Assembly (NCBI GenBank): GCA_007692665.1
Contig: REBP01000067.1
Span: forward strand, 1-59,546
Direction of reading: 5' to 3'
DNA from: Gemmatimonadales bacterium
GTDB taxonomy: Bacteria; Gemmatimonadota; Gemmatimonadetes; Longimicrobiales; Gaopeijiaceae
Length of the DNA stretch: 59,546 nucleotides
In this document: positions 1-59,546 of the stretch, in pieces
Layout of the letters: the number at the start of each line of letters is the position of its first letter
Numbering within the stretch: position 1 is the stretch's first letter
The notes under the pieces: generated by a model
The model's database searches: none
Told to the model about the DNA's origin: nothing
What the model saw: only the letters and a program-made list of their open reading frames with translations
Program-made: the position numbers and the translations under genes

Positions 1-257
1 TCCCGCAGCGCGCGGACCGTGGGGAGTTCCACCGGCTCGCGATTCTCCTCGTCCACGATGCGGACGACGCTGGCGAGCGGTTCTCCCACGGCCTCCCGGG
101 ACCAGCCGGTCAGCGATTGAGCCACCGGGTTGAGGAAGGTGATGCGATCCTCGAGGTCGGCCGTGATGACCGCCTCGCCAATGCTGGACAGGGTTGCGTG
201 CAGCCGATCCCCCTCTTCCTTCCACACCCCGGTCTTCGTGGCCGACGGCTCGTTCAT
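1..257 (-). CDS. PAS-domain signalling protein, N-terminal part (cut by window edge)
   Basis: The reading frame runs off the left edge, so only the first 85 residues are visible. From about residue 20 it reads like a PAS fold: a helix with LSSIGEAVI, then TADLEDRITFLNPVAQSLTGWS, the usual motif (split here by wording as TADLEDRITF and LNPVAQSLTGWS) in which a sensor domain inspects a small ligand or cofactor. In bacteria this precedes histidine kinase, GGDEF or further PAS modules, none of which can be seen here. No membrane segment precedes the PAS, so a soluble or later-anchored sensor is likely. Start: first ATG after a stop-rich stretch; family certain, output domain unknown. Confidence 0.75.
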   Translation of the reverse strand, partial: MNEPSATKTGVWKEEGDRLHATLSSIGEAVITADLEDRITFLNPVAQSLTGWSREAVGEPLASVVRIVDEENREPVELPTVRALR

Positions 258-417
258 GGCCCGGTCCCTTCCCATCCAGCGTTCACGACAGACGGCCTTC
301 CAGCCCGTATCGAATCAGACAAAAAATCTCATCGAGCCCGGGGTTTGTCAAAACAGGGAAGGTCGTTCCCTGACGTGATTCCGGACGGTTCGCAGGGGCC
401 TTTCGGGCGCGGTGGGG

Positions 418-1734
418 TCAGGGCCGCCCCGCCATCTCCCGGAGCGCATCCACCAGGCGCTCCATGTCGGCGGGGAGGTTGTGGAGCGCCGGGGTCACGC
501 GGACGCAGTCCCCCCGGGCGAGCCCCGAGCGCGCCACGGTGAAGATGCCGAACTCCTCCTCGAGGGTGCGGACAACGGCGGCGTTCCCGGCCCGGCTGCC
601 GTCACCTCGGAGCCGGAAGCCGGTGATGGCGCCCACGAGCTCCGGGTCGTCCGGGGTGAGGATGTCCACCCCCTCGGTCTCCCGGGCCGGGAGAACCCAG
701 CTGTCCCGCAGGTAGCGGAGGCGCGCCGCCTTCCGCTCGATCCCGATGGTGTCCTGGAAGTCCAGCGCCGCGGGCACGGTCATCAGGGTGGCGAAGTCCA
801 TCGTTCCGACCTGGATGCGGCTGTCGGTGCGGTCCCGCGGGCCCGTGCTCCCCGGAACCCTGTCGATCCCGCCCAGCGCGTCCCTCCGGATGTACATGGC
901 CGCCACGCCCACCGGCGCCCCCACCCACTTGTGGAGGTTCACGCCCACGTACGGCGCCCCCAGCTCCGGGAGGGCGAGCGGCACCTGCCCGAAGGAGTGG
1001 GCGGCATCCACCACCACCTCCACCCCCCGCGCCTGCGCCAGTTCGTGGATCTCCCGGACCGGATGGAGGAGGCCCGTCTTGTTGTTTGCGTGCGTCAGGA
1101 GGAGGAGCCGGGTCCGGGGGTGCGCATCGAGCGTCGCACGGTAGGCGCCGAGAATTCCCTCCCGGGTGGCGGGCTCGGGGATGTCCAGCGTGGCCACCGT
1201 GGCCCCGTGGCGGGCTGCGAGCCCACGCATGGCCTCCTGCATGGCGGGGTAGTCCAGGTCGGCGTACATCACCACGTCCCCCGGACCCACCCCGTTGTAC
1301 TGGAGGATGAGCGTCCGGAGGGCCTCGGTGGCGTTTCGGGCAAAGACGATCTCGTCCGGGTCCACCCCCAGCGCCGCCGCCGTCCGCTCCCTGGCCTCCC
1401 GGGCCCGTGCCGGGAACTCGGTGCGGGCGAACCACGAGGTTTTCCGGTTGACCCGCTCCAGGTTCCCCTTGTAGGCCTCGAGCACCGGGGTGGCCATGGC
1501 TCCGAAGAAGCCCCCCTCCAGGTTCGTGATCTCGTCGGTCACCCGGTACTGCCCGGCGATCTCCCGCCAGTAGTCCTCGTCCCTGGCGGCCTCCCGGGGC
1601 GATGCGTTGCCGGGATGCGGAAGGGGGCGGGCGGAGCCGGGCGGCACGGGGCCGGCCCGGAGGGGAAGGGGAGCGGCGAGCGAGGCGGCCGAGACGAGCG
1701 CGGCGCTCCGGAGAAAGTCGCGGCGGGAAGGCAT
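418..1734 (-). CDS. Tat-exported class V aminotransferase-fold protein
   Basis: 438 residues. The N-terminus (residues 2-9, PSRRDFLR) is a twin-arginine motif followed by an Ala/Leu-rich stretch, so folded export by Tat is predicted. The rest is a PLP-dependent aminotransferase class V fold (isopenicillin-N epimerase / cysteine desulfurase relatives): an ARNATEAL cofactor-phosphate loop, VVVDAAHSFG with the Asp that pairs with the pyridine nitrogen, and NLHKWVGAP with the Schiff-base lysine. I chose the ATG that begins the Tat motif; an open frame continues upstream to about 2073 but runs through the promoter and operator of the divergent gene. Substrate unknown. Exported PLP enzymes of this type are annotated in many soil bacteria but few are characterised. 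It is divergent from the glycosidase at 2145 and may not belong to that locus. Confidence 0.85.
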   Translation of the reverse strand: MPSRRDFLRSAALVSAASLAAPLPLRAGPVPPGSARPLPHPGNASPREAARDEDYWREIAGQYRVTDEITNLEGGFFGAMATPVLEAYKGNLERVNRKTSWFARTEFPARAREARERTAAALGVDPDEIVFARNATEALRTLILQYNGVGPGDVVMYADLDYPAMQEAMRGLAARHGATVATLDIPEPATREGILGAYRATLDAHPRTRLLLLTHANNKTGLLHPVREIHELAQARGVEVVVDAAHSFGQVPLALPELGAPYVGVNLHKWVGAPVGVAAMYIRRDALGGIDRVPGSTGPRDRTDSRIQVGTMDFATLMTVPAALDFQDTIGIERKAARLRYLRDSWVLPARETEGVDILTPDDPELVGAITGFRLRGDGSRAGNAAVVRTLEEEFGIFTVARSGLARGDCVRVTPALHNLPADMERLVDALREMAGRP

Positions 1735-1834
1735 CGGGTTCCTGCGGGAAGGGGGTGAGGGCGTGACACGCGGGGACGAGGCCGGGACGGGCGGGGGCGG
1801 GAGGTGATCGGCGCCTGAACGCGCCACCGGCTTC

Positions 1835-1890
1835 GGTCCTCGGTTTACCGTCCTCCGGCCTCCGTCCCCCGGCCTCCGTCCCCCGTCCTC
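1835..1890. repeat. C/T-rich short imperfect tandem repeat
   Basis: Repeats of GGCCTCCGTCCCC and close variants (TCCTCC, GTCCCCC) in the 410-bp gap between the aminotransferase-like gene and the GH2-like gene. The rest of the gap holds the promoter and operator at 2027-2077. No gene is visible in it. Confidence 0.6.
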
Positions 1891-2026
1891 CTTCAACGTA
1901 CCTCGCGCGTCTCGGGGCGGCCATCCTGCCAATGCCGGCGGGGCCGAGTCTCCATGGCAATCTGGAGGCGTCAGGACGTCACGTGGCCGCCAACCGAGTC
2001 CTGGGCGTGCACCCTTGGCAACATCC

Positions 2027-2056
2027 TTGACATCCCGTGTGCGAGGGGGCCACTTT
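2027..2056 (+). promoter_or_regulatory. Sigma70-type promoter for the GH2-like/GH3 operon
   Basis: A perfect TTGACA lies at 2027-2032, followed after 18 bp by CACTTT at 2051-2056, which is the left edge of the palindrome at 2051-2077. The promoter at 11881-11910 on the other strand has the same TTGACA-18 bp-CACTTT layout, which supports both. The -10 hexamer is weak against consensus, but its overlap with the operator is what a repressible promoter would show. Confidence 0.6.
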
Positions 2057-2077
2057 GTTCGACAGCCGAACAAAGTG
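2051..2077. promoter_or_regulatory. Operator A: perfect 11-bp inverted repeat (putative ROK repressor site)
   Basis: CACTTTGTTCG, 5-bp spacer ACAGC, then CGAACAAAGTG: 11 of 11 bases pair. Related sites are at 11861-11885 and 12935-12961, each upstream of a gene of the glucan locus. It covers the predicted -10 and start region of the promoter at 2027, about 70 bp before the GH2-like start. The only DNA-binding regulator encoded in the locus is the ROK protein at 9167-10402, so it is the likely partner; binding itself is inferred. Confidence 0.75.
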
Positions 2078-2144
2078 TGCCGTGGCCCTCCCCGTCAACC
2101 GTCCGGCAGGGGGCCGGCCGCCGCCGACCCGAGGGAGCATGCCC

Positions 2145-5100
2145 ATGTCCTGCCCCGTCCCACTCCGCCGCCCCGGTCTTCTCCTGCTCCTCCCCGGCCT
2201 GCTGCTGGCGTCCGCCCTCGGGTTTCCCGAGGGGGCGAAGGCCCAGGCGCAGGCCGGCGCCCAGGCCGGACCCGAGGCCTCCCCCCCGGCTGCCAACGAC
2301 ATCCGCATCCTCCAGGACGAAAGCGGCATCCGCCTGGTGGTGGACGGCGACCCGTTCATGGTGAAGGGGGTGAACTGGGACTACTTCCCCATCGGCACCA
2401 CCGTGACCTACAACTTCTGGGGCGAGCCCGACGCCTTCATCCGGGAGGCGCTGGACCGGGAGATGGGGCTCCTCGAGGCCATGGGGGGGAACACGATCCG
2501 GGCCTACGAGGGCATCCCCCCCCGCTGGATCGAGTACATCCATGACACGTACGGGATCTGGACCATCGTGAACCACCCCGTGGGGCGTTACGGGGTGACG
2601 CTGGGGGGGCGCTACTTCCCCGCCACCGACTACTCCGACCCCCGGGTGCGGGACCTCCTTCGCACCGAGGTGGAGGAACTGGTCCGGGAACTCGCCGGAA
2701 CCCGGGGGCTCCTCATGTGGCTCCTGGGGAACGAGAACAACTACGGGCTCGAGTGGCGCTCGGCCGAGACCGAGAACCTCCCCGAGGGGGAGCGCTTCCA
2801 GGTCATGGCGCGCTACCTCTATTCCCTGATGGGCGAGGTGGTGGATGCGGTGAAGGCCATCGACCCCCACACGCCGGTGGCCATGGCCAACGGGGACCTC
2901 CAGTACCTGGACATCATTGCCGAGGAGGTGGCGAACCTGGACGTGTTCGGCTCCAACGTCTACCGGGGCATCACCTTCACCGACCTCTTCGAGCGGGTGG
3001 ATGCGGCCATGGGGATCCCCGTCCTCTTCACCGAGTTCGGGGCCGACGCCTTCCATGCGGTGAACTTCCGCGAGGACCAGGTGATGCAGGCCCGGTACCT
3101 GATCGGGCAGTGGGACCACATCTACCGGGAGGCCGCCGGGAACGGGGGGTTCGGCAACGCCATCGGCGGCGCCGTCTTCCAGTGGAGCGACGGGTGGTGG
3201 AAGCACGGGCAGACCGAGCGCCTCGACATCCACGACACCCATGCCTCCTGGGCCAACGACGCCTACGCCGAGGACTATGTTCCCGGCGAGAACAACATGA
3301 ACGAGGAGTGGTGGGGGATCATGGCCAAGGGGCCCACCGATGCCCGGGGCCACTTCGAGCTCTTCCCGCGGGCCGCGTACTACGCGCTGAAGCGCATCTT
3401 CGAGCTGGACCCCTACGCGCCCACCACCGACCGGGGCGTCATTGCGGCCCACTTCGCCGGGATCACCCCCCTCGAGGCCGAGCTCCAGGCCCGGGGTGAC
3501 CGGGCGAGCCTGCTGGGGACGCGGGCCAGCGTGGCGCGCCTGAGCGGGATCCGGATGGATCTCGAGACCTACTCCACCGGGGGCACCCGCATCAGCACCC
3601 CCGAGGACCGGGCGCCCGGGAGTACGGCCCGTCCCGCCTTCCAGGGGTTCGACACCAAGCAGTCCTTCTTTGTCGAGGCCCAGGTCACGCCGGCCCCGAA
3701 CCTGGTGGCCGACCTGTCGGTGAACATCCTGGGGGCGGTCCCGGACAACCCCATCGACGAGATCTTCTACGAGAACGTGGGGCGCCAGCGGCGCGTCCCC
3801 GCCGACGGCGGCACCCTCACCGTCTCCGACTTCGAGCGGGTGCGCATCTACCAGGCCGGAGTGGCGTGGGACGACCGGAACTTCCGGCTGGACGGCTTCT
3901 ACCGCACCGGGCACTACCACTGGGCGTACGAGGGCGACTTCTTCAACATCTACCGCGAGGCCAACTACGGACCGAACATCGATCTCTACAACGGCATCGC
4001 CCCGGTGGGCTTCGAGTGGGCGGGCAAGCGGCACCTGGAGGGGCTCAAGGTGGCCTTCGGCCCCGAACTCTGGTGGGGGGCGAACCCGGCGGTCCTGACC
4101 AAGTACACCCGGAACGTGGGGCGCTACCAGCTCACCGGGCTCTTCCACGAGGACCTTGCCCGGCAGGGCGAGGTCACGAGCTCGTTCGCCATCCCCACCC
4201 CCCCTACCCGCCGCACCACCCTCCACATGGGCACGAACTGGCGGGGGATCGAGGTGGATGTGGGCGGGATCTGGGGAGGCTCGACCCGGGTGGGCGAGAC
4301 CTTCCAGCTCGTGCGCGGGGAACCGGGAAACCAGGAGGTGCTGCTGGACGAGATCCGCACCGGCGACACCTTCGGCGGCAAGGCGAAGGTGGCCTTCCAG
4401 CTGGGCCCGGTGAACGGGTACATGCTCGGATCCTCCACCGGGCTCGTGGCCGAGGGAGGGTACGACCAGACCCAGACCTTTACCGGGTGGCGGCTCAAGG
4501 ACAACGGGAGCGGGAACCAGCGGCAGCTCCTGGGCGGCTTCACCTATGCGGTGGGGAACCTCCAGATCGCGCCCAACGTCATGTGGCAGCGGCCCATCGA
4601 GGGTCCGGTTCCCGTGGATGCGCCGGCCCCGGCCCGCCCCCGGAACATCCTGGACGATCCGTTCGCCGTGCGGGTGAACCGCGAGACCACGGCCGCCGAA
4701 CTCCTGTTCACCTGGGATCCCACCCCGGCCACCTGGATGTACGCCTGGGACTCCGACCGCCAGGAGGACGCCCCCTTCGCCATGAGCGCCGGCGTGGTGT
4801 TCCGGCGGCATCATACCACCGCTGACGCCGCCATCGGGATCCTGGCCGACGGCCGCACCACCTTCGCCTTCCCCGGGGGAACGCCGGCCCGGGACCTGTG
4901 GGAGGTCCATGCCCGGATCGTGTCGAAGCAGGGTGGGGGGGCCGGCATCATCCTGAACCCCTACGTGGGCACCGGCGAGGCCCGGGGCTCGGACCCCCGG
5001 AAGATCACCCGCTACGGGACCGACCTGCGGGTGATCCGGGGGCCGGCCCGGTTCTCGGGGTTCGTCAGGGTCGACGACTGGGGCCCCTTCGACTACCATC

Positions 5101-5354
5101 GGGACTTCAACCTCACCTTCCCCCTGCAGCTCATGGGCGACATGTCCTGGAGCCTGGGGCGGCCCGACTGGTTCGACATTCCCATGACCCGACTGGGGCT
5201 CCGGGGCACCTGGCGGAGCCTGGACCGGTTTTCGCCCCGCTACTGCCCCGAAGTCCGGACCGGGACCGGGGGCTCCCGGGCCTGCGACCCGCTGGCCGAC
5301 GGCCCCCGGGGGCAGGAATGGGAGATCCGGACGTACCTTCAGATCGCCATGTGA
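2145..5354 (+). CDS. GH2-like (clan GH-A) glycosidase fused to a probable outer-membrane beta-barrel
   Basis: About 1069 residues. Residues 1-30 are a signal peptide ([11 protein letters not shown], cleavage near AKA). Residues about 45-440 form a TIM-barrel glycosidase of the GH2 C-terminal type: WLLGNEN carries the acid/base (N196-E197) and LFTEFGAD the nucleophile (E297). After about residue 480 there is no recognisable enzyme; the sequence alternates polar and aromatic residues in short strands with turns and ends in an amphipathic strand ([12 protein letters not shown]), as in outer-membrane barrels. ATG 2145 has GAGGGA 8 nt upstream; ATG 2139 is also possible. The stop overlaps a possible GTG start of the GH3 gene. 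Substrate is inferred from the neighbours (beta-glucan); the family number and the barrel assignment need a structure-based check. Confidence 0.75.
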
Positions 5355-5365
5355 GCCGGCTTTCC

Positions 5366-7648
5366 ATGCATCCATCTGCCGCTGCGGCCCCCGGCCCCGG
5401 CCCCGGCCCCGACCGCGACCACGACCACGACCAGGACCCGGGCGTGGATCGGGACGTGGAGGCCCGCATCCGGGCCCTGCTGGACCGCATGACGCCGGCC
5501 GAGAAGGTGGGGCAGCTGAACCAGCTCTCCGGGGCGGACGGCATGATCCCCGATGCGCTGGCACGGCAGGTCCGGGAGGGGCGGGTGGGGTCCATCCTGA
5601 ACGAGGTGGACCCGCGGACCCTGAACGAACTCCAGCGCCTCGCCGTGGACGAGAGCCGCCTCGGGATCCCCCTCCTGGCGGGGCGCGACGTGATCCACGG
5701 TTTCCGGACCATCCTCCCCATCCCCCTGGGGCTCGCGGCCACCTGGGACCCGGAGCTGGTCCGGGCCGGGGCCCGCATGGCGGCGGTGGAGGCGGCGGCC
5801 TGCGGCATCCGGTGGACCTTCGCCCCCATGGTGGACATCGGCCGAGACCCCCGGTGGGGCCGGGTGGCCGAGTGCCTGGGCGAGGACCCCTTCCTCTCGG
5901 GGGTGCTGGCTGCCGCCATGGTCCGGGGTTTCCAGGGCGACGACCTCGCCGATCCCACGAGCCTGGCGGCCTGCGTCAAGCACTTTGCCGGGTACGGGGC
6001 CAGCGAGGCGGGGCGGGACTACAACACCACGAACATTCCCGAGGGTGAACTCCGGAGCGTGCACCTCCCTCCCTTCCGGGCGGCGCTCGAGGCCGGGGCG
6101 GCCACCGTCATGACCTCGTTCAGCGACCTCAACGGGATCCCGGCCACGGCCAACCGTTTCCTCCTCACCCAGGTGCTCCGCGAGGAATGGGGGTTCGACG
6201 GCTTCGTGGTGAGCGACTGGGACTCGATCCCCCAGCTCACCGTGCACGGGCTCACCGAGGATGCCCGGGCGGCGGCGCTGGCCGCGGCGGAGGCCGGGGT
6301 GGACATGGACATGGTCGGCCACGCCTACGCCGGTCACCTGGAGGCCCTCGTGGCCTCAGGTGCCTTCCCGGAGGCCCGGCTGGACGCCATGGTGGCCAAC
6401 GTGCTCCGGGTGAAGCTCCGGCTGGGGCTCTTCGAGGCGCCCTGCACCGCGACCGCGACCGCGCCCGAACCCGCCGCTCCACCCGCCGCCCACCTGGCGC
6501 TGGCCCGGGAGTCGGCCCTCCGGAGCGTGGTGCTCCTCCGGAACGAGGGCGGGCTCCTCCCCCTGGAGGCGGCGGCGCTGGGGCGGGTGGCCGTCATCGG
6601 ACCCCTGGCCGACGAGCCCCGGGAGCAGCTCGGCACCTGGGTCTTCGACGGCGACCCGTCGCTCAGCGTGACCCCCCTGGCGGCCCTCCGGGAGGCGCTC
6701 CCCGGGGCACGGGTACGCCACGTTCGGGCCCTGGATACCTCCCGGAGCGAGGACCGGTCGGGCTTCGCCGAGGCGGTGGAGGCCGCCGCCGACGCCGACG
6801 TGGTCCTTGTCTTCCTGGGGGAGGAGGCGGTGCTCTCGGGCGAGGCCCACTGCCGGGCCGACATCACCCTCCCCGGCGCGCAGGAGGCGCTGGTGGATGC
6901 GGTGCGGGCCACCGGGACCCCGGTGGTGCTTGTGATCCTTGCGGGGCGTCCCCTCGCTCTCGCCTCCGTGGTCGACAAGGTGGACGCCCTCCTCTACGCG
7001 TGGCATCCCGGAACCATGGCGGGTCCGGCGCTGGCGGATCTCCTCCTGGGGAAGGCGGCGCCGTCGGGGCGCCTCCCGGTGACCTTCCCCCGGGTCACGG
7101 GGCAGATCCCCATCTACCACGCCCATCGGAACACCGGTCGTCCGCCCACCCCCGAGACCTTCGTGCACCTCCGGGACCTCCCGCGGGGGGCGTCGCAGCT
7201 CTCCACCGGGGCCACCTCGTACCACCTGGACACCCACTACACGCCGCTTTTTCCCTTCGGCTTCGGCCTGGGCTACACCACCTTCGCATACGACGCACTG
7301 CGCGTGGAGCCTGTTACCATGCCGCCGGACGGGGTCGTGCAGGTGGCGGTGGAGGTGGAGAACACGGGATCCCGGCGGGGCACCGAGCTGGTGCAGCTCT
7401 ACGTCCGCGACCCGGTGGCCAGCGTGACCCGCCCGGTGCGGGAGCTCAAGTCGTTCCGGCACGTGGAGCTGGCGCCGGGGGAGCGGCGCACCGTGACCTT
7501 CGAGCTCCGGGGCGCCGACCTGGCCTTCCCGGGGCGGGACATGACTTGGGTCACCGAACCGGGACGGATGCAGGTGTGGGTGGGAGGCGACGCCCATGCC
7601 ACCCTCGGGGCCGAGTTCCGAATCATGGAGCCGCAGCCGGATTCCTGA
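5366..7648 (+). CDS. GH3 beta-glucosidase, probably cytoplasmic
   Basis: 760 residues. Residues about 30-380 are the GH3 N-terminal barrel: GRDVIHG, KHFAGYG, and FVVSDWDS with the nucleophile Asp (D284 from this start). Then comes the GH3 C-terminal sandwich (LLRNEGGLLPL) and a fibronectin-III-like domain (TGSRRGTELVQLYV). There is no signal peptide; the first 25 residues are a low-complexity Pro/Gly then Asp/His run encoded by short DNA repeats. GTG 5351, overlapping the upstream stop, is an alternative start. Such enzymes remove glucose from the non-reducing end of beta-glucan oligosaccharides. It is co-transcribed with the GH2-like/barrel gene and would finish the degradation after uptake. 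Confidence 0.93.
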   Translation: MHPSAAAAPGPGPGPDRDHDHDQDPGVDRDVEARIRALLDRMTPAEKVGQLNQLSGADGMIPDALARQVREGRVGSILNEVDPRTLNELQRLAVDESRLGIPLLAGRDVIHGFRTILPIPLGLAATWDPELVRAGARMAAVEAAACGIRWTFAPMVDIGRDPRWGRVAECLGEDPFLSGVLAAAMVRGFQGDDLADPTSLAACVKHFAGYGASEAGRDYNTTNIPEGELRSVHLPPFRAALEAGAATVMTSFSDLNGIPATANRFLLTQVLREEWGFDGFVVSDWDSIPQLTVHGLTEDARAAALAAAEAGVDMDMVGHAYAGHLEALVASGAFPEARLDAMVANVLRVKLRLGLFEAPCTATATAPEPAAPPAAHLALARESALRSVVLLRNEGGLLPLEAAALGRVAVIGPLADEPREQLGTWVFDGDPSLSVTPLAALREALPGARVRHVRALDTSRSEDRSGFAEAVEAAADADVVLVFLGEEAVLSGEAHCRADITLPGAQEALVDAVRATGTPVVLVILAGRPLALASVVDKVDALLYAWHPGTMAGPALADLLLGKAAPSGRLPVTFPRVTGQIPIYHAHRNTGRPPTPETFVHLRDLPRGASQLSTGATSYHLDTHYTPLFPFGFGLGYTTFAYDALRVEPVTMPPDGVVQVAVEVENTGSRRGTELVQLYVRDPVASVTRPVRELKSFRHVELAPGERRTVTFELRGADLAFPGRDMTWVTEPGRMQVWVGGDAHATLGAEFRIMEPQPDS

Positions 7649-7673
7649 CCTCGTGCAGGGTTGGCCTCTCCCT

Positions 7674-9149
7674 TCACACCCCCGCCGGCTCCGGCGCCCC
7701 CCGCCGCGCTTCGAGCTCCGCCCGCACCTCGCCCGCCACCGCCTCGGTGATGGGGTAGCTGACCACCACCCAGATGGCCACCAGCGAGCTGGCCGCCGGG
7801 ATCAGCACGTCGAAGAGGCGCAGGGCCAGGAGCGTTCCCTCGGTCTGGGCGCTTCCCAGGGCCACGTCGAACCCCGTGGCGTTCAGGAGGAACCCGCCCC
7901 CCAGGAGGGCCGCTGCCATCCCCAGCTTCACGACCCACCAGAAGATGGACCCGAACATCCCCTCCCGCCGCGCGTGGGAGGTGAGCTCGTCCACGTCCAC
8001 CACGTCGGCCATCATGGCGGGAACCAGGGTGAAGAGGCCCCCGAGCCCGAAGGCCATGAGGGGGGCCGGGACCACCACCAGCCAGGGGTAGTCCGGGTTG
8101 TAGCAGAACCACTTGAGGAGGTAGCCCACCACCGAGATCCCGGTGGTGATGAAGAAGGCCTTCCGCTTGCCGAACTTCGTCCCCATCCAGGTGGCCAGGA
8201 TGATCACCCCGAAGGTGGACACGGCGCCCACGGACCCGGCGTAGCCCGCGTACTGGGCCCCCAGGGCCTGGTCGCCGCCCAGCACGTAGTAGATGATGAC
8301 GTAGACCGAAAAGGCCGAGATCAGGATGAAGCCGTTGAAGACCAGGAAGGTGGCGGCGCACAGCTTGAGGAAGGGGCGCGACTGCACCGTGAGCTTCATG
8401 CCCGCCAGGAACCCGGCAATCCCCCGCTTCAGCCGGGAGGTGGCCGAGGCCATCCACGACAGGGTTCCCCTCGGCACGCTTCCGGGCGCCTCCCGGAACC
8501 GTTCCCGGAGGAAGATGGCGGGGAGGATGCCGAGTCCGATGGCCACGGCCGCCACCGCCAGCGAGAGTCCCCGGGCCCCCTCCAGCTGGGTGTCGAACCA
8601 GTTCTGGTTCGTCATGATCCAGAGGAACCAGGGCGACACCACGTAGGCCAGCTGGCCGATGAAGTTCTGCACCCCCATGAGGCGGGTGCGCTCGTGGTAA
8701 TCCGGGGTCAGCTCGTAGCCCAGTGCCACCCACGGGGTGGCGAACATGGTGTAGGCCAGGTAGAAGAGGATGGAGCCGCCCAGGAAGTACCAGAAGTAGA
8801 AGGCTTCCGAGCGTCCCCCCGGGAGCTGCCAGAGGAGGACGAAGAGGAGCCCCGCCAGGATCGCACCGCAGAAGATGTAGGGTCGCCGCCGTCCCCAGCG
8901 CGAGTGCGTGTTGTCGGAGACGTAGCCCATGATGGGGTCGGTCAGGGCATCGGTGAGGCGGGGCAGGGCGCCCAGCGCCCCCACCAGGGCCGGGTTCATC
9001 CCCAGCCCGAGGTTCAGGATGATCGCCATGCCGCCGATGGCAGCGGCCAGTAGGTTGTTGACGAAGGCACCCGCGCCGTAGAGAAGCTTCTGGCGAAAGG
9101 GGATGCGGTCCTCTTCCGGTGTATCGCGCCCCCGCAGGCCGGGTGTCAT
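7674..9149 (-). CDS. GPH-family (MelB-like) sugar:cation symporter
   Basis: 491 residues with about 12 hydrophobic segments. The glycoside-pentoside-hexuronide signature is clear between TM2 and TM3: LTDPIMGYVSDNTHSRWGRR, where the Asp residues of this loop bind the coupling cation and sugar in MelB. FATPWVALGYEL and YVVSPWFLW are further family-typical segments. It would carry oligosaccharides or glucosides across the inner membrane. It is the last gene of a leftward run: lipoprotein, ROK regulator, transporter; 17 bp separate it from the ROK gene, so co-transcription from the promoter at 11881-11910 is likely. Confidence 0.9.
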   Translation of the reverse strand: MTPGLRGRDTPEEDRIPFRQKLLYGAGAFVNNLLAAAIGGMAIILNLGLGMNPALVGALGALPRLTDALTDPIMGYVSDNTHSRWGRRRPYIFCGAILAGLLFVLLWQLPGGRSEAFYFWYFLGGSILFYLAYTMFATPWVALGYELTPDYHERTRLMGVQNFIGQLAYVVSPWFLWIMTNQNWFDTQLEGARGLSLAVAAVAIGLGILPAIFLRERFREAPGSVPRGTLSWMASATSRLKRGIAGFLAGMKLTVQSRPFLKLCAATFLVFNGFILISAFSVYVIIYYVLGGDQALGAQYAGYAGSVGAVSTFGVIILATWMGTKFGKRKAFFITTGISVVGYLLKWFCYNPDYPWLVVVPAPLMAFGLGGLFTLVPAMMADVVDVDELTSHARREGMFGSIFWWVVKLGMAAALLGGGFLLNATGFDVALGSAQTEGTLLALRLFDVLIPAASSLVAIWVVVSYPITEAVAGEVRAELEARRGAPEPAGV

Positions 9150-9166
9150 CGGCTGGCGTCCACGGG

Positions 9167-10402
9167 TCAGTCTCGCATGGTCGGAAAGAGGGAGGGACGC
9201 TCCAGCGCGGAGGCCAGCACCAGGGTGGACGCCCCGATGGCGATTCCCCGGGGCCCGAGTTCGCTGACCCGGATCTCCGAAGCCGCCACCGAGCTCACCA
9301 GTGTGCGCCGGAGCACGGTTTCCCGGAGGGGGAGGAGGAGGTCGTCGCCCAGGCGGGCAAGGCTCCCCCCGAGGATCACGGCGCCCGGGTTCAGGAGGTT
9401 CAGGAGCCCGGCAATGGCCACCCCCAGGTGGTGGGCCGCCTCCCGCACCACCTGCATGGCCAGGGGGTCACGGGCCAACGCCGCCCGCTCGATGATGCCC
9501 GTGGTGATCTCGCACCCCGACAGCATGCTCCCCGGGGCACCGGCGAGCCCCTCCCGGGCCCGTCGGACAAGGGCCTCGCCCCCCACGAAGGTGACCAGGC
9601 ACCCCCGGTTGCCGCAGACGCAGGGGAGGCCCTTCGGATCGATGGAAACGTGACCGATCTCTCCGGCGGCGTTCGTCGCCCCCCGGTAGACCTCGCCCCC
9701 CACCATGAGGCCCGCCCCGATTCCGGTGGCCAGCTTGATGTAGGTGAAGTCCTCGATTCCCCGGCCCGCGCCCCACCAGCGTTCGGCCACGGCCCCCAGG
9801 TTGGCATCGTTGTCCATGAAGACGGGCACCCCGAAGTGCGTCTCCAGCGACTCGAAGCCGCTCCTCCCCTCCCAGGCGGGGAGGACGGTGGGGGAGAGCC
9901 GCTTCGGGTCGCGGTGGTCCACCGGGGCGGGCACGGCCACGCCCAGTCCCAGCAGCGCCTCCGAAGCCCCCGGCACATCGGCCAGGCATGCCTCGCACAG
10001 CCGGACGATGAGCTCCCGGGTCCCGTCGGGGTCGGACCGCACCGGGTGCGCCTCCTCCCTCCAGGCCAGCACCCGTCCCCGAAGGTTCGTGAGCGCCACG
10101 GCCACGTGGGTGGCCCCCATGTCCACCCCGAGGATCAGGTGGGCCTCGTCCTGGAACTCGAGAAGGATGGGTCGCCGCCCCCCCCGGCTGGGGCCGTCTC
10201 CGACCTCGGCCACGAGCTTCGTGGCCAGCAGGTCGCTCACGAGCTCGGAGGCGGTGGAGCGGGAGACTTCGAGAAGCCGGGAGAGATCGGCGCGGGAAAT
10301 GCGCCGGCGGTACCAGATCGTCTCGAGAGCCAGCTCGGGCAGCGGCCGGCCCCGGGCCTCGTGGGCCGGGGCCGGCGGATGTGGCGGGGACGTGAGTTCC
10401 AT
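9167..10402 (-). CDS. ROK-family transcriptional regulator (NagC/XylR/Mlc type)
   Basis: 411 residues. A winged helix occupies residues about 30-85 (ISRADLSRLLEVSRSTASELV, split as ISRADLSRLLEVSR and STASELV). Then follows the ROK sugar-kinase-like fold: DMGATHVAVAL phosphate-type loop, NDANLGAVAE, GEIGH and the zinc motif CVCGNRGCL. The last glutamate of the usual ROK zinc motif is Val here. ROK repressors leave DNA when they bind a sugar or glucosyl derivative. The gene sits inside the glucan locus, and three palindromes at the locus promoters (2051, 11861, 12935) are the natural targets, including the promoter of its own operon, so autoregulation is expected. Start: ATG shortly after the lipoprotein stop. 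Confidence 0.92.
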   Translation of the reverse strand: MELTSPPHPPAPAHEARGRPLPELALETIWYRRRISRADLSRLLEVSRSTASELVSDLLATKLVAEVGDGPSRGGRRPILLEFQDEAHLILGVDMGATHVAVALTNLRGRVLAWREEAHPVRSDPDGTRELIVRLCEACLADVPGASEALLGLGVAVPAPVDHRDPKRLSPTVLPAWEGRSGFESLETHFGVPVFMDNDANLGAVAERWWGAGRGIEDFTYIKLATGIGAGLMVGGEVYRGATNAAGEIGHVSIDPKGLPCVCGNRGCLVTFVGGEALVRRAREGLAGAPGSMLSGCEITTGIIERAALARDPLAMQVVREAAHHLGVAIAGLLNLLNPGAVILGGSLARLGDDLLLPLRETVLRRTLVSSVAASEIRVSELGPRGIAIGASTLVLASALERPSLFPTMRD

Positions 10403-10433
10403 GGCGTTCCCGGAAAGGTGCGGCGGGCCGCCG

Positions 10434-11825
10434 TCAGCGGCGGAAATAGACGTTGTCGACGTAGACAGTGTTCGGATCGCCCGAGATGATCAACTGCGCC
10501 ACGTGCCCGCGGGTGGTGAGTCCGGTGAAGGCGCTGATCGGGATGTCGAGGCTCGACCACTGGCCCGAAACCAGCGCCGGTGTGGTGGTCGCGTCGAGGG
10601 TGATCTCGTGCTCCACGTCGTCCCCGCCGCCGAAGACGCCATTGGGGCCGAAGTCCACGAGCTTGATGCGGAACGCGGCCGGCGGGTCGGTGGCGTCCGG
10701 CGTCCACACGTGCATGTGGAAGTGGGTCATCTCGGAGGCGTTGATGGTCTGCGAGGTGAACTCGATGCCGGCAAAGACCAGGTTCGAGTACCGTTTTACG
10801 TCACTGCCGCCGATCTGGACGTCCTCCACGTCGGCGCTGTCCCATTCGGCGGACCAGGTGTCCACCGTCACGTCGTTGTAGGCGTTGCTGAACAGCGAGA
10901 TGACGTCGGCCTGGGCGTGGGTGGGAGTGGGCGCGGCCTCCTGTGGCCCCGACACCGTGGTCACCGTGATGGCGCCCGCGGCCTCCACCGTTCCCAGCGC
11001 GGCCGTGATGGTGGCCGAGCCCTCGCCCACCACCTCGATCTCTCCCGTGTCCGACACGGTGGCCACGGCGGGATCGGACGAGGTGAAGGTGAAGTAGGAG
11101 GGGGCCGAAAGCACGGTGATCTGCTGCCCGGACAGGGTCCACGTCACCACGGTCCCTGCCACGGGGGCTTTCGCCCCCACCGCGAGGGCGAGGGACTGGG
11201 TGGCGATGGCGGGCTGGGGCGCGCTGAGCCCGGCGACGGTCTCGAACCGGATTTCATCCAGCCAGATCGTGTAGCCCTGGCCCTCCTCCGCCCCCTCGGC
11301 GAAGTAGAAGAGCCCCCGCTCCTGGTCCAGGGCCGAGGCGCGGGGGAAGGGGATCACGTGACGCTGCCAGGTGGTGGTCAGCGGAAGTCCCCGCACGTCG
11401 GCGATGTAGAGGGAGTTCCCGGTGTTGTCGTTGCCGATCCCGGCCACGTCCAGATTCGCCGTCCGACTCGCCTTGGCCCAGAAGGTGATGGCGTTGTATT
11501 CGCTCAGGTTCCGGGGGATGGCCGCCACGAAGGCCCCGCCGGCATAGCTGCCCGTGGGATCGTCCGGCGCCGGAACCGTGATGCGGAGCGATGCCGAGCC
11601 CTCTCGTGCCTCGGACTCGTCCCGCTGCACGGCATCCACCTTGGAACCGCCGAAAGCCTGGAAGTCGATGCCGTCGCCCAGGTTGTCGTCGAAGACAACC
11701 GCGTCGTCAGGGAGGGGAGCCGGGCCTGCGGGGTCGCTGTCCCGGTCGCATCCCGCGGCCAGGACCAGAACGAGACCGGCCGCCAGGGCCGGGAGAAGAG
11801 AGCGGCTGAATCGAGTCAGAGGCAT
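10434..11825 (-). CDS. Secreted lipoprotein with carbohydrate-binding-type beta domains
   Basis: 463 residues. The N-terminus MPLTRFSRSLLPALAAGL ends in a lipobox (VLAAGCD), so it is a lipoprotein. Residues about 35-185 resemble a jelly-roll CBM (YNAITFWAKAS, LDEIRFETV); about 200-280 an Ig-like Big_2 domain (SSDPAVATVSDTGEIEVVGEG); the C-terminal 160 residues form a second jelly-roll ending in TVYVDNVYFRR, a segment common in proteins linked to GH16 enzymes. No catalytic motif is seen. First gene of the leftward lipoprotein-ROK-transporter run, behind operator B. By position and make-up it would hold glucan on the cell surface, like SusE/F-type binding proteins, but the assignment rests on fold patterns. 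Confidence 0.8.
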   Translation of the reverse strand: MPLTRFSRSLLPALAAGLVLVLAAGCDRDSDPAGPAPLPDDAVVFDDNLGDGIDFQAFGGSKVDAVQRDESEAREGSASLRITVPAPDDPTGSYAGGAFVAAIPRNLSEYNAITFWAKASRTANLDVAGIGNDNTGNSLYIADVRGLPLTTTWQRHVIPFPRASALDQERGLFYFAEGAEEGQGYTIWLDEIRFETVAGLSAPQPAIATQSLALAVGAKAPVAGTVVTWTLSGQQITVLSAPSYFTFTSSDPAVATVSDTGEIEVVGEGSATITAALGTVEAAGAITVTTVSGPQEAAPTPTHAQADVISLFSNAYNDVTVDTWSAEWDSADVEDVQIGGSDVKRYSNLVFAGIEFTSQTINASEMTHFHMHVWTPDATDPPAAFRIKLVDFGPNGVFGGGDDVEHEITLDATTTPALVSGQWSSLDIPISAFTGLTTRGHVAQLIISGDPNTVYVDNVYFRR

Positions 11826-11860
11826 GACGGCGCTCCTCGGAAACCGGGGGGAAGAGACAA

Positions 11861-11885
11861 ACTTTGTTCGACTACCGAACAAAGT
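11861..11885. promoter_or_regulatory. Operator B: 10-bp inverted repeat (putative ROK repressor site)
   Basis: ACTTTGTTCG, spacer ACTAC, CGAACAAAGT: a perfect 10-bp inverted repeat with the same 5-bp spacing as operator A. It is 36 bp upstream of the lipoprotein start and overlaps the predicted -10 of that leftward operon. Confidence 0.75.
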
Positions 11886-11910
11886 GCGCCGGAAGGCGCC
11901 CCCCTGTCAA
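11881..11910 (-). promoter_or_regulatory. Promoter for the lipoprotein-ROK-transporter operon
   Basis: On the minus strand a perfect TTGACA (11905-11910) is followed by 18 bp and CACTTT (11881-11886) at the edge of operator B. This is the same arrangement as at 2027-2056. Confidence 0.6.
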
Positions 11911-11930
11911 GCGCGACGTTTCGCACCCGG

Positions 11931-11990
11931 CCCGCGCCAGCCCGTACCCGCCCGTACCCGCCCGCGCCAGCCCGTACCAGCCCGCAACCC
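11931..11990. repeat. 10-bp tandem repeat, about six units
   Basis: Units of CCCGTACCCG, CCCGCGCCAG and CCCGTACCAG follow each other in the gap between operator B and the stop of the GH16 gene. The repeat is non-coding. Confidence 0.75.
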
Positions 11991-12016
11991 GCCCGTTCAT
12001 GTCTGACCCGGCGAGG

Positions 12017-12886
12017 CTATTCGTCCCGGGTGTAGACCCGCACGTAGTCCACCACCATGGACTGGGGGAAGACCGTCCGGGCGTCGGGGTGCCCCGGCCA
12101 GTCGCCCCCGACGGCCACGTTCAGCACCAGGTGAAAGGGCTGGTCGAAGGGAGCGGGGTAGGGGCCCCCCGCGGAGCGCCATTCGGTCTGGGTCTGGTAG
12201 TGCTCCCCGTCCACGTACCACCGCATCTCCCCCTCCTCCCACTCCAGCGTGAAGGTGTGGAAACGGTCGGCGAAGGTCCCCGAGGGGAGGACGAAGGGCG
12301 CGCCGGAGTAGACGTTGTCGGGCCACTCCCCACCGTAGTGCAGTGTCCCGTGCACCCGATCGGGTTCGTGCCCCACGAGCTCCACGATGTCGATTTCCCC
12401 GCTGGCCGCCCAGGTCCCGTAGCGGTTCTCGGAAGGAAGCATCCAGATGGCCGGCCAGAGACCGCGCCCCAGGGGAAGGCGGGCGCGCACGTCGATCCGC
12501 CCGTACGTCCAGTCGCCCTTGCCGAGGGTGCGGATCCGGGCCGAGGTGTAGGCCCTCCCCCCCGCCGGCTCCGCCCGGGCGGTGATGGTGAGGACCCCGC
12601 CCGATACCTGGACGTTCTCCTCGCGGTACCACTGGAGTTCGTTGTTGCCCCATCCGCACAGCCCGATGTCGCATCCGTCCCCTACCTGGAAGGACCACCT
12701 GTCCGGGTCGAGGTCCGAGCCCTCGAACTCGTCGGACCAGACCAGCACCCAGCCGGAATCCGGGACGATGTCCCGCTCCGACGTCGTGATCCCCCCGTCG
12801 GGGCGACAGCCCGGCGCGGCCGCGGCAGCCAGCGCGGTGGTGAGGAGAAGAACCGCCAGGGAGGCGGCCGGGCAGGCGGTTTTCAT
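12017..12886 (-). CDS. GH16 endo-beta-glucanase (laminarinase-like), probable lipoprotein
   Basis: 289 residues. Signal sequence with a weak lipobox (AAPGC, Cys27), so secretion and probably lipid anchoring. A single GH16 sandwich follows: WSDEFEG at the start, WGNNELQWY, then the catalytic motif EIDIVE with E164 as nucleophile, D166, and E169 as acid/base, and VVDYVRVY at the end. The EIDIVE form without an inserted residue and the WPAIWMLP segment are typical of bacterial beta-1,3(-1,4)-glucanases. ATG 12886 has GAAGGAG 5 nt upstream. It is divergent from the glucokinase and shares operator C. It would make the first cuts in the glucan outside the cytoplasm. Confidence 0.93.
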   Translation of the reverse strand: MKTACPAASLAVLLLTTALAAAAAPGCRPDGGITTSERDIVPDSGWVLVWSDEFEGSDLDPDRWSFQVGDGCDIGLCGWGNNELQWYREENVQVSGGVLTITARAEPAGGRAYTSARIRTLGKGDWTYGRIDVRARLPLGRGLWPAIWMLPSENRYGTWAASGEIDIVELVGHEPDRVHGTLHYGGEWPDNVYSGAPFVLPSGTFADRFHTFTLEWEEGEMRWYVDGEHYQTQTEWRSAGGPYPAPFDQPFHLVLNVAVGGDWPGHPDARTVFPQSMVVDYVRVYTRDE

Positions 12887-12934
12887 GGGGGCTCCTTCGT
12901 GCCGGGGGTTGGGTGGTCCGGGCCACCCGACCCT

Positions 12935-12961
12935 GCTATTGTACGGAAGCCGAACAAAGCG
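12935..12961. promoter_or_regulatory. Operator C: half-conserved inverted repeat between GH16 and glucokinase
   Basis: The right half, CGAACAAAG at 12951-12959, matches operators A and B exactly; the left half is degenerate (GCTATTGTACG), with the same 5-bp spacing. It lies between two divergent genes of the locus and overlaps the spacer and -10 of the GH16 promoter, so it could act on both. Confidence 0.6.
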
Positions 12962-12967
12962 TGCCAC
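12938..12967 (-). promoter_or_regulatory. Candidate promoter of the GH16 gene
   Basis: On the minus strand GTGGCA (12962-12967), 18 bp, then TACAAT (12938-12943), a good -10 in a GC-rich region, about 50 bp before the GH16 start. Operator C covers the spacer. Confidence 0.45.
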
Positions 12968-13002
12968 TCCGCACCCGCCGTGCCCTGCGCCCGAGGCTCC
13001 TC

Positions 13003-14064
13003 GTGCCCGGTTCCCACCCCTCCTCCGTGTCCCCGACGCCCCCACCACGGCCCGTCCTCCTGGCCGACATCGGCGGCACCTGGGCCCGCTTCGCCCTGCT
13101 GGGAGACCATCCCCGGGATCTCCGGAACTTCCGGAGGTTCCGGTGCAGCGACTTCCCCTCCCTCGAGGCCGCCATTGACGCCTACCTGGCGCCCGGATCC
13201 CCGGAGGATTCCGGGGACGGGGTCCCGACGCCGGTCGCGGAGGTCTGCCTGGCCCTCCCGGGGCCGGTGGACCGGGACGAGATTTCCCTCGCCAACAACC
13301 CGTGGAGCTTTTCGCGGTCGGCGCTCGAGAGCTTCCTCGGCGTTCCCATCACGCTGGTCAACGACTTCGAGGCCCAGGCCTGGGCATCGGACCTCCTGAC
13401 CCCCGAAGAGCTTCACTTTGCCGGCGCCCCGCGCCCCGATCCCCGGGGGGCCCGCGTGGTGCTGGGTCCCGGCACGGGGCTCGGCGTGGCCCTCCGCCTC
13501 CCCGGGGGGAGCATTCTTCCCTCGGAGGCCGGACACACGGGGTTCAGCCCCGCCACCGAGCACGAACTCGACCTGATGCGCGTCCTGATGGGCAGGTATC
13601 CCCGGGTCTCGGTGGAGCGCGTGGTCTCGGGCCCGGGGCTCGCGAACCTCTTCGAGGCGAACCTGGTCCTGGCGGGCGGGGGCGCCGTGCCCGCCCACGG
13701 GATCGAGACCGGCTCCGACGACCCGTCCACGCCCGCTCGCATTGCAGAACTGGCGGCCGAAGGGCACCCGGTGGCCCGCCGGGCCGTGGACGATTTCTTC
13801 AACATGCTTGCCGCCTTCGCCGGCGACATGGCCCTGGCCGTCTGGGCCACGGGAGGCGTGTACGTGTCCGGGGCCGTGGTCCGGAAGCTCGCGGCCTTCC
13901 TGGACGAGGACCGCTTCCGAGCCCGGTTCGAGAACAAGGGCCGCTTCCAGGGGTTCTGCGCCGAGGTGGCCATCGGATGGATGCAGGTGGAGGAGCCCGG
14001 GCTCCTGGGGTGCGCTGCCCGGATGACCGGAGGTCCCCCCACCGCCGGGGTTCCCCCGCGCTGA
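13003..14064 (+). CDS. glk: Glucokinase
   Basis: About 353 residues from this start. It has the hexokinase-fold motifs of the bacterial Glk family: LLADIGGTWARFAL phosphate-1 loop, LALPGPVD, LVNDFEAQAW with the catalytic-base Asp, LGPGTGLGVAL and EAGHTGF. It turns glucose into glucose 6-phosphate with ATP, the last step for glucose released by the GH3 enzyme. No ATG is available near the fold; GTG 13003 has GAGG 6 nt upstream, GTG 13027 is the alternative (345 residues) and GTG 12961 would put operator C right at the start. E. coli Glk is 321 residues, so either of the first two fits. Divergent from GH16. Confidence 0.9.
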   Translation: MPGSHPSSVSPTPPPRPVLLADIGGTWARFALLGDHPRDLRNFRRFRCSDFPSLEAAIDAYLAPGSPEDSGDGVPTPVAEVCLALPGPVDRDEISLANNPWSFSRSALESFLGVPITLVNDFEAQAWASDLLTPEELHFAGAPRPDPRGARVVLGPGTGLGVALRLPGGSILPSEAGHTGFSPATEHELDLMRVLMGRYPRVSVERVVSGPGLANLFEANLVLAGGGAVPAHGIETGSDDPSTPARIAELAAEGHPVARRAVDDFFNMLAAFAGDMALAVWATGGVYVSGAVVRKLAAFLDEDRFRARFENKGRFQGFCAEVAIGWMQVEEPGLLGCAARMTGGPPTAGVPPR

Positions 14065-14165
14065 CCGGCCGGTGTGCGCGGCTTCCGGCGCAGCGCTACC
14101 TTGCCCGCCGTCAGCCCAGGGCTCCCGGGAGCCCTTTCAGGACCCCCCTTTCGCCCCACGATCCC

Positions 14166-15524
14166 GTGCGCAACCTCTCTCCCGGCCTTCTCCTCCTCCT
14201 GGCCTTCGTTTCCGTGGGATGCGACGCGCCCGCCGTGGCCACGTCGGCACCCGAGCCCACCGTCGCCGATTCAGCCGGTGTGCAGATCCTCCGGTTTCCC
14301 GCGTCGGCCCTGGAGGTGAGCGCCCCCCGCCAGCTCGCGCCGGATCCGGCGGTGCGGATCGGGGTGGTCGAGGGCCCTGCGGAGTACCAGTGGACTCGCC
14401 CCATGGCCGCCGTGCGCCTGCCCGATGGCGGGTTCGCGGTGGCCGAGGGGACACCCGCCGAGATCCGGGTGTTCGACGCCGGGGGCACCTTCGTGCGGCG
14501 CATCGGCCGCCCCGGCGAGGGACCCGGCGAGTTCCGGAGTCCCCAGGCGCTGGCCCGGGGTCCGGACGGGAGCATCCTGGCGTGGGACGCGCGCACCCGG
14601 CGGCGGAGTCACTTTGCCGCCGACGGCACCCTCCTGGCCGAGGCGACCCTCCAGGACCTGGGCTCCCTCCGATCGATCTCCAGGGCGGCGCTCCTTCCCG
14701 ACGGGCGGCTCGTGGTGATCGGCGGCACCGGGGGTCCCGACGCCGTCGCAAACCGCGGGCAGGCCCGGGAGCCCCTGGAGATCCGCGCCATCGCCTCCCC
14801 CGCCGCGGACGTGAGCGGTGCCGGGGGGCCGGAGTCCCTCCGCATCGGACCGCTGCTGGGCATGATCGCGGGGGACGAGGAGGTGGTGAGCATGGAGAGA
14901 AACGCCTCGGGCAACGTCGTGTCCATCATGATCTCGGGCCAGTGGTACTGGGGGAAGCTCTTCACCTGGGCGTCCCCCGGGGGCGTCTGGGCGGCAGACC
15001 GCGTGGGCGTGGAGGCCAGGCACTACCGGGCGGGGGCGGACGGCGGCCTCGACCGGGTGATCCGGGTGGACGGCGCAGGCCCACGGGTCACCCGGGCCCT
15101 GACGGATTCCGTCGAGGCCCTCGAGGTCGGCAGGTGGGAGCGCCAGATGGGTGACGAACTCACCCCGGAGATCCGCACCATGATCCGCGACGACATGGCC
15201 GGCCGGGACTACCCCGAGACCTTCCCCGCCATGGACGCCGTCTTCGCCGATGCCCGGGGCAACCCCTGGATCGGACTTCCGAACCCGCCCTCGCCCTGGC
15301 TCGTCAGCCCCGTCGTCCGCGAGGTACCCCGGTGGCTCGTGTTCGGAGGGGCAGCCGGCGGATCGCCCGGCGAGCCCGCCGCCGGGCTCCACCTCCTCGG
15401 CGTCATCCACCTCCCGCCCGGCAGCCACCCCCTCTGGGCCGACGACGAGGGGGTCCTGCTCGTTCGCATCGACCCGGACCTGGGCGTGCCGTACATCGAG
15501 TGGTACGCCTGGGTGGACGGGTAG
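14166..15524 (+). CDS. 6-bladed beta-propeller lipoprotein
   Basis: 452 residues from a GTG start that gives a clean signal peptide and lipobox (LLAFVSVGCD). The body has repeated propeller blades: LPDGGFAVAEG, IRVFDAGGTFVRRIGRPGEGPGEF and ALARGPDGSILAWDARTRR. The GEGPGEF motif is the hallmark of the 6-bladed propeller lipoproteins found in many copies in Bacteroidota and Gemmatimonadota. Role unknown; a cell-surface scaffold or ligand binder is a guess. 101 bp downstream of the glucokinase with no visible operator, so it need not belong to the glucan locus. Confidence 0.8.
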   Translation: MRNLSPGLLLLLAFVSVGCDAPAVATSAPEPTVADSAGVQILRFPASALEVSAPRQLAPDPAVRIGVVEGPAEYQWTRPMAAVRLPDGGFAVAEGTPAEIRVFDAGGTFVRRIGRPGEGPGEFRSPQALARGPDGSILAWDARTRRRSHFAADGTLLAEATLQDLGSLRSISRAALLPDGRLVVIGGTGGPDAVANRGQAREPLEIRAIASPAADVSGAGGPESLRIGPLLGMIAGDEEVVSMERNASGNVVSIMISGQWYWGKLFTWASPGGVWAADRVGVEARHYRAGADGGLDRVIRVDGAGPRVTRALTDSVEALEVGRWERQMGDELTPEIRTMIRDDMAGRDYPETFPAMDAVFADARGNPWIGLPNPPSPWLVSPVVREVPRWLVFGGAAGGSPGEPAAGLHLLGVIHLPPGSHPLWADDEGVLLVRIDPDLGVPYIEWYAWVDG

Positions 15525-15611
15525 CCGGGACGGGTAGCCGGGACGGGCCGGGATCCGCGGCAGGTCCCCGGCTCCCCGGCGGCTCCCGGCGGCTCCCGGC
15601 GGTTCCTCGGC
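15517..15611. repeat. Short tandem repeats after the propeller gene
   Basis: Two units of GACGGGTAGCCGG (15517-15543, starting within the stop region of the preceding gene) and about three units of GGCGGCTCCC (15578-15611). Confidence 0.65.
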
Positions 15612-15734
15612 GGCATGGCCTTGGGTCATGTGCAGGCCGGGCGTTGCCCACCTCCAGGGGAGCGGGAATGCCTGCGGACGACGGCGGGGCCTGTGCACGC
15701 CGGGCTTCGTCGACATGCCACGTACTGCACGGCG

Positions 15735-15975
15735 AGGATGCGGCACCATGGTGCCGCCCGTCATGAAACGGGGGCCGCCAGGCCCTCCTCCCTCCTCGCT
15801 CGTTTTCTGCCAATCGGCCGTCGGAAAAGCTTCATTGGCAGGATGCCCAGGTCCTGACGCGCCCATCTGCCAACCTGCCAACGGAGCGAAGGGCCATCGG
15901 CAGCCAGGGGGGGCCAGGTGGCGCCGATTCTGCCACCGGCGACTTCGATGCGCTCCGTTGGCAGAATCGCAAGGT
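15735..15975. repeat. Hairpin-rich structured repeat, copy 1
   Basis: Non-coding element within a 538-bp gap. In order: an 18-bp perfect palindrome (15740-15757, GCGGCACCATGGTGCCGC); a GGGCC/GGCCC hairpin at about 15772-15785; CTGCCAAT (15807-15814) pairing with ATTGGCAG (15834-15841); a TCTGCCAACC block; and a 15-bp stem, CGATTCTGCCACCGG (15925-15939) with CCGTTGGCAGAATCG (15955-15969), one mismatch, 15-nt loop. Copy 2 (17594-17905) has the same parts in the same order and orientation. No open frame with protein-like composition runs through it. It could be a structured RNA or a MITE/REP-like element; nothing here decides which. Confidence 0.75.
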
Positions 15976-16062
15976 CGCTGACGAGCGGTCCGCCGTGTGG
16001 CGGCGGCCGGGCCACGGGGAACCGTGAGTGCCGCATCACGGATCACCAGCCTCGCATCCACC

Positions 16063-16431
16063 TCAGAAGGGCTTCGCGAAGGCGACCCAGCCGGCAAGTA
16101 CCGCCAGGAGGGGCACGAACGCGAGGAGGGGCATGGTCCAGCGCCGGTTCCGTCGGGCCACGAAGAGGACGCCGCCCAGGAGCACCCAGATCCCGAACTT
16201 GGCCAGGATCCACCCGGGGAACATGCTTCCGTGGTCCACGCCGACCCGGGCCATGAGGCCGAATCCCCCCAGCAGGACCAGGAAGAGGGCCACGCCATGC
16301 ACGGCGCCCAGGCGGGAGCGGAGGGGGTCGCGCCCGTCGGTCATCGCATGCCGACCGAGCGCGGCCCCCAGGGTGGCCACGAGAATGAAGATCCCGAGAT
16401 AGTGGATCAGCTTGTAGGTGAAGTAGGACAT
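16063..16431 (-). CDS. Small four-helix inner-membrane protein, function unknown
   Basis: 122 residues, almost entirely four hydrophobic segments (about 5-25, 45-65, 75-92, 97-118) with short loops; ARRNRRW between the last two marks a cytoplasmic loop. It ends in AGWVAFAKPF. The pattern resembles small CopD/SirB-like membrane proteins, but I see no haem or metal ligand set beyond scattered His (residues 10, 28, 45, 67), so no function is given. It is flanked by structured repeat copy 1 downstream and a GACGGAGGG tandem repeat 12 nt upstream of its ATG. Confidence 0.7.
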   Translation of the reverse strand: MSYFTYKLIHYLGIFILVATLGAALGRHAMTDGRDPLRSRLGAVHGVALFLVLLGGFGLMARVGVDHGSMFPGWILAKFGIWVLLGGVLFVARRNRRWTMPLLAFVPLLAVLAGWVAFAKPF

Positions 16432-16442
16432 GCACGCGCGCC

Positions 16443-16490
16443 GGGACGGAGGGGACGGAGGGGACGGAGGGGACGGAGGGGACGGAGCGG
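16443..16490. repeat. 9-bp tandem repeat (GACGGAGGG), about five units
   Basis: Almost identical 9-bp units directly upstream of the small membrane protein gene, followed to about 16515 by degenerate GGATGGAGGAC units. It occupies the place where that gene's promoter and leader should be. Confidence 0.85.
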
Positions 16491-16569
16491 AGGATGGAGG
16501 ACGGAGGATGGCGCATGGAGCATGGCTCGGGCCGAGTCCGCGGCATGGGGCCGGGGGGTGCGGACGCCG

Positions 16570-17427
16570 TCAGGGACTGGACCGCGTCAGCCAGGGGCCC
16601 AGGAGATCGGCCACGTCGGCCGACAGGTGCGGCGCCACTTCATCCCAGGAAAGCCGCACCCGGATCACGCCGGTGCTCCACGGGCCCACCTCGTAGGGGT
16701 TGTAGTGAAAGATCAGCCCCTCGGGCTCCCAGTCCAGGTTGTCGCCCGGAGGGAGGTCATCGAAGAGGCCCCCGTCGGTGAGGGGAGCCTCTGCGGCAAG
16801 CCCCGCATCCTCCCGGAACCGGGTCTCGAGGAGCGCCTGCACGTGCCGCACCGCGTCCGTCCCGAGGATCCGTGCCAGTGTGAGCGCCTCGCCGGTGTCG
16901 GGGTGGAAGCCCTGGTGCTGGACCCGGTAGCTGGAGTGGGCCCCGCCGATGTACGCCTGCTCGGAGGCCACGAGAACCACGACCGGGGAGACGCTGCGCG
17001 TCACCTCCACGGTGCGTTCCAGATCCCAGCCGAAGGATGCCGCGTCGGGATCCCCCCTGCGAAAGGCGGCATGAGCCTCGACGAAGTCCCGGGCCACGGC
17101 CCCGGCCGACGTGGCGCGGTCCCCCTCGAACATGGCGGGCGCCAGGATCCATTCCGCCGTCCACTCCCGGAGCGCCCGAGCCAGGGCGTGGTCTCCCTCG
17201 AACTCGGGGTATTCGAGGCGCGCGCGGGTGCAGGCGGCAGTGGCGGTGTCCACGGCGGGACAACCCGGCGAGTGATCCTCGGCCACCACCGTCTCGTGCC
17301 GGACGACATGGGCCGCGCCGGGCGCCGTCGTGCGGTCCGGGTCCGGGTCATCGTCCGGCGTCTGGGAGCCGCAGGCTGCCAGCGCGAGCAGGGCAAGCAC
17401 CGGGGCGGCACGCCGCAACATGAGCAT
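16570..17427 (-). CDS. DUF4163/DUF3298 (RsiV-like) lipoprotein
   Basis: 285 residues. The ATG at 17427 has GAGGA 8 nt upstream and opens a lipoprotein signal (MLMLRRAAPVLALLALAACG); an ATG 5 codons earlier has no such site. Residues about 40-150 match the DUF4163 pattern (TRARLEYPEFEG, ALREWTAEWILAP); residues about 160-270 match DUF3298 (AYIGGAHSSYRVQHQGFHPDTGEALTL, split as AYIGGAHSSYRV and QHQGFHPDTGEALTL, then FHYNPYEVGPWSTG). The same pair forms the extracellular part of RsiV, which binds lysozyme, and of PdaC-associated modules; here it is a free lipoprotein without an anti-sigma domain. Located between the two structured repeats. Confidence 0.85.
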   Translation of the reverse strand: MLMLRRAAPVLALLALAACGSQTPDDDPDPDRTTAPGAAHVVRHETVVAEDHSPGCPAVDTATAACTRARLEYPEFEGDHALARALREWTAEWILAPAMFEGDRATSAGAVARDFVEAHAAFRRGDPDAASFGWDLERTVEVTRSVSPVVVLVASEQAYIGGAHSSYRVQHQGFHPDTGEALTLARILGTDAVRHVQALLETRFREDAGLAAEAPLTDGGLFDDLPPGDNLDWEPEGLIFHYNPYEVGPWSTGVIRVRLSWDEVAPHLSADVADLLGPWLTRSSP

Positions 17428-17450
17428 ATCGGAGTTCCTCATCCCGTAAG

Positions 17451-17494
17451 TCGCCTTCGGACGTCGCCTTCGGACGTCGCCTTCGGACGTCGCC
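17451..17494. repeat. 13-bp tandem repeat (TCGCCTTCGGACG), 3.4 units
   Basis: Perfect tandem units upstream of the DUF4163/DUF3298 gene, ending about 24 nt before its start. Confidence 0.85.
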
Positions 17495-17593
17495 GTGGGG
17501 GTGCGGCTGCAAGGTCGCGGCTCACCATGTTGTCGCATCCGTCCGCATCCGTCTACCCTGGCCGGCCGGCCGGCCGGCAGCCCGTCGGGAGTG

Positions 17594-17905
17594 TGGGTGC
17601 GGCACATGGTGCCGCGCCTTCAGGTATCGGGGGCCGGAGGCCCTCCTCAATCCCCTGCCCGGTCTTCCCGGAGGGCACGAGGGGGGGGGGCGCGACCGCC
17701 CCGGCTCCGGCAACCCAGGTGACCACCTCGCTTTCCTGCCAACCGATCGTCCACAAGGATCGAGTGGCAGGCGGATCGTGCCCTGGCGCAGGCAGTCTGC
17801 CAACCGGCATCCGGTCAAATGGCGATTGGCCACCGGAGGGGGTCAGGTGAGCACGATCCTGCCAACGGGGTTCTCGGGGCTCTCCGTTGGCAGGATCGCG
17901 AGGCC
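17594..17905. repeat. Hairpin-rich structured repeat, copy 2
   Basis: Same element as at 15735-15975, in a 515-bp gap before the DUF3307 stop. GCGGCAC-ATG-GTGCCGC (17599-17615); GGGCC-GGA-GGCCC hairpin; about 70 extra bp; CCTGCCA (17735-17741) pairing with TGGCAGG (17765-17771) plus an inner CGATC/GATCG; the TCTGCCAACC block; and a perfect 15-bp stem, CGATCCTGCCAACGG (17854-17868) with CCGTTGGCAGGATCG (17884-17898), 15-nt loop. The distance between the last two stems is 118 bp in copy 1 and 119 bp here. A T:A pair in copy 1 is C:G here, a compensatory change. Confidence 0.75.
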
Positions 17906-17957
17906 CCGGTGTTGGCCCACTGCGGGCCAGGCCTCGAGGAGGTGACCTGGCCCCCCC

Positions 17958-18698
17958 TCACCGATCCACGAACGGAATGCCCACCGCCGGCAGGGCCGAA
18001 AGCAGGACCAGCGTGCCCGTCGAAACGAGGAGGGCCCACCCGAACGAGGCCAGCGTCCCCACGATGACGTACTCGGAGAGCCGTGCCTCGTCGCGAACCG
18101 TGCCGAACCGGAGCACCGATTTTGCCGCGATGAGAAAGCCGATCCCCCCGGGCTGGCCGGTGAGGACCAGGAGGAAGATGAGGCCGCGCTCCAGGTTGCC
18201 GATGATCCTCCCTCCCCCCGGAAGCCCCTCCATCCCCACATCGCTCCAGGGCTCGAGGAGGAGCCCCACCGCGATGCCCCCGGGACGGATCACGAGCACG
18301 GCTCCCGCCAGCAGGACCATGGCAGCGGGCAGCCACGCGGCACCCGCCCACCACCCAGCTCCCCACAGGTCGGGCCACGCCGCGGCCACCGCGATGAGAA
18401 CCGCCAGGTGCGCCGCCTGATCCGCCAGGAAGGCCGCGAGCCCCGGCCGGGCCATGCTCTTGACCAGGTCGATGACCAGGTGCAGCCCCGCGACCACGCC
18501 GACGGCCACCCCGAGGGGCAGCAGGGCATCCTCGCTGCCTGCCCCCAGCGCGACGGCGGCGGTCCCGGCCACCACGAGGGTGTGAAGGAGCAGGGCCCCC
18601 GCTCGCCTCCGGGCCTTGGCCTCGACCATGCCGCGGGTCTGAAGGAGGAAGTCGGCGCAGGCGTGGGCCAGCACCAGCGCCGCCAGGGTCTCAGCCAT
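17958..18698 (-). CDS. DUF3307 membrane protein
   Basis: 246 residues with about seven hydrophobic segments. The N-terminus has the DUF3307 look: LAALVLAHACADFLLQTRGM, a helix with H and D facing each other, then ARRRAGALLLHTLVV and LHLVIDLVKSM. The first 8 bp overlap the end of the SatD gene, so the two are translationally coupled. The SatD/DUF3307 pairing recurs in scattered bacteria; the biochemical role is unknown. The conserved His/Asp residues in the first helices (H12, D16, H39, H71, D75) could be a ligand or metal site in the membrane. Confidence 0.85.
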   Translation of the reverse strand: MAETLAALVLAHACADFLLQTRGMVEAKARRRAGALLLHTLVVAGTAAVALGAGSEDALLPLGVAVGVVAGLHLVIDLVKSMARPGLAAFLADQAAHLAVLIAVAAAWPDLWGAGWWAGAAWLPAAMVLLAGAVLVIRPGGIAVGLLLEPWSDVGMEGLPGGGRIIGNLERGLIFLLVLTGQPGGIGFLIAAKSVLRFGTVRDEARLSEYVIVGTLASFGWALLVSTGTLVLLSALPAVGIPFVDR

Positions 18699-19356
18699 CC
18701 GGGTCGCCCCAGTCGTGCGCCGCCACCGCCGCCACCGCCCCGGCCAGCGCGTCCCACCCCGCCCCGCTCAGGCGCGCCTGCACGGCCTGCCGGGTCACGC
18801 CCAGCATCCCGGCGATCTCCGCCTGCGTGCGCCGCTCGCGCGGGTCGAGTGCGAGACTCACCGCCTCGGCCTGCTCCGGCGTCCATCGTCCTGCGATCCA
18901 GAGCACCAGGTCGAAGAGGGCGTCGTGCCAGCCCTGTACCACCCCCGGCCCCGCCAGGGCGATGCGTCGGTGGCGCGGCATCTCGTCGAGGGCTCGGCCC
19001 GACAGGGTGAAGGCCTCGCCGGAGGCATCGGCAAGACCGTTTCCCGTCTCGCCCAGCTTGTTGATGGTCCCGAACCCCACGGCGATGCGGGTCTCGAGCT
19101 CCGTTCGACGGGCCCGCAGCGTGGCCACCAGCAGGAGCACGGCCGCCAGCGACAGGTCGGGGGTGTCCAGGTAGAGCTGCCACCCGTCTCCCCGGAACCG
19201 TGTGAAGTGCGTGTCACGGCCCGTCCAGAGCCCAACCTGCCCGGCTGCCGTCTCCAGGGCGCGCACGGCCGCGTCCACCGATTCGGGCGTGCTCTCGGCG
19301 GAGGCCACCAGGTCTCCGGTAAGGACGGCATGAATGGAGCGCTGGATCGGGCGCAT
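18691..19356 (-). CDS. SatD-family protein with C-terminal helix-turn-helix
   Basis: 221 residues. The start has GAGGA 7 nt upstream. The N-terminal part (AVLTGDLVAS, FTRFRGDGWQLYLDTP) follows the SatD pattern, which resembles nucleotide-cyclase-type folds: GDLVAS and RGDGW are the conserved blocks. The C-terminus is a sigma-r4/Sin-like HTH (TQAEIAGMLGVTRQAVQARL). So it likely combines a ligand-sensing domain with DNA or RNA polymerase contact. Gene overlaps DUF3307 by 8 bp. The upstream region holds a candidate promoter and a nested set of hairpins (19448-19522) that could be its own target. Confidence 0.85.
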   Translation of the reverse strand: MRPIQRSIHAVLTGDLVASAESTPESVDAAVRALETAAGQVGLWTGRDTHFTRFRGDGWQLYLDTPDLSLAAVLLLVATLRARRTELETRIAVGFGTINKLGETGNGLADASGEAFTLSGRALDEMPRHRRIALAGPGVVQGWHDALFDLVLWIAGRWTPEQAEAVSLALDPRERRTQAEIAGMLGVTRQAVQARLSGAGWDALAGAVAAVAAHDWGDPDG

Positions 19357-19439
19357 GGGGAAGTCCTCGGTACGGTGCCCCGCCTGGCGGTCCGGCGTGA
19401 CAAGTGGTGCCCGCCGCAGTGTGCCGGGGGTGATGCAAA

Positions 19440-19467
19440 GGTATAAACTTGCATGTGCCCATAGCAA
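19440..19467 (-). promoter_or_regulatory. Candidate promoter of the satD-like/DUF3307 operon
   Basis: Minus strand: TTGCTA (19462-19467), 16 bp, TATACC (19440-19445). It is an AT-rich island in a GC-rich setting, giving a leader of about 75 nt. Confidence 0.45.
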
Positions 19468-19522
19468 GGGCAAAGGCTTGCACACTCGCCGGGCAAGCGT
19501 GGAGCCTTGCCCGCCTTTGCCC
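19448..19522. promoter_or_regulatory. Nested inverted repeats built on CTTGC/GCAAG upstream of the satD-like gene
   Basis: GGGCAAAGGC (19468-19477) pairs with GCCTTTGCCC (19513-19522), 10 of 10; inside it GGGCAAG (19491-19497) pairs with CTTGCCC (19506-19512). CTTGC at 19448 and 19477 can instead pair with GCAAG at 19464. The block lies between divergent genes and overlaps the candidate satD-side promoter. It may be an operator array or a switching leader for one of the two genes. Confidence 0.55.
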
Positions 19523-19611
19523 GAAGACTGGCCATTGCGGCCGGGCTCACCCCTCCGCATCCTTGAGAGAGTCCAGCCCCAGCCCCAACCCCCAGCTCGG
19601 CGAGACTGCCC

Positions 19612-19968
19612 ATGCACCGACATCATGCCATCGACTACATCGAGTTCACGGTCACGGACCTGGCCCTGGCGCGGAAGTTCTACGCGGACGCCTTCGGGTG
19701 GCGCTTCACGGAGTACGGGCCCGGCTACCTGGGCATCCAGGGGGAGAGCGGCGAAGTCGGGGGGATGCACGAGGGAGATGCGGGTGGACCGGGTGGCATT
19801 CTCGTGATCCTCTACTCCGACGACCTGGAGGCCAGCCGGGCCCGGGTGGTTGCAGCGGGGGGGAGCATTCTGAAGGAGCCCTTCGACTTTCCCGGCGGGC
19901 GCCGGTTTCACTTTGCGGACCCGGCGGGGAACGAACTTGCGGTGTGGGCGGAGGGAAGGGCCCCATGA
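19612..19968 (+). CDS. VOC (glyoxalase-like) protein
   Basis: 118 residues, one beta-alpha-beta-beta-beta pair: HAIDYIEFTVTDLALARKFYADAFGW, here as DYIEFTVTDL and ARKFYADAFGW, then the second half with VILYSDDLEASRARVVAAGG and ends with RFHFADPAGNELAVWA. His/Glu positions at strand 1 and the C-terminal E are those of the VOC metal site. Substrate unknown. The stop overlaps the start of the DUF1801 gene (ATGA), so the two are translated together. Confidence 0.88.
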   Translation: MHRHHAIDYIEFTVTDLALARKFYADAFGWRFTEYGPGYLGIQGESGEVGGMHEGDAGGPGGILVILYSDDLEASRARVVAAGGSILKEPFDFPGGRRFHFADPAGNELAVWAEGRAP

Positions 19969-20348
19969 ACCCGGATCTCGACGGCCTCCTCGGCGACTTC
20001 AGCCCGGCAGTGCAGGGGATCGCCCTGTCGGCACGCGAGCAGATCCGGGAGCTGGTGCCGGACGCGCAGGAGAAGGTGATCAGGGGCTACCGGGCCGTCA
20101 GCTTTCATCTTGGCGGCGCCATGAAGGACCAGTTCGTGTCGCTGGTGCTGCACAGGGCCCACGTGAACCTGCAGTTCGCCCGCGGGGCCGAACTGCCCGA
20201 CCCGGGCGACCTTCTTGAAGGCACGGGCAAGCTGATGCGACACATCAAGCTGCGCGAGGTGCGAACCGTGCAGGACGCCGAGGTGGGCCGGATGATCGAG
20301 GCAGCGGCAGGCCAGGCCCGGAAGCCCGCAGGGAGCCAGGGGCCCTAG
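19965..20348 (+). CDS. DUF1801 (YdhG-like) small protein
   Basis: 127 residues. Pattern of DUF1801: ALSAREQIRELVPDAQEKV, then GYRAVSFHL and FVSLVLHRAHVNLQFARG, and the basic HIKLREV near the end. The family has a small iron-sulfur-scaffold-like fold in several structures, without known activity. Overlaps the VOC gene by 4 bp; such VOC/DUF1801/SRPBCC neighbours are common in stress-type small-protein clusters. Confidence 0.85.
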   Translation: MNPDLDGLLGDFSPAVQGIALSAREQIRELVPDAQEKVIRGYRAVSFHLGGAMKDQFVSLVLHRAHVNLQFARGAELPDPGDLLEGTGKLMRHIKLREVRTVQDAEVGRMIEAAAGQARKPAGSQGP

Positions 20349-20350
20349 CG

Positions 20351-20412
20351 ATGCACCGGAGACGCAGGGGTGTGCCGGAGACGCGGCGGTGTACCGGAGG
20401 AGTGGCGGTGCA
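20351..20412. repeat. 19-20-bp imperfect tandem repeat, three units
   Basis: Units built on CCGGAGACGC-GG-GGTGT between the DUF1801 gene and the small lipoprotein. Confidence 0.6.
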
Positions 20413-20499
20413 CACGGAGGCCAGGGGCCCGTCACGATTCCCCGGCTCCGATCGTTTCTCCTGTGCCCGCCCTCCTCGCTCCTCCTCCCCAGGGATGTC

Positions 20500-20949
20500 A
20501 TGAATCGCCTCGGACTCGCCTGCCTTCTGGGCTCCGTCTTCAGCCTGGTGGTCTTCTCCGGCTGCACGAGTCCCCTCGAGTCGGACGGCCCGTGGGAGCG
20601 CAGGATCGGGGTCATCGAGATCGGGGGAAGCCAGTGGCCGCCCATCCAGTTGCCGGACACGGTCCGGCAGGGCGTCCCCTTCGCCGCCACCGTGCTCACC
20701 TTCGGCAGCAGCACATGCGTGCGGGCCGACGGCGCAGAGGTGCACCGGATCGGCCGCACGGCGCACGTGATCCCCTACGATCTCGTGGCCGTCGCCGGGG
20801 TCTGCACCGACGACCTGGGGCCGCACCCGCGCGAGGTCACGCTCCAGTTCGACCAGGCGGGAGAAGCGGTGGTGCGGGTGCTGGGCCGTACCCTGCTCGG
20901 GGCGTCGGCGCAGTACGAGGCTCAGGTCCTGGTCGTCTCCGGGGGGTAG
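20500..20949 (+). CDS. Small lipoprotein, function unknown
   Basis: 149 residues. Signal peptide with lipobox (SLVVFSGCT). The rest looks like an all-beta domain: RIGVIEIGGSQW, PDTVRQGVPFAATVLTFGSSTC, and a C-terminal strand pair VVRVLGRTLLG, AQYEAQVLVV. C-rich positions (Cys 67 region and VCTDDLG) could form a disulfide. Small one-domain lipoproteins like this are common in Gemmatimonadota-type genomes. I do not recognise a family. Confidence 0.75.
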   Translation: MNRLGLACLLGSVFSLVVFSGCTSPLESDGPWERRIGVIEIGGSQWPPIQLPDTVRQGVPFAATVLTFGSSTCVRADGAEVHRIGRTAHVIPYDLVAVAGVCTDDLGPHPREVTLQFDQAGEAVVRVLGRTLLGASAQYEAQVLVVSGG

Positions 20950-21031
20950 GCCGAGTCACCCGGCCGGCGCCGTCCCCCTGGTCCGCATCCCTCCGGCCCA
21001 CCGGGCTTCCCGGCACGGCGAAGGCGGTGGA

Positions 21032-21679
21032 TCAGCCCGCTTCCGCCCCCGTGTAGAAGGCGGTGGTCCGGCGTGCCGCGGCATGGGCCTCCTCCGGGTC
21101 GGTGCCGGCGGCGATCGCGGCGTGTCCCCAGGCCTCGCTGGACTGTTCGACCATGGCGAGCCCCTCCGGCGAGGCGCTCCACGCGGCGTAGGCCTCGGGG
21201 TCACCGGGTTCACCCGAGGTCAGGTACAGGTCGAGCCCCATGAACGCCTGCTCCCATCCCACTCCGCCGGCGCCGGGGCCGTAACGCGCCTGGAACTCGG
21301 GGTCCACGGGGGCGAGGTGCTCGAGCACGAGGCGGGTCCCCTCGTCGCCCTCGGCGGTGAGGAAGAGGTCCACCCAGGAGAGCTGTTCGTTGAAGACCCA
21401 GGTCACCGCCAGCTCCTCCGGGGGGTCGCAGCGCAGGATCTCGCCACTCGCGTTCCCCTCGATCCGGAAGCTCCCGCCCGGCCGGAAGTCCCCGCTCACG
21501 GGAAGGAACCACCGGGAGAGTCGCTCCGGGTTCGTGATGGCGTCCCAGGTGTCGTCCAGCGGGGTGTCGAAGGTGCGCTCGGCGCGGATCACGAAGACCG
21601 GCATGTCCTCGCGGGTGCGAGTCTCGACGCGGCGGGTCACGGCGCCAATCTGGCGAGACACATCGATGTGCATGGGCAT
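21032..21679 (-). CDS. SRPBCC (AHSA1/START-like) protein with TipAS-like tail
   Basis: 215 residues. AGGAG sits 5 nt before the ATG. Residues about 25-140 are an activator-of-Hsp90-homologue-1 fold: FVIRAERTFDTPLDDTWDAITNPERLSRWFLP (key parts TFDTPLDDTWDAIT and LSRWFLP), GGSFRIEGNASGEI, LAVTWVFN and TRLVLEHLAP. Such proteins bind a hydrophobic ligand and often follow an ArsR regulator, but no regulator gene is seen upstream. The last 65 residues are Ala/Glu-rich helices of unknown use. Confidence 0.88.
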   Translation of the reverse strand: MPMHIDVSRQIGAVTRRVETRTREDMPVFVIRAERTFDTPLDDTWDAITNPERLSRWFLPVSGDFRPGGSFRIEGNASGEILRCDPPEELAVTWVFNEQLSWVDLFLTAEGDEGTRLVLEHLAPVDPEFQARYGPGAGGVGWEQAFMGLDLYLTSGEPGDPEAYAAWSASPEGLAMVEQSSEAWGHAAIAAGTDPEEAHAAARRTTAFYTGAEAG

Positions 21680-22287
21680 GGCGTCTCCTCCTGGGGTTGG
21701 GCGGGTCATGGGGGCTCGCCATGGGCGAGATGCGCATGGCTCAACACCTGGATCGGGTCCGGCACGAGGCCGCGATCGGACAGGGCAGGGCAGCGCACAC
21801 CCCCGCCACGCGGCCTCCGAAGGCCTGCCTCGCGGCATCCGTCGGTCTCCGCGCCTCCCGATCGACCTTGCATCACCGACCTTGCCTCACCGACCGTTGC
21901 ATGAACGGGGCCGGTGCACGAGCGGGCGCTTCCGGTGCACGAGCCGGTGCACCCGCAGGCGCCCCCCGCCCCCCGGGGGTTGCGGCGACTTCCGGCCCCG
22001 GGCGCCTCGGATTTCTGCCAGCGGAGAATTCAGCGGGAGCCATGGGCAAGTCTGCGAGGTGCAGGCGGGCAGACTCCCCGGGGGGCCGAACCGGGTGAGG
22101 ACGACCGCCGGCCGCCACCCGCCGCGACCCGGGGAACTTCTGCTGCTCCCCCGGACCGGACCGAAGGGGACCGTCGCGCCCCCGGTGGCTGCCCTTTCCC
22201 GCCCGGCCTGGTGGGTCTAACGTTCAGAAGGTCGGCGGCTGATCGCCGCCGGCTTTCCGAAAGCACCCCCCGAACTCGAGCACGCCC
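21680..22287. other. 608-bp gap without a supportable gene
   Basis: No frame here has protein-like composition. It holds degenerate direct repeats: CACCGACCTTGC-type units (21863-21900) and CCGGTGCACGAG units (21911-21950), and at 22014-22075 CTGCCA...CCATGGGCA and GTCTGC/GCAGAC pairings that faintly recall the structured repeat at 15735 and 17594. Confidence 0.5.
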
Positions 22288-22980
22288 ATGAGCCGTCCGA
22301 CCCGTCCGACCCGTCCGCTGACCCGTGCGACCTCCCGCCTCCGGCGTCTTCCCGTCGTGGTCGCTGCCCTGGGCGCCGCGTGGAGCTGGGCCTCGGTGGC
22401 CCCCGCCCAGGCGGCGGCCCAGCAGGAGCTCCTGGCCGAGTCCGCCCACGAACTCCCGGCGGAGCAGGACGCATTCTGGAGCTCGATCCTGGAGCTGTGT
22501 GGCCAGGCCTTCGAGCGGGTGGACGCCCTGTACGTGATGCACGTGCGGCAGTGCTACCCGGACGAGATCAGGATCCCGGTCCACGTGGGCAATGCAGAGG
22601 ACGGCACCTGGAACCGTTCGCGCACCTGGATCCTCACGCGCACGCCGGACGGCATCCGCCTCAAGCACGATCACCGGAACCCCGACGGAACCGAGGAGAC
22701 CGTGACCCAGTACGGCGGCGACACGGACGAGACGGGGACCCCGGGCATCCAGACCTTTCCTGCCGACGACTTCACGCGCGAGGTCGTGGCGGCGGAGGTT
22801 CGCGGGGCGGAGAACAACATCTGGCGGATGGAAATCACGCCGGGGGTGACGTTCTCGTACCGGCTCACCCGGAGCACCTTCGACAACGCGCTCCGGTGGG
22901 CCTTCGACCTGAGGACCCCGGTGGCGGCGCCGCCCGCGCCCTGGGGGTACGAGGACACGGAGCCGACCCACGAGGGGTAG
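22288..22980 (+). CDS. Secreted protein, function unknown
   Basis: 230 residues. A signal peptide (residues about 20-45, VVVAALGAAWSWASVAPAQA) precedes one domain of mixed beta strands and a helix: AFWSSILELCGQAFERVDALYV, RIPVHVGNAEDGTWNRSRTWIL and LRWAFDLRTPV, quoted here only by their key parts. Two cysteines (in LELCGQ and RQCYPD) may form a disulfide. Only 9 bp separate its stop from that of the convergent gene. The fold is not recognised; periplasmic location is the only firm inference. Confidence 0.75.
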   Translation: MSRPTRPTRPLTRATSRLRRLPVVVAALGAAWSWASVAPAQAAAQQELLAESAHELPAEQDAFWSSILELCGQAFERVDALYVMHVRQCYPDEIRIPVHVGNAEDGTWNRSRTWILTRTPDGIRLKHDHRNPDGTEETVTQYGGDTDETGTPGIQTFPADDFTREVVAAEVRGAENNIWRMEITPGVTFSYRLTRSTFDNALRWAFDLRTPVAAPPAPWGYEDTEPTHEG

Positions 22981-22989
22981 TTCCGCCCC

Positions 22990-23556
22990 TCACGACCCGC
23001 CGTGGTTCGTGCCGCCGTGGTTCGCGCCGCCGTGGTCCATGCCGCCGTGGTCATGGCCGCCCGCCCGGTGGTCCTCCCGCTGGTAGGCGATGAAGGCCCG
23101 GATGGCCTCCATGGCCTCGGGGTCGCTGGTCTGGATCCGCAGTTCGCCGCCCCGGGGGAGGGGACTGTAGACATAGCGGATGTGGTCCTTCCGGGCGGCC
23201 ATGACCGCGGTGCCCGGCACCTCCTCGTCGTGCACGCGCGCAGGCGCCGAGAAGTCTCCCTCGGCAAAGGCGGCCTCGATTTCCTGCAGGTGACGCCGGA
23301 TCGTCTCCACGGCGTCGGGGTCGCCGTCGCCGTGCTGGAGTTCGATCCTGCCCCCATCCGGAAGGATGTCGAACTGGTGCACGGAGGCGAACTGGTCCAC
23401 CCCCATGACCTCCTCGCCCCGCTGCTGGAGGGCCTCGAACTCCGGGTCTCCGTTCGCGGGGGCGTGGTCGCTCCGTTCTCCCGAATCGCCCGCGCCGCAT
23501 CCGGCCAGCATGAGAGGGAGCGCGAGAGGGAGCACGAGCAGGGAGCGGAGGTTCAT
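22990..23556 (-). CDS. Lipoprotein with His/Gly-rich metal-binding tail
   Basis: 188 residues. Lipoprotein signal (LMLAGCG). The middle (residues about 45-160) is a compact domain with VMGVDQFASVHQFDILPDGG, RIELQHGDGDPDAVETIRRHL, HDEEVPGTAVMAARKDHI and LPRGGELRIQTSDPEAMEAI as its blocks. I know of similar uncharacterised proteins near copper-handling genes but cannot verify that here. The last 25 residues repeat HDHGG, MDHGG, ANHGG, TNHGG, encoded by a 15-bp DNA repeat, and would bind Cu, Ni or Zn. No metal transporter is adjacent. Confidence 0.8.
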   Translation of the reverse strand: MNLRSLLVLPLALPLMLAGCGAGDSGERSDHAPANGDPEFEALQQRGEEVMGVDQFASVHQFDILPDGGRIELQHGDGDPDAVETIRRHLQEIEAAFAEGDFSAPARVHDEEVPGTAVMAARKDHIRYVYSPLPRGGELRIQTSDPEAMEAIRAFIAYQREDHRAGGHDHGGMDHGGANHGGTNHGGS

Positions 23557-23760
23557 CGGGCTTTTCCAAGGAGGAGGTGACGACCGGAAACTCGAGGCAG
23601 CGGACAGGGCCATTTCTACCGGAGAGCGGGAGGCCACGCAAGGGGTGGCGGCCGTGCAGGGGGCGCGGTGACGGGGGGCTGCCGTCACATCGGCGCCCGG
23701 AATGCCGAGGGGCCGGGGCAGGCCGGCGGGGAGGGATCGGGAGCGGCGGCAACAACAATC

Positions 23761-23790
23761 TTGACATGCAGCTGACAGGATGCTTACGGT
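23761..23790 (+). promoter_or_regulatory. Candidate promoter of the TonB-dependent receptor gene
   Basis: A perfect TTGACA at 23761-23766, 18 bp, then TACGGT at 23785-23790 (weak -10), about 50 bp before the start codon. Confidence 0.45.
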
Positions 23791-23841
23791 GGATCGATGA
23801 CCGGGTAGCACGCAGGCGCCCCCCGACACCGAGGAGTGATC

Positions 23842-26739
23842 ATGATGCTTCAAGGTAGGCCTCGTTCACGCTGTGCTGCCGCTCCTTCCGGCGGATCCGT
23901 TTTCGGCGCTCTCGCCCTTTCCTCCCTCCTGACGCTCCTCGTGCTGCTCCCGGCCGGGGAACTCGTGGCCCAGGGGGGGACCCTGAGCGGTCGCGTGACC
24001 TCCCAGGGCGAACCCGTCCAGGGCGCCCAGGTGTCCGTAGAGGGGACGAGCCGGGGGGGGCTCACCGACGCCCGCGGCCTCTACACCGTGGCGAACCTGG
24101 CCCCGGGCAGCTACACGGTCCGGGTTCAGCGGCTCGGGTATGCCACCACCGAGGCGTCGGTGACGCTCGCCGCCGGATCCGCCACCGTGCTCAACTTCGT
24201 GCTCGACCGGGAGGCCGTCCGCCTCGAGCAGGTGGCCGTCACCGTGGGATCCCGCGCCCGGGTCATGGCCGCCGAGGAACTCACGGTACCGGTGGACGTC
24301 TTCACCCGCACCGACCTCATCGAGGCGACGCCCCAGCTGGAGATGACGAACATCCTGGAGACCCTCTCTCCCTCGATCTACTTCTCCAGGGCCCAGATCG
24401 CCGACATCACCTCCGGCGTCCGCCCCTTCCAGCTTCGGGGTCTGAGCCCCGACCACTCCCTGGTCCTGATCAACGGGAAGCGGCGCCACCCCACGGCCGT
24501 GGTGCATGTCTTCGGTGCCGCCTCCGGCGGATCGGGCTCGAGCGGCGTGGACATGAACGCCATTGTCCCTTCGGCGCTGGGCGGCATGGAGATCCTGCGG
24601 GACGGAGCCGCTCCCCAGTACGGTTCGGACGCCATCGCCGGGGTCATCAACCTCCAGCTGCGCCGCGACATCCACAAGCCGGAGTTCAGCATGGCCCTGG
24701 GCCAGTACACGCCCCGGAGCGACGCCTTCCGAAGGGACGGGACGCGCACCGAGGGCACCGGGAGCGCGGGATTTGCGCTGGGGGACCAGGGGACCCTCGT
24801 GATCTCCGGGATGCTGAGTCACCGACAGCGGACGGACCGGGCCGGTCCCGACCCCCGCGACCAGGTAGTCCCCGGGGACGCGGACCTCATCGAGAAGGGG
24901 CCGGACGGCATCAACCGCATCATCGAGAAGCGAAACGACGTGCCCCAGCCGAACCACCTCATCGGTGACGGCGAGACCTTCAACTCCGGGGTCTTCTTCA
25001 ATGCCAACACCGCCCTCGGCGCCGACCAGCTCCGCGAGGGTTACGCCTTCGGCGGGTTCTCCTTCCGGCGGGACAACTCGTCGGGCTTCTACCGGCGGGG
25101 CATCGACAACCGGAACTGGCCGGACATCCACCCCCTTGGATTCCTGCCGAGCTTCCGGGGCGACAACAGGGACTTCATGCTGGTGACCGGGATGCGGGGC
25201 TCGCTGGGGCTGGACTGGACCTACGACCTGAGCGCCCAGTGGAACCGCAACGAACTGGACACGGACATCTACAACACCCTGAACGTTTCCCTGGGACCCT
25301 GCCTCCAGACCGCGTGCGCCCCCGGCCCGTGGCCCGACGGCGTGGGCCCCGTCCCCAACAAGACGGACGTGTACGCGGGCACCCTCAAGCTGAACCAGGC
25401 CATCCTGGCCTGGGATGTGAACCGTGAGGTGGACATCGGGGTGCACACGCCATTGAACGTGGCGCTGGGCACCTCCTTCCGGGCCGACAACTTCCAGATC
25501 CTCGCCGGGGAGCCCGCATCGTGGGTGAATGGCGGCCACCTGGACCGGGCCGGGGGGACCGCGCCCCCGGGGAGCCAGGTCTTCACCGGCTTCCGGCCTG
25601 ACCAGGAAGCCGACGAGTGGCGCACGAACGTGGGGATCTATTCGGACGTGGAGGCCGATCTCACGCAGCAGTTCCGCCTGGCCGCCGCCGCCCGCTTCGA
25701 GAACTACTCGGACTTCGGGTCCACCCTCACCGGGAAGATGGCGGCCCGCTTCCAGCCGGCGGAGCAGTTCGTGCTCCGGGGTGCCGTGAGCACCGGCTTC
25801 AGGGCACCCAACCTCAGCCAGAGCTGGTACAGCCACGTCTCCACCGGCTTCCGGAACGTGGACGGCGACCAGGTGGCGTACGAGATCGGGGAAATCCCCG
25901 TCTCCTCGCCGGAGGCCCAGGCGCTCGGGGCTCAGCCCCTCACCGAGGAACGGTCGTTCAACCTCTCAGGGGGCCTGGCCTGGTCTCCCGCCGAGGACCT
26001 CACCTTCACGGTGGACGGATACCAGATCGACCTGAAGGACCGCATCATCCTGACCGGGACCATGAGCGGGCCCACGGTGGCCCAGATCCTCGCGCCCTTC
26101 GGCGCGCCCGAGGTGAAGTTCTTCACGAACGCGGTGGATACCCGGACCCGGGGTCTCGACATCTCGGGCCGGTACCGCTTCAACCTCGCGACGGGCCGGT
26201 TCCTGGAGGTGCTCGGGCAGTACAACCGAAACATCGTGGAGGTCACGGACATCCAGGTGCCGAACGTCATCGAGGAACTGCGGGACCAGGTGTTCGGGAG
26301 CGGCAGCCAGTACGCGCTGGAGAACGGACGCCCGAAGGACCGGGGCACGGTTCGCACGCGGTACGTGCGGGATGCCCTGCGCCTGAACCTGTCCGGCAAC
26401 TTCTACGGACTCCAGGCCTTCCGGCTCCAGGAGGGCGGCAATCAGCCGGCCATCTGCACGGACGGGACCCCGAGGGTGCGCTGTGTGGGGTACGACGGCG
26501 CCGGCACGACGGGATCGGTCTTCCTGGACAACGGTCCGCACCTGGTCTTCGATGCGGAGGCCTCGCTCCAGCTCAGGCCCGGCCTTTCCGTCGCCCTCGG
26601 CGCCGAGAACCTGACCAACAGGGAGCCTCCGGTCCGGCCGAACGGGTTCGACTTCTCCGGCAACTTTCCCTACTACTCCACGTCGGGACTGCACATGAAC
26701 GGCCGCTACATCTACACGCAGCTGCGTGTCCAGTTCTGA
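23842..26739 (+). CDS. TonB-dependent outer-membrane receptor with N-terminal carboxypeptidase-like domain
   Basis: 965 residues. GAGGAG lies 5 nt before this ATG. Signal peptide to about residue 45; a CarboxypepD-reg domain (TLSGRVTSQGEPVQGAQVSV) at about 47-125; the plug at about 140-260 (SGVRPFQLRGLSPDHSLVLING-type block, then APQYGSDAIAGVINLQL); and the barrel to the end, which closes with YIYTQLRVQF, a typical terminal strand. Such receptors import bulky ligands with TonB energy. There is no SusD-like partner next to it, so glycan import is not specifically indicated. Its last 28 bp overlap the convergent pyruvyltransferase gene. Confidence 0.95.
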   Translation: MMLQGRPRSRCAAAPSGGSVFGALALSSLLTLLVLLPAGELVAQGGTLSGRVTSQGEPVQGAQVSVEGTSRGGLTDARGLYTVANLAPGSYTVRVQRLGYATTEASVTLAAGSATVLNFVLDREAVRLEQVAVTVGSRARVMAAEELTVPVDVFTRTDLIEATPQLEMTNILETLSPSIYFSRAQIADITSGVRPFQLRGLSPDHSLVLINGKRRHPTAVVHVFGAASGGSGSSGVDMNAIVPSALGGMEILRDGAAPQYGSDAIAGVINLQLRRDIHKPEFSMALGQYTPRSDAFRRDGTRTEGTGSAGFALGDQGTLVISGMLSHRQRTDRAGPDPRDQVVPGDADLIEKGPDGINRIIEKRNDVPQPNHLIGDGETFNSGVFFNANTALGADQLREGYAFGGFSFRRDNSSGFYRRGIDNRNWPDIHPLGFLPSFRGDNRDFMLVTGMRGSLGLDWTYDLSAQWNRNELDTDIYNTLNVSLGPCLQTACAPGPWPDGVGPVPNKTDVYAGTLKLNQAILAWDVNREVDIGVHTPLNVALGTSFRADNFQILAGEPASWVNGGHLDRAGGTAPPGSQVFTGFRPDQEADEWRTNVGIYSDVEADLTQQFRLAAAARFENYSDFGSTLTGKMAARFQPAEQFVLRGAVSTGFRAPNLSQSWYSHVSTGFRNVDGDQVAYEIGEIPVSSPEAQALGAQPLTEERSFNLSGGLAWSPAEDLTFTVDGYQIDLKDRIILTGTMSGPTVAQILAPFGAPEVKFFTNAVDTRTRGLDISGRYRFNLATGRFLEVLGQYNRNIVEVTDIQVPNVIEELRDQVFGSGSQYALENGRPKDRGTVRTRYVRDALRLNLSGNFYGLQAFRLQEGGNQPAICTDGTPRVRCVGYDGAGTTGSVFLDNGPHLVFDAEASLQLRPGLSVALGAENLTNREPPVRPNGFDFSGNFPYYSTSGLHMNGRYIYTQLRVQF

Positions 26740-27989
26740 GCTTCCGAATCCGAGGGGGCCGGATGCCTCGCCTCCACCCCCAGAACGGCCTCAACCCGGT
26801 CCCACATGTCCCGTACTTCGACCTTCTGACGTGCCGCGGCGGCCGAGATCCGGCGGTGGAGTTCCGCCCTTCTTCGGGGTTCGAGGATCGACCGGACCGC
26901 CCGGTCGACCTCGTGCTCCGCCTCCTGGAGTGAGAAGCCGAGTTCGGGACATCCGTATTCCGAGAACAGCTGGTCATACTTGTGGGACCAGGAGGTGCCG
27001 ATGCTCGGGACCCCCTGCGACAGGGCGCCGACAAGGGCGTGGTACCGGGACCCGATGGCTGCATGGCTCGCCCCCAGGACTCCCTTGGTCACCGCCGCGT
27101 CCTCGTCCAGGACCGGCACCGGCGCGTCAAGGCGGGCCAGGATCTCCCGCACCAGGTCTCGGTCATTGGACTCGTGAAGCACGATCCATGGCTCGAGTTC
27201 CGCAGTGTGCACCGCAGCGATGCTCCGGACGACGAAGTCGACGTAGCGGCGGCTCACCTCCGGCGGCGTCCGGTCCAGGAGCCGGGCGTTGGGCACCACG
27301 CAGACACGGTCCCTCCAGGCCCCGGGCCGGGTCGGCGGCGTCCCTTCCAGGAGATGGGTGATGTCGGGGGCCCGTCCGATCTCCACGGTTTCGACCTCCA
27401 GGGAGGCCAGGTGGGCCAGCGAGTCGGCATCGCGGGCATAGACGAGATCGAAGAGCCCCAGCAGGGCCCGGGCGCACTCCCGGATCTCCGGGTCCTCGAA
27501 CGGACCCAGTGCCTGGGGCAGCATGACCAGAACGGCCCCCTGCTGCCGAAGCTGCCGATAATACGTGGTCCTCGCCCGCATCCGGGGGGTGGTCCACGTG
27601 TCGCCGTAGGCGAACCCCGAGCAGTCCAGGAGCGCCGAAACGTCGGAGCCCCTGATCATTCCGGCGTCCAGGAGCGATTCCCGCGACCGGAACGTCAGCT
27701 CCGTCGCCAGGCGGGCTTCACTTGCCGCCACCCTCAGGGACTTCTCCTGCGCCGCCTTTGCGAGGTCCGCCAGGGACGGCCTCCACCAGATGCGCCGGAG
27801 CAACGGTTGCATGGGAACGTGGTCCAGCCCCATCAGCGTCGAGGTCCCCAGGGTGCACGTTTCCCCAAGCTGTTCGACGACCGCGCAGAGCATCAGCTCG
27901 TCACCCTTGTTGTGCAGCCAGGGACCGAGGATCTCGACCGTTGGCGCGTGCGACTCAGGGCCTTTCTGTCGGTCAGCGCGCATCTGCAA
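26712..27989 (-). CDS. Polysaccharide pyruvyl transferase family protein
   Basis: 425 residues. VEILGPWLHNKGDELMLCAVVEQL at the start is the GxNxGD-type loop of the WcaK/CsaB family; DCSGFAYGD, LPQALGPFED, ARDADSLAHL and IGSRYHALVGALSQGVPSIGTSWSHKYDQL, in parts, are the other blocks, with RYHA near the donor site. The family adds a pyruvate ketal to sugars from phosphoenolpyruvate, though members with other roles exist. Starts 17 nt inside the GT4 gene upstream (coupled) and ends 28 bp inside the receptor gene on the other strand. Marks the left end of the polysaccharide cluster. Confidence 0.85.
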   Translation of the reverse strand: MQMRADRQKGPESHAPTVEILGPWLHNKGDELMLCAVVEQLGETCTLGTSTLMGLDHVPMQPLLRRIWWRPSLADLAKAAQEKSLRVAASEARLATELTFRSRESLLDAGMIRGSDVSALLDCSGFAYGDTWTTPRMRARTTYYRQLRQQGAVLVMLPQALGPFEDPEIRECARALLGLFDLVYARDADSLAHLASLEVETVEIGRAPDITHLLEGTPPTRPGAWRDRVCVVPNARLLDRTPPEVSRRYVDFVVRSIAAVHTAELEPWIVLHESNDRDLVREILARLDAPVPVLDEDAAVTKGVLGASHAAIGSRYHALVGALSQGVPSIGTSWSHKYDQLFSEYGCPELGFSLQEAEHEVDRAVRSILEPRRRAELHRRISAAAARQKVEVRDMWDRVEAVLGVEARHPAPSDSEAQNWTRSCV

Positions 27990-29214
27990 GGGGCCGGGAG
28001 CCCGACGCCCGGGCGCGCTCGTAGGCGCTGATGAATCCCTTCACCACGACGTCGTAGCCGTGTTCGGCGTGCGCGATCTCCCGGCCCGCCGACCCGAGCC
28101 GCTCCTGCACTTCGGGGTTGTCCAGGAGGTGCGCCAGGCGATCCGCCATCGCGGCGTCGTCGTCCACCGGGATCACGAAGCCGGTCCGGTCGTTCCGCAC
28201 GTACTCGCCGGGCCCCCCGGAATCGGTCGCGATGACCGGTCGTCCGGCTCCCATGGCCTCGAGCAGGACATTTCCGGCCGCCTCCATGCGGGATGCGAGG
28301 ATGAAGACGTCGCACGCCGCGAAGTAGCGCTGGATCTGGTCCCGGGGGACGCGCCCCCTGAAGTCCAGCCGGTCCGTCAGGCCCAGCTCCTCACCCAGCT
28401 TCCGGAGGGCCGGGGTCTCCGGTCCCTTCCCGCAGATCACCAGGGTGAAGTCATGGGAGTCCCTGAGCCTCCCGAGTGCCCGGAGGATGGTGTCCACCCC
28501 CTTCCGACGGATGAGACCTGCCACGGTGAGAATCATGGGGCCGTCCACGCCCAGTTCGGCCCGGAGTTCCTCCCGGTCGGGGGCGAGGTCGAAGTGGTCG
28601 AGGTCCACCCCCTTCCGGATCGTGATCGCCGTGGCGGGGTCCGCGCCGACCCTGAGTCCGGCGTCGCGCATGAAGTCGCTGGCGTAGGTCGTGACATCCG
28701 CCGCCCCCGCCTGCGCCCGCAGCGCGGCCGAGTAGAATTCGGTCCGCCGCAGTCCGTAGCCCATGGCCTCATCCATGAGCAGGTCCATCCCCCGGAAGGT
28801 CGAGACCAGGGGCACACCGGTCTCGGCCCGGGCCAGCAGGCCACCGAAGCCCAGGAAGGGGCCGAAGTGGCTGTGAATGACGTCGATGTGATGCTTCTGC
28901 ACGGCCTCCCTGATCGCATCCTCCACCCGAACGCGGTGAATGCAGTTCGAGACATCCCGCAGGCAGGTCCCCGGGATGAGGTGCCGATGCCGGGCAATGA
29001 GTCCGAGCGACCGCACCCGCCGGTTCCAGATGTGGTCCCGGGGGATGGGAAGCAGGGTCACCGGTCCGATCCGGGTCTCCACCTCCACCGAGGACGTGAG
29101 CACGAAGACCTCGACGCCTGCATTGGAGAGCCCCTGGAGCTCTTCGTCAATGAAACTGAAGCGGGTGATCCGCCCCGTCTCCGTGGAGGGGGGGGCGAGG
29201 ATCAGGACGCGCAT
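27973..29214 (-). CDS. GT4 glycosyltransferase
   Basis: 413 residues. AGAAGGG is 5 nt before this ATG; an in-frame ATG 11 codons upstream lacks such a site. GT-B fold: an N-terminal acceptor domain (FIDEELQGLSNAGVEVFVLTSS) with HSHFGPFLGFGG, then GT4 motifs TVAGLIRRKGVDTILRAL, VICGKGPE, and ILASRMEAAGNVLLEAMGAGRPVIATDSGGPGE (E-x7-E as EAAGNVLLE). It transfers a sugar from a nucleotide donor while retaining the anomeric form. Coupled to the pyruvyltransferase gene by a 17-bp overlap. Confidence 0.93.
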   Translation of the reverse strand: MRVLILAPPSTETGRITRFSFIDEELQGLSNAGVEVFVLTSSVEVETRIGPVTLLPIPRDHIWNRRVRSLGLIARHRHLIPGTCLRDVSNCIHRVRVEDAIREAVQKHHIDVIHSHFGPFLGFGGLLARAETGVPLVSTFRGMDLLMDEAMGYGLRRTEFYSAALRAQAGAADVTTYASDFMRDAGLRVGADPATAITIRKGVDLDHFDLAPDREELRAELGVDGPMILTVAGLIRRKGVDTILRALGRLRDSHDFTLVICGKGPETPALRKLGEELGLTDRLDFRGRVPRDQIQRYFAACDVFILASRMEAAGNVLLEAMGAGRPVIATDSGGPGEYVRNDRTGFVIPVDDDAAMADRLAHLLDNPEVQERLGSAGREIAHAEHGYDVVVKGFISAYERARASGSRPLADAR

Positions 29215-29305
29215 TCGGACCCTTCTCTTCAGAGTGAGTGTCAGCATGAGTCTAATGTCCCCTCCGGAATCGGGCCAACCCGGGGGAACGGTTCACTCCG
29301 CGGCG

Positions 29306-31240
29306 TCATGCCGCGCTCGGCAGGTGGCGGATCGCGAGCTGCAGGCGTTCCAGAAGCTTGTCGTGATGGGTGTTCCGCAGGATGGGGTTCTCGCGCAGCG
29401 TCCGGTGATGCTGATCGATCTCGTTCAGGATCGTCAGCGCCACCGCCTCCTCCCAGGACACCTCGCCCCGGACCCGGTCGATGGACTCCAGCAGAGGGAG
29501 TTCGGGGTCGCGGGCCAGGATCCGCTCCCACCCTTCGAGGATCCGGTCGGCCGTGCTCTCCGGGTACTCAAGGAAGTGCCAGGTGCGGGCAAGGGAGTGG
29601 CACGCATGGACGGAATCGAGAAACCTGGGGGACTGCCGTTCGCACCGGTCCCAGTCGATGAGATGGATTCGCGCCTCCCGGTCCCGGATCAGGTTGCCCC
29701 ACGCCAGGTCTCCGTGCACGAGCCCCGAGGGAACCCGCCTCGCCTCCAGGCATGCCAGCTGTTCGAACAGCGGAAGGTCCGGCGCCAGGAGGCGGAACTC
29801 GTCGCGGGAGGTGTCGTCGGTCAGGCGCCGCCAGAAGTCGGTCTCTCCGAGGGGGAGCTCCTGCCGGTCCAGGTCCAGCCGGTCCAGGGCCCGGGCGACG
29901 CGCTCGACCTTGTCGGCCCAGTGCGTGTTGGGATCGTCGTGAGGCACCAGCGGATAGACCCCGAGGGGGAGGCCGTCCACCTCGTATCCGGCCACCGGGG
30001 CCACGATGAAGTCGTCCCTCGTCATCTCGGAAGGGGCTCCGGCGAGAACGCGGGACGCGTGCGCAATACGCGCCGAGGCGTCGCGGGTGAGGGGGATCTT
30101 CACGAAGTGCCGCTCGGTCCTGAACGACAGGCAGTTCGAATTCGCGTGCGAATCAAGGCGACGGATCGCCCCGGGATCCTCTCCCACGGCCCGGGCGATG
30201 ACCTCCAGGGTGGAGGCGGGCGGCGGACGGGCGCCATCCGGAGCCTCCGTGGAAGCCTCCGTGGAAGCCTCCGTGGGAGCCTCCATCGGCACCCGGGCGA
30301 CGAAGCAGTGACTTGGAACGAGGTAGTCGGAGATCCCCAGGGCCACCGAGAGGTCCAGCGCGACCTGGGCAACCCGGTGCTTCCACGACTCGCCGTCCAG
30401 GGCGAGGTCCGCTTCCTCCATGCCGGAATCGGCAACCATGCATCGCCAGTTGCCATGCTCGGGCCAGGGCACGAAGCACCGGGGTGCCTCGAACCCGCCC
30501 CTTCTCAGCAGCCCCGCGAAACCGGCCTTCGTGGCACAGGCGGGTCGGGTGTCGAGGGGTGCACGGCCCAGGTCGGGTGACGGGGCGTGCGGCAGGGGGC
30601 TTGTCCGGTTCCAGGTCAGCAGCACGGCGTATCCACCGGGCCGGAGAACGCGAGCACACTCCTGCAGGAGTTCCGCCTTGTCCCCTTCCACGGCGTCCCC
30701 TCCCGTGGCGAGGTCGTCCAGGAAGACCGAGTCGAAGGCGTCGTCGGCAAAGGGAAGGGGGAGTCGAAGCGAAGAGCAGACGCAGCCCACGCTGCCGTCT
30801 GGCTCCTGGAGGCGCGTGTACACGAGCCCCTCGTGCAAGGTACCCATCGCCACCACCTGCCCACCGAGACTCGCAATGACACGGGGGAGGTTTCCCCAGC
30901 CACTGGCCAGGACCAGGGAGCGGGTGCCATGGTGGGCAGCACCGAGAACCGCGAACCCGGCAGGATTCGGGAGGAAGGAGGCGAGGTAGCTCCAGTAGCT
31001 CGACGGGCTGGACGCCCGGGCGCTGATCGCATCGCTGATCCGCCGGGACGCCTCCGTCGCTGGAGACAGGGGGTCCAGCCCGACGCGCTCGGCCGGGGAG
31101 GCGCCTCCTGTCTCCGGAGGCCCGAGATGGATGACGCCGGCGGCGTCGATCTCGCCGTGGGCACCGCAGTCGGTGCATTCCCACCGGGCCTCCTCCTCGC
31201 GAAGGGGAGACAGGCAGGCGTGGCACCGGAGCAGGTCCAT
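29306..31240 (-). CDS. Three-part protein: zinc ribbon, methyltransferase-like domain, aminoglycoside-phosphotransferase-like kinase
   Basis: 644 residues. Residues 5-27 are a C-x2-C...C-x2-C zinc ribbon (CHAC, CTDC). Residues about 70-260 look like a SAM methyltransferase, with a weak motif I (LASGWGNLPRVIA), LPFADDAFDSVFLDDL and LQECARVLRPGGYAVLLTW. A linker of EASTEAS-type repeats (DNA repeat at 30238-30285) leads to an APH/choline-kinase fold (residues about 350-640): VKIPLTRDA, HGDLAWGNLI (catalytic Asp and Asn) and LIDWDRCE (Mg site). In a glycan cluster the kinase part may phosphorylate a sugar or amino alcohol. The methyltransferase lacks a classical GxGxG, so its activity is uncertain. 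The ATG chosen starts the zinc ribbon. Confidence 0.8.
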   Translation of the reverse strand: MDLLRCHACLSPLREEEARWECTDCGAHGEIDAAGVIHLGPPETGGASPAERVGLDPLSPATEASRRISDAISARASSPSSYWSYLASFLPNPAGFAVLGAAHHGTRSLVLASGWGNLPRVIASLGGQVVAMGTLHEGLVYTRLQEPDGSVGCVCSSLRLPLPFADDAFDSVFLDDLATGGDAVEGDKAELLQECARVLRPGGYAVLLTWNRTSPLPHAPSPDLGRAPLDTRPACATKAGFAGLLRRGGFEAPRCFVPWPEHGNWRCMVADSGMEEADLALDGESWKHRVAQVALDLSVALGISDYLVPSHCFVARVPMEAPTEASTEASTEAPDGARPPPASTLEVIARAVGEDPGAIRRLDSHANSNCLSFRTERHFVKIPLTRDASARIAHASRVLAGAPSEMTRDDFIVAPVAGYEVDGLPLGVYPLVPHDDPNTHWADKVERVARALDRLDLDRQELPLGETDFWRRLTDDTSRDEFRLLAPDLPLFEQLACLEARRVPSGLVHGDLAWGNLIRDREARIHLIDWDRCERQSPRFLDSVHACHSLARTWHFLEYPESTADRILEGWERILARDPELPLLESIDRVRGEVSWEEAVALTILNEIDQHHRTLRENPILRNTHHDKLLERLQLAIRHLPSAA

Positions 31241-31413
31241 GATGAAGCTGGAAATGTCTGCTCCTCGCTCGTGTCGCCGAATCCTCGGCGCCGCCGAATC
31301 CGGGAAATCAGGTGCCCAGAAGGGCGTGAGTCCTCTGTGGCACCATAGTTGCAAACCTCGTGCCCAAAGGGTGACACGGCTGGTACCTCCCTGTTTCAAA
31401 GGAGAGCGGAGTC

Positions 31414-32406
31414 TTGGGAGCGTCGGATTCCATCGAAACCGTCTCGGTGATCATTCCTTCCTGGAACAAGGAGGAGTTCATTTCCGCGACCCTGGATTCG
31501 GCCCTGGCCCAGACCGGGGTCCAGGTGGACGTCGTGGTCGTGGACGACGGCTCCACGGATCGATCGGTGGAAATCCTCGAGGGGTACGGAAACCGCATCC
31601 GTCTTCACCGTCCGAATGAAAAACTGGGGGCCGCCCGCGCAAGAAATTCCGGCGCCTCCGTCGCCGCCGGAAATTTTTTCATGTTCCTCGATGCCGATGA
31701 CGTGCTCTCGGACACCGGCACGCTGGCGGGCATGGTCGAGGCCCTTGCCGGACGGACCGACCGCTTCGCCGCCTGTCCCTGGCAGCGACTCCGACGCGAA
31801 GGCGGCCGCTGGGAGGTCTATTCTCCCGAAAAACCCCTCGATCCCCCCGGCGGCGATCCCGTTTCGGCCTGGCTCGGCAACTGGTACATTCCCCCCTGCG
31901 CCATTCTCTGGCCCCGTGAACTCTTCGAGTCCAGCGGTGGGTGGGATCCCGAGCTTGCGGCCACCGATGACGAGGAGTTGATGATTCGCATGCTCCTCCG
32001 CGGCGCACCCATCGCCAGGGCGACCCGGGGAGAGGCCCTCTACCGGTACTTCGAGGCGGGGGGGACGCTCAGCACGACGCCTTCACGGCCGCTTGCCGCG
32101 GGTCGCCTCGAGGGACTTCGCCGCATCGAGGCCGAGATGACCGCCCAGGGCCTGCTCTCCCGGTATGCCCATGACCTCGGCCGGAAATACTCGCGCCTTG
32201 CCCGCACCTACCTCGCTCCGTTTCCCGACCTCTCCATCGAGGCCCTGGCGGACGCGGACCGCCTCGTGGACCACGGACGGCTGGAGGGGAGCCCGCTTCA
32301 CCGGGCGCTGGCGAGGGCCCTGGGGCTTCAGCGCAAGGAACGGATCACCCGCTGGATGGCAAGCCGAGGGCTGGTCCGGCGCGGCTCCACGACGAGTCAC
32401 GCCTGA
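31414..32406 (+). CDS. GT2 glycosyltransferase
   Basis: 330 residues from TTG, which has AAAGGAG about 9 nt upstream; no nearer ATG exists before the fold. GT-A fold: VSVIIPSWNKEEFISATLDSAL, VVVDDGSTDRSVEIL (first Asp pair), GAARARNSG and FLDADDVL (the DxD metal site). The segment WYIPPCAILWPRELFESSGGWDPELAATDDEEL ends in the EDxEL-like acceptor motif (here DDEEL). Divergent from the three-part protein, and followed 51 bp on by the GT61 gene. It adds one sugar to the surface glycan by inversion. Confidence 0.92.
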   Translation: MGASDSIETVSVIIPSWNKEEFISATLDSALAQTGVQVDVVVVDDGSTDRSVEILEGYGNRIRLHRPNEKLGAARARNSGASVAAGNFFMFLDADDVLSDTGTLAGMVEALAGRTDRFAACPWQRLRREGGRWEVYSPEKPLDPPGGDPVSAWLGNWYIPPCAILWPRELFESSGGWDPELAATDDEELMIRMLLRGAPIARATRGEALYRYFEAGGTLSTTPSRPLAAGRLEGLRRIEAEMTAQGLLSRYAHDLGRKYSRLARTYLAPFPDLSIEALADADRLVDHGRLEGSPLHRALARALGLQRKERITRWMASRGLVRRGSTTSHA

Positions 32407-32457
32407 CCCTGGCGTCAGAAGGCCTCCATCCTTTCCTCACAGACCAGCCGGCGCTCG

Positions 32458-33660
32458 ATGGAATCGGTCAGCAACCTCGTTCACCGCACGATCCGCCTGA
32501 AGTCTCACATCCCCCGCATCGCGGTGGACCACCTGGGGGTCCCTCCCGCCTGGCTGGGATATCGGCACTGGGGGCGGGAGACCGTTCCGGAATACGTGGA
32601 GCGGACCGGCCGCCAGGACGCCGTGGAGACCGTTCACCCGCAGCGCATTCATGCCGCGCCCCTCCCCGGGAACGTCAGAGACGCGGCCCGGGAACTGCCC
32701 GACGACCGTGGCTGGTGGGGATTCTCGTTCCAGGACGTGCCCGAGCGCCCCAACGACCCCACGTACCTCGCCACGCTTCCCGACTGCCTCGTGGCCCACT
32801 ACCGGCTGCCTCCCGAGCACCTGTACGCCGGGGACTACTACGTGGGCATCCTGAACGACAGCCGGCGCTCGGTGGAACTGCGCGAGATCCGGTTTCGGGA
32901 GCCCCACGCCGAGGTGCTGCGTTCCGGCGCGCGCGTGGAGCGGATCCCGAAGGCGACCTGGGTCATCGAGCGGGTCTTTCACAACTACTCGCACTGGCTG
33001 GGCGCGCACCTGCCAAAGTTCCTGCTGCTGAGGGAGCGCGGAGAGCTGGACCACGTGCTCCTCCCCCCCGACCTCCCCTCCGCCCAGGAGGCGTCGCTCC
33101 GACGACTCGGGTTCGATGTGGAGGCCTTCCGGACCTACGATCCCGCCGCAGTGCAGCAGGTGGACGAACTGACCGTGCTCGGCACCGACCGGTTTCGACC
33201 CGAGCTGGTGGGCAGCGTAAGGGATGCGATCTGGGAGGGGCACTCCGCCGCGCCCCGCCGCCGGGTCTTCATCAGCCGGGCCCGTGCCCAGCGCAGGCGA
33301 CTCCTGAACGAGGACCGGATCTGGGAGATCCTCGAGCCCATGGGGTTCGAGCGGGTGCTCATGGAGGATCTCTCGCTGGATGCGCAGGTGGACCTCATGA
33401 TGGACACCCGTGTCCTCGTCGGATCCCACGGGGCGGGGCTCACGAACATGATCTTCTGCGCCCCGGGAACGCAGGTCCTGGAGATCGCGGACCTCAGCTT
33501 CCCGAATCCCAATTTCTACGCCATGGCCAGTGGCCTGGGGCACGAGTACTGGCTCGCGCAGGGGGATCCGGTGGGCCAGGGGCACCCCCTCTTCCTCGAC
33601 ATGGTGGGTCGCGAGGAGGAACTGCGGTCGATGCTGAAGTCAGTCCTGGACCGGTCCTGA
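32458..33660 (+). CDS. GT61 (DUF563) glycosyltransferase
   Basis: 400 residues. DUF563 blocks: NYSHWLGAHLPKFLLLRERGELDHVLLP (core NYSHWL), RRVFISRARAQRRRLLNE (core ISRARAQRR-LLNE), and VGSHGAGLTNMIFCAPGTQVLEIA with the family's GxHGAxLxN motif at about residue 320. In plants and bacteria the family transfers xylose, GlcNAc or related sugars. Pairs with the upstream GT2. It overlaps the convergent GT2 gene by 21 bp at its 3' end. Confidence 0.92.
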   Translation: MESVSNLVHRTIRLKSHIPRIAVDHLGVPPAWLGYRHWGRETVPEYVERTGRQDAVETVHPQRIHAAPLPGNVRDAARELPDDRGWWGFSFQDVPERPNDPTYLATLPDCLVAHYRLPPEHLYAGDYYVGILNDSRRSVELREIRFREPHAEVLRSGARVERIPKATWVIERVFHNYSHWLGAHLPKFLLLRERGELDHVLLPPDLPSAQEASLRRLGFDVEAFRTYDPAAVQQVDELTVLGTDRFRPELVGSVRDAIWEGHSAAPRRRVFISRARAQRRRLLNEDRIWEILEPMGFERVLMEDLSLDAQVDLMMDTRVLVGSHGAGLTNMIFCAPGTQVLEIADLSFPNPNFYAMASGLGHEYWLAQGDPVGQGHPLFLDMVGREEELRSMLKSVLDRS

Positions 33661-34581
33661 TAGGGACTTCGCCAGCTTTCTCCTGACCCTGCCGCTCCAG
33701 TACTTCACCGCGCTCCGTGCCCGGTCCAGCCGGGGGTGATTCACCTTCCAGAGCTCGCGCTCCACGCATCCGGTCACGGCGGGGTCCGTCACCCCCTCGC
33801 TCCGCAGGTATGCGGCCAGCCACTCCAGGAAGAAGAGGCGCATGAGGCGCCGGTCCCGGGTGGTGTTCATGACGGTGACCATGGACTGCGGGTGCCGCCG
33901 GTACCGGTAGAGCCAGGCATCCCCGATCCGGGCACGGCCCACGATGGCGAGCTTGGCCAGGAGCGCCTGGTCCTCGTACATGTCGCGGAACTCCGAGGGA
34001 TAGCCTCCGACGGCGACCACGGCCTCCCGACGGATCACGAGTCCCTTGGGAACCCCACCCTGGGGGGAGTTCTCGAGCATGACGGGAAGGAGCCCCGGCG
34101 GTTCGACGAGTCCGTCCCCGGGGGGCCACGGCCGGGCCACCCAGTCCCGCTTCTCGTCCTCCGGGTCTCCGCTCCAGGAGTACCAGCGCTGCACCGGGCT
34201 GAACACCATGTCCAGCGAGGGATCGGCTTCCAGCATCCCGACGTGCTGCTCCAGGAAGTCCGGGAGCCACACGTCATCGGCATCCACCTCGGTGAAGTAT
34301 TTCCCCGTCGCCTGCCCGATGCCGAGGTTTCGGGTGGGTGCCGTGCCCCGGTTCACGCGCCCCGGGTGATGCAGGTACCGGATCCGGTGGGGGTGTGCCT
34401 CGGCATAGCGCCGGGCCAGCGCGTCGGAGCCGTCGGTGGAGCCGTCATCGACGAGGAGAAGCTCCCACGACGTGTAGGTCTGGTGCAACACACCCTGGAC
34501 CGCCGCGTCGAAGAACGGGCCCGGATTGTGGAAGATCATCGATACCGACACGGACGCCGGGTCCCGGGCCGGAGCCGTCAT
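33640..34581 (-). CDS. GT2 glycosyltransferase
   Basis: 313 residues. VSVSMIFHNPGPFFDAAVQGVL, LLVDDGSTDGSDALARRY, GTAPTRNLGIGQATGKYFTEVDADDVW (in parts: APTRNLG and VDADD as the metal site) and a QALLAKLA acceptor helix give a clear GT-A family 2 fold. The N-terminus starts at the fold, with the ATG overlapping the GT4 stop (ATGA), so the two genes are coupled. A basic C-terminus (GRVRRKLAKSL) may touch the membrane. Confidence 0.92.
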   Translation of the reverse strand: MTAPARDPASVSVSMIFHNPGPFFDAAVQGVLHQTYTSWELLLVDDGSTDGSDALARRYAEAHPHRIRYLHHPGRVNRGTAPTRNLGIGQATGKYFTEVDADDVWLPDFLEQHVGMLEADPSLDMVFSPVQRWYSWSGDPEDEKRDWVARPWPPGDGLVEPPGLLPVMLENSPQGGVPKGLVIRREAVVAVGGYPSEFRDMYEDQALLAKLAIVGRARIGDAWLYRYRRHPQSMVTVMNTTRDRRLMRLFFLEWLAAYLRSEGVTDPAVTGCVERELWKVNHPRLDRARSAVKYWSGRVRRKLAKSLSGPVQD

Positions 34582-35915
34582 TCGCCGCGGACGGGGCTCG
34601 TGGACGCCGTCGCTCCGGCGTCGGCGCCCCGGCCCCCGACAAGATCCCTGAAGAGGCCCATGAGTCGGTCGTTCAGCACCGGCGAGTTGAACTCCTTCTC
34701 CACGCGCCGTCGCCCTGCTGCGGCGAGGCGAGGATGGAGGCCGGGCTCGCCGAGGAGACGGGCCAGACGTTCCGCCAGCCCCTCCACGTCCCGCTCGTCG
34801 GCCAGGAGACCCGTGACGCCGTCCTCGACGAGCTCGGGGATCCCGCTGTGCCGGGAGCTGATGACCGGAAGCCCCGTGGCCATGGCTTCCATGATCGCCA
34901 CCGGGATGCCCTCCTTGTTCCCGTCCGCAGCGGTGACGCTCGGTGCCAGGAAGACGTGGGCGTTCGCCATGAGCTTCGCCACCTCGTCTCTCCTCCGGCT
35001 TCCCGCGAAGGTCACGGCCTCCGGGATCCCGAGTTCGTCCACGAGGCTTTCCAGGTGGGGTCGGAGAGGGCCGCCACCGACGATCGTGTACTCGATCCGG
35101 GGGGCCGCGTCGCCGGAGGAGGCGTCCGCGCTGCCGTTTCCTCGCACGGACGAGGCGCCCCCGTTCTCGAGGACACGGGCCACGGCCCGGATGGCGTATT
35201 CGATCCCCTTCTTCTCCACGAGGCGGCACACGCTCAGGAGCCGAACCGGCTCACCGGGCTCCCGCGTCCGCTCCGCCCAGGCGAACTGGTCGCAGTCCAC
35301 TCCCATGCGGTGCACCAGGATCCGGTCCTCCGGGCACCCGTGCTCGATGAGGCGCTCCTTCCAGTAGTCGCTGATCGGAAGGAAGAGGTCCCCCTCCCTG
35401 AAGAGGCGTTCGTAGACGTCCGGGCCCTGTTCCTGGAACGGGTGGCACATGTCGTACCCGTGAAAGGTCGTCACCAGGCGCCCCTGGATGAGACCCATGT
35501 TCCGCATCGCCATTCCCAGCGTTCCCATGGGCCCGAAGTGACAGTGAATGACGTCGTACTCCCCGACCCGGCGCGGCGTGCGCGAGAATTCCAGGGCTCG
35601 TCTCGCGTCGTCCCGGCCGTTTCGGAGGAGGCGGTCCAGGGGCGTCTCGCCCGTCGGGGCCCGGAGCAGGGCGCCGCCCAGGAAAGCGGCCATCCGGAGG
35701 CGGGCCGTCCATGCCCCGTCCGGGGTGCCTTCCGCATACCGCGTGCGATCCCTGAGCCCATAGGCGGAGAGCGCGGGGTGCTCCACCGGCTGCGGAATCT
35801 CGGTGCTGGCCAGGATGTCCACGTCCGCCCCATGATCCATCATTCCCGTGATCTGGCTCAGGATGAAGGTCTCGGAAACCGCGGGGAACTGCGAGAGAAC
35901 GAAGGCGATCTTCAT
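34578..35915 (-). CDS. GT4 glycosyltransferase
   Basis: 445 residues from the ATG that opens the GT-B fold (MKIAFVLSQFPAVSETFIL, a standard start for this type, compare colanic-acid transferases). HCHFGPMGTLGMAM, VTTFHGYDM, LLSVCRLVEKKGIEYAIRAV, YTIVGGGPLR and APSVTAADGNKEGIPVAIMEAMATGLPVISS (core EGIPVAIMEA) are its motifs. A 20-residue Gly/Ser/Ala insert before IEYTIVGGG is unusual. It is divergent from the O-acyltransferase gene (131-bp gap) and coupled to the following GT2. Confidence 0.93.
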   Translation of the reverse strand: MKIAFVLSQFPAVSETFILSQITGMMDHGADVDILASTEIPQPVEHPALSAYGLRDRTRYAEGTPDGAWTARLRMAAFLGGALLRAPTGETPLDRLLRNGRDDARRALEFSRTPRRVGEYDVIHCHFGPMGTLGMAMRNMGLIQGRLVTTFHGYDMCHPFQEQGPDVYERLFREGDLFLPISDYWKERLIEHGCPEDRILVHRMGVDCDQFAWAERTREPGEPVRLLSVCRLVEKKGIEYAIRAVARVLENGGASSVRGNGSADASSGDAAPRIEYTIVGGGPLRPHLESLVDELGIPEAVTFAGSRRRDEVAKLMANAHVFLAPSVTAADGNKEGIPVAIMEAMATGLPVISSRHSGIPELVEDGVTGLLADERDVEGLAERLARLLGEPGLHPRLAAAGRRRVEKEFNSPVLNDRLMGLFRDLVGGRGADAGATASTSPVRGE

Positions 35916-36046
35916 CGGGACGATGGCATGGGGTCTGCGTGGAAAAAGGGCGGCCAGTGCTGGTGCAGGCGTCGAGGGAGCGCGGCTCCGCCCCTGTCCG
36001 TCCGAAGCAAATACCATGCCCGTGACCGGGGGTCGGCCCGACGGCA

Positions 36047-37492
36047 ATGCTGTTCAATTCACTTCATTTTGTCTTCTTCCTGCCTGTCGTGCTGGCGCTC
36101 TACTTTGCCACGCCGGCGCGGTGGAAGTGGGCCCTCCTCCTCGGCGCGAGCTACTACTTCTACGCGGCCTGGCGGGTGGAGTACCTCCTCCTCATCATGG
36201 CCTCCACGGGGGTGGACTACGCCGCCGGCATCCAGATGGGGAAACGGGACTCCCGGAAGGCGCGCAGGCCCTGGCTCTTCCTGAGCCTCCTCGTGAACCT
36301 CGGGCTCCTGTTCACCTTCAAGTACCTGAACTTCTTCAGCGAGACCTTCCAGGCGGCCTTCGACCAGTTCAACGTCTTCTACGGGATCCCCACCTTCGAC
36401 GTCCTCCTCCCCGTCGGGATCTCGTTCTACACCTTCCAGACTCTCAGCTACACGATAGAGGTCTACCGGGGAAAGCAGAAGCCTGAACGACACCTGGGCA
36501 TCTTCGCGCTCTACGTCTCGTTCTTTCCGCAGCTCGTCGCCGGCCCCATCGAGCGGTCCACCCGCCTCCTCCCGCAGTTCTTCCGGAAGCACGGCTTCGA
36601 CCTGGAGCGGGCCCGGAGCGGCGCGCGCCTCATGCTCTGGGGGTTCTTCAAGAAACTCGTCGTGGCCGACCGCCTGGCGGTCTACGTGAACGAGGTGTAC
36701 GCCGACCCCACCGCCCATTCCAGCGCCACCCTCCTCGTCGCGACGTACTTCTTCGCGGTGCAGATCTACTGTGACTTCTCGGGCTACTCGGACATCGCCA
36801 TCGGCACGGCCCGCATCATGGGCTACGACCTGATGGAAAACTTCCGTCGCCCCTATTTCGCGCGCTCCATTCGCGAGTTCTGGGGGCGCTGGCACATTTC
36901 TCTCTCCACCTGGTTCCGCGACTACGTGTACATCCCCCTGGGCGGAAACCGGGTGTCGAAAGGGCGCTGGTACGCGAATCTCCTCATCGTGTTCGTGGTG
37001 AGCGGGCTCTGGCACGGGGCCGCGTGGACCTTCGTGTTCTGGGGGGCACTCCACGGCGGCTACCTCGTCCTGGCCCTGGCTTCGACCGACCTCCGCGAAC
37101 GGCTCTGGGGCAGGCTCTGCGGGCTCCCTGCGGCGGATGCGCTCCGACCTGGGCTCGCGGTCTTCACCACCTTTCACCTGGTGCTCTTCGCCTGGGTCTT
37201 CTTCCGGGCCGAGACCCTGCGCGAGGCCATCACCGTGATCCTGGGCGTGGTCCGGTGGCAGCCGGCCACCGAGGCGCTGAGCGCACCCTCGGGGCTCTGG
37301 AACTTCAGGCTTTCCCTGGTCGCCATCGCGGTGCTGGTGGTGGTGGACCTGGTGCAGAGCCGGTGGGGGGGCGAGAGGAGCCTGCTCCGCATGCCGCTGC
37401 CGGTCCGGTGGGCGATCTACTACGCCGCCCTCTTCGCCATCCTGATGTTCGGGGAGTTCGGTGGCGAGGACTTCATCTACTTCCAGTTCTGA
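36047..37492 (+). CDS. MBOAT-family O-acyltransferase (AlgI-like)
   Basis: 481 residues with about ten hydrophobic segments. LPVGISFYTFQTLSYTIEVYRGK, SFFPQLVAGPIER and FWGRWHISLSTWFRDYVYIPLGGNR are the MBOAT/AlgI signature blocks; the catalytic His is in VVSGLWHGAAWTF. AlgI moves acetyl groups across the inner membrane for O-acetylation of alginate or other surface polysaccharide. The next gene encodes an AlgJ-like protein, the expected partner. A 9-bp tandem repeat begins at its stop codon. Confidence 0.95.
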   Translation: MLFNSLHFVFFLPVVLALYFATPARWKWALLLGASYYFYAAWRVEYLLLIMASTGVDYAAGIQMGKRDSRKARRPWLFLSLLVNLGLLFTFKYLNFFSETFQAAFDQFNVFYGIPTFDVLLPVGISFYTFQTLSYTIEVYRGKQKPERHLGIFALYVSFFPQLVAGPIERSTRLLPQFFRKHGFDLERARSGARLMLWGFFKKLVVADRLAVYVNEVYADPTAHSSATLLVATYFFAVQIYCDFSGYSDIAIGTARIMGYDLMENFRRPYFARSIREFWGRWHISLSTWFRDYVYIPLGGNRVSKGRWYANLLIVFVVSGLWHGAAWTFVFWGALHGGYLVLALASTDLRERLWGRLCGLPAADALRPGLAVFTTFHLVLFAWVFFRAETLREAITVILGVVRWQPATEALSAPSGLWNFRLSLVAIAVLVVVDLVQSRWGGERSLLRMPLPVRWAIYYAALFAILMFGEFGGEDFIYFQF

Positions 37493-37552
37493 GGATGCAG
37501 CGGATGCGAAGGATGCGAAGGATTCGAAGGATGCGAAGGATGCGAGGAATGC
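37493..37552. repeat. 9-bp tandem repeat (GGATGCGAA), about six units
   Basis: It begins right after the TGA of the MBOAT gene and ends about 30 bp before the start of the next gene. The units are in a frame open into the next gene, so with a non-standard start they could code for a KDAKDSKDAKD tail; I treat it as non-coding. Confidence 0.85.
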
Positions 37553-37580
37553 ACCGACCGCGGAGCGCTCAGCCGTCGGA

Positions 37581-38582
37581 ATGCGCCGGGTGGCGGCGAT
37601 GAACCGCGCGGCTCTGCTCCAGGCGGCGGCATTCCTCCTGGTGGGCGCGGTGCTCTGGATGGGCCTCGAAGGCCTGAGCCGGGCGCATCCCCCCACGGGG
37701 TGGGACCAGGTTCTCCTGGACCGCATGGACACGGTGGTATCGGCGCCGGACTCGGTACGCGTGCTGGTCATCGGGAACTCCCACGCCGGCGCCATCGACC
37801 CCGACGACCTGGACCGCGGCTCCGTCGCCCTCCCGTTCCCCTGGAATGACCTGGCCGAGGCGGAGCACCAGGTACGGACCCTCGTCCCCCGCCTTCCCGA
37901 ACTTCGCGTGGCCCTCGTCGCCGTGTCCTTCTTCACCTTTCACTGGGCCAACGACGACCTCGAGAGCGAGAGCCTCCTCGACAGCCGCGAGCGCTTCCAT
38001 GCCGTGTCACCCGGGTGGGGGACGGTGGAAGGGGACCTGGAAAGCCTGCTCCGGGGAAAGAGCTACTGGATCGTCCGCCCCGACCACTGGCTCGGCGTGG
38101 CCAGCGGCCTGGCCAGTGAGCTGGGAGGGGGGAGCGACGACGCCGGGGACGACGGCTTCCGCGACGAAGTCCGCCCCGACTCGGCCCTGGCGCGGCACGC
38201 CGGGGAGCGGGTGACCACGACCGTTCGGCGCAAGCGGGAGATGATCGCGCAGAACCCCGACCTGCCGCGGGAGAACCACGAACGCCTGGTCGGCATCATC
38301 GACGAGCTCCAGGGGGCCGGCGTGTGCGTCGTGCTCTTCACCCCCCCCTACCACTGGCGCTACCTGGAACTCTACGAGGCGGCGCCGTCCCTGGCGGAAA
38401 TGCGCGCCCTCACGTCGGGGCTCTCCGACAGCCTGGGCGTCCCCTGGCTCGACTATTCCCATCACCCCATGTCGCGGGAGCCCATCTGGTTTGCGGATTC
38501 CGACCACCTGAACATCCACGGTGACAGTCACTTCACCGGGATCCTCATGGAGGAGGTCGGGGACTGGTGCGGTTCCCGCTGA
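37581..38582 (+). CDS. AlgJ/DltD-like SGNH-type protein, O-acylation partner
   Basis: 333 residues from ATG 37581 (ATG 37599 also possible). One membrane anchor (about residues 8-30, LLQAAAFLLVGAVLWMGLEGL), then a periplasmic domain with SGNH-like motifs: VRVLVIGNSHAGAI (the Ser of GNSHAG as nucleophile), FTPPYHW and DSDHLNIHGDSHFT with the catalytic Asp and His. AlgJ, AlgX and DltD-type proteins take the acetyl group delivered by the MBOAT partner and put it on the polymer. Together with the upstream gene it forms an O-acetylation module for the polysaccharide made by this cluster. Confidence 0.8.
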   Translation: MRRVAAMNRAALLQAAAFLLVGAVLWMGLEGLSRAHPPTGWDQVLLDRMDTVVSAPDSVRVLVIGNSHAGAIDPDDLDRGSVALPFPWNDLAEAEHQVRTLVPRLPELRVALVAVSFFTFHWANDDLESESLLDSRERFHAVSPGWGTVEGDLESLLRGKSYWIVRPDHWLGVASGLASELGGGSDDAGDDGFRDEVRPDSALARHAGERVTTTVRRKREMIAQNPDLPRENHERLVGIIDELQGAGVCVVLFTPPYHWRYLELYEAAPSLAEMRALTSGLSDSLGVPWLDYSHHPMSREPIWFADSDHLNIHGDSHFTGILMEEVGDWCGSR

Positions 38583-38618
38583 CACCCGCGGCGGCGGGCG
38601 GTCGGGGGGACCGAGGTC

Positions 38619-38650
38619 GGGGGGCCCGCCGAACTCGGCAGGCCCCCCGC
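38619..38650. terminator. Strong GC hairpin between convergent genes
   Basis: CGGGGGGCC pairs with GGCCCCCCG (9 of 9) outside GCCG-AACT-CGGC. It is a compact 32-nt hairpin with one internal mismatch, between the stop codons of the AlgJ-like gene and the SDR gene. No T-run follows on either strand, so it may work as a bidirectional barrier or with Rho. Confidence 0.6.
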
Positions 38651-38679
38651 GGTGGTGCCTTCCGGTTGTCGAGGTGCCG

Positions 38680-39447
38680 TCAGGCCGTCATGCCACCATC
38701 GATGGGAATCACCGCCCCGGTGATGAAGCGGCTCTCGTCCGACGCGAGGAAGAGCGCCAGGTCGGCCATCTCGTCGTTGGTTCCATAGCGTCCCAGCGGG
38801 ATCCGCATCTCGAACGTCTTCTTCGCCTCCACGCCGGCGCCCGGTGCGAAGCCCTCCTCCAGCGAACGCATCATGCGGTTGTCCACCGGTGAAGGATGGA
38901 TGGAGTTCACACGTATCTTCAAAGGGGCGCCTTCCAGGGCTCCCGAGCGCATGAGACCGATGGTTGCGTGCTTGCTCGTGGTGTAGGCGCTCACGTTCGG
39001 CGTGCCGACGAGGCCCGCCACCGACGACGTGATGATGACGCTGCCTCCACCCGCCCGTTCCAGCACCGGGAACCCGTGCTTCATGCCGAGCCAGACCCCC
39101 TTCACGTTCACGCCCATGACCTGGTCGTAGGTTTCCTCGGGGTACTCGGTCATGGACTTTACGACCCCTTCGATCCCGGCGTTGAGGAACAGAATGTCCA
39201 CTTTCCCGAAGCGCTGTTCCGCCTCCCGGGTGTACCGGGCGACCTCGCCGCTCCTGGAAACGTCGGCCGCCGTCCACCCCACGCGGGTGTCGTCCGCCAG
39301 TTGAGCGGCGGCCTCCCCGAGGGCGTCGGCCTTCAGGTCAACGAGGTGCACGCCTGCACATCCCTCGTCCAGGAAGCGGCGGGCGGTGGCGAGTCCGATG
39401 CCGCCGGCTCCGCCGGTGATGATGGCTACGCGTCCTTCGAGTCTCAT
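38680..39447 (-). CDS. Short-chain dehydrogenase/reductase
   Basis: 255 residues, classical SDR size. GGAGGAG sits 4 nt before the ATG. Motifs: VAIITGGAGGIGLATARRFL (Rossmann TGxxxGIG), ADVSRSG, LFLNAGIEG (NAG), VIITSSVAG with the catalytic Ser, and SAYTTSKHATIGLMRSGALE with Tyr-x3-Lys, followed by a C-terminal substrate loop and VIPIDGGMTA. Asp-rich VDLKADA after strand 2 suggests NAD. The substrate cannot be read. Divergent from the APC permease gene. Confidence 0.93.
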   Translation of the reverse strand: MRLEGRVAIITGGAGGIGLATARRFLDEGCAGVHLVDLKADALGEAAAQLADDTRVGWTAADVSRSGEVARYTREAEQRFGKVDILFLNAGIEGVVKSMTEYPEETYDQVMGVNVKGVWLGMKHGFPVLERAGGGSVIITSSVAGLVGTPNVSAYTTSKHATIGLMRSGALEGAPLKIRVNSIHPSPVDNRMMRSLEEGFAPGAGVEAKKTFEMRIPLGRYGTNDEMADLALFLASDESRFITGAVIPIDGGMTA

Positions 39448-39533
39448 GATGCTCCTCCGTGGCAGTCGACTGCGGACCCCGGGTTCGGGGCTCGCTCCCA
39501 CTGAAGAGCAAGAGGCGCGCCGCCCCCGGGAGC

Positions 39534-39562
39534 GTGACTTGTGCCCGCGATTTCACTATTAG
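39534..39562 (+). promoter_or_regulatory. Candidate leaderless promoter of the APC permease gene
   Basis: GTGACT (39534-39539), 17 bp, TATTAG (39557-39562). The -10 ends 6 nt before the ATG at 39569 and no ribosome-binding site is seen, so the transcript may begin at or next to the start codon. Confidence 0.4.
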
Positions 39563-39568
39563 TGGGCC

Positions 39569-41905
39569 ATGGAAACCCCTCCCCCGGCACCCCTGCCGCA
39601 CGTGACCGAGCCCCCCGCGCCAGCCCCGCCGGGGCCCGGGCCCACGCCGGAGCGTCCGCTGGGATTCGTGGCAGCTGCCGGGATCGGGGTGGCCGCCATC
39701 GTCGGGGGCGGGATCTTCGTGCTGGGGGGCGTGGCGGTAGCCGAGGCGGGGCCGTCGGCGATCCTCGCGTTCGCGCTGAACGGCGTCATTGCCCTGCTCA
39801 CGGCCATGGCCTTTGCCGAGCTCGCCACGACCTTCCCCGAAAACGGCGGCCAGTACGTCTACGCCCGCAGGACCTTCTCCGTGCAGGCGGCCTTCGGGGT
39901 GGGGTGGATCATGACCTTCGCCCACGTCGTCGCCGCCGTGCTGTACGCCCTGGGCTTCGCGGTCTACGCCGTGGCAGCGGCGGAAGCCATCGTGCCCGCC
40001 TTCGCGGGGAGTGGGCTGGTGGGGCTCGTGACGCCGGCGCTCGCCCTGCTGGCCACGGCAGTCTACGGGTGGCGTCTCACCCGGGGCGTGGCGGCCGGAG
40101 GCCAGTGGGAGAACGTCGGCAAGCTCGTGGTGTTCGGCGTGCTGATCGCCGCCGGCCTCGCCACCGTCGTGCAGCGCGGCCCGGCGGAGGCCCTCGCACC
40201 CCTTTCCCCCTTCCTCGAACGGGGGGCCACGGGCGTCGTGGCGGCCATGGGCTTCACCTTCATCACGATGCAGGGGTTCGAACTCATCGCGGGGGTGGCC
40301 GGCGAGGTGCGGGATCCGCGGAAAAACGTGCCCCGGGCCATGTTCGCGAGCCTGGGGGTGGCGCTGGCCGTCTACCTGCCGCTCCTCCTGGTGGTGACCA
40401 CGGTGGGGCTTCCCGAGGGCGCGACGTCGCCGGCGCAGCTCGCCCGGGACAACCCCGAGACGCTCTTCGCCGTGGCGGCCTCGGCCTACCTGGGAAGCTT
40501 CGGGTTCTGGCTGGTCATCGTGGCGGCCCTCCTCTCCACGCTCACCGCGCTCCAGGCCAACCTCCTGGCCGGATCCAGGGTGGCGCTGGCCATGGCGCGG
40601 CACCGGACGCTCCCCCGGGGGCTCGCCCGCATGGACGCGCGAACCGGGGCCCCGATCATGGCCATCGGGTTCGTCTGCCTGAGCGCGGCGCTGCTGATCC
40701 TGGCCATTCCGGACCTGGCGGCGGCGGGCGCCGCGGCGTCGCTGATCTTCCTGCTGACCTTCGCCATCACGCACTACAGCGCCTGGCAGGTTCGGAAGCG
40801 GGCCGGGGGGCTGGTGTCCGGGGCCTGGGCCTCCCCCTTCTTCCCGCTGGTCCCCCTGGTGGGCATGGCGGCCTGTGGCCTCATGGTCCTCTTCCAGGTC
40901 GTCACCGTCCCATCGGCGGCGCTCCTCCTCGTGGCCTGGGCCGGTTTCGGGGCCTTTGTCTACGCCACCTTCCTGTCGGGGCGCGCCGAAGCGCTGGATG
41001 CGGCGGTGTCGGGCGGGGACCCCCAGTTCGGCCGGCTCCGGGGAAGGCGCCGCTCCGTGCTCGTCCCGCTGGCGAACCCCGCCAGCGCCGGGGGGCTCGC
41101 ATCGGTGGCCGGGGCGCTGGCCCCCCCCCAGGTCGGACGCATCCTCCTCCACCAGGTGGTCGTGGCAGGCATCGATGCCGACGAGGCCCACATCCGGAAG
41201 GCCATGCAGGAGGGGAGCGCGGCCCTCTCCAACGCCCTGGTCCGCACGCGAGCGGAGGGGGTCGAGACCGAGCTCCTCCTCACGGTGAGCGAGACGCCCT
41301 GGGACGAGATCGCCCGGGTCGCCCGCGCAGAGGAGGTGAGCAGCGTCCTCCTGGGGCTCGCCCAGACGCCGGACGGAGGCGAGGGCGCCGACGAGGCCGG
41401 GCGACCGGCGCACCCCATCGACCGGCTCATGGAGCGGCTCCCCTCCGACGTGGCCCTCCTCCATGCCGGTGCCGACTTCGACCTGGACCGGGTCCGCCGC
41501 GTCCTCATCCCGCTCAGCGGCCACAACGACCACGACCGGCTCCGGGCCCGGGTCATCGGCACGCTGGCGCGAAAGGGGCTCGAGCACCTCTCGTTCGTGC
41601 ACGTGCTGGCTCCGGACGCGCCTCCCGAGGCGGAGCGCCGGGCGCTGGCTGCGCTTCAGACGTATGTTGGGGACGAGGCGCGGGGCAGGGGGGAGGCGCA
41701 CGTGGCCCGGGCCGCCGACGCCATCGGGGAGATCGTGAAGCGGGCGGCGGGCTACGACCTCCTGGTGCTGGGGATCACCCGGCCCCGCGGCGGCAAGAGT
41801 CGCATGGGCGCCCTCCTGGCCCGCATGGTCCGCGAGGCCCCCTGCCCGGTGCTCATCATCTCCCACCCTCCGCTCCTTCGCGGGCGGGGTGGCCGGCCCT
41901 TCTGA
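39569..41905 (+). CDS. APC-family permease with C-terminal universal-stress domains
   Basis: 778 residues. A proline-rich cytoplasmic tail (about 30 residues) precedes 12 membrane segments: GFVAAAGIGVAAIVGGGIFVLGG carries the G-x-G-x-G unwinding loop of TM1, and FTFITMQGFELIAGVAGEVRDPRKNVPRA that of TM6. From about residue 490 two USP-like repeats follow (RRRSVLVPLANPASAGGLASVAGAL and VRRVLIPLSGHNDHDRLRARVIG blocks), the second ending GITRPRGGKSRMGALLARMVREAPCPVLII in the ATP-loop G-x2-G-x9-GS/T style. Amino acid or cation/organic solute transporter regulated by nucleotide is likely. Confidence 0.88.
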   Translation: METPPPAPLPHVTEPPAPAPPGPGPTPERPLGFVAAAGIGVAAIVGGGIFVLGGVAVAEAGPSAILAFALNGVIALLTAMAFAELATTFPENGGQYVYARRTFSVQAAFGVGWIMTFAHVVAAVLYALGFAVYAVAAAEAIVPAFAGSGLVGLVTPALALLATAVYGWRLTRGVAAGGQWENVGKLVVFGVLIAAGLATVVQRGPAEALAPLSPFLERGATGVVAAMGFTFITMQGFELIAGVAGEVRDPRKNVPRAMFASLGVALAVYLPLLLVVTTVGLPEGATSPAQLARDNPETLFAVAASAYLGSFGFWLVIVAALLSTLTALQANLLAGSRVALAMARHRTLPRGLARMDARTGAPIMAIGFVCLSAALLILAIPDLAAAGAAASLIFLLTFAITHYSAWQVRKRAGGLVSGAWASPFFPLVPLVGMAACGLMVLFQVVTVPSAALLLVAWAGFGAFVYATFLSGRAEALDAAVSGGDPQFGRLRGRRRSVLVPLANPASAGGLASVAGALAPPQVGRILLHQVVVAGIDADEAHIRKAMQEGSAALSNALVRTRAEGVETELLLTVSETPWDEIARVARAEEVSSVLLGLAQTPDGGEGADEAGRPAHPIDRLMERLPSDVALLHAGADFDLDRVRRVLIPLSGHNDHDRLRARVIGTLARKGLEHLSFVHVLAPDAPPEAERRALAALQTYVGDEARGRGEAHVARAADAIGEIVKRAAGYDLLVLGITRPRGGKSRMGALLARMVREAPCPVLIISHPPLLRGRGGRPF

Positions 41906-41929
41906 GTTTTCCCAGGCTCCCAGGCGCAC

Positions 41930-44770
41930 ATGACCGACGACCGACTCCCCGACCTCCCCTCCGACGAAGAGCTGGGCATCGACGGCCTGGACGAGGAAGA
42001 ACTCCTGCGGGAGTTCGGGGAACGGGGGCCCGAGCCGCCTCCCCCTTCAGGTGACTCCCGGCCGGAGGTGCCGCCGGCCGGAACGAAGGCATCGACGGAG
42101 GGCGCTCCCTCCCGGCCCCGGAAGGCGTCCGCGCCACCGAAAGGCCCGCCGGCGCCTTCCCGGCCGGCTCCGGCGACCCCCGCGGGCCGGGGCCCTCGCT
42201 GGGTCCTGGCACTCGTGTCCCTGCTGGCCCTCCTCGGGGGCGCGTGGGCCTCCGGGGCCAACCGGGCGCTTCCCCCTCCGCTCCCCGCCAACGCCCCGGC
42301 CACGACCTTCTCCTCCGCCCGGGCCATGACCCACCTGGTGGAGCTTGCCCGGGCCCCCCGCCCGGTGGGCGCGCCCGAACACACCCGGGCCCGGGAACTG
42401 GTCCTGGGGTGGCTCCGGGACCTGGGGCTCGAGCCCGAGGTGCACGAGAGTCTCTCCGTCCGCCGGGTCGGCGCCCAGGGGGTGGTGAGCGCCGTGACGG
42501 TCCGGAACATCGTGGCCCGGATCCCCGGAACCCGGACGGCAACGGGGGCCGAGCCGGGGGCCGGCTCGGGTCCGGCAGCCGGAAGCGGCCGCCCCGCCAT
42601 CCTGCTCACCGCCCACTACGACGCGGTCCCCCTCTCCCACGGGGCCGGCGACGACGGGCTGGGCGTGGTCGCCATCGTCGAGACGGTGCGGGCCCTCCTC
42701 GCCTCCGAGCCCCTGGCCAACGACGTCATTCTCCTCATCACCGACGCCGAGGAGCTGGGCCTCCTGGGCGCCCGGGCCTTCGTGGAGGAGCACCCCTGGC
42801 TCGAGGACGTCCGGGTCGTCCTTTCCGCCGAGATGCGGGGCGGGGGCGGGCCCGTGTACATGTTCGAGACGGGGGCCGACAACGGGTGGATCGTCCGGGC
42901 CCTCCAGGCCTCCGACACCCGCCCCGTGGCCACCTCCTTCTCGGTGGAGGTCTACCGCCGCCTCCCGAACGACACGGACTTCACCCCCTTCCGCGAAGCC
43001 GGCATCCAGGGGATGAACCTGGCGGGCATCGGGCGGGCCTGGGTCTACCACCAGCCCACGGACCGCCCCGAGAACCTCGACGAGGCCACCCTCCAGCACA
43101 TGGGCGACCAGCTCCTGGGCATCACGCGGGAGCTGGGGGGGCGGGACCTGGCCCGAGTCCACGCGCCCGACCTCGTCTACCTGACCCTTCCGGTGCTGGG
43201 CATCCTGGCCTACCCGGTGGGCATGGCCCTCCCCGTCTCCGCGGGGGTGCTCCTCCTGTGGATCGGCCTCTGCTTCCTCGTGCTCCGCCGGGGAGGCGGC
43301 GCCGTGCCGGGGACGCGGGGCGCCTGGGGGGTCCTGGCGGGGTTCGGCGTGATCCTGCTCGCCGCCGGCCTCGCGGCCCTCGCCGGGTGGGCCCTCCTCG
43401 GCTGGCTTCCCCGGTTCCACCCGGAGTACGGTACCATGACCCCGGCCTTCCATGGCGAGGGATGGTACGTGGCCGCCCTCGTGGCGCTCGCTGCTGCGCT
43501 GCTCCTCGCCCTGGTGGGGGTGGCCCGCCGCTTCGTGGCGCTTCCGGCCCTCGCGGCGGGGGCGCTCCTTCCGCTGGTTCTCCTCGCGGTGGGGGCGGCC
43601 CTGGTGGCCCCGCTCGTGGCCCTGGAGTTCCAGGTCCCGGCCGTGGCCGGAACGCTGGCGGTGGCCGTGCTCGCGGTGGTGGGGGGCGGGGCGGGTGCAG
43701 CTCCGGACCGGTGGGGTGGGGGGCGCATCGCCGCCCTGGTGATCGGCCTGCTCCTCGCGGTCCCGGTGCTCGTCTCCATGGTCCCGCTGGTGGAGGGCAT
43801 CTGGATCGCCATGAGCTTCCGGCTGGCGGTGGGCCTCGCGATCCTCGTCGTGCTCGCGCTGTCGGCCCTCCTTCCGGCCCTCGAGGGGCTGGCCGCGCCG
43901 AACCGCTGGTGGGCGCCCCTGGCCGGCGTCGTGGTGGCGGCTGCCCTCGTGGCCACCGGCGTGCTGCAGGCCGGCGCCTCCGAGTCCCGCCCCCTCCCCT
44001 CGACGCTGCTCTACACGCTGGACCGGGAGTCCGGCGAGGCGCTCTGGGCCACCCGGGACGATGCCGGGCTGGACTGGGCCGAGGAGCAGGTGGGCCCCGT
44101 CGGGCCGCCCCTCCGGCTGGAGCGCTTCCCCCTCCCGCTGGAGTACCGCACGGCACCGGCTCCAGCCCTGGACCCCGAACCCCCGGTGGTGGAGATCGAG
44201 GGGGCAGGGGAGCTGGGCATGCCCGGCGCGCCCGGCACCCGCCGCGTCCTCCTTCGCGTGCGCTCGAGGCTGGAGGCGGAGATCGTCAGCGTGGCGCTTG
44301 CCGGCAGCGGGGGTGGCCCCCTCCCCGCGGCGTCGTTTCTCGCCCTGGACGGAGAGCTTCTGCCGCAGGGTCCCCCGGGCGAGGCAGGGGCCCGCAGGTC
44401 GGTGACCCGGGTGACGCACCAGGGCGTGCCCCGGGGCGGCGGAAACGACGGGAACGCCGGGAACGACGGCACCGACCGGCCGGGCGGCCTCCTGTTCGTC
44501 GTGGAGGTGGACCGGGGGCTCCAGGCGCTGGAGGTCATCGTCGTGGAGGAACAGCTGCGCCCCGCCGAGCTCCTGGGTCCCGACCCCTTCCGGCGGCCCC
44601 CGTACCTGGTGCCGAGCCCGGGGGCGCGGAGCGACCGGATGCTGGTCCGGACCCGGGTCACCCTCCCGCTTGTGCCCGGCTCCCCTGTGCCCGACTCCGG
44701 GCCGCCCGACGAACCGGATCCGCCCCCTGGAGCACCTTCTCCCGGAGCCTCGGAGGGAGATCCGGGTTGA
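41930..44770 (+). CDS. M28 zinc peptidase with multi-helix membrane tail (Fxna/ERMP1-like)
   Basis: 946 residues. An acidic, then Pro/Ala-rich tail of about 85 residues, one membrane helix (VLALVSLLALLGGAWASG), then the M28 domain: LLTAHYDAVPLSHGAGDDGLGV (zinc His and Asp), LITDAEELGLLGARAF (catalytic Glu pair), DTDFTPFREAGIQGMNLA. After it come about eight membrane segments and a C-terminal beta-rich soluble domain. This order matches eukaryotic-type ERMP1/Fxna peptidases and their bacterial relatives. Its last 113 bp overlap the M1 peptidase gene on the other strand. Confidence 0.88.
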   Translation: MTDDRLPDLPSDEELGIDGLDEEELLREFGERGPEPPPPSGDSRPEVPPAGTKASTEGAPSRPRKASAPPKGPPAPSRPAPATPAGRGPRWVLALVSLLALLGGAWASGANRALPPPLPANAPATTFSSARAMTHLVELARAPRPVGAPEHTRARELVLGWLRDLGLEPEVHESLSVRRVGAQGVVSAVTVRNIVARIPGTRTATGAEPGAGSGPAAGSGRPAILLTAHYDAVPLSHGAGDDGLGVVAIVETVRALLASEPLANDVILLITDAEELGLLGARAFVEEHPWLEDVRVVLSAEMRGGGGPVYMFETGADNGWIVRALQASDTRPVATSFSVEVYRRLPNDTDFTPFREAGIQGMNLAGIGRAWVYHQPTDRPENLDEATLQHMGDQLLGITRELGGRDLARVHAPDLVYLTLPVLGILAYPVGMALPVSAGVLLLWIGLCFLVLRRGGGAVPGTRGAWGVLAGFGVILLAAGLAALAGWALLGWLPRFHPEYGTMTPAFHGEGWYVAALVALAAALLLALVGVARRFVALPALAAGALLPLVLLAVGAALVAPLVALEFQVPAVAGTLAVAVLAVVGGGAGAAPDRWGGGRIAALVIGLLLAVPVLVSMVPLVEGIWIAMSFRLAVGLAILVVLALSALLPALEGLAAPNRWWAPLAGVVVAAALVATGVLQAGASESRPLPSTLLYTLDRESGEALWATRDDAGLDWAEEQVGPVGPPLRLERFPLPLEYRTAPAPALDPEPPVVEIEGAGELGMPGAPGTRRVLLRVRSRLEAEIVSVALAGSGGGPLPAASFLALDGELLPQGPPGEAGARRSVTRVTHQGVPRGGGNDGNAGNDGTDRPGGLLFVVEVDRGLQALEVIVVEEQLRPAELLGPDPFRRPPYLVPSPGARSDRMLVRTRVTLPLVPGSPVPDSGPPDEPDPPPGAPSPGASEGDPG

Positions 44771-47459
44771 GGTCCAGGAAGGTGTCCACCCGGCGCACGG
44801 CCTCGGGTGAACCGTGCCCGGCCAGCGCCGCGTTCACCCAGGCGCCGGGAAAGAAGATGTCGCCGGTCTCCCGGATCTCCTCGAGCATCTCGAGGGCCGG
44901 CGTGATGTAGTCCGGCCCGGGGATCGCCGGCGCCCCCGGCGCCCCCCCGGGAGCGCCCGGTGCGCCCGGTTCCTGCGGTGCCTCGTCCAGCCGGAGCGGG
45001 TGGCTGAGCCACCGGAGCCCCTGGAGCGCCCAGGGTTCCCGCCGCCGCTCCGCCGGATCCCGGAGGCGCTGGAAGAAGGCGTCGCGCACCCCCGGGTCGG
45101 CGTCCACGGCGGGCCGCAGGTAGCGGAAGCGGGCCAGGCGGTCCGGGTCCTCGATGCGGGCCTCCTCGGTGTCGAGGACCTCCTGCCACCCGGGCACCTC
45201 GCGGAGCGCGAGTTCGAAGGCCAGCGTCGTCCGGTCCGTCTCGCCGATGGTGAACCCGGGGATCGTGGCCTCCCCCGCCCAGAGCTCGCGCATCCAGGCC
45301 ACCGACGCCTCGCTTCGGGCCAGGGCGTGCCAGGCCCCGAAGAGCGAAGCCGCCCGCCGCGCCGACTCGCCCTGGCGAAGCTCGGATTCGAGCACCGCCT
45401 CGACCTCCGGGAGGAGGCGGGCCCGGGCCTCCGCATCCATGAAGCGCCCCATCATCGACGAGAGCGTGCCCAGCATGGTCCCCAGCAGCTGCTCGTCGGG
45501 CTCGTGCGGGACCCGGGCCAGGAGGGCTTCGGCCAGGGGCAGGGGCGCCAGGTCGCCTTCGAGGACCGCGTCGTTCAGGAGGAGGAGGGCCGACGCGCGG
45601 GCCACGCCCGGGAGCCGGTCGCCGGGCTCCGCCACCGCCGCCAGCAGCTCCGCCAGCGCATCGGGCTCGAGGCGGAACAGGGCGTAGGCATGGCCGCCGG
45701 CATCGGGGAGGAGGACCAGGGGGTCCCCCGCGCCTGCCGACGAGATCGCCGCCGTCATCCCCACCGGCGCACCCGCCACCGGGAGTTCGGGAAGCGGCAC
45801 CAGGCCGCCCGGGGTGAGCACGGCCGGGTCCAGGAGCTGGGGCCAGGTGCGCGCGCCGTCGGCCACGGGCTCGAGAGCCCACGACGGGTCGGCCGCCCCG
45901 CGGGTCCCGTTCGTCCGCCGGACCCGGATCTCGGGGCGCCCGGCCTCCTCCACCCAGTCCCGGCTCCACGCGGCCAGGTCCTGGTCGGTGCCGGCATCGA
46001 GGATCCGGATCAGCCCGCCCCAGGTGGCGTTCCCGTGGGCGTGCTCGGCAAGGTACTGCCGCATCCCGGCCCGGAAGGCCTCCTCCCCCAGCCGCCGCTC
46101 CAGCTGCCGCATGACCACCGGCGCCTTCTGGTAGATGATGGCGCCGTAGAGCGACCCGGCGTCGTCCAGGTTGTCCAGCGCCTGGCGGATGGGGTGGGTA
46201 CCCGCCGTCCGGTCGATGGCGTAGGCCGCCGGGTGGTGGGCCAGCAGGAACCGGAGCTCGTGGTCCACGTCGGGGAAGGCGGGGTTCACGATGCGGGCGG
46301 CGAAGAAGTTCGCGAAGACCTCCTTCGTCCAGACGTCGTCGAACCAGGCCATGGTGACCAGGTTCCCGAACCACATGTGGGCGGTCTCGTGGGCGATGAG
46401 GCTGGCCCGCCCGAGGAGCTGGGCCTGCGTGGGATCCGCCTCGAGGAAGAGCGACTCGGACCGGTACGAGATGGCGCCGGGGTGCTCCATGCCGCCGTAC
46501 TGGAAGGCGGGAATGGCCACGAACTCGAAGGCGCCGTACGGATACGGAATGCCCGTGTAGTCCTCGAGCCAGTCCAGCGCCTCGGCGTGGAGGCGGAAGA
46601 TCTCGGGCAGGTTGCCCTCCACCCGGGCGGGGTTCGTCTCGCGGTGGAAGAGGACGAGCTCCCGGGGTGTGCCGTCCGCCGCCGTGGCCTCGTGCACAAC
46701 CCGCTCCATGACGCCCGCGGCGAAGGCCATGAGGTAGGGGGGCAGGGGCCCCGTGGCCGGCGTGCGGATGCGGCGGCCGGGGGTGCCGTCGGCGCGAGTC
46801 ACCTGGGTCTCGTCGGCGCGTCCCCCGTTGGCGGCGGCCTCCCACCCGTCGGGGATCTCCAGCGTCCACCGGACCATGGCCTTCAGGTCGGGCTGGTCGA
46901 AGAGCGGGAGGGCGTGGTGCGCCCGGGCCGGCACGAAGAGGGAGTAGAGGAGGTCCTCGCGGCGGTTCAGGGGCCCGTCGCCGGCGCGGAAGCGGAGGGT
47001 GACCACGTTCGGCTCGCCGGGGCGGAGCAGGTCGGCGGGGAGCCGGACGTGGTTGTTCACGAAGGCCGCCGCGATCTCGGTGGCGGTGAGGGTGTCGCCG
47101 TTCACCGTGAGTTCCTCGACGTGGTCGGCGCCGGGGGCGAAGTCCAGCACCACCGCGCGTGCGTCCGGGTCGTCCCACCGGAAGGAGATGGCGGCCGCGC
47201 CCTCCACCGGGTCCGAGGCGGAGGCGGGGATGCGGAGATCGAAGTCGTACGAGATCTCCGACAGGGTGGCCGCACGCCACCGGGCCAGTTCGAGCGAGAT
47301 CCCGGGCGCCACGAGGGCCTCCTCGGAAGGGACGGGGTCGGGTGCGTCCCTGCAGCCGGTCGTGCCCAGCAGGATGACGAGGGCGACCAGGGTGGCGGAG
47401 GAGGCGAGGCCCACGGGGGCGACCGCGACAGGGGAGGGCAGGGTGGGCTTGGTGAGCAT
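44658..47459 (-). CDS. M1-family zinc aminopeptidase, lipoprotein
   Basis: 933 residues. Lipoprotein signal (LVALVILLGTTGCR). M1 catalytic parts: YGGMEHPGAI exopeptidase loop, HETAH (H357, E358, H361) and E380 in WTKEVFANFFAARI, giving HExxH-x18-E, all zinc ligands in place. Long C-terminal helical domain. A periplasmic or surface enzyme that removes N-terminal residues from peptides. The C-terminal 37 residues are coded inside the overlap with the M28 gene; they are Arg/Ala-rich and may be an extension. Divergent from the type III PKS operon across 124 bp. Confidence 0.92.
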   Translation of the reverse strand: MLTKPTLPSPVAVAPVGLASSATLVALVILLGTTGCRDAPDPVPSEEALVAPGISLELARWRAATLSEISYDFDLRIPASASDPVEGAAAISFRWDDPDARAVVLDFAPGADHVEELTVNGDTLTATEIAAAFVNNHVRLPADLLRPGEPNVVTLRFRAGDGPLNRREDLLYSLFVPARAHHALPLFDQPDLKAMVRWTLEIPDGWEAAANGGRADETQVTRADGTPGRRIRTPATGPLPPYLMAFAAGVMERVVHEATAADGTPRELVLFHRETNPARVEGNLPEIFRLHAEALDWLEDYTGIPYPYGAFEFVAIPAFQYGGMEHPGAISYRSESLFLEADPTQAQLLGRASLIAHETAHMWFGNLVTMAWFDDVWTKEVFANFFAARIVNPAFPDVDHELRFLLAHHPAAYAIDRTAGTHPIRQALDNLDDAGSLYGAIIYQKAPVVMRQLERRLGEEAFRAGMRQYLAEHAHGNATWGGLIRILDAGTDQDLAAWSRDWVEEAGRPEIRVRRTNGTRGAADPSWALEPVADGARTWPQLLDPAVLTPGGLVPLPELPVAGAPVGMTAAISSAGAGDPLVLLPDAGGHAYALFRLEPDALAELLAAVAEPGDRLPGVARASALLLLNDAVLEGDLAPLPLAEALLARVPHEPDEQLLGTMLGTLSSMMGRFMDAEARARLLPEVEAVLESELRQGESARRAASLFGAWHALARSEASVAWMRELWAGEATIPGFTIGETDRTTLAFELALREVPGWQEVLDTEEARIEDPDRLARFRYLRPAVDADPGVRDAFFQRLRDPAERRREPWALQGLRWLSHPLRLDEAPQEPGAPGAPGGAPGAPAIPGPDYITPALEMLEEIRETGDIFFPGAWVNAALAGHGSPEAVRRVDTFLDLNPDLPPRLREKVLQGADPVRRAARSRAQGSRAQAGG

Positions 47460-47583
47460 GGCGGGAGTCTGGGGCCGGCGTGGCCGGGCCGCAACCCACG
47501 TCACGGAGCCGGGTAGAGCCGAGGTCAGGTTCGCCGCGACCTGTCTTCCGCACCCCCTCCTCGAGCCTGACGACGTTTCCTCC

Positions 47584-48846
47584 ATGCCCGCCTCCGCACC
47601 CGCCCCGTCCGCCCGCGCCCCGTCCCTGCCCACGCCTCCCGCCCCCGTGTACATCCACGGCCTCGCCACCGCCGTACCCACCCCCACCTACGGCGCGGAC
47701 TGGGCCTCGGAGCTGATGCAGGAGCACGTGGCCGGACGCCCCGCCACCCGGCGGGTGATCCGGAACATCTACCGCAACTCGGGCATCGAGAAGCGGCACA
47801 GCGTCATCGACGACTGGGGTCAGGCCGCGGCGGCGGACCCCGGCACCGAACCCCCCGAGCCCCTCTTCTTCGCCCCCGACCACACCCGCCTCCCGACGCC
47901 GGGAACCGGGGCCCGGAATGCCGTCTACGCCCGGGAGGCTCCCATCCTCTTCGAGCGGGTGGCGCGGGAGCTGGTGGAGACCACGCCGGGCTTCACTGCG
48001 GCAGACGTGACGCACGTCATCACGATCTCGTGCACCGGCTTCTTCGCCCCGGGGCCGGACTTCCACGTGGTCAGGGCACTGGGTCTCCCGGGCACCACCC
48101 AGCGCTACCACATCGGGTTCATGGGGTGCTACGCCGCCTTCCAGGGGCTTCGCATGGCCGACGCCTTCTGCCGGTCCGATCCGGAGGCCGTCGTCCTGGT
48201 GCTCAGCGCCGAACTCTGCACGCTGCACCTCCAGTTCACCGACGATACCGACGACCTCATCGCCGGCGCACTCTTCGCCGACGGCGCCGCCGGGGCCCTG
48301 GTGAGCGCCCGCGCGCCGGTCGCCATCGCCGACGGGACCGCCGCCGCCTCCGCCGCGGACCCCCCGTCCGTCTCCTCCCGTGCCCGCCCGGCCCTCGAGT
48401 TCAGCGGATTCCATTCGGAACTCGCGCCGGAGGGCGAGAAGGACATGGCGTGGACCATTGGTGACGAGGGGTTCCGCATGAAGCTCTCCACCTACGTCCC
48501 CGAGATCATCGAGGCGAACCTGGCGCCCATCGTCGGGGCGATCCTGGGGCGGGCCGGCCTCGCCGCCGACCAGGTGCCCTGGTGGGCCCTCCACCCCGGG
48601 GGCCGCGCCATCGTGGACCGTGTGCAGGGGTCCCTGTCCCTCTCCGACCGCCAGGTCGCCGCGTCCCGCGACGTGCTTCGGCAGTACGGCAACATGAGCA
48701 GCGCAACCGTGCTCTTCGTGCTCAAGGCCCTGCTGGACTCCGGCACGACCCATCCGGGAGATCCCATCCTCGCCATGGCCTTCGGCCCCGGCCTCACCAT
48801 CGAAACCGGCCTCTTCCGGACGCACCGACCCCCCCGGCTTCCCTGA
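47584..48846 (+). CDS. Type III polyketide synthase (chalcone/stilbene-synthase-like)
   Basis: 420 residues. All three catalytic residues are in place: C182 in FMGCYAAFQGLR, H337 in LHPGGRAIVDRV and N370 in YGNMSSATVLFV. The last block is AMAFGPGLTIETGLF. An N-terminal 25-residue Ala/Pro extension precedes the fold. It extends an acyl starter with malonyl-CoA to make alkylpyrones, alkylresorcinols or naphthols. First gene of a tightly coupled three-gene operon (stop/start overlap of 1 bp, then ATGA). Homologues occur in Actinobacteria, Bacillus (BpsA) and Myxobacteria; product not predictable from sequence alone. Confidence 0.95.
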   Translation: MPASAPAPSARAPSLPTPPAPVYIHGLATAVPTPTYGADWASELMQEHVAGRPATRRVIRNIYRNSGIEKRHSVIDDWGQAAAADPGTEPPEPLFFAPDHTRLPTPGTGARNAVYAREAPILFERVARELVETTPGFTAADVTHVITISCTGFFAPGPDFHVVRALGLPGTTQRYHIGFMGCYAAFQGLRMADAFCRSDPEAVVLVLSAELCTLHLQFTDDTDDLIAGALFADGAAGALVSARAPVAIADGTAAASAADPPSVSSRARPALEFSGFHSELAPEGEKDMAWTIGDEGFRMKLSTYVPEIIEANLAPIVGAILGRAGLAADQVPWWALHPGGRAIVDRVQGSLSLSDRQVAASRDVLRQYGNMSSATVLFVLKALLDSGTTHPGDPILAMAFGPGLTIETGLFRTHRPPRLP

Positions 48847-49595
48847 TGCCCCCCTCTCTCGCCGCCCGGGACCCTGGCCTGGTGGAGTGGATGGACCGGG
48901 AGGACTGCGATCCGGACCGCCTCCGGAACACCTACCGCCAGTTCCCCCGCATCAACCGGTGGGTGGCCCGCTGGCCCGCCCTGTACCGGCGGCGGATCCG
49001 CCCCGTGCTCCGCAGCATCGCCGGAAACGAGCGGGGGCTCGAGGGATGCGAGCGCGGGCAGGCGATCCGGCTCCTGGACGTGGGGTCGGGTGGCGGGGAC
49101 CTGGCCCGCGCCCTCCAGCGCTGGGGCCGCCGCGACGGCTTCCGGCTGGAGGTGACGGGGATCGACCCCGACCCCCGGGCGCTGGCCTACGCCCGGTCGG
49201 GCATCGACGCCGAGCCCGGCCCGGTGGTGGACTTCCGGCAGGCCTGGGCCTCCGACCTGGTGGCCGCCGGGGAGCGCTTCCACGTGGTTGTCTCGAACCA
49301 CGTGCTCCATCACCTTCCGCCGGCGGACCTCCGGGCCTTCCTCGCCGATGTGGAAGCGCTGGCCACCCACCGGATCGTCATGTCCGACATCGAGCGGTCC
49401 GCCGTCGGGTACGCCCTCTTCTCTGGGTTTGCGAGCCTCCCGTTCTTCCGGAACTCGTACATCCGGGCCGACGGCCTGCTCTCCATCCGGCGAAGCTTCA
49501 CCCGGACCGAGTTGGCGGCCGCGCTCCCGCCGGGGTGGCAGGTCGAGCGGTCCTTCCCCTTCCGGCTCGTGGCGATCCGGGCGCCGGGGCCATGA
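48846..49595 (+). CDS. SAM-dependent methyltransferase of the type III PKS operon
   Basis: 249 residues. Motif I is LLDVGSGGGDLARAL (GxGxG), then VTGIDPDPRALAYA (motif II), FHVVVSNHVLHHLPP (motif III), and DIERSAVGYALFSGFASLPF as a tail block. The N-terminal LRNTYRQFPRINRW is shared by methyltransferases linked to type III PKS. It would O- or C-methylate the polyketide. Its ATG overlaps the PKS stop by 1 base, and its stop overlaps the monooxygenase ATG. Confidence 0.92.
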   Translation: MPPSLAARDPGLVEWMDREDCDPDRLRNTYRQFPRINRWVARWPALYRRRIRPVLRSIAGNERGLEGCERGQAIRLLDVGSGGGDLARALQRWGRRDGFRLEVTGIDPDPRALAYARSGIDAEPGPVVDFRQAWASDLVAAGERFHVVVSNHVLHHLPPADLRAFLADVEALATHRIVMSDIERSAVGYALFSGFASLPFFRNSYIRADGLLSIRRSFTRTELAAALPPGWQVERSFPFRLVAIRAPGP

Positions 49596-50947
49596 CGGAC
49601 CTGGACCTGGTCGTCGTCGGCGCGGGCCCGGTGGGGCTCCTGGCCGGCCTCCTGGCCCAGGACGCCGGTCTCAGGGTCCTCGTCCTGGACCGGGAGCCCG
49701 AGACCTGCACGCACTCCCGGGCCATCGGGATCCACCCGCCGGCACTCCGGATCTTCGACGCGGTGCCGTGGATGAACGCCGGCGACGGCACGGGCGAGGG
49801 GAGAGGCGAGGGGAGGTCGGGGACAGCTTCGCTCGCCGACGTCCTCGTGGACGCGGGGGTCCGGGTGCGCCGGGGGCACGGGTTCGCCGGGCCGGACCGG
49901 CGGCTGGGAACGCTCGAGTTCGGGCTTCTCGAGCCGCCCTGGAACTTCATCCTCATGCTCCCGCAGTGGCGAACGGAGGCGCTCCTGCAGGAGGCCCTCC
50001 TGGCCCGGGGCCCGGGTCTCCTCCGGCGGGGCGTCACCGTGACCGGGGTCACGACGGACCCGGGGAGCAGGGCGCGTGAGCGGCGTATCGCCGTGGAAAC
50101 CGTGGATGCCTCCGGGGTGCGCGCCGTCGTCGGCGCCGGCTTCGTCCTGGCCTGTGACGGCAAGCGGAGCACGGTGCGAAACGCCGTCGGGATCGACTTC
50201 CCGGGCCGGCCCTACGCGCATCGCTACTTCATGGGCGACTTCGTCATCGGCGATGCGGACGCACACCTCCCGGTGGCCGGGGAGGATGCCGCGATCTTCG
50301 TGGCGGAAGGGGGCCTCGTGGAGTCGTTCCCCCTGGAGGCGGGAGTGCGGCGCTGGGTCGTGCAGCGCGTGCCGGGTCGGGACCGCGAGGCGACCGCCTC
50401 CGAGGCTGACCCCGCCGACTCCGGCGCTGATGCCGCCGACTCCGGCGCTGACGTCGCCGACCACCCCGGGGCACGCGATGCCCACCGGATCCAGGCCCTG
50501 GCCAGGCTCGTGGCGACGCGAACCGGCGTGGCCCTCGACCCCGAGGGCTGTCGCATGATCTCGGCCTTCGGCGTCGAGCGTTTTCTCGCCGACCGGGTCT
50601 GGAAGGACGGGGTCGTTCTCGTGGGGGACTCGGCCCACGTGGTGAGCCCCATCGGTGGACAGGGGATGAACCTGGGGTGGATGCACGCCCGGTTGGCGGT
50701 GGACGCGGTGGCCGCCGTGCTCCGCGGCGACGTCTCCGAAGCTCGCGCTGCCGCCAGGTTCCAGGTGCGGGTCCGCCGGCGCGCCCGCCAGGTCATGCGC
50801 CGGGCCGAGCAGAACATGACCCTGGGCCACAGGCCGCCGGGAGGCTCGGCGCTGCTGCAGTCGCTTCGGGCCGCCATCGTGCGCATCCTCCTTCACTCCC
50901 CGCTCAGGCGGTTCATTGCCCGGCGATTCACGATGCACGGCCTCTGA
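49592..50947 (+). CDS. FAD-dependent monooxygenase of the type III PKS operon
   Basis: 451 residues, group A flavoprotein monooxygenase (UbiH/PheA-like). VVGAGPVGLLAGLLAQDAG is the FAD dinucleotide loop, CDGKRSTVRNAVG the DG motif, and GDSAHVVSPIGGQGMNLGWMHARLAVD the GD motif with FAD ribityl binding. Two low-complexity inserts: GDGTGEGRGEGRSG near residue 65 and a repeated ADSGADAADSGADVAD near 275, the latter from a DNA repeat (50408-50460). It would hydroxylate the PKS product. ATGA overlap with the methyltransferase. Confidence 0.92.
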   Translation: MTDLDLVVVGAGPVGLLAGLLAQDAGLRVLVLDREPETCTHSRAIGIHPPALRIFDAVPWMNAGDGTGEGRGEGRSGTASLADVLVDAGVRVRRGHGFAGPDRRLGTLEFGLLEPPWNFILMLPQWRTEALLQEALLARGPGLLRRGVTVTGVTTDPGSRARERRIAVETVDASGVRAVVGAGFVLACDGKRSTVRNAVGIDFPGRPYAHRYFMGDFVIGDADAHLPVAGEDAAIFVAEGGLVESFPLEAGVRRWVVQRVPGRDREATASEADPADSGADAADSGADVADHPGARDAHRIQALARLVATRTGVALDPEGCRMISAFGVERFLADRVWKDGVVLVGDSAHVVSPIGGQGMNLGWMHARLAVDAVAAVLRGDVSEARAAARFQVRVRRRARQVMRRAEQNMTLGHRPPGGSALLQSLRAAIVRILLHSPLRRFIARRFTMHGL

Positions 50948-51027
50948 GCCCACCCCCCGGCGCGGGCCCGAACGCCTGCATGCACGCCGAACTTGGTTCA
51001 AGCCCCGCCGCGCATTAGTCTGGAGCC

Positions 51028-51516
51028 ATGACCACCACCCCCGATACCTCGCCATCCTTTCGACTCTGGGTCGATGCCGACGCCGCCCCCCGCGACGTCA
51101 AGGAGATCGTCTTTCGCGCCGCCGCGAGGCTGGGGCTCGAGACGATTCTCGTGGCGAACCACCGTGTGCCCCTTCCGCTGAACAACCCCCACGTGCGGGC
51201 GATCCTCGTGTCCGGGGGCGCCGACGTGGCCGACCAGCGCATCGTGGACGACGCCGACCCCGCCGACGTGGCCGTCACCGCCGACATCCCGCTGGCCGCC
51301 CTCCTCGTCGAGAAGGGGCTCGTGGTACTGGACCCCCGGGGCGAGGAGTACAGCCCCTCGAACATCGGCGAGCGCCTGTCGATCCGGGACTTCATGGACA
51401 GCCTCCGGACGAGCGGGGTGGAGACCGGCGGACCCTCCGCCTACGGCGAGCGCGAGAAGAGGGCCTTCGCCAACGCGCTGGACCGGACCCTCACGGCGCG
51501 GATGCGGGGCCGGTAG
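51028..51516 (+). CDS. UPF0178 (YaiI/YqxD) protein
   Basis: 162 residues. Family blocks: [21 protein letters not shown] at the start, [38 protein letters not shown] (parts DVADQRIV and VTADIPLA), [16 protein letters not shown]. The fold resembles NYN/PIN-type nuclease domains, with Asp clusters; activity not shown. The gene has a CATTAG-like element 9 nt before the ATG and no ribosome site, so a short or absent leader is possible. Confidence 0.92.
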
Positions 51517-51590
51517 TCGGCGCCGGGTGGCGCCTGGACCACGAAGCATTCTCCTCGAGCGAACCGACCCCCAAACGAAACGAGTCCCCG

Positions 51591-54314
51591 ATGATCCCAG
51601 GGTTTGTCAGGCCGATCTCTCCGTCACCTTTCCTGCGGCTCCTGCTCCTCCTCCTGGTCGCGGGGATGGTCCCGTCCCTGGCGCTCCCCACCGCCGCCGA
51701 GGCCCAGCGTACCTCCGCGGCCCCGACGGCCTGGTACTTCGCCCAGGGCGAGCGCTTCGATCCGGCGATCCCGAGCCCCGAGGCCTTCCTGGGGTACGAG
51801 ATCGGGCACGTTCACACCCGGCACGACCGCATCGTGGCGTACTTCCAGGAGCTGGCCCGCCTCTCGGACCGGGTCACCTACCAGGAGATCGGCGTCACCC
51901 CGGGGCAGCGGGTCATGCCGGTGATCACGGTGACGAGCCCGGCGAACCACGCCCGGCTCGAGGACATCCGCCGGGCCCATCTGGCGGCCATCGACCCGTC
52001 GGTGCCCGCAGCCCAGGCAGGCGCCGGCGCCGAACGCCCCGTCATCGTGCACCTGGGCTACGGCGTGCACGGCAACGAGACGTCGTCCTCCGAAACCGCC
52101 ATGCTCCAGGCCTACTGGCTCGTGGCCGGCACCTCGCCCGAGATCACGCGCATGCTGGAGCAGGGCGTCTTCCACGTGGAGCCGGTCCTGAACCCCGACG
52201 GCCGGGACCGCCACACCCACTGGGCCAACATGCACCGCTCCGAGGCCCTCGTGGCCGATCCGCTCGACCGGGAGCACAACGAGGCCTGGCCCGGGGGCCG
52301 CACGAACCACTACTGGTTCGACCTGAACCGCGACTGGCTCCCCCTGGTCCACCCGGAGTCGAAGGCCCGCATCGACTTCCACCACCGGTGGATGCCCAAC
52401 CTCGTCACCGACTACCACGAGATGGGCACGAACTCCACCTACTTCTTCGAGCCCACGAAGCCCGAAGGCTCCTGGAACCCCCTCCTCCCTGCGGCGCTCT
52501 ACACCGATCTGACCGAGGTCATGGCCAGGTACTGGGCCGAGTCGCTGGACGAGATCGGGAGCCTCTACTTCACGAAGGAGGTCTTCGACAACACCTACCC
52601 CGGCTACGGCTCCACCTACCCGAACTTCCTGGGCGGGCTGGGCCTCGTCTTCGAGCAGGCCAGCGCCCGCGGCCACGTGCAGGAGAGCACCCATCACGGC
52701 GAGCTCACCTTCGCCTTCACGATCCGGAACCAGCTCCGCACGAGCCTCGCCACCGTGCGCGGGATCGTGGCCGAGCGCGCGCGTTTCCAGGCCTACCAGC
52801 GGCAGTATTTCGAGAGCGAGCTCTCCGAGGCGGGGGACTTCCCCGTCCGGGGGTGGGTCTTCGGGGATGCGGAGGATCCAGGGCTGAACGCCGAGTTCCT
52901 GGACCTCCTGCTCCGCCACCGGATTTCCGTGCATGCGCTCTCCGCGCCCACGGATGCCGGCGGGCGGAGCTTCGAGCCGGGGGCGGCGTGGGTGGTGCCC
53001 ACGGCCCAGCCCGGCTCCCGCCTCGTGCGGTCCATCTTCGAGACCACTGACACGTACGCCGACTCGGTCTTCTACGATGCCTCCACCTGGACCATGAGCC
53101 TGGCCTACGGGATCCCGCACGCTCCACTCACCGGTGCGGCGGCGGGCCTTCCCATGGGCGACCGGGTCACCGCGCTGCCGGCGCGACACGGCGCCGGGGC
53201 GCTGGCCGAGGCCCGGGTGGCGTACCTGCTGGACTGGCGCCACCACTACGCGCCCCGGGCGCTCCAGTACCTCCTGGCCCGGGGGGTGCGGGTCGAGGCG
53301 TCCATGCAGCCCTTCACGGCGCGCACCCACGATGGGGAACATGACTTCAGCGCCGGCTCCATCTCCATCCCGGTGTCGCTGAACACGGCCCGGTCGACCC
53401 CGGCCTCCGGGGGTGCGTCCACGGCTCCCACCCGGACGCCGGCCGAACTCCTGGCCCTGGTCCGGGCCGCCGCCGACCACGCCGGCGTGCCCATGCACGG
53501 CGTGGACTCGGGGCTCTCGGTGTCGGGGATCGACCTGGGGAGCGGGAACATGCGGCCCATCCCCCACGCCCCCCGCACGATGATGCTGGTGGGGCAGGGG
53601 GTGTCGTCCCTCGAGGCGGGCCAGGTCTGGCACCTCATGGACACCCGGGTCGACCTCCCCATCGTGAAGGTGGACCGGGACCAGTTCGGCCGGGTCCGCC
53701 TCGAGGACTACGACGTGCTGGTCCTTGCGTCGGGGAGCTACGGCTTCATCGAGGGCGAGCGCCTCGAGGATCTGCGCCGGTGGGTGCGGGGGGGCGGCAC
53801 GCTGGTGGCCATCCGGACGGCGGCGCAGTGGGCCGTGAGCCAGGGCTTCGCGCCCCGGGTGAACCAGGCGCTCCAGGCGCGGGAGGACCTGCCCACGGTG
53901 GACCCGCCTGGTCGTCGCGACTACGCCGATGCCGGAGCCCTCGTCGGAGCGGAGCGCATCGGCGGCTCCATCTACCGCGCCGACCTGGACCCGACGCATC
54001 CCCTGGGGTTCGGCTTCGGCGGGCGGGAGATCGCGGTGTGGCGGGACCACGAGATCATCTTTCCGGAGAGCGCGAACCCGTTCTCCACACCGGTGCGCCT
54101 CGCCGACGACCCGCACCTCTCCGGGTACATCTCGCCCACGAGCCTGGACCGGATCCGGGGGTCGGCATCGGTGCTCGCCGACGGCATCGGGGGCGGGACC
54201 ACCGTGCTCCTCGTGGACAACCCCGTCTTCCGGGGATACTGGTACGGCACGAACCGGCTGCTCCTGAACGCGGTCTACTTCGGGCGGCACATCGGGGTGC
54301 CGGCGGCGCCGTGA
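51591..54314 (+). CDS. Secreted M14 metallocarboxypeptidase-like protein with amidotransferase-like C-terminus
   Basis: 907 residues. Signal peptide (about residues 15-38, LLLLLLVAGMVPSLALPTAAEA). M14 domain: LGYGVHGNETSSSE with zinc ligands H160 and E163, VEPVLNPDGRDRHT, and VTDYHEMG with H276. Later parts include VFEQASARG and, from about 620, a class-I glutamine-amidotransferase-like fold (YDVLVLASGSYGF, LRRWVRGGGTLVAI). It belongs to a group of large secreted M14 proteins common in Bacteroidota and Gemmatimonadota, probably periplasmic peptide or peptidoglycan-fragment hydrolases. Its stop overlaps the GNAT start by 4 bp. Confidence 0.9.
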   Translation: MIPGFVRPISPSPFLRLLLLLLVAGMVPSLALPTAAEAQRTSAAPTAWYFAQGERFDPAIPSPEAFLGYEIGHVHTRHDRIVAYFQELARLSDRVTYQEIGVTPGQRVMPVITVTSPANHARLEDIRRAHLAAIDPSVPAAQAGAGAERPVIVHLGYGVHGNETSSSETAMLQAYWLVAGTSPEITRMLEQGVFHVEPVLNPDGRDRHTHWANMHRSEALVADPLDREHNEAWPGGRTNHYWFDLNRDWLPLVHPESKARIDFHHRWMPNLVTDYHEMGTNSTYFFEPTKPEGSWNPLLPAALYTDLTEVMARYWAESLDEIGSLYFTKEVFDNTYPGYGSTYPNFLGGLGLVFEQASARGHVQESTHHGELTFAFTIRNQLRTSLATVRGIVAERARFQAYQRQYFESELSEAGDFPVRGWVFGDAEDPGLNAEFLDLLLRHRISVHALSAPTDAGGRSFEPGAAWVVPTAQPGSRLVRSIFETTDTYADSVFYDASTWTMSLAYGIPHAPLTGAAAGLPMGDRVTALPARHGAGALAEARVAYLLDWRHHYAPRALQYLLARGVRVEASMQPFTARTHDGEHDFSAGSISIPVSLNTARSTPASGGASTAPTRTPAELLALVRAAADHAGVPMHGVDSGLSVSGIDLGSGNMRPIPHAPRTMMLVGQGVSSLEAGQVWHLMDTRVDLPIVKVDRDQFGRVRLEDYDVLVLASGSYGFIEGERLEDLRRWVRGGGTLVAIRTAAQWAVSQGFAPRVNQALQAREDLPTVDPPGRRDYADAGALVGAERIGGSIYRADLDPTHPLGFGFGGREIAVWRDHEIIFPESANPFSTPVRLADDPHLSGYISPTSLDRIRGSASVLADGIGGGTTVLLVDNPVFRGYWYGTNRLLLNAVYFGRHIGVPAAP

Positions 54315-54874
54315 ACGAGCTGCCGCGCCTCGCCACGCGGCGCCTGGTCCTGCGCCAGGTGGAGGTGGCCGACGCCACCCGCGTGCGGGTGCTGGCCGGG
54401 GACCCGGAAGTGGCGCTCATGACCTCGAACATCCCGTATCCGTACGAGGTCGGGATGGCGGCGCACTGGATCACCGTGTCCGCCGACCTGATGTCCCGGG
54501 GACTCCGCTACGCCTTCGCACTGGAGCTGCCGGGCGAAGGCCTGGTGGGGGTCTGCAGCCTCCAGGTCGACCCGGCGGAGGCGCGCGCCGAACTCGGGTA
54601 CTGGGTCGGGAAGCGCTGGTGGGGGCAGGGATACGCCACCGAGGGGGCCCGGGCCGTGGTGGCCTTCGGCTTCGAACGCCTGGGGCTCCGCCGCATCTTC
54701 GCGCATCACATGACCGAGAACCCGGCGTCAGGGCGGGTCATGGAGAAGATCGGCATGACACGCGAGGGCGTGCTCCGGCGGCACGTGCTCCACCGGGGCC
54801 GGCAGCCGGTGGACATGGTGGTCTGGGGGATGCTGGCGGGGGAACTGGGGGGCGCAGGAGCTCCGGGCCGGTGA
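54311..54874 (+). CDS. GNAT acetyltransferase (RimJ/RimL-like)
   Basis: 187 residues from GTG. ATRRLVLRQVEVADA opens the fold; ELGYWVGKRWWGQGYATEGARAVVAFGF includes the Q/R-x2-G-x-G/A acetyl-CoA loop (GQGYAT); RRIFAHHMTENPASGRVMEKIGMTREG (core NPASGRVMEKIG) is the classical end. RimJ-type enzymes acetylate N-terminal residues of proteins or small amines. Translationally coupled to M14 before and DUF2306 after (GTGA overlaps). Confidence 0.93.
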   Translation: MNELPRLATRRLVLRQVEVADATRVRVLAGDPEVALMTSNIPYPYEVGMAAHWITVSADLMSRGLRYAFALELPGEGLVGVCSLQVDPAEARAELGYWVGKRWWGQGYATEGARAVVAFGFERLGLRRIFAHHMTENPASGRVMEKIGMTREGVLRRHVLHRGRQPVDMVVWGMLAGELGGAGAPGR

Positions 54875-55548
54875 CCGGCTCCCGGGGTGCGCGCCACGGC
54901 CCCGGCCACGGTGCGGCGCCGCGCCCTGAGCGCCCCGTGCGCCCGGGGCCGGCCTGGTGGCTGGTGGCGCTCCTCTCGGGGGCGATCGCACTCTACGCCC
55001 TGGGGCACCTGGTCTTTCGGGAGAGGGTCTTCGTCGACGCGCTGGCAGCGTCCTTCAAGGCTCGCCCCTGGGGGATCTATCCCCATGCCTTCTTCGGCAT
55101 GATCGCCATCACGCTGGGTCCGCTCCAGTTCCTTCCCACCGCCGGCATGCCGAGGGGCGCACGCCACCGCACCCTCGGCAAGATCTACGTGGGGGCCGCC
55201 ATGATGACCGGGGTGACCGGGCTCTACATGGCCGCCTGGGCCCACGGAGGCCGGATTGCCGAGGTCGGCTTCACAGGCATGGCCCTGGCGATCCTGGCGA
55301 CCACAGCGCTCGCCTGGAAACACGCCGTGTCCCGCGACTTTCCGGCCCATCGCCGGTGGATGATCCGCAGCTACGCCGTCCTCTTCTCCGCCGTGACGCT
55401 CCGGCTCTGGCTCCCGGTCGTGGTCGTCCTGCACGCGGGCGCCTTCACCCCTTCGTACCGCTGGGTGGCCTGGCTGTCGTGGATTCCGAATGTGCTGTGG
55501 GCCGAGTGGTACGTACGAAAACGCCCGCACCCCGCCGCGTTGAACTGA
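54871..55548 (+). CDS. DUF2306 membrane protein
   Basis: 225 residues, five to six hydrophobic segments. DUF2306 features: HAFFGMIAITLGPLQFLP, RTLGKIYVGAAMMTGVTGLYMA (core RTLGKIY), and FPAHRRWMIRSYAVLFSAVTLR with the conserved H-RRWM-R-S. These suggest a heme or electron-handling membrane protein, but no activity is known. GTG start overlaps the GNAT stop. A 13-bp inverted repeat straddles its stop codon. Confidence 0.88.
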   Translation: MTGSRGARHGPGHGAAPRPERPVRPGPAWWLVALLSGAIALYALGHLVFRERVFVDALAASFKARPWGIYPHAFFGMIAITLGPLQFLPTAGMPRGARHRTLGKIYVGAAMMTGVTGLYMAAWAHGGRIAEVGFTGMALAILATTALAWKHAVSRDFPAHRRWMIRSYAVLFSAVTLRLWLPVVVVLHAGAFTPSYRWVAWLSWIPNVLWAEWYVRKRPHPAALN

Positions 55549-55565
55549 GCGACGGGGTGCGGGCG
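55522..55565. terminator. 13-bp inverted repeat over the DUF2306 stop, between convergent genes
   Basis: CGCCCGCACCCCG (55522-55534) pairs with CGGGGTGCGGGCG (55553-55565), 13 of 13, with an 18-nt loop holding the TGA. The convergent helicase gene ends 57 bp further on. No T-run; a transcript-end hairpin in either direction is likely. Confidence 0.65.
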
Positions 55566-55621
55566 ATCAAGGGTCCCGGATGGGTGCCCCCCGGGGGGCA
55601 CCGCCGGCCGGATGCGTGAGG

Positions 55622-57007
55622 TCAGCGACGTCCGCCGCGACCCGAGCCGCCTCGGCCGCCACCCCGGCCGCTGCCGCCGCTCCGGGCGCCGCCACCGCCA
55701 CCGCCACCACCCGAGCTGCTCCCGCCCGAGCTTCCTCCGCCCCGGGACTCCTTTTCCTTCTGCCGGTCCCGCGCCTTCCGGCGCTGCTCGCGCATGGCGG
55801 CGACCCGCTCGCCCACGGGCACCTCGAAGCGCTCCTGTTCGGCGGCGTTGTAGTCGAAGCCCTCGAGCTTCCTGCGCTCGATGGCCCGCCCCACGGCCCG
55901 CTCGATGGCGCGGACTTCGCTCTCTTCCTCGGGGGCCACGAAGGTGTAGGCCTCGCCGGTCTCGCCGGCCCGGGCCGTCCGGCCCACCCGGTGAATGTAG
56001 TCCTCCGGCTGGGCCGGGACGTCGAAGTTCACCACGTGGTCCAGCGCCTCGATGTCGATGCCGCGGGCCACGATGTCCGTGGCCGCCAGCACCCGGTAGG
56101 TGCCGTCCCGGAAGCCTTCCAGCGCCTTGGTCCGCTGGGCCTGGCTCCGGTTCCCGTGCATGCGGGTGGCGGAGATCCCGGCCTTCTCGAGCTTCTCGAA
56201 GAGGCGGTTGGCCCGGTGCTTGGTCCGGCAGAAGACGATGACGTTCCCGATCTCGTTCCGGTTCAGGAGCTCGATGAGGAGTTCGGGCTTCCGCCGCTGG
56301 GGCACGGGGTAGAAGGCCTGCGTGATCCCGGTGGCGGGGGCCTGCTTCCGCTCCACGTCCACCCGGACCGGGTTCGTCAGCAGCTCGCGGGAGAGCTGGA
56401 CGATGGGAGCGGGCATGGTGGCCGAGAAGAAGAGCGTCTGGCGCGGACCCTTCTGGGGCAGGTGCTTGAGCACCCGCCGGATGTCGGGAAGGAAGCCCAT
56501 GTCCAGCATGCGGTCGGCCTCGTCCAGCACGAGGAACTCCACGCCGTCCAGGCGGGCGTAGTCGTACTGGAAGTGGTCGAGAAGCCGCCCGGGGGTGGCC
56601 ACCAGGATGTCGACGCCCTTCCGGAACGCCTTTTCCTGCGGCCCCATGGCGACGCCGCCGAAGACCGAGGCGCCGGTGATGTTCGTGTACTTCGTGAGGG
56701 CCTTCCGTTCCTCGTCCACCTGGGCGGCGAGTTCACGGGTCGGCGTGATGATCAGCACCTTGGTGACGCCGGGCTTCTTCCCCTGGATCTGCTGCAGGAT
56801 CGGGAGGAGGAAGGCGGCGGTCTTGCCGCTTCCCGTCATGGCGCATCCGAGAAGGTCGCGTCCCGCCAGTCCGGCGGGGATGGACTGCTTCTGGATGGGC
56901 GTGGGCTCGGTGAAGCCCATGTCCTCGACGGCTTTCAGGAGTTCGGGGGAGAGGTCCAGGTCGGAAAAGGTATCGATGCTCGTGGGCATGGCAGTAGCGT
57001 TCGTCAT
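55622..57007 (-). CDS. DEAD-box RNA helicase with Gly/Ser/Arg-rich tail
   Basis: 461 residues. Full motif set: Q (FTEPTPIQKQSIP), I (AMTGSGKT), Ia (PTRELA), Ib (TPGR), II (DEAD), III (SAT), IV (IVFCRTK), V (ATDIVARGID) and VI (HRVGRTAR), spaced as in RhlE-type proteins. The last 45 residues are RGGGSSGG and GGRGG runs, basic and disordered, which bind RNA without sequence preference. It unwinds RNA in ribosome assembly or cold adaptation. ATG 56989 is an alternative start. It stands alone, divergent from the hydrolase. Confidence 0.95.
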   Translation of the reverse strand: MTNATAMPTSIDTFSDLDLSPELLKAVEDMGFTEPTPIQKQSIPAGLAGRDLLGCAMTGSGKTAAFLLPILQQIQGKKPGVTKVLIITPTRELAAQVDEERKALTKYTNITGASVFGGVAMGPQEKAFRKGVDILVATPGRLLDHFQYDYARLDGVEFLVLDEADRMLDMGFLPDIRRVLKHLPQKGPRQTLFFSATMPAPIVQLSRELLTNPVRVDVERKQAPATGITQAFYPVPQRRKPELLIELLNRNEIGNVIVFCRTKHRANRLFEKLEKAGISATRMHGNRSQAQRTKALEGFRDGTYRVLAATDIVARGIDIEALDHVVNFDVPAQPEDYIHRVGRTARAGETGEAYTFVAPEEESEVRAIERAVGRAIERRKLEGFDYNAAEQERFEVPVGERVAAMREQRRKARDRQKEKESRGGGSSGGSSSGGGGGGGGARSGGSGRGGGRGGSGRGGRR

Positions 57008-57159
57008 GTACTCGCGTTCTGTTCGCAGGAATTGTGGGGTGCTCGGGCGACCTCTTGTCGCCTCGCCCCGGAACCCCTGGCCCCGCGGCGACCGGGGAAG
57101 ATAACAGCTTTCGGCCCTGGACCCTTGCTCCGGGCCCCCCGCGATGCCACCATGCAGCC

Positions 57160-58326
57160 ATGAACAGCTTCTCGCCGGTTCCGGCCCGGGCCCCCGGGTC
57201 CGCCTCGTTCCGCCCCTCCTGCCGCGCCGCGCGATCTGCTCGCAGGGCTGCCTTCCTCCTCCTCTCGAGCGTTGCGGTCGGGGGGCTCCCGGGGCTCGGG
57301 GGTCCTGTTCCGCTGGCTGCCCAGGCCCCGTCGGCCCAGTCGCAGGCCCAGGCACAGGCCCAGGCACAGGCCCAGGCACAGGCCCAGTCGCAGGCCGAGG
57401 CCGCCCAGGCGGCCCTGGCCACCGCCCTCCTCGAGGTGGAGTACGCGCTTCGGGGTCGACCGCCGGCGTCGAGCGAGCTGGCGGCCCTGAACCAGGCCTT
57501 TGACCGGGCCACGCTGGCCTTCTTCGGAGGTCAGGTGGATGTGGTGGTGGCCGCCATGGCGGAGCTGGCAGACCGGATCGAGCCGGATCCGGCGATTCGC
57601 GCCGAACAGGCGGAGAGGACAAGGACCCGGCTCGCCGAACTCCCGGCCCTGACCCGGGTCCTGGAGGGCCAGCATCCGCCGGTGCCCTGGCGCCTGGCCG
57701 GCCCCGCTCCCCCGGCGGGGGACGGCGTCGACGTCGAACGCAGGTGGCCCGTGGTGGTGGCACTCCACGGCGCCGGGGGGAACGAGCACATGTTCATGGA
57801 GGCCTACGGGGCGGGACGACTTCCGGAGCTCGCCGAGGAGCTGGGCTTCGTCGTCATTTCTCCGGCCACCATGGCCATGGGGACGGCGGCCGGGGCGCTC
57901 CCCCGCCTCCTGGACGCCGCCGAGGCGGAGCTGGGCCTTGCCCTGGACCGGGACCGCGTCTTCCTGATCGGGCACTCCATGGGAGCCGGGATGGCGTCGA
58001 GGCTGGTGGAGGCCGCCGTGGACACCCCGGCTGCGCAGGCAGGCGACGACCCCGCGCCGACACCCCTGCGCATCCGGGCGATGGCGTGCCTGGCGGGGCC
58101 CTGCGGTCCCGGCACCTCGGGGTCGCACGAGGCGTGGCCACCCCTCCTCCTGGTCGGCGGCGGGCTGGATCCCCTGGCGCCTCCTGCCCGGCTCGAAGCC
58201 GCCGCCGAGGGGGCGAGGGCGCGCGGCCTGGAGGTGGAACTCCGCATCCTCCCAACCCAGGGCCACACGCTCCTGGTGGGTGCGGTGCTGGAAGACGTCG
58301 TGCAGTGGCTGCTGGCGCAGGGATAG
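57160..58326 (+). CDS. Secreted alpha/beta hydrolase with Gln/Ala repeat
   Basis: 388 residues. Positively charged start and signal peptide (AAFLLLSSVAVGGLPGLGG), then a QAQAQA tract of about 20 residues coded by a 12-bp tandem DNA repeat (57342-57397), a helical domain, and an alpha/beta hydrolase: VVALHGAGGNEHMF (oxyanion hole), FLIGHSMGAGMASRL with the nucleophile Ser, GGGLDPLAP (acid) and LPTQGHTLL with the catalytic His. Looks like a Prolyl-oligopeptidase-type or PHB-depolymerase-type esterase; substrate unknown. The QA repeat length may vary between strains. Confidence 0.88.
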   Translation: MNSFSPVPARAPGSASFRPSCRAARSARRAAFLLLSSVAVGGLPGLGGPVPLAAQAPSAQSQAQAQAQAQAQAQAQSQAEAAQAALATALLEVEYALRGRPPASSELAALNQAFDRATLAFFGGQVDVVVAAMAELADRIEPDPAIRAEQAERTRTRLAELPALTRVLEGQHPPVPWRLAGPAPPAGDGVDVERRWPVVVALHGAGGNEHMFMEAYGAGRLPELAEELGFVVISPATMAMGTAAGALPRLLDAAEAELGLALDRDRVFLIGHSMGAGMASRLVEAAVDTPAAQAGDDPAPTPLRIRAMACLAGPCGPGTSGSHEAWPPLLLVGGGLDPLAPPARLEAAAEGARARGLEVELRILPTQGHTLLVGAVLEDVVQWLLAQG

Positions 58327-58397
58327 GCGCGTTCGCCGACCCTCGGGCAAGCGTCCCCGCGGAAGCGTCCCCTTGGAGACGCCAGCAGCTCGGCTCC

Positions 58398-58434
58398 CGG
58401 GCCTGACCCCGGGCCTGACCCCGGGCCTGACCCC
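58398..58434. repeat. 12-bp tandem repeat (GGGCCTGACCCC), three units
   Basis: Exact units in the 138-bp gap before the DUF309 gene; a further 12-bp repeat inside that gene codes for PFPE units. Confidence 0.85.
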
Positions 58435-58464
58435 GACGCACGCCAACCCTGCCTTGAGTGCCCC

Positions 58465-58908
58465 ATGTCCCTTCCACCGCCCCATCCCTTCCCTGAGCCC
58501 TTCCCCGAGCCCTTCCCCGAGCCGCTCCGGAAGTTCGTGGAGCTCTTCAATGCCGAGGACTTCTGGGAGAGCCACGAGGTGCTCGAGGGGCCCTGGCGGG
58601 CGGGGCGGAGCGGGTTCTACCACGGGCTCATCCTGTACGCCAGCGCCTTCGTGCACCTGCAGCGGAAGAACGCCCACGGCGTGGGGGCCCAGTTCCGGAA
58701 GGCCAGGGTCGCCCTCGAGAACTACGCCCCGGCCTACCTCGGGGTGGACGTGGGGGAGGTGCTCGAGCGATGCGCGGCGGGGGAGCGCAGGGTGGCCAGC
58801 GGGGTAGGACCCGGATCATGGGCAGGGTGGAACCCGCCTCGCCTCGAACTGCGCCCGGAGCTGCTCCGGGGCGACGAACCCGAACTGGACGCCGGAGAAC
58901 CCGCGTGA
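58465..58908 (+). CDS. DUF309 protein
   Basis: 147 residues. A PFPEPFPEPFPEP head coded by a 12-bp repeat precedes the DUF309 core: FVELFNAEDFWESHEVLEGPW (F-x2-G/A-x-FWE-H-x2-LE) and GFYHGLILYASAFVHLQRKNAHGV, the His/Glu cluster that gives the family its name and a possible metal site. A 40-residue tail is unrelated to the core. Function unknown. Overlaps the next gene by 4 bp. Confidence 0.9.
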   Translation: MSLPPPHPFPEPFPEPFPEPLRKFVELFNAEDFWESHEVLEGPWRAGRSGFYHGLILYASAFVHLQRKNAHGVGAQFRKARVALENYAPAYLGVDVGEVLERCAAGERRVASGVGPGSWAGWNPPRLELRPELLRGDEPELDAGEPA

Positions 58909-59465
58909 AAGTCGATTACGAGTCCCCGGGGTGGAGACAGGGCGAGCGCCGCCAGCGGCGGATCATCATGGTCTCCATCGGGATCGCGGTGGTTGCCCAT
59001 CTGGTCTTCTTCCTTGTCGCTCCCCGCGTACAGTTCTCCGTGACATCGGACCGCATCTTCGGCGAGGCGGCCATGCAGCGCCTCGTGCTGGGGGACCTGG
59101 CCGTGGACCTGCACTTCGGCCCGCCCCGGATCCTCCTTCCCGACGGGTCCCGGGTCGAGGAGCCCCCCGAGCGGTTCCTGGAAGCGACCAACCTGGCCCT
59201 CACGGTCCTCGAGGTGAACCCGGTCTGTGCAGATCGTTTTCGGCCGGGACTGCCCCCGTTCGAGGGTGAGATCCGGCTCCGGGTGGGACACGAAGGAAGG
59301 GTCACCGTCATGGGGCTCGAAGCGGGAACCGGGGACCGGTGTGCCGACGCGGCCCTCGTCGCGGCGGCCGAGAGCCTCTGGTACCGGTGGCTTCCCGACG
59401 AGCGCCATCCCGCGCCGGTGGACCTGGTGCAGCCGCTCCGCGTGAGCGCCACCCAGTCCGGGTGA
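58905..59465 (+). CDS. TonB-like single-helix periplasmic protein
   Basis: 186 residues from GTG, with GGAG 7 nt upstream. One membrane helix (about residues 20-40, IMVSIGIAVVAHLVFFLV), cytoplasmic tail short and basic, then a periplasmic domain with RLRVGHEGRVTVMGLEAGTGDRCADAALVAAAESLWYRWLP (core GRVTVMGL and ALVAAAESLWYRW), reminiscent of the TonB C-terminal fold. The Pro-rich spanning section of true TonB is missing, so it is either a short TonB relative or another transducer. GTGA overlap couples it to DUF309. No ExbB/ExbD gene is in the window. Confidence 0.65.
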   Translation: MKVDYESPGWRQGERRQRRIIMVSIGIAVVAHLVFFLVAPRVQFSVTSDRIFGEAAMQRLVLGDLAVDLHFGPPRILLPDGSRVEEPPERFLEATNLALTVLEVNPVCADRFRPGLPPFEGEIRLRVGHEGRVTVMGLEAGTGDRCADAALVAAAESLWYRWLPDERHPAPVDLVQPLRVSATQSG

Positions 59466-59546
59466 TCCGGGGGCGAGCGGGGCAGGGAACCCGACGGCCG
59501 GATCGGCGCCGGCGGGGGCCGGGCCAGGGGCCGGGCCAGGGTGCGG

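Follow-up and report, generated by a model that had tools for sequence, protein, structure and literature searches.

Among the described ROK proteins, BglR of Thermotoga maritima controls a laminarinase/β-glucosidase operon and has cellobiose and glucose as effectors (PMC3750489). The site of Paenibacillus polymyxa XylR, another ROK protein, was mapped by EMSA to ACTTAGTTT-AAGCAAT-AGACAAAGT, a 9-7-9 layout (PMC9104551), that of Caldicellulosiruptor bescii XylR reads TAGTTTGTTTAATAAACAAACTA (PMC12285236), and the SPR-mapped site of Streptomyces coelicolor RokB is TTTGTTC-N11-GAACAAA (PMC4856308). In C. bescii, the predicted sites of XylR and of other repressors overlap promoter elements or sit in 5′ UTRs (PMC8579813). 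The locus described here lies in a window of 59,546 nucleotides (the whole stretch of DNA that was analyzed, contig REBP01000067.1) from an uncultured member of the Gemmatimonadota. It carries a palindrome of the XylR type, with a 9-N7-9 layout and the outer bases ACTTTGTT / AACAAAGT, reading ACTTTGTTC-N7-GAACAAAGT here compared to ACTTAGTTT-N7-AGACAAAGT in XylR. Its three sites, A, B, and C, are very probably the operators of a ROK regulator encoded in the same locus (9167–10402, minus strand), which, as judged from the sequence, would act as a local, sugar-released repressor of a regulon for laminarin/β-1,3-glucan utilization.

Operator A (2051–2077) reads directly as CACTTTGTTCG-ACAGC-CGAACAAAGTG, an inverted repeat of 11+11 bp without mismatch around a 5-bp spacer, and the next gene starts 65 bp downstream. 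Operator B (11860–11886) precedes the Big2 gene by 38 bp; it forms a perfect repeat of 10+10 bp (11861–11885) and shows a single mismatch to operator A outside the spacer. These perfect 11- and 10-bp repeats with their 5-bp spacer had been reported in the first-pass annotation, and both direct reading and the scan described below bear this out. Operator C (12937–12959), between the GH16 gene (minus strand) and the glucokinase gene (plus strand), has the form TATTGTACGG-N3-CCGAACAAAG and the sequence TATTGTACGGAAGCCGAACAAAG, with 3 mismatches in 18 specified bases, and is degenerate on one side. The "one exact half-site" formerly ascribed to it is slightly generous: nine bases of the better half (CGAACAAAG) are exact, and then CG is found where TG is expected. 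None of the three operators is assigned to a strand.

The sites are also positioned in a consistent manner relative to promoter elements. A perfect TTGACA, read from the sequence as the −35 box, is found at 2027–2032 on the plus strand for the GH158-like/GH3 operon and at 11905–11910 on the minus strand for the Big2-ROK-MFS operon, and direct reading confirms the earlier claim that both boxes end 18 bp before CACTTT and that A and B are thus equally placed. CACTTT, the presumed −10 at A and B, matches TATAAT poorly. At operator C, a promoter-like GTGGCA-18-TACAAT site for GH16 (12938–12967, minus strand) has its −10 inside one arm of the palindrome.

We searched the whole genome (4,234,508 bases in 258 contigs) for CTTTGTTCG-N5-CGAACAAAG, tolerating at most 3 mismatches. 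This is the kind of scan that the first-pass annotation had proposed, and it showed no random scatter, A, B, and C being the sole matches in the 4.23 Mb. The reversed control pattern gave zero matches across the same genome, and the full pattern was absent from dinucleotide shuffles of the window. From base composition, ~4e-6 exact matches and ~0.23 matches with exactly 3 mismatches are expected. A chance origin of the sites was ruled out by the shuffles and the whole-genome scan, A and B being beyond chance; operator C by itself could be chance, because ~0.23 three-mismatch matches are expected. Operator C is supported by its location at the divergent GH16/glk promoter and by its conservation there in the relatives G075 (L113:5097) and G083 (L115:14397).

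Operon A consists of the gene for a secreted/outer-membrane protein of 1071 aa (2139–5354, plus strand) followed by that for a BglX-like GH3 β-glucosidase (5366–7648, plus strand). Operon B, on the minus strand, starts with the gene for a Big2-domain lipoprotein-like protein (PF02368, 10434–11825), which is probably surface glycan-binding and whose gene is conserved in all the loci compared, continues with the ROK regulator, and ends with an MFS_2/GPH-type sugar transporter (7674–9149). On the two sides of operator C are a GH16 β-glucanase (12017–12886, minus strand) and a glucokinase (PF02685, 13003–14064, plus strand, with a possible alternative start codon at 13027). The 1071-aa protein has no Pfam/NCBIfam match and no PDB sequence match by phmmer at E ≤ 1. 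Its AlphaFold2 model, built from 25 orthologues and of moderate confidence (mean pLDDT 69), shows the GH158 catalytic fold according to Foldseek, with 9p26 (E 1.2e-14) and 6pal (E 1e-11) as best matches at a target TM of ~0.55, and the best matches of its second half are outer-membrane barrels. This unannotated target protein thus looks like a GH158-type laminarinase, an endo-β-1,3-glucanase domain fused to a C-terminal outer-membrane β-barrel. Since GH158 endo-laminarinases are the best matches of the model, the substrate may be a laminarin-type β-1,3-glucan.

The regulator itself contains a ROK kinase-like domain (PF00480, 4.7e-54), the Cys-rich zinc motif CxCGxxGC in the form CVCGNRGC, and an N-terminal HTH, a part that ROK sugar kinases are without. 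Mlc and Lmo0178 align to it only from about residue 28–34 onward. The SRSTxS recognition segment is conserved among the orthologues, and no further match to the regulator protein was found anywhere in the genome at E ≤ 0.001. In G045/G046, the HTH reads LARST and the operator TTGTACG, a co-variation of HTH and operator that is suggestive and concerns one clade only.

According to the mechanism we propose, a ROK dimer would bind ACTTTGTTCG-N5-CGAACAAAGT, starting 17–19 bp past the TTGACA −35, and would cover the −10 and start region or, at C, the TACAAT −10 of GH16. The bound protein would shut off GH158-like-GH3 at A, Big2-ROK-MFS at B, its own gene included, and GH16 together with the divergent glucokinase at C. 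Release would follow once a sugar derived from the degraded glucan, be it glucose, laminaribiose, or cellobiose, occupies the kinase-like domain. That ROK binds, that it represses instead of activating, and which sugar is the effector are what we infer here. Because the half-site is that of characterized ROK proteins, BglR offers a precedent, and the operators are placed like the predicted repressor sites of C. bescii, repression relieved by a glucan-derived sugar appears to be the most likely mechanism.

The palindrome is widely conserved with its genes. In ~20 additional genomes of the family, as well as in other families of the class, the same genes are immediately preceded by the form CACTTTGTTCGG-N3-CCGAACAAAGT, and at nearly every orthologous locus it lies directly 5′ of the Big2-ROK operon, of the GH158-like-GH3 operon, or of both. 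Of the 33 family sites, 27 have 18 bp and 3 have 17 bp between the end of TTGACA and the palindrome edge; the spacing is 17–19 bp in the other families, where all recovered sites with identifiable neighbors are at the same kind of locus. The expectation that the motif would be kept at orthologous loci retaining the ROK gene is therefore realized both within the family and beyond it, ROK being inside the operator-bearing operon in nearly every locus. G075 belongs to the same genus as the source genome.

Motif and regulator also co-occur. A ROK orthologue (>400 bits) is present in 26 of 121 family genomes, all 26 of which have the motif, and the GH158-like gene is found in 25 genomes, so that targets and ROK co-occur. 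When the 25-mer was searched at ≤2 mismatches in 94 family genomes, it was found in 23/23 ROK-positive and 2/71 ROK-negative genomes (Fisher p ~6e-20, a value that overstates independence, the genomes being related). In the two ROK-negative exceptions, G012 and G025, the 25-mer copies lie inside genes, and the palindromes of G025, which has no ROK orthologue, indicate that another process can yield the same sequence. In G044, operators at 0.47 and 3.35 Mb precede copies of the target genes, 3.2 and 0.3 Mb distant from the ROK gene, whose locus is at 3.66 Mb. G043, which is 78% complete, has operators and targets, and no ROK orthologue was found in it, probably due to an assembly gap. What was observed directly is where the sites lie, how widely they are conserved, and that they occur together with ROK, and all the computable tests that might have refuted an operator function (scatter, orthologous loci, ROK co-occurrence, agreement with published half-sites) came out favorably.

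The sister genus g3 shows a different situation. In one of its sub-clades (G016, G019, G021, G022, and G026), the palindrome occurs in 7–18 copies per genome, also off-locus and within genes, so that the motif, confined to the regulon in the source genome, is not so confined everywhere. The g3 regions analyzed contain 26 off-locus copies, 19 of them in genes, of which 15 are in the frame xFVRxxNKx; none of the 26 has the TTGACA box, compared to 3/3 on-locus copies in the same set. Alignments show an in-frame palindrome insert in purH, absent from G013, G015, G020, G034, and others, and another in kynU, absent from the close relative G026. A multicopy palindrome with in-frame insertions into genes has features of the gene-inserted palindromic repeats known as RPE/REP (PMC3733652). 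In sbcD, the palindrome arose by sequence change without insertion, so not every off-locus copy is an insert, and the peptides at the amidase copy (also in G012) and the GH3 copy may be natural; the sbcD, amidase, and GH3 cases indicate that the off-locus set is mixed. We rejected a genome-wide overrepresented half-site, such as an uptake sequence, as few half-sites lie outside palindromes in the regions of multi-copy genomes, and also a ROK paralogue reading the extra copies, as these genomes have one regulator-type ROK and their second match is ~36% identical and kinase-like. It is possible, as a tentative explanation, that in this sub-clade the operator palindrome, or else a repeat with the identical sequence, became a dispersed element devoid of a −35 box, with many copies intragenic and mostly in one frame and with two or more clean in-frame insertions (purH and kynU). 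If true, one and the same sequence would serve as a transcription factor operator and as an RPE-like palindrome that inserts into proteins, through recruitment of the repeat as an operator or through spread of the operator. Coincidence, recruitment, or spread may each account for the shared sequence, and these off-locus palindromes are a more novel lead than the operator-regulator system.

The same copies bear on other explanations of the sites. A mobile palindromic repeat of the REP/RPE kind that merely landed near genes would fit the multi-copy genomes and their purH and kynU inserts, but the source genome has no off-locus copies, and the TTGACA distance, fixed across genera and families on-locus, has no equivalent among the 26 off-locus copies, which makes this very unlikely. 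Off-locus copies likewise show that the sequence can occur without ROK and, together with the sites of G043, are what suggests that the palindromes could belong to some other regulator encoded elsewhere, the ROK protein sensing sugar or regulating other sites. We consider this unlikely, since the motif tracks the ROK orthologue across the family, ROK is within the regulated operon in nearly all loci, and the half-site agrees with published ROK sites.

Even if ROK binds these sites, it might activate, or do both, given that the poor −10 at A and B resembles that of activator-dependent promoters. The perfect TTGACA argues against such a role, as does the palindrome, which starts at the −10 and spans the start region, a repressor position similar to that predicted for XylR and further repressors of C. 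bescii (PMC8579813); activation is accordingly improbable in our opinion. This same position bears on a function in RNA, as a 5′-UTR hairpin, attenuator, or terminator, for which an 11-bp stem is possible and site B scores terminator-like. With the palindrome beginning at the −10, as deduced from the TTGACA spacing, transcription would start within it, so that the RNA would not contain the complete stem, and the sites serve either strand between divergent genes, as at C. We thus rejected an RNA hairpin, which is extremely unlikely from the palindrome position relative to TTGACA. Operators of a ROK repressor are the explanation that we retain.

The locus provides a concrete and testable operator-regulator pair for the use of β-glucan (laminarin) in Gemmatimonadota, a phylum for which few regulons have been described, and the simple DNA pattern allows the regulon to be followed across the class. 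The operator also exposed two leads, the fused GH158-like/barrel protein and the dispersed palindrome copies in the sister clade.

Compared to known systems, the locus resembles the BglR regulon of Thermotoga maritima, where a ROK repressor is located in, and acts on, an operon with laminarinase, β-glucosidase, and sugar transporter genes (PMC3750489), except that transport is by ABC systems in T. maritima and by an MFS/GPH symporter here. With XylR of Bacillus, Paenibacillus, and Caldicellulosiruptor, it shares the 9-7-9 palindrome with TTTGTT / AACAAA half-sites (PMC9104551, PMC12285236, PMC2873477) and the character of a local, autoregulated sugar repressor, autoregulation via operator B being a proposal here; the inner bases differ (GTTT/AAAC in XylR, GTTCG/CGAAC here), and XylR targets xylose and xylan genes. 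The half-sites TTTGTTC and GAACAAA are identical to those of Streptomyces coelicolor RokB (PMC4856308), whereas the half-site spacing is 11 in RokB and 7 here, and the RokB target is heterologous, with an amino-acid-linked regulon. The β-1,3-glucan locus of Bacteroides uniformis (BuGH158, PDB 6pal) has in common with this one a GH158-like enzyme, a surface glycan-binding protein (predicted here), and the substrate class. It differs in that no SusCD pair is seen here and that the GH158-like domain is fused here to an outer-membrane barrel. GH16 and GH3 enzymes are also present in the B. uniformis locus, which is under the control of a hybrid two-component system, in contrast to the ROK control proposed here. 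The arrangement described here adds another case to a well-known type of switch, the sugar-sensing ROK repressor.

The conserved, unannotated protein encoded by the first gene of operon A (2139-5354, + strand) has no match in Pfam, NCBIfam or PDB sequences, and its structure model suggests an endo-laminarinase domain resembling GH158, followed at the C-terminus by an outer-membrane beta-barrel. In some genomes of the sister genus g3, the GH158-like operator is adjoined by a DUF5916 plus CBM9-like gene (L119:15890-18169 in G022), which may be a regulon member. The g3 locus transporter reaches about 690-740 aa (L121:9268-11484, and likewise in other g3 loci), compared to 491 aa for the MFS transporter of the window (7674-9149, - strand); no additional Pfam domain was recognised in the extra ~200 aa.

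Two related genomes carry the operator variant TTTGTACG...CGTACAAA (L136:18037 in G045 and L137:6838 in G046), accompanied by a ROK protein whose HTH has LARST in place of SRST. A change of ROK specificity is possible.

A 25-bp palindrome identical to that of the operator is scattered through the genomes of a g3 sub-clade (G016, G019, G021, G022, and G026), at L155:5273, L158:4869, L169:4818, and L140:3465 among further loci, and often falls within genes. These dispersed copies lack the -35 box. Within this set, purH and kynU contain clean in-frame palindrome inserts, encoding DFVRxPNKV, which are RPE/REP-like.
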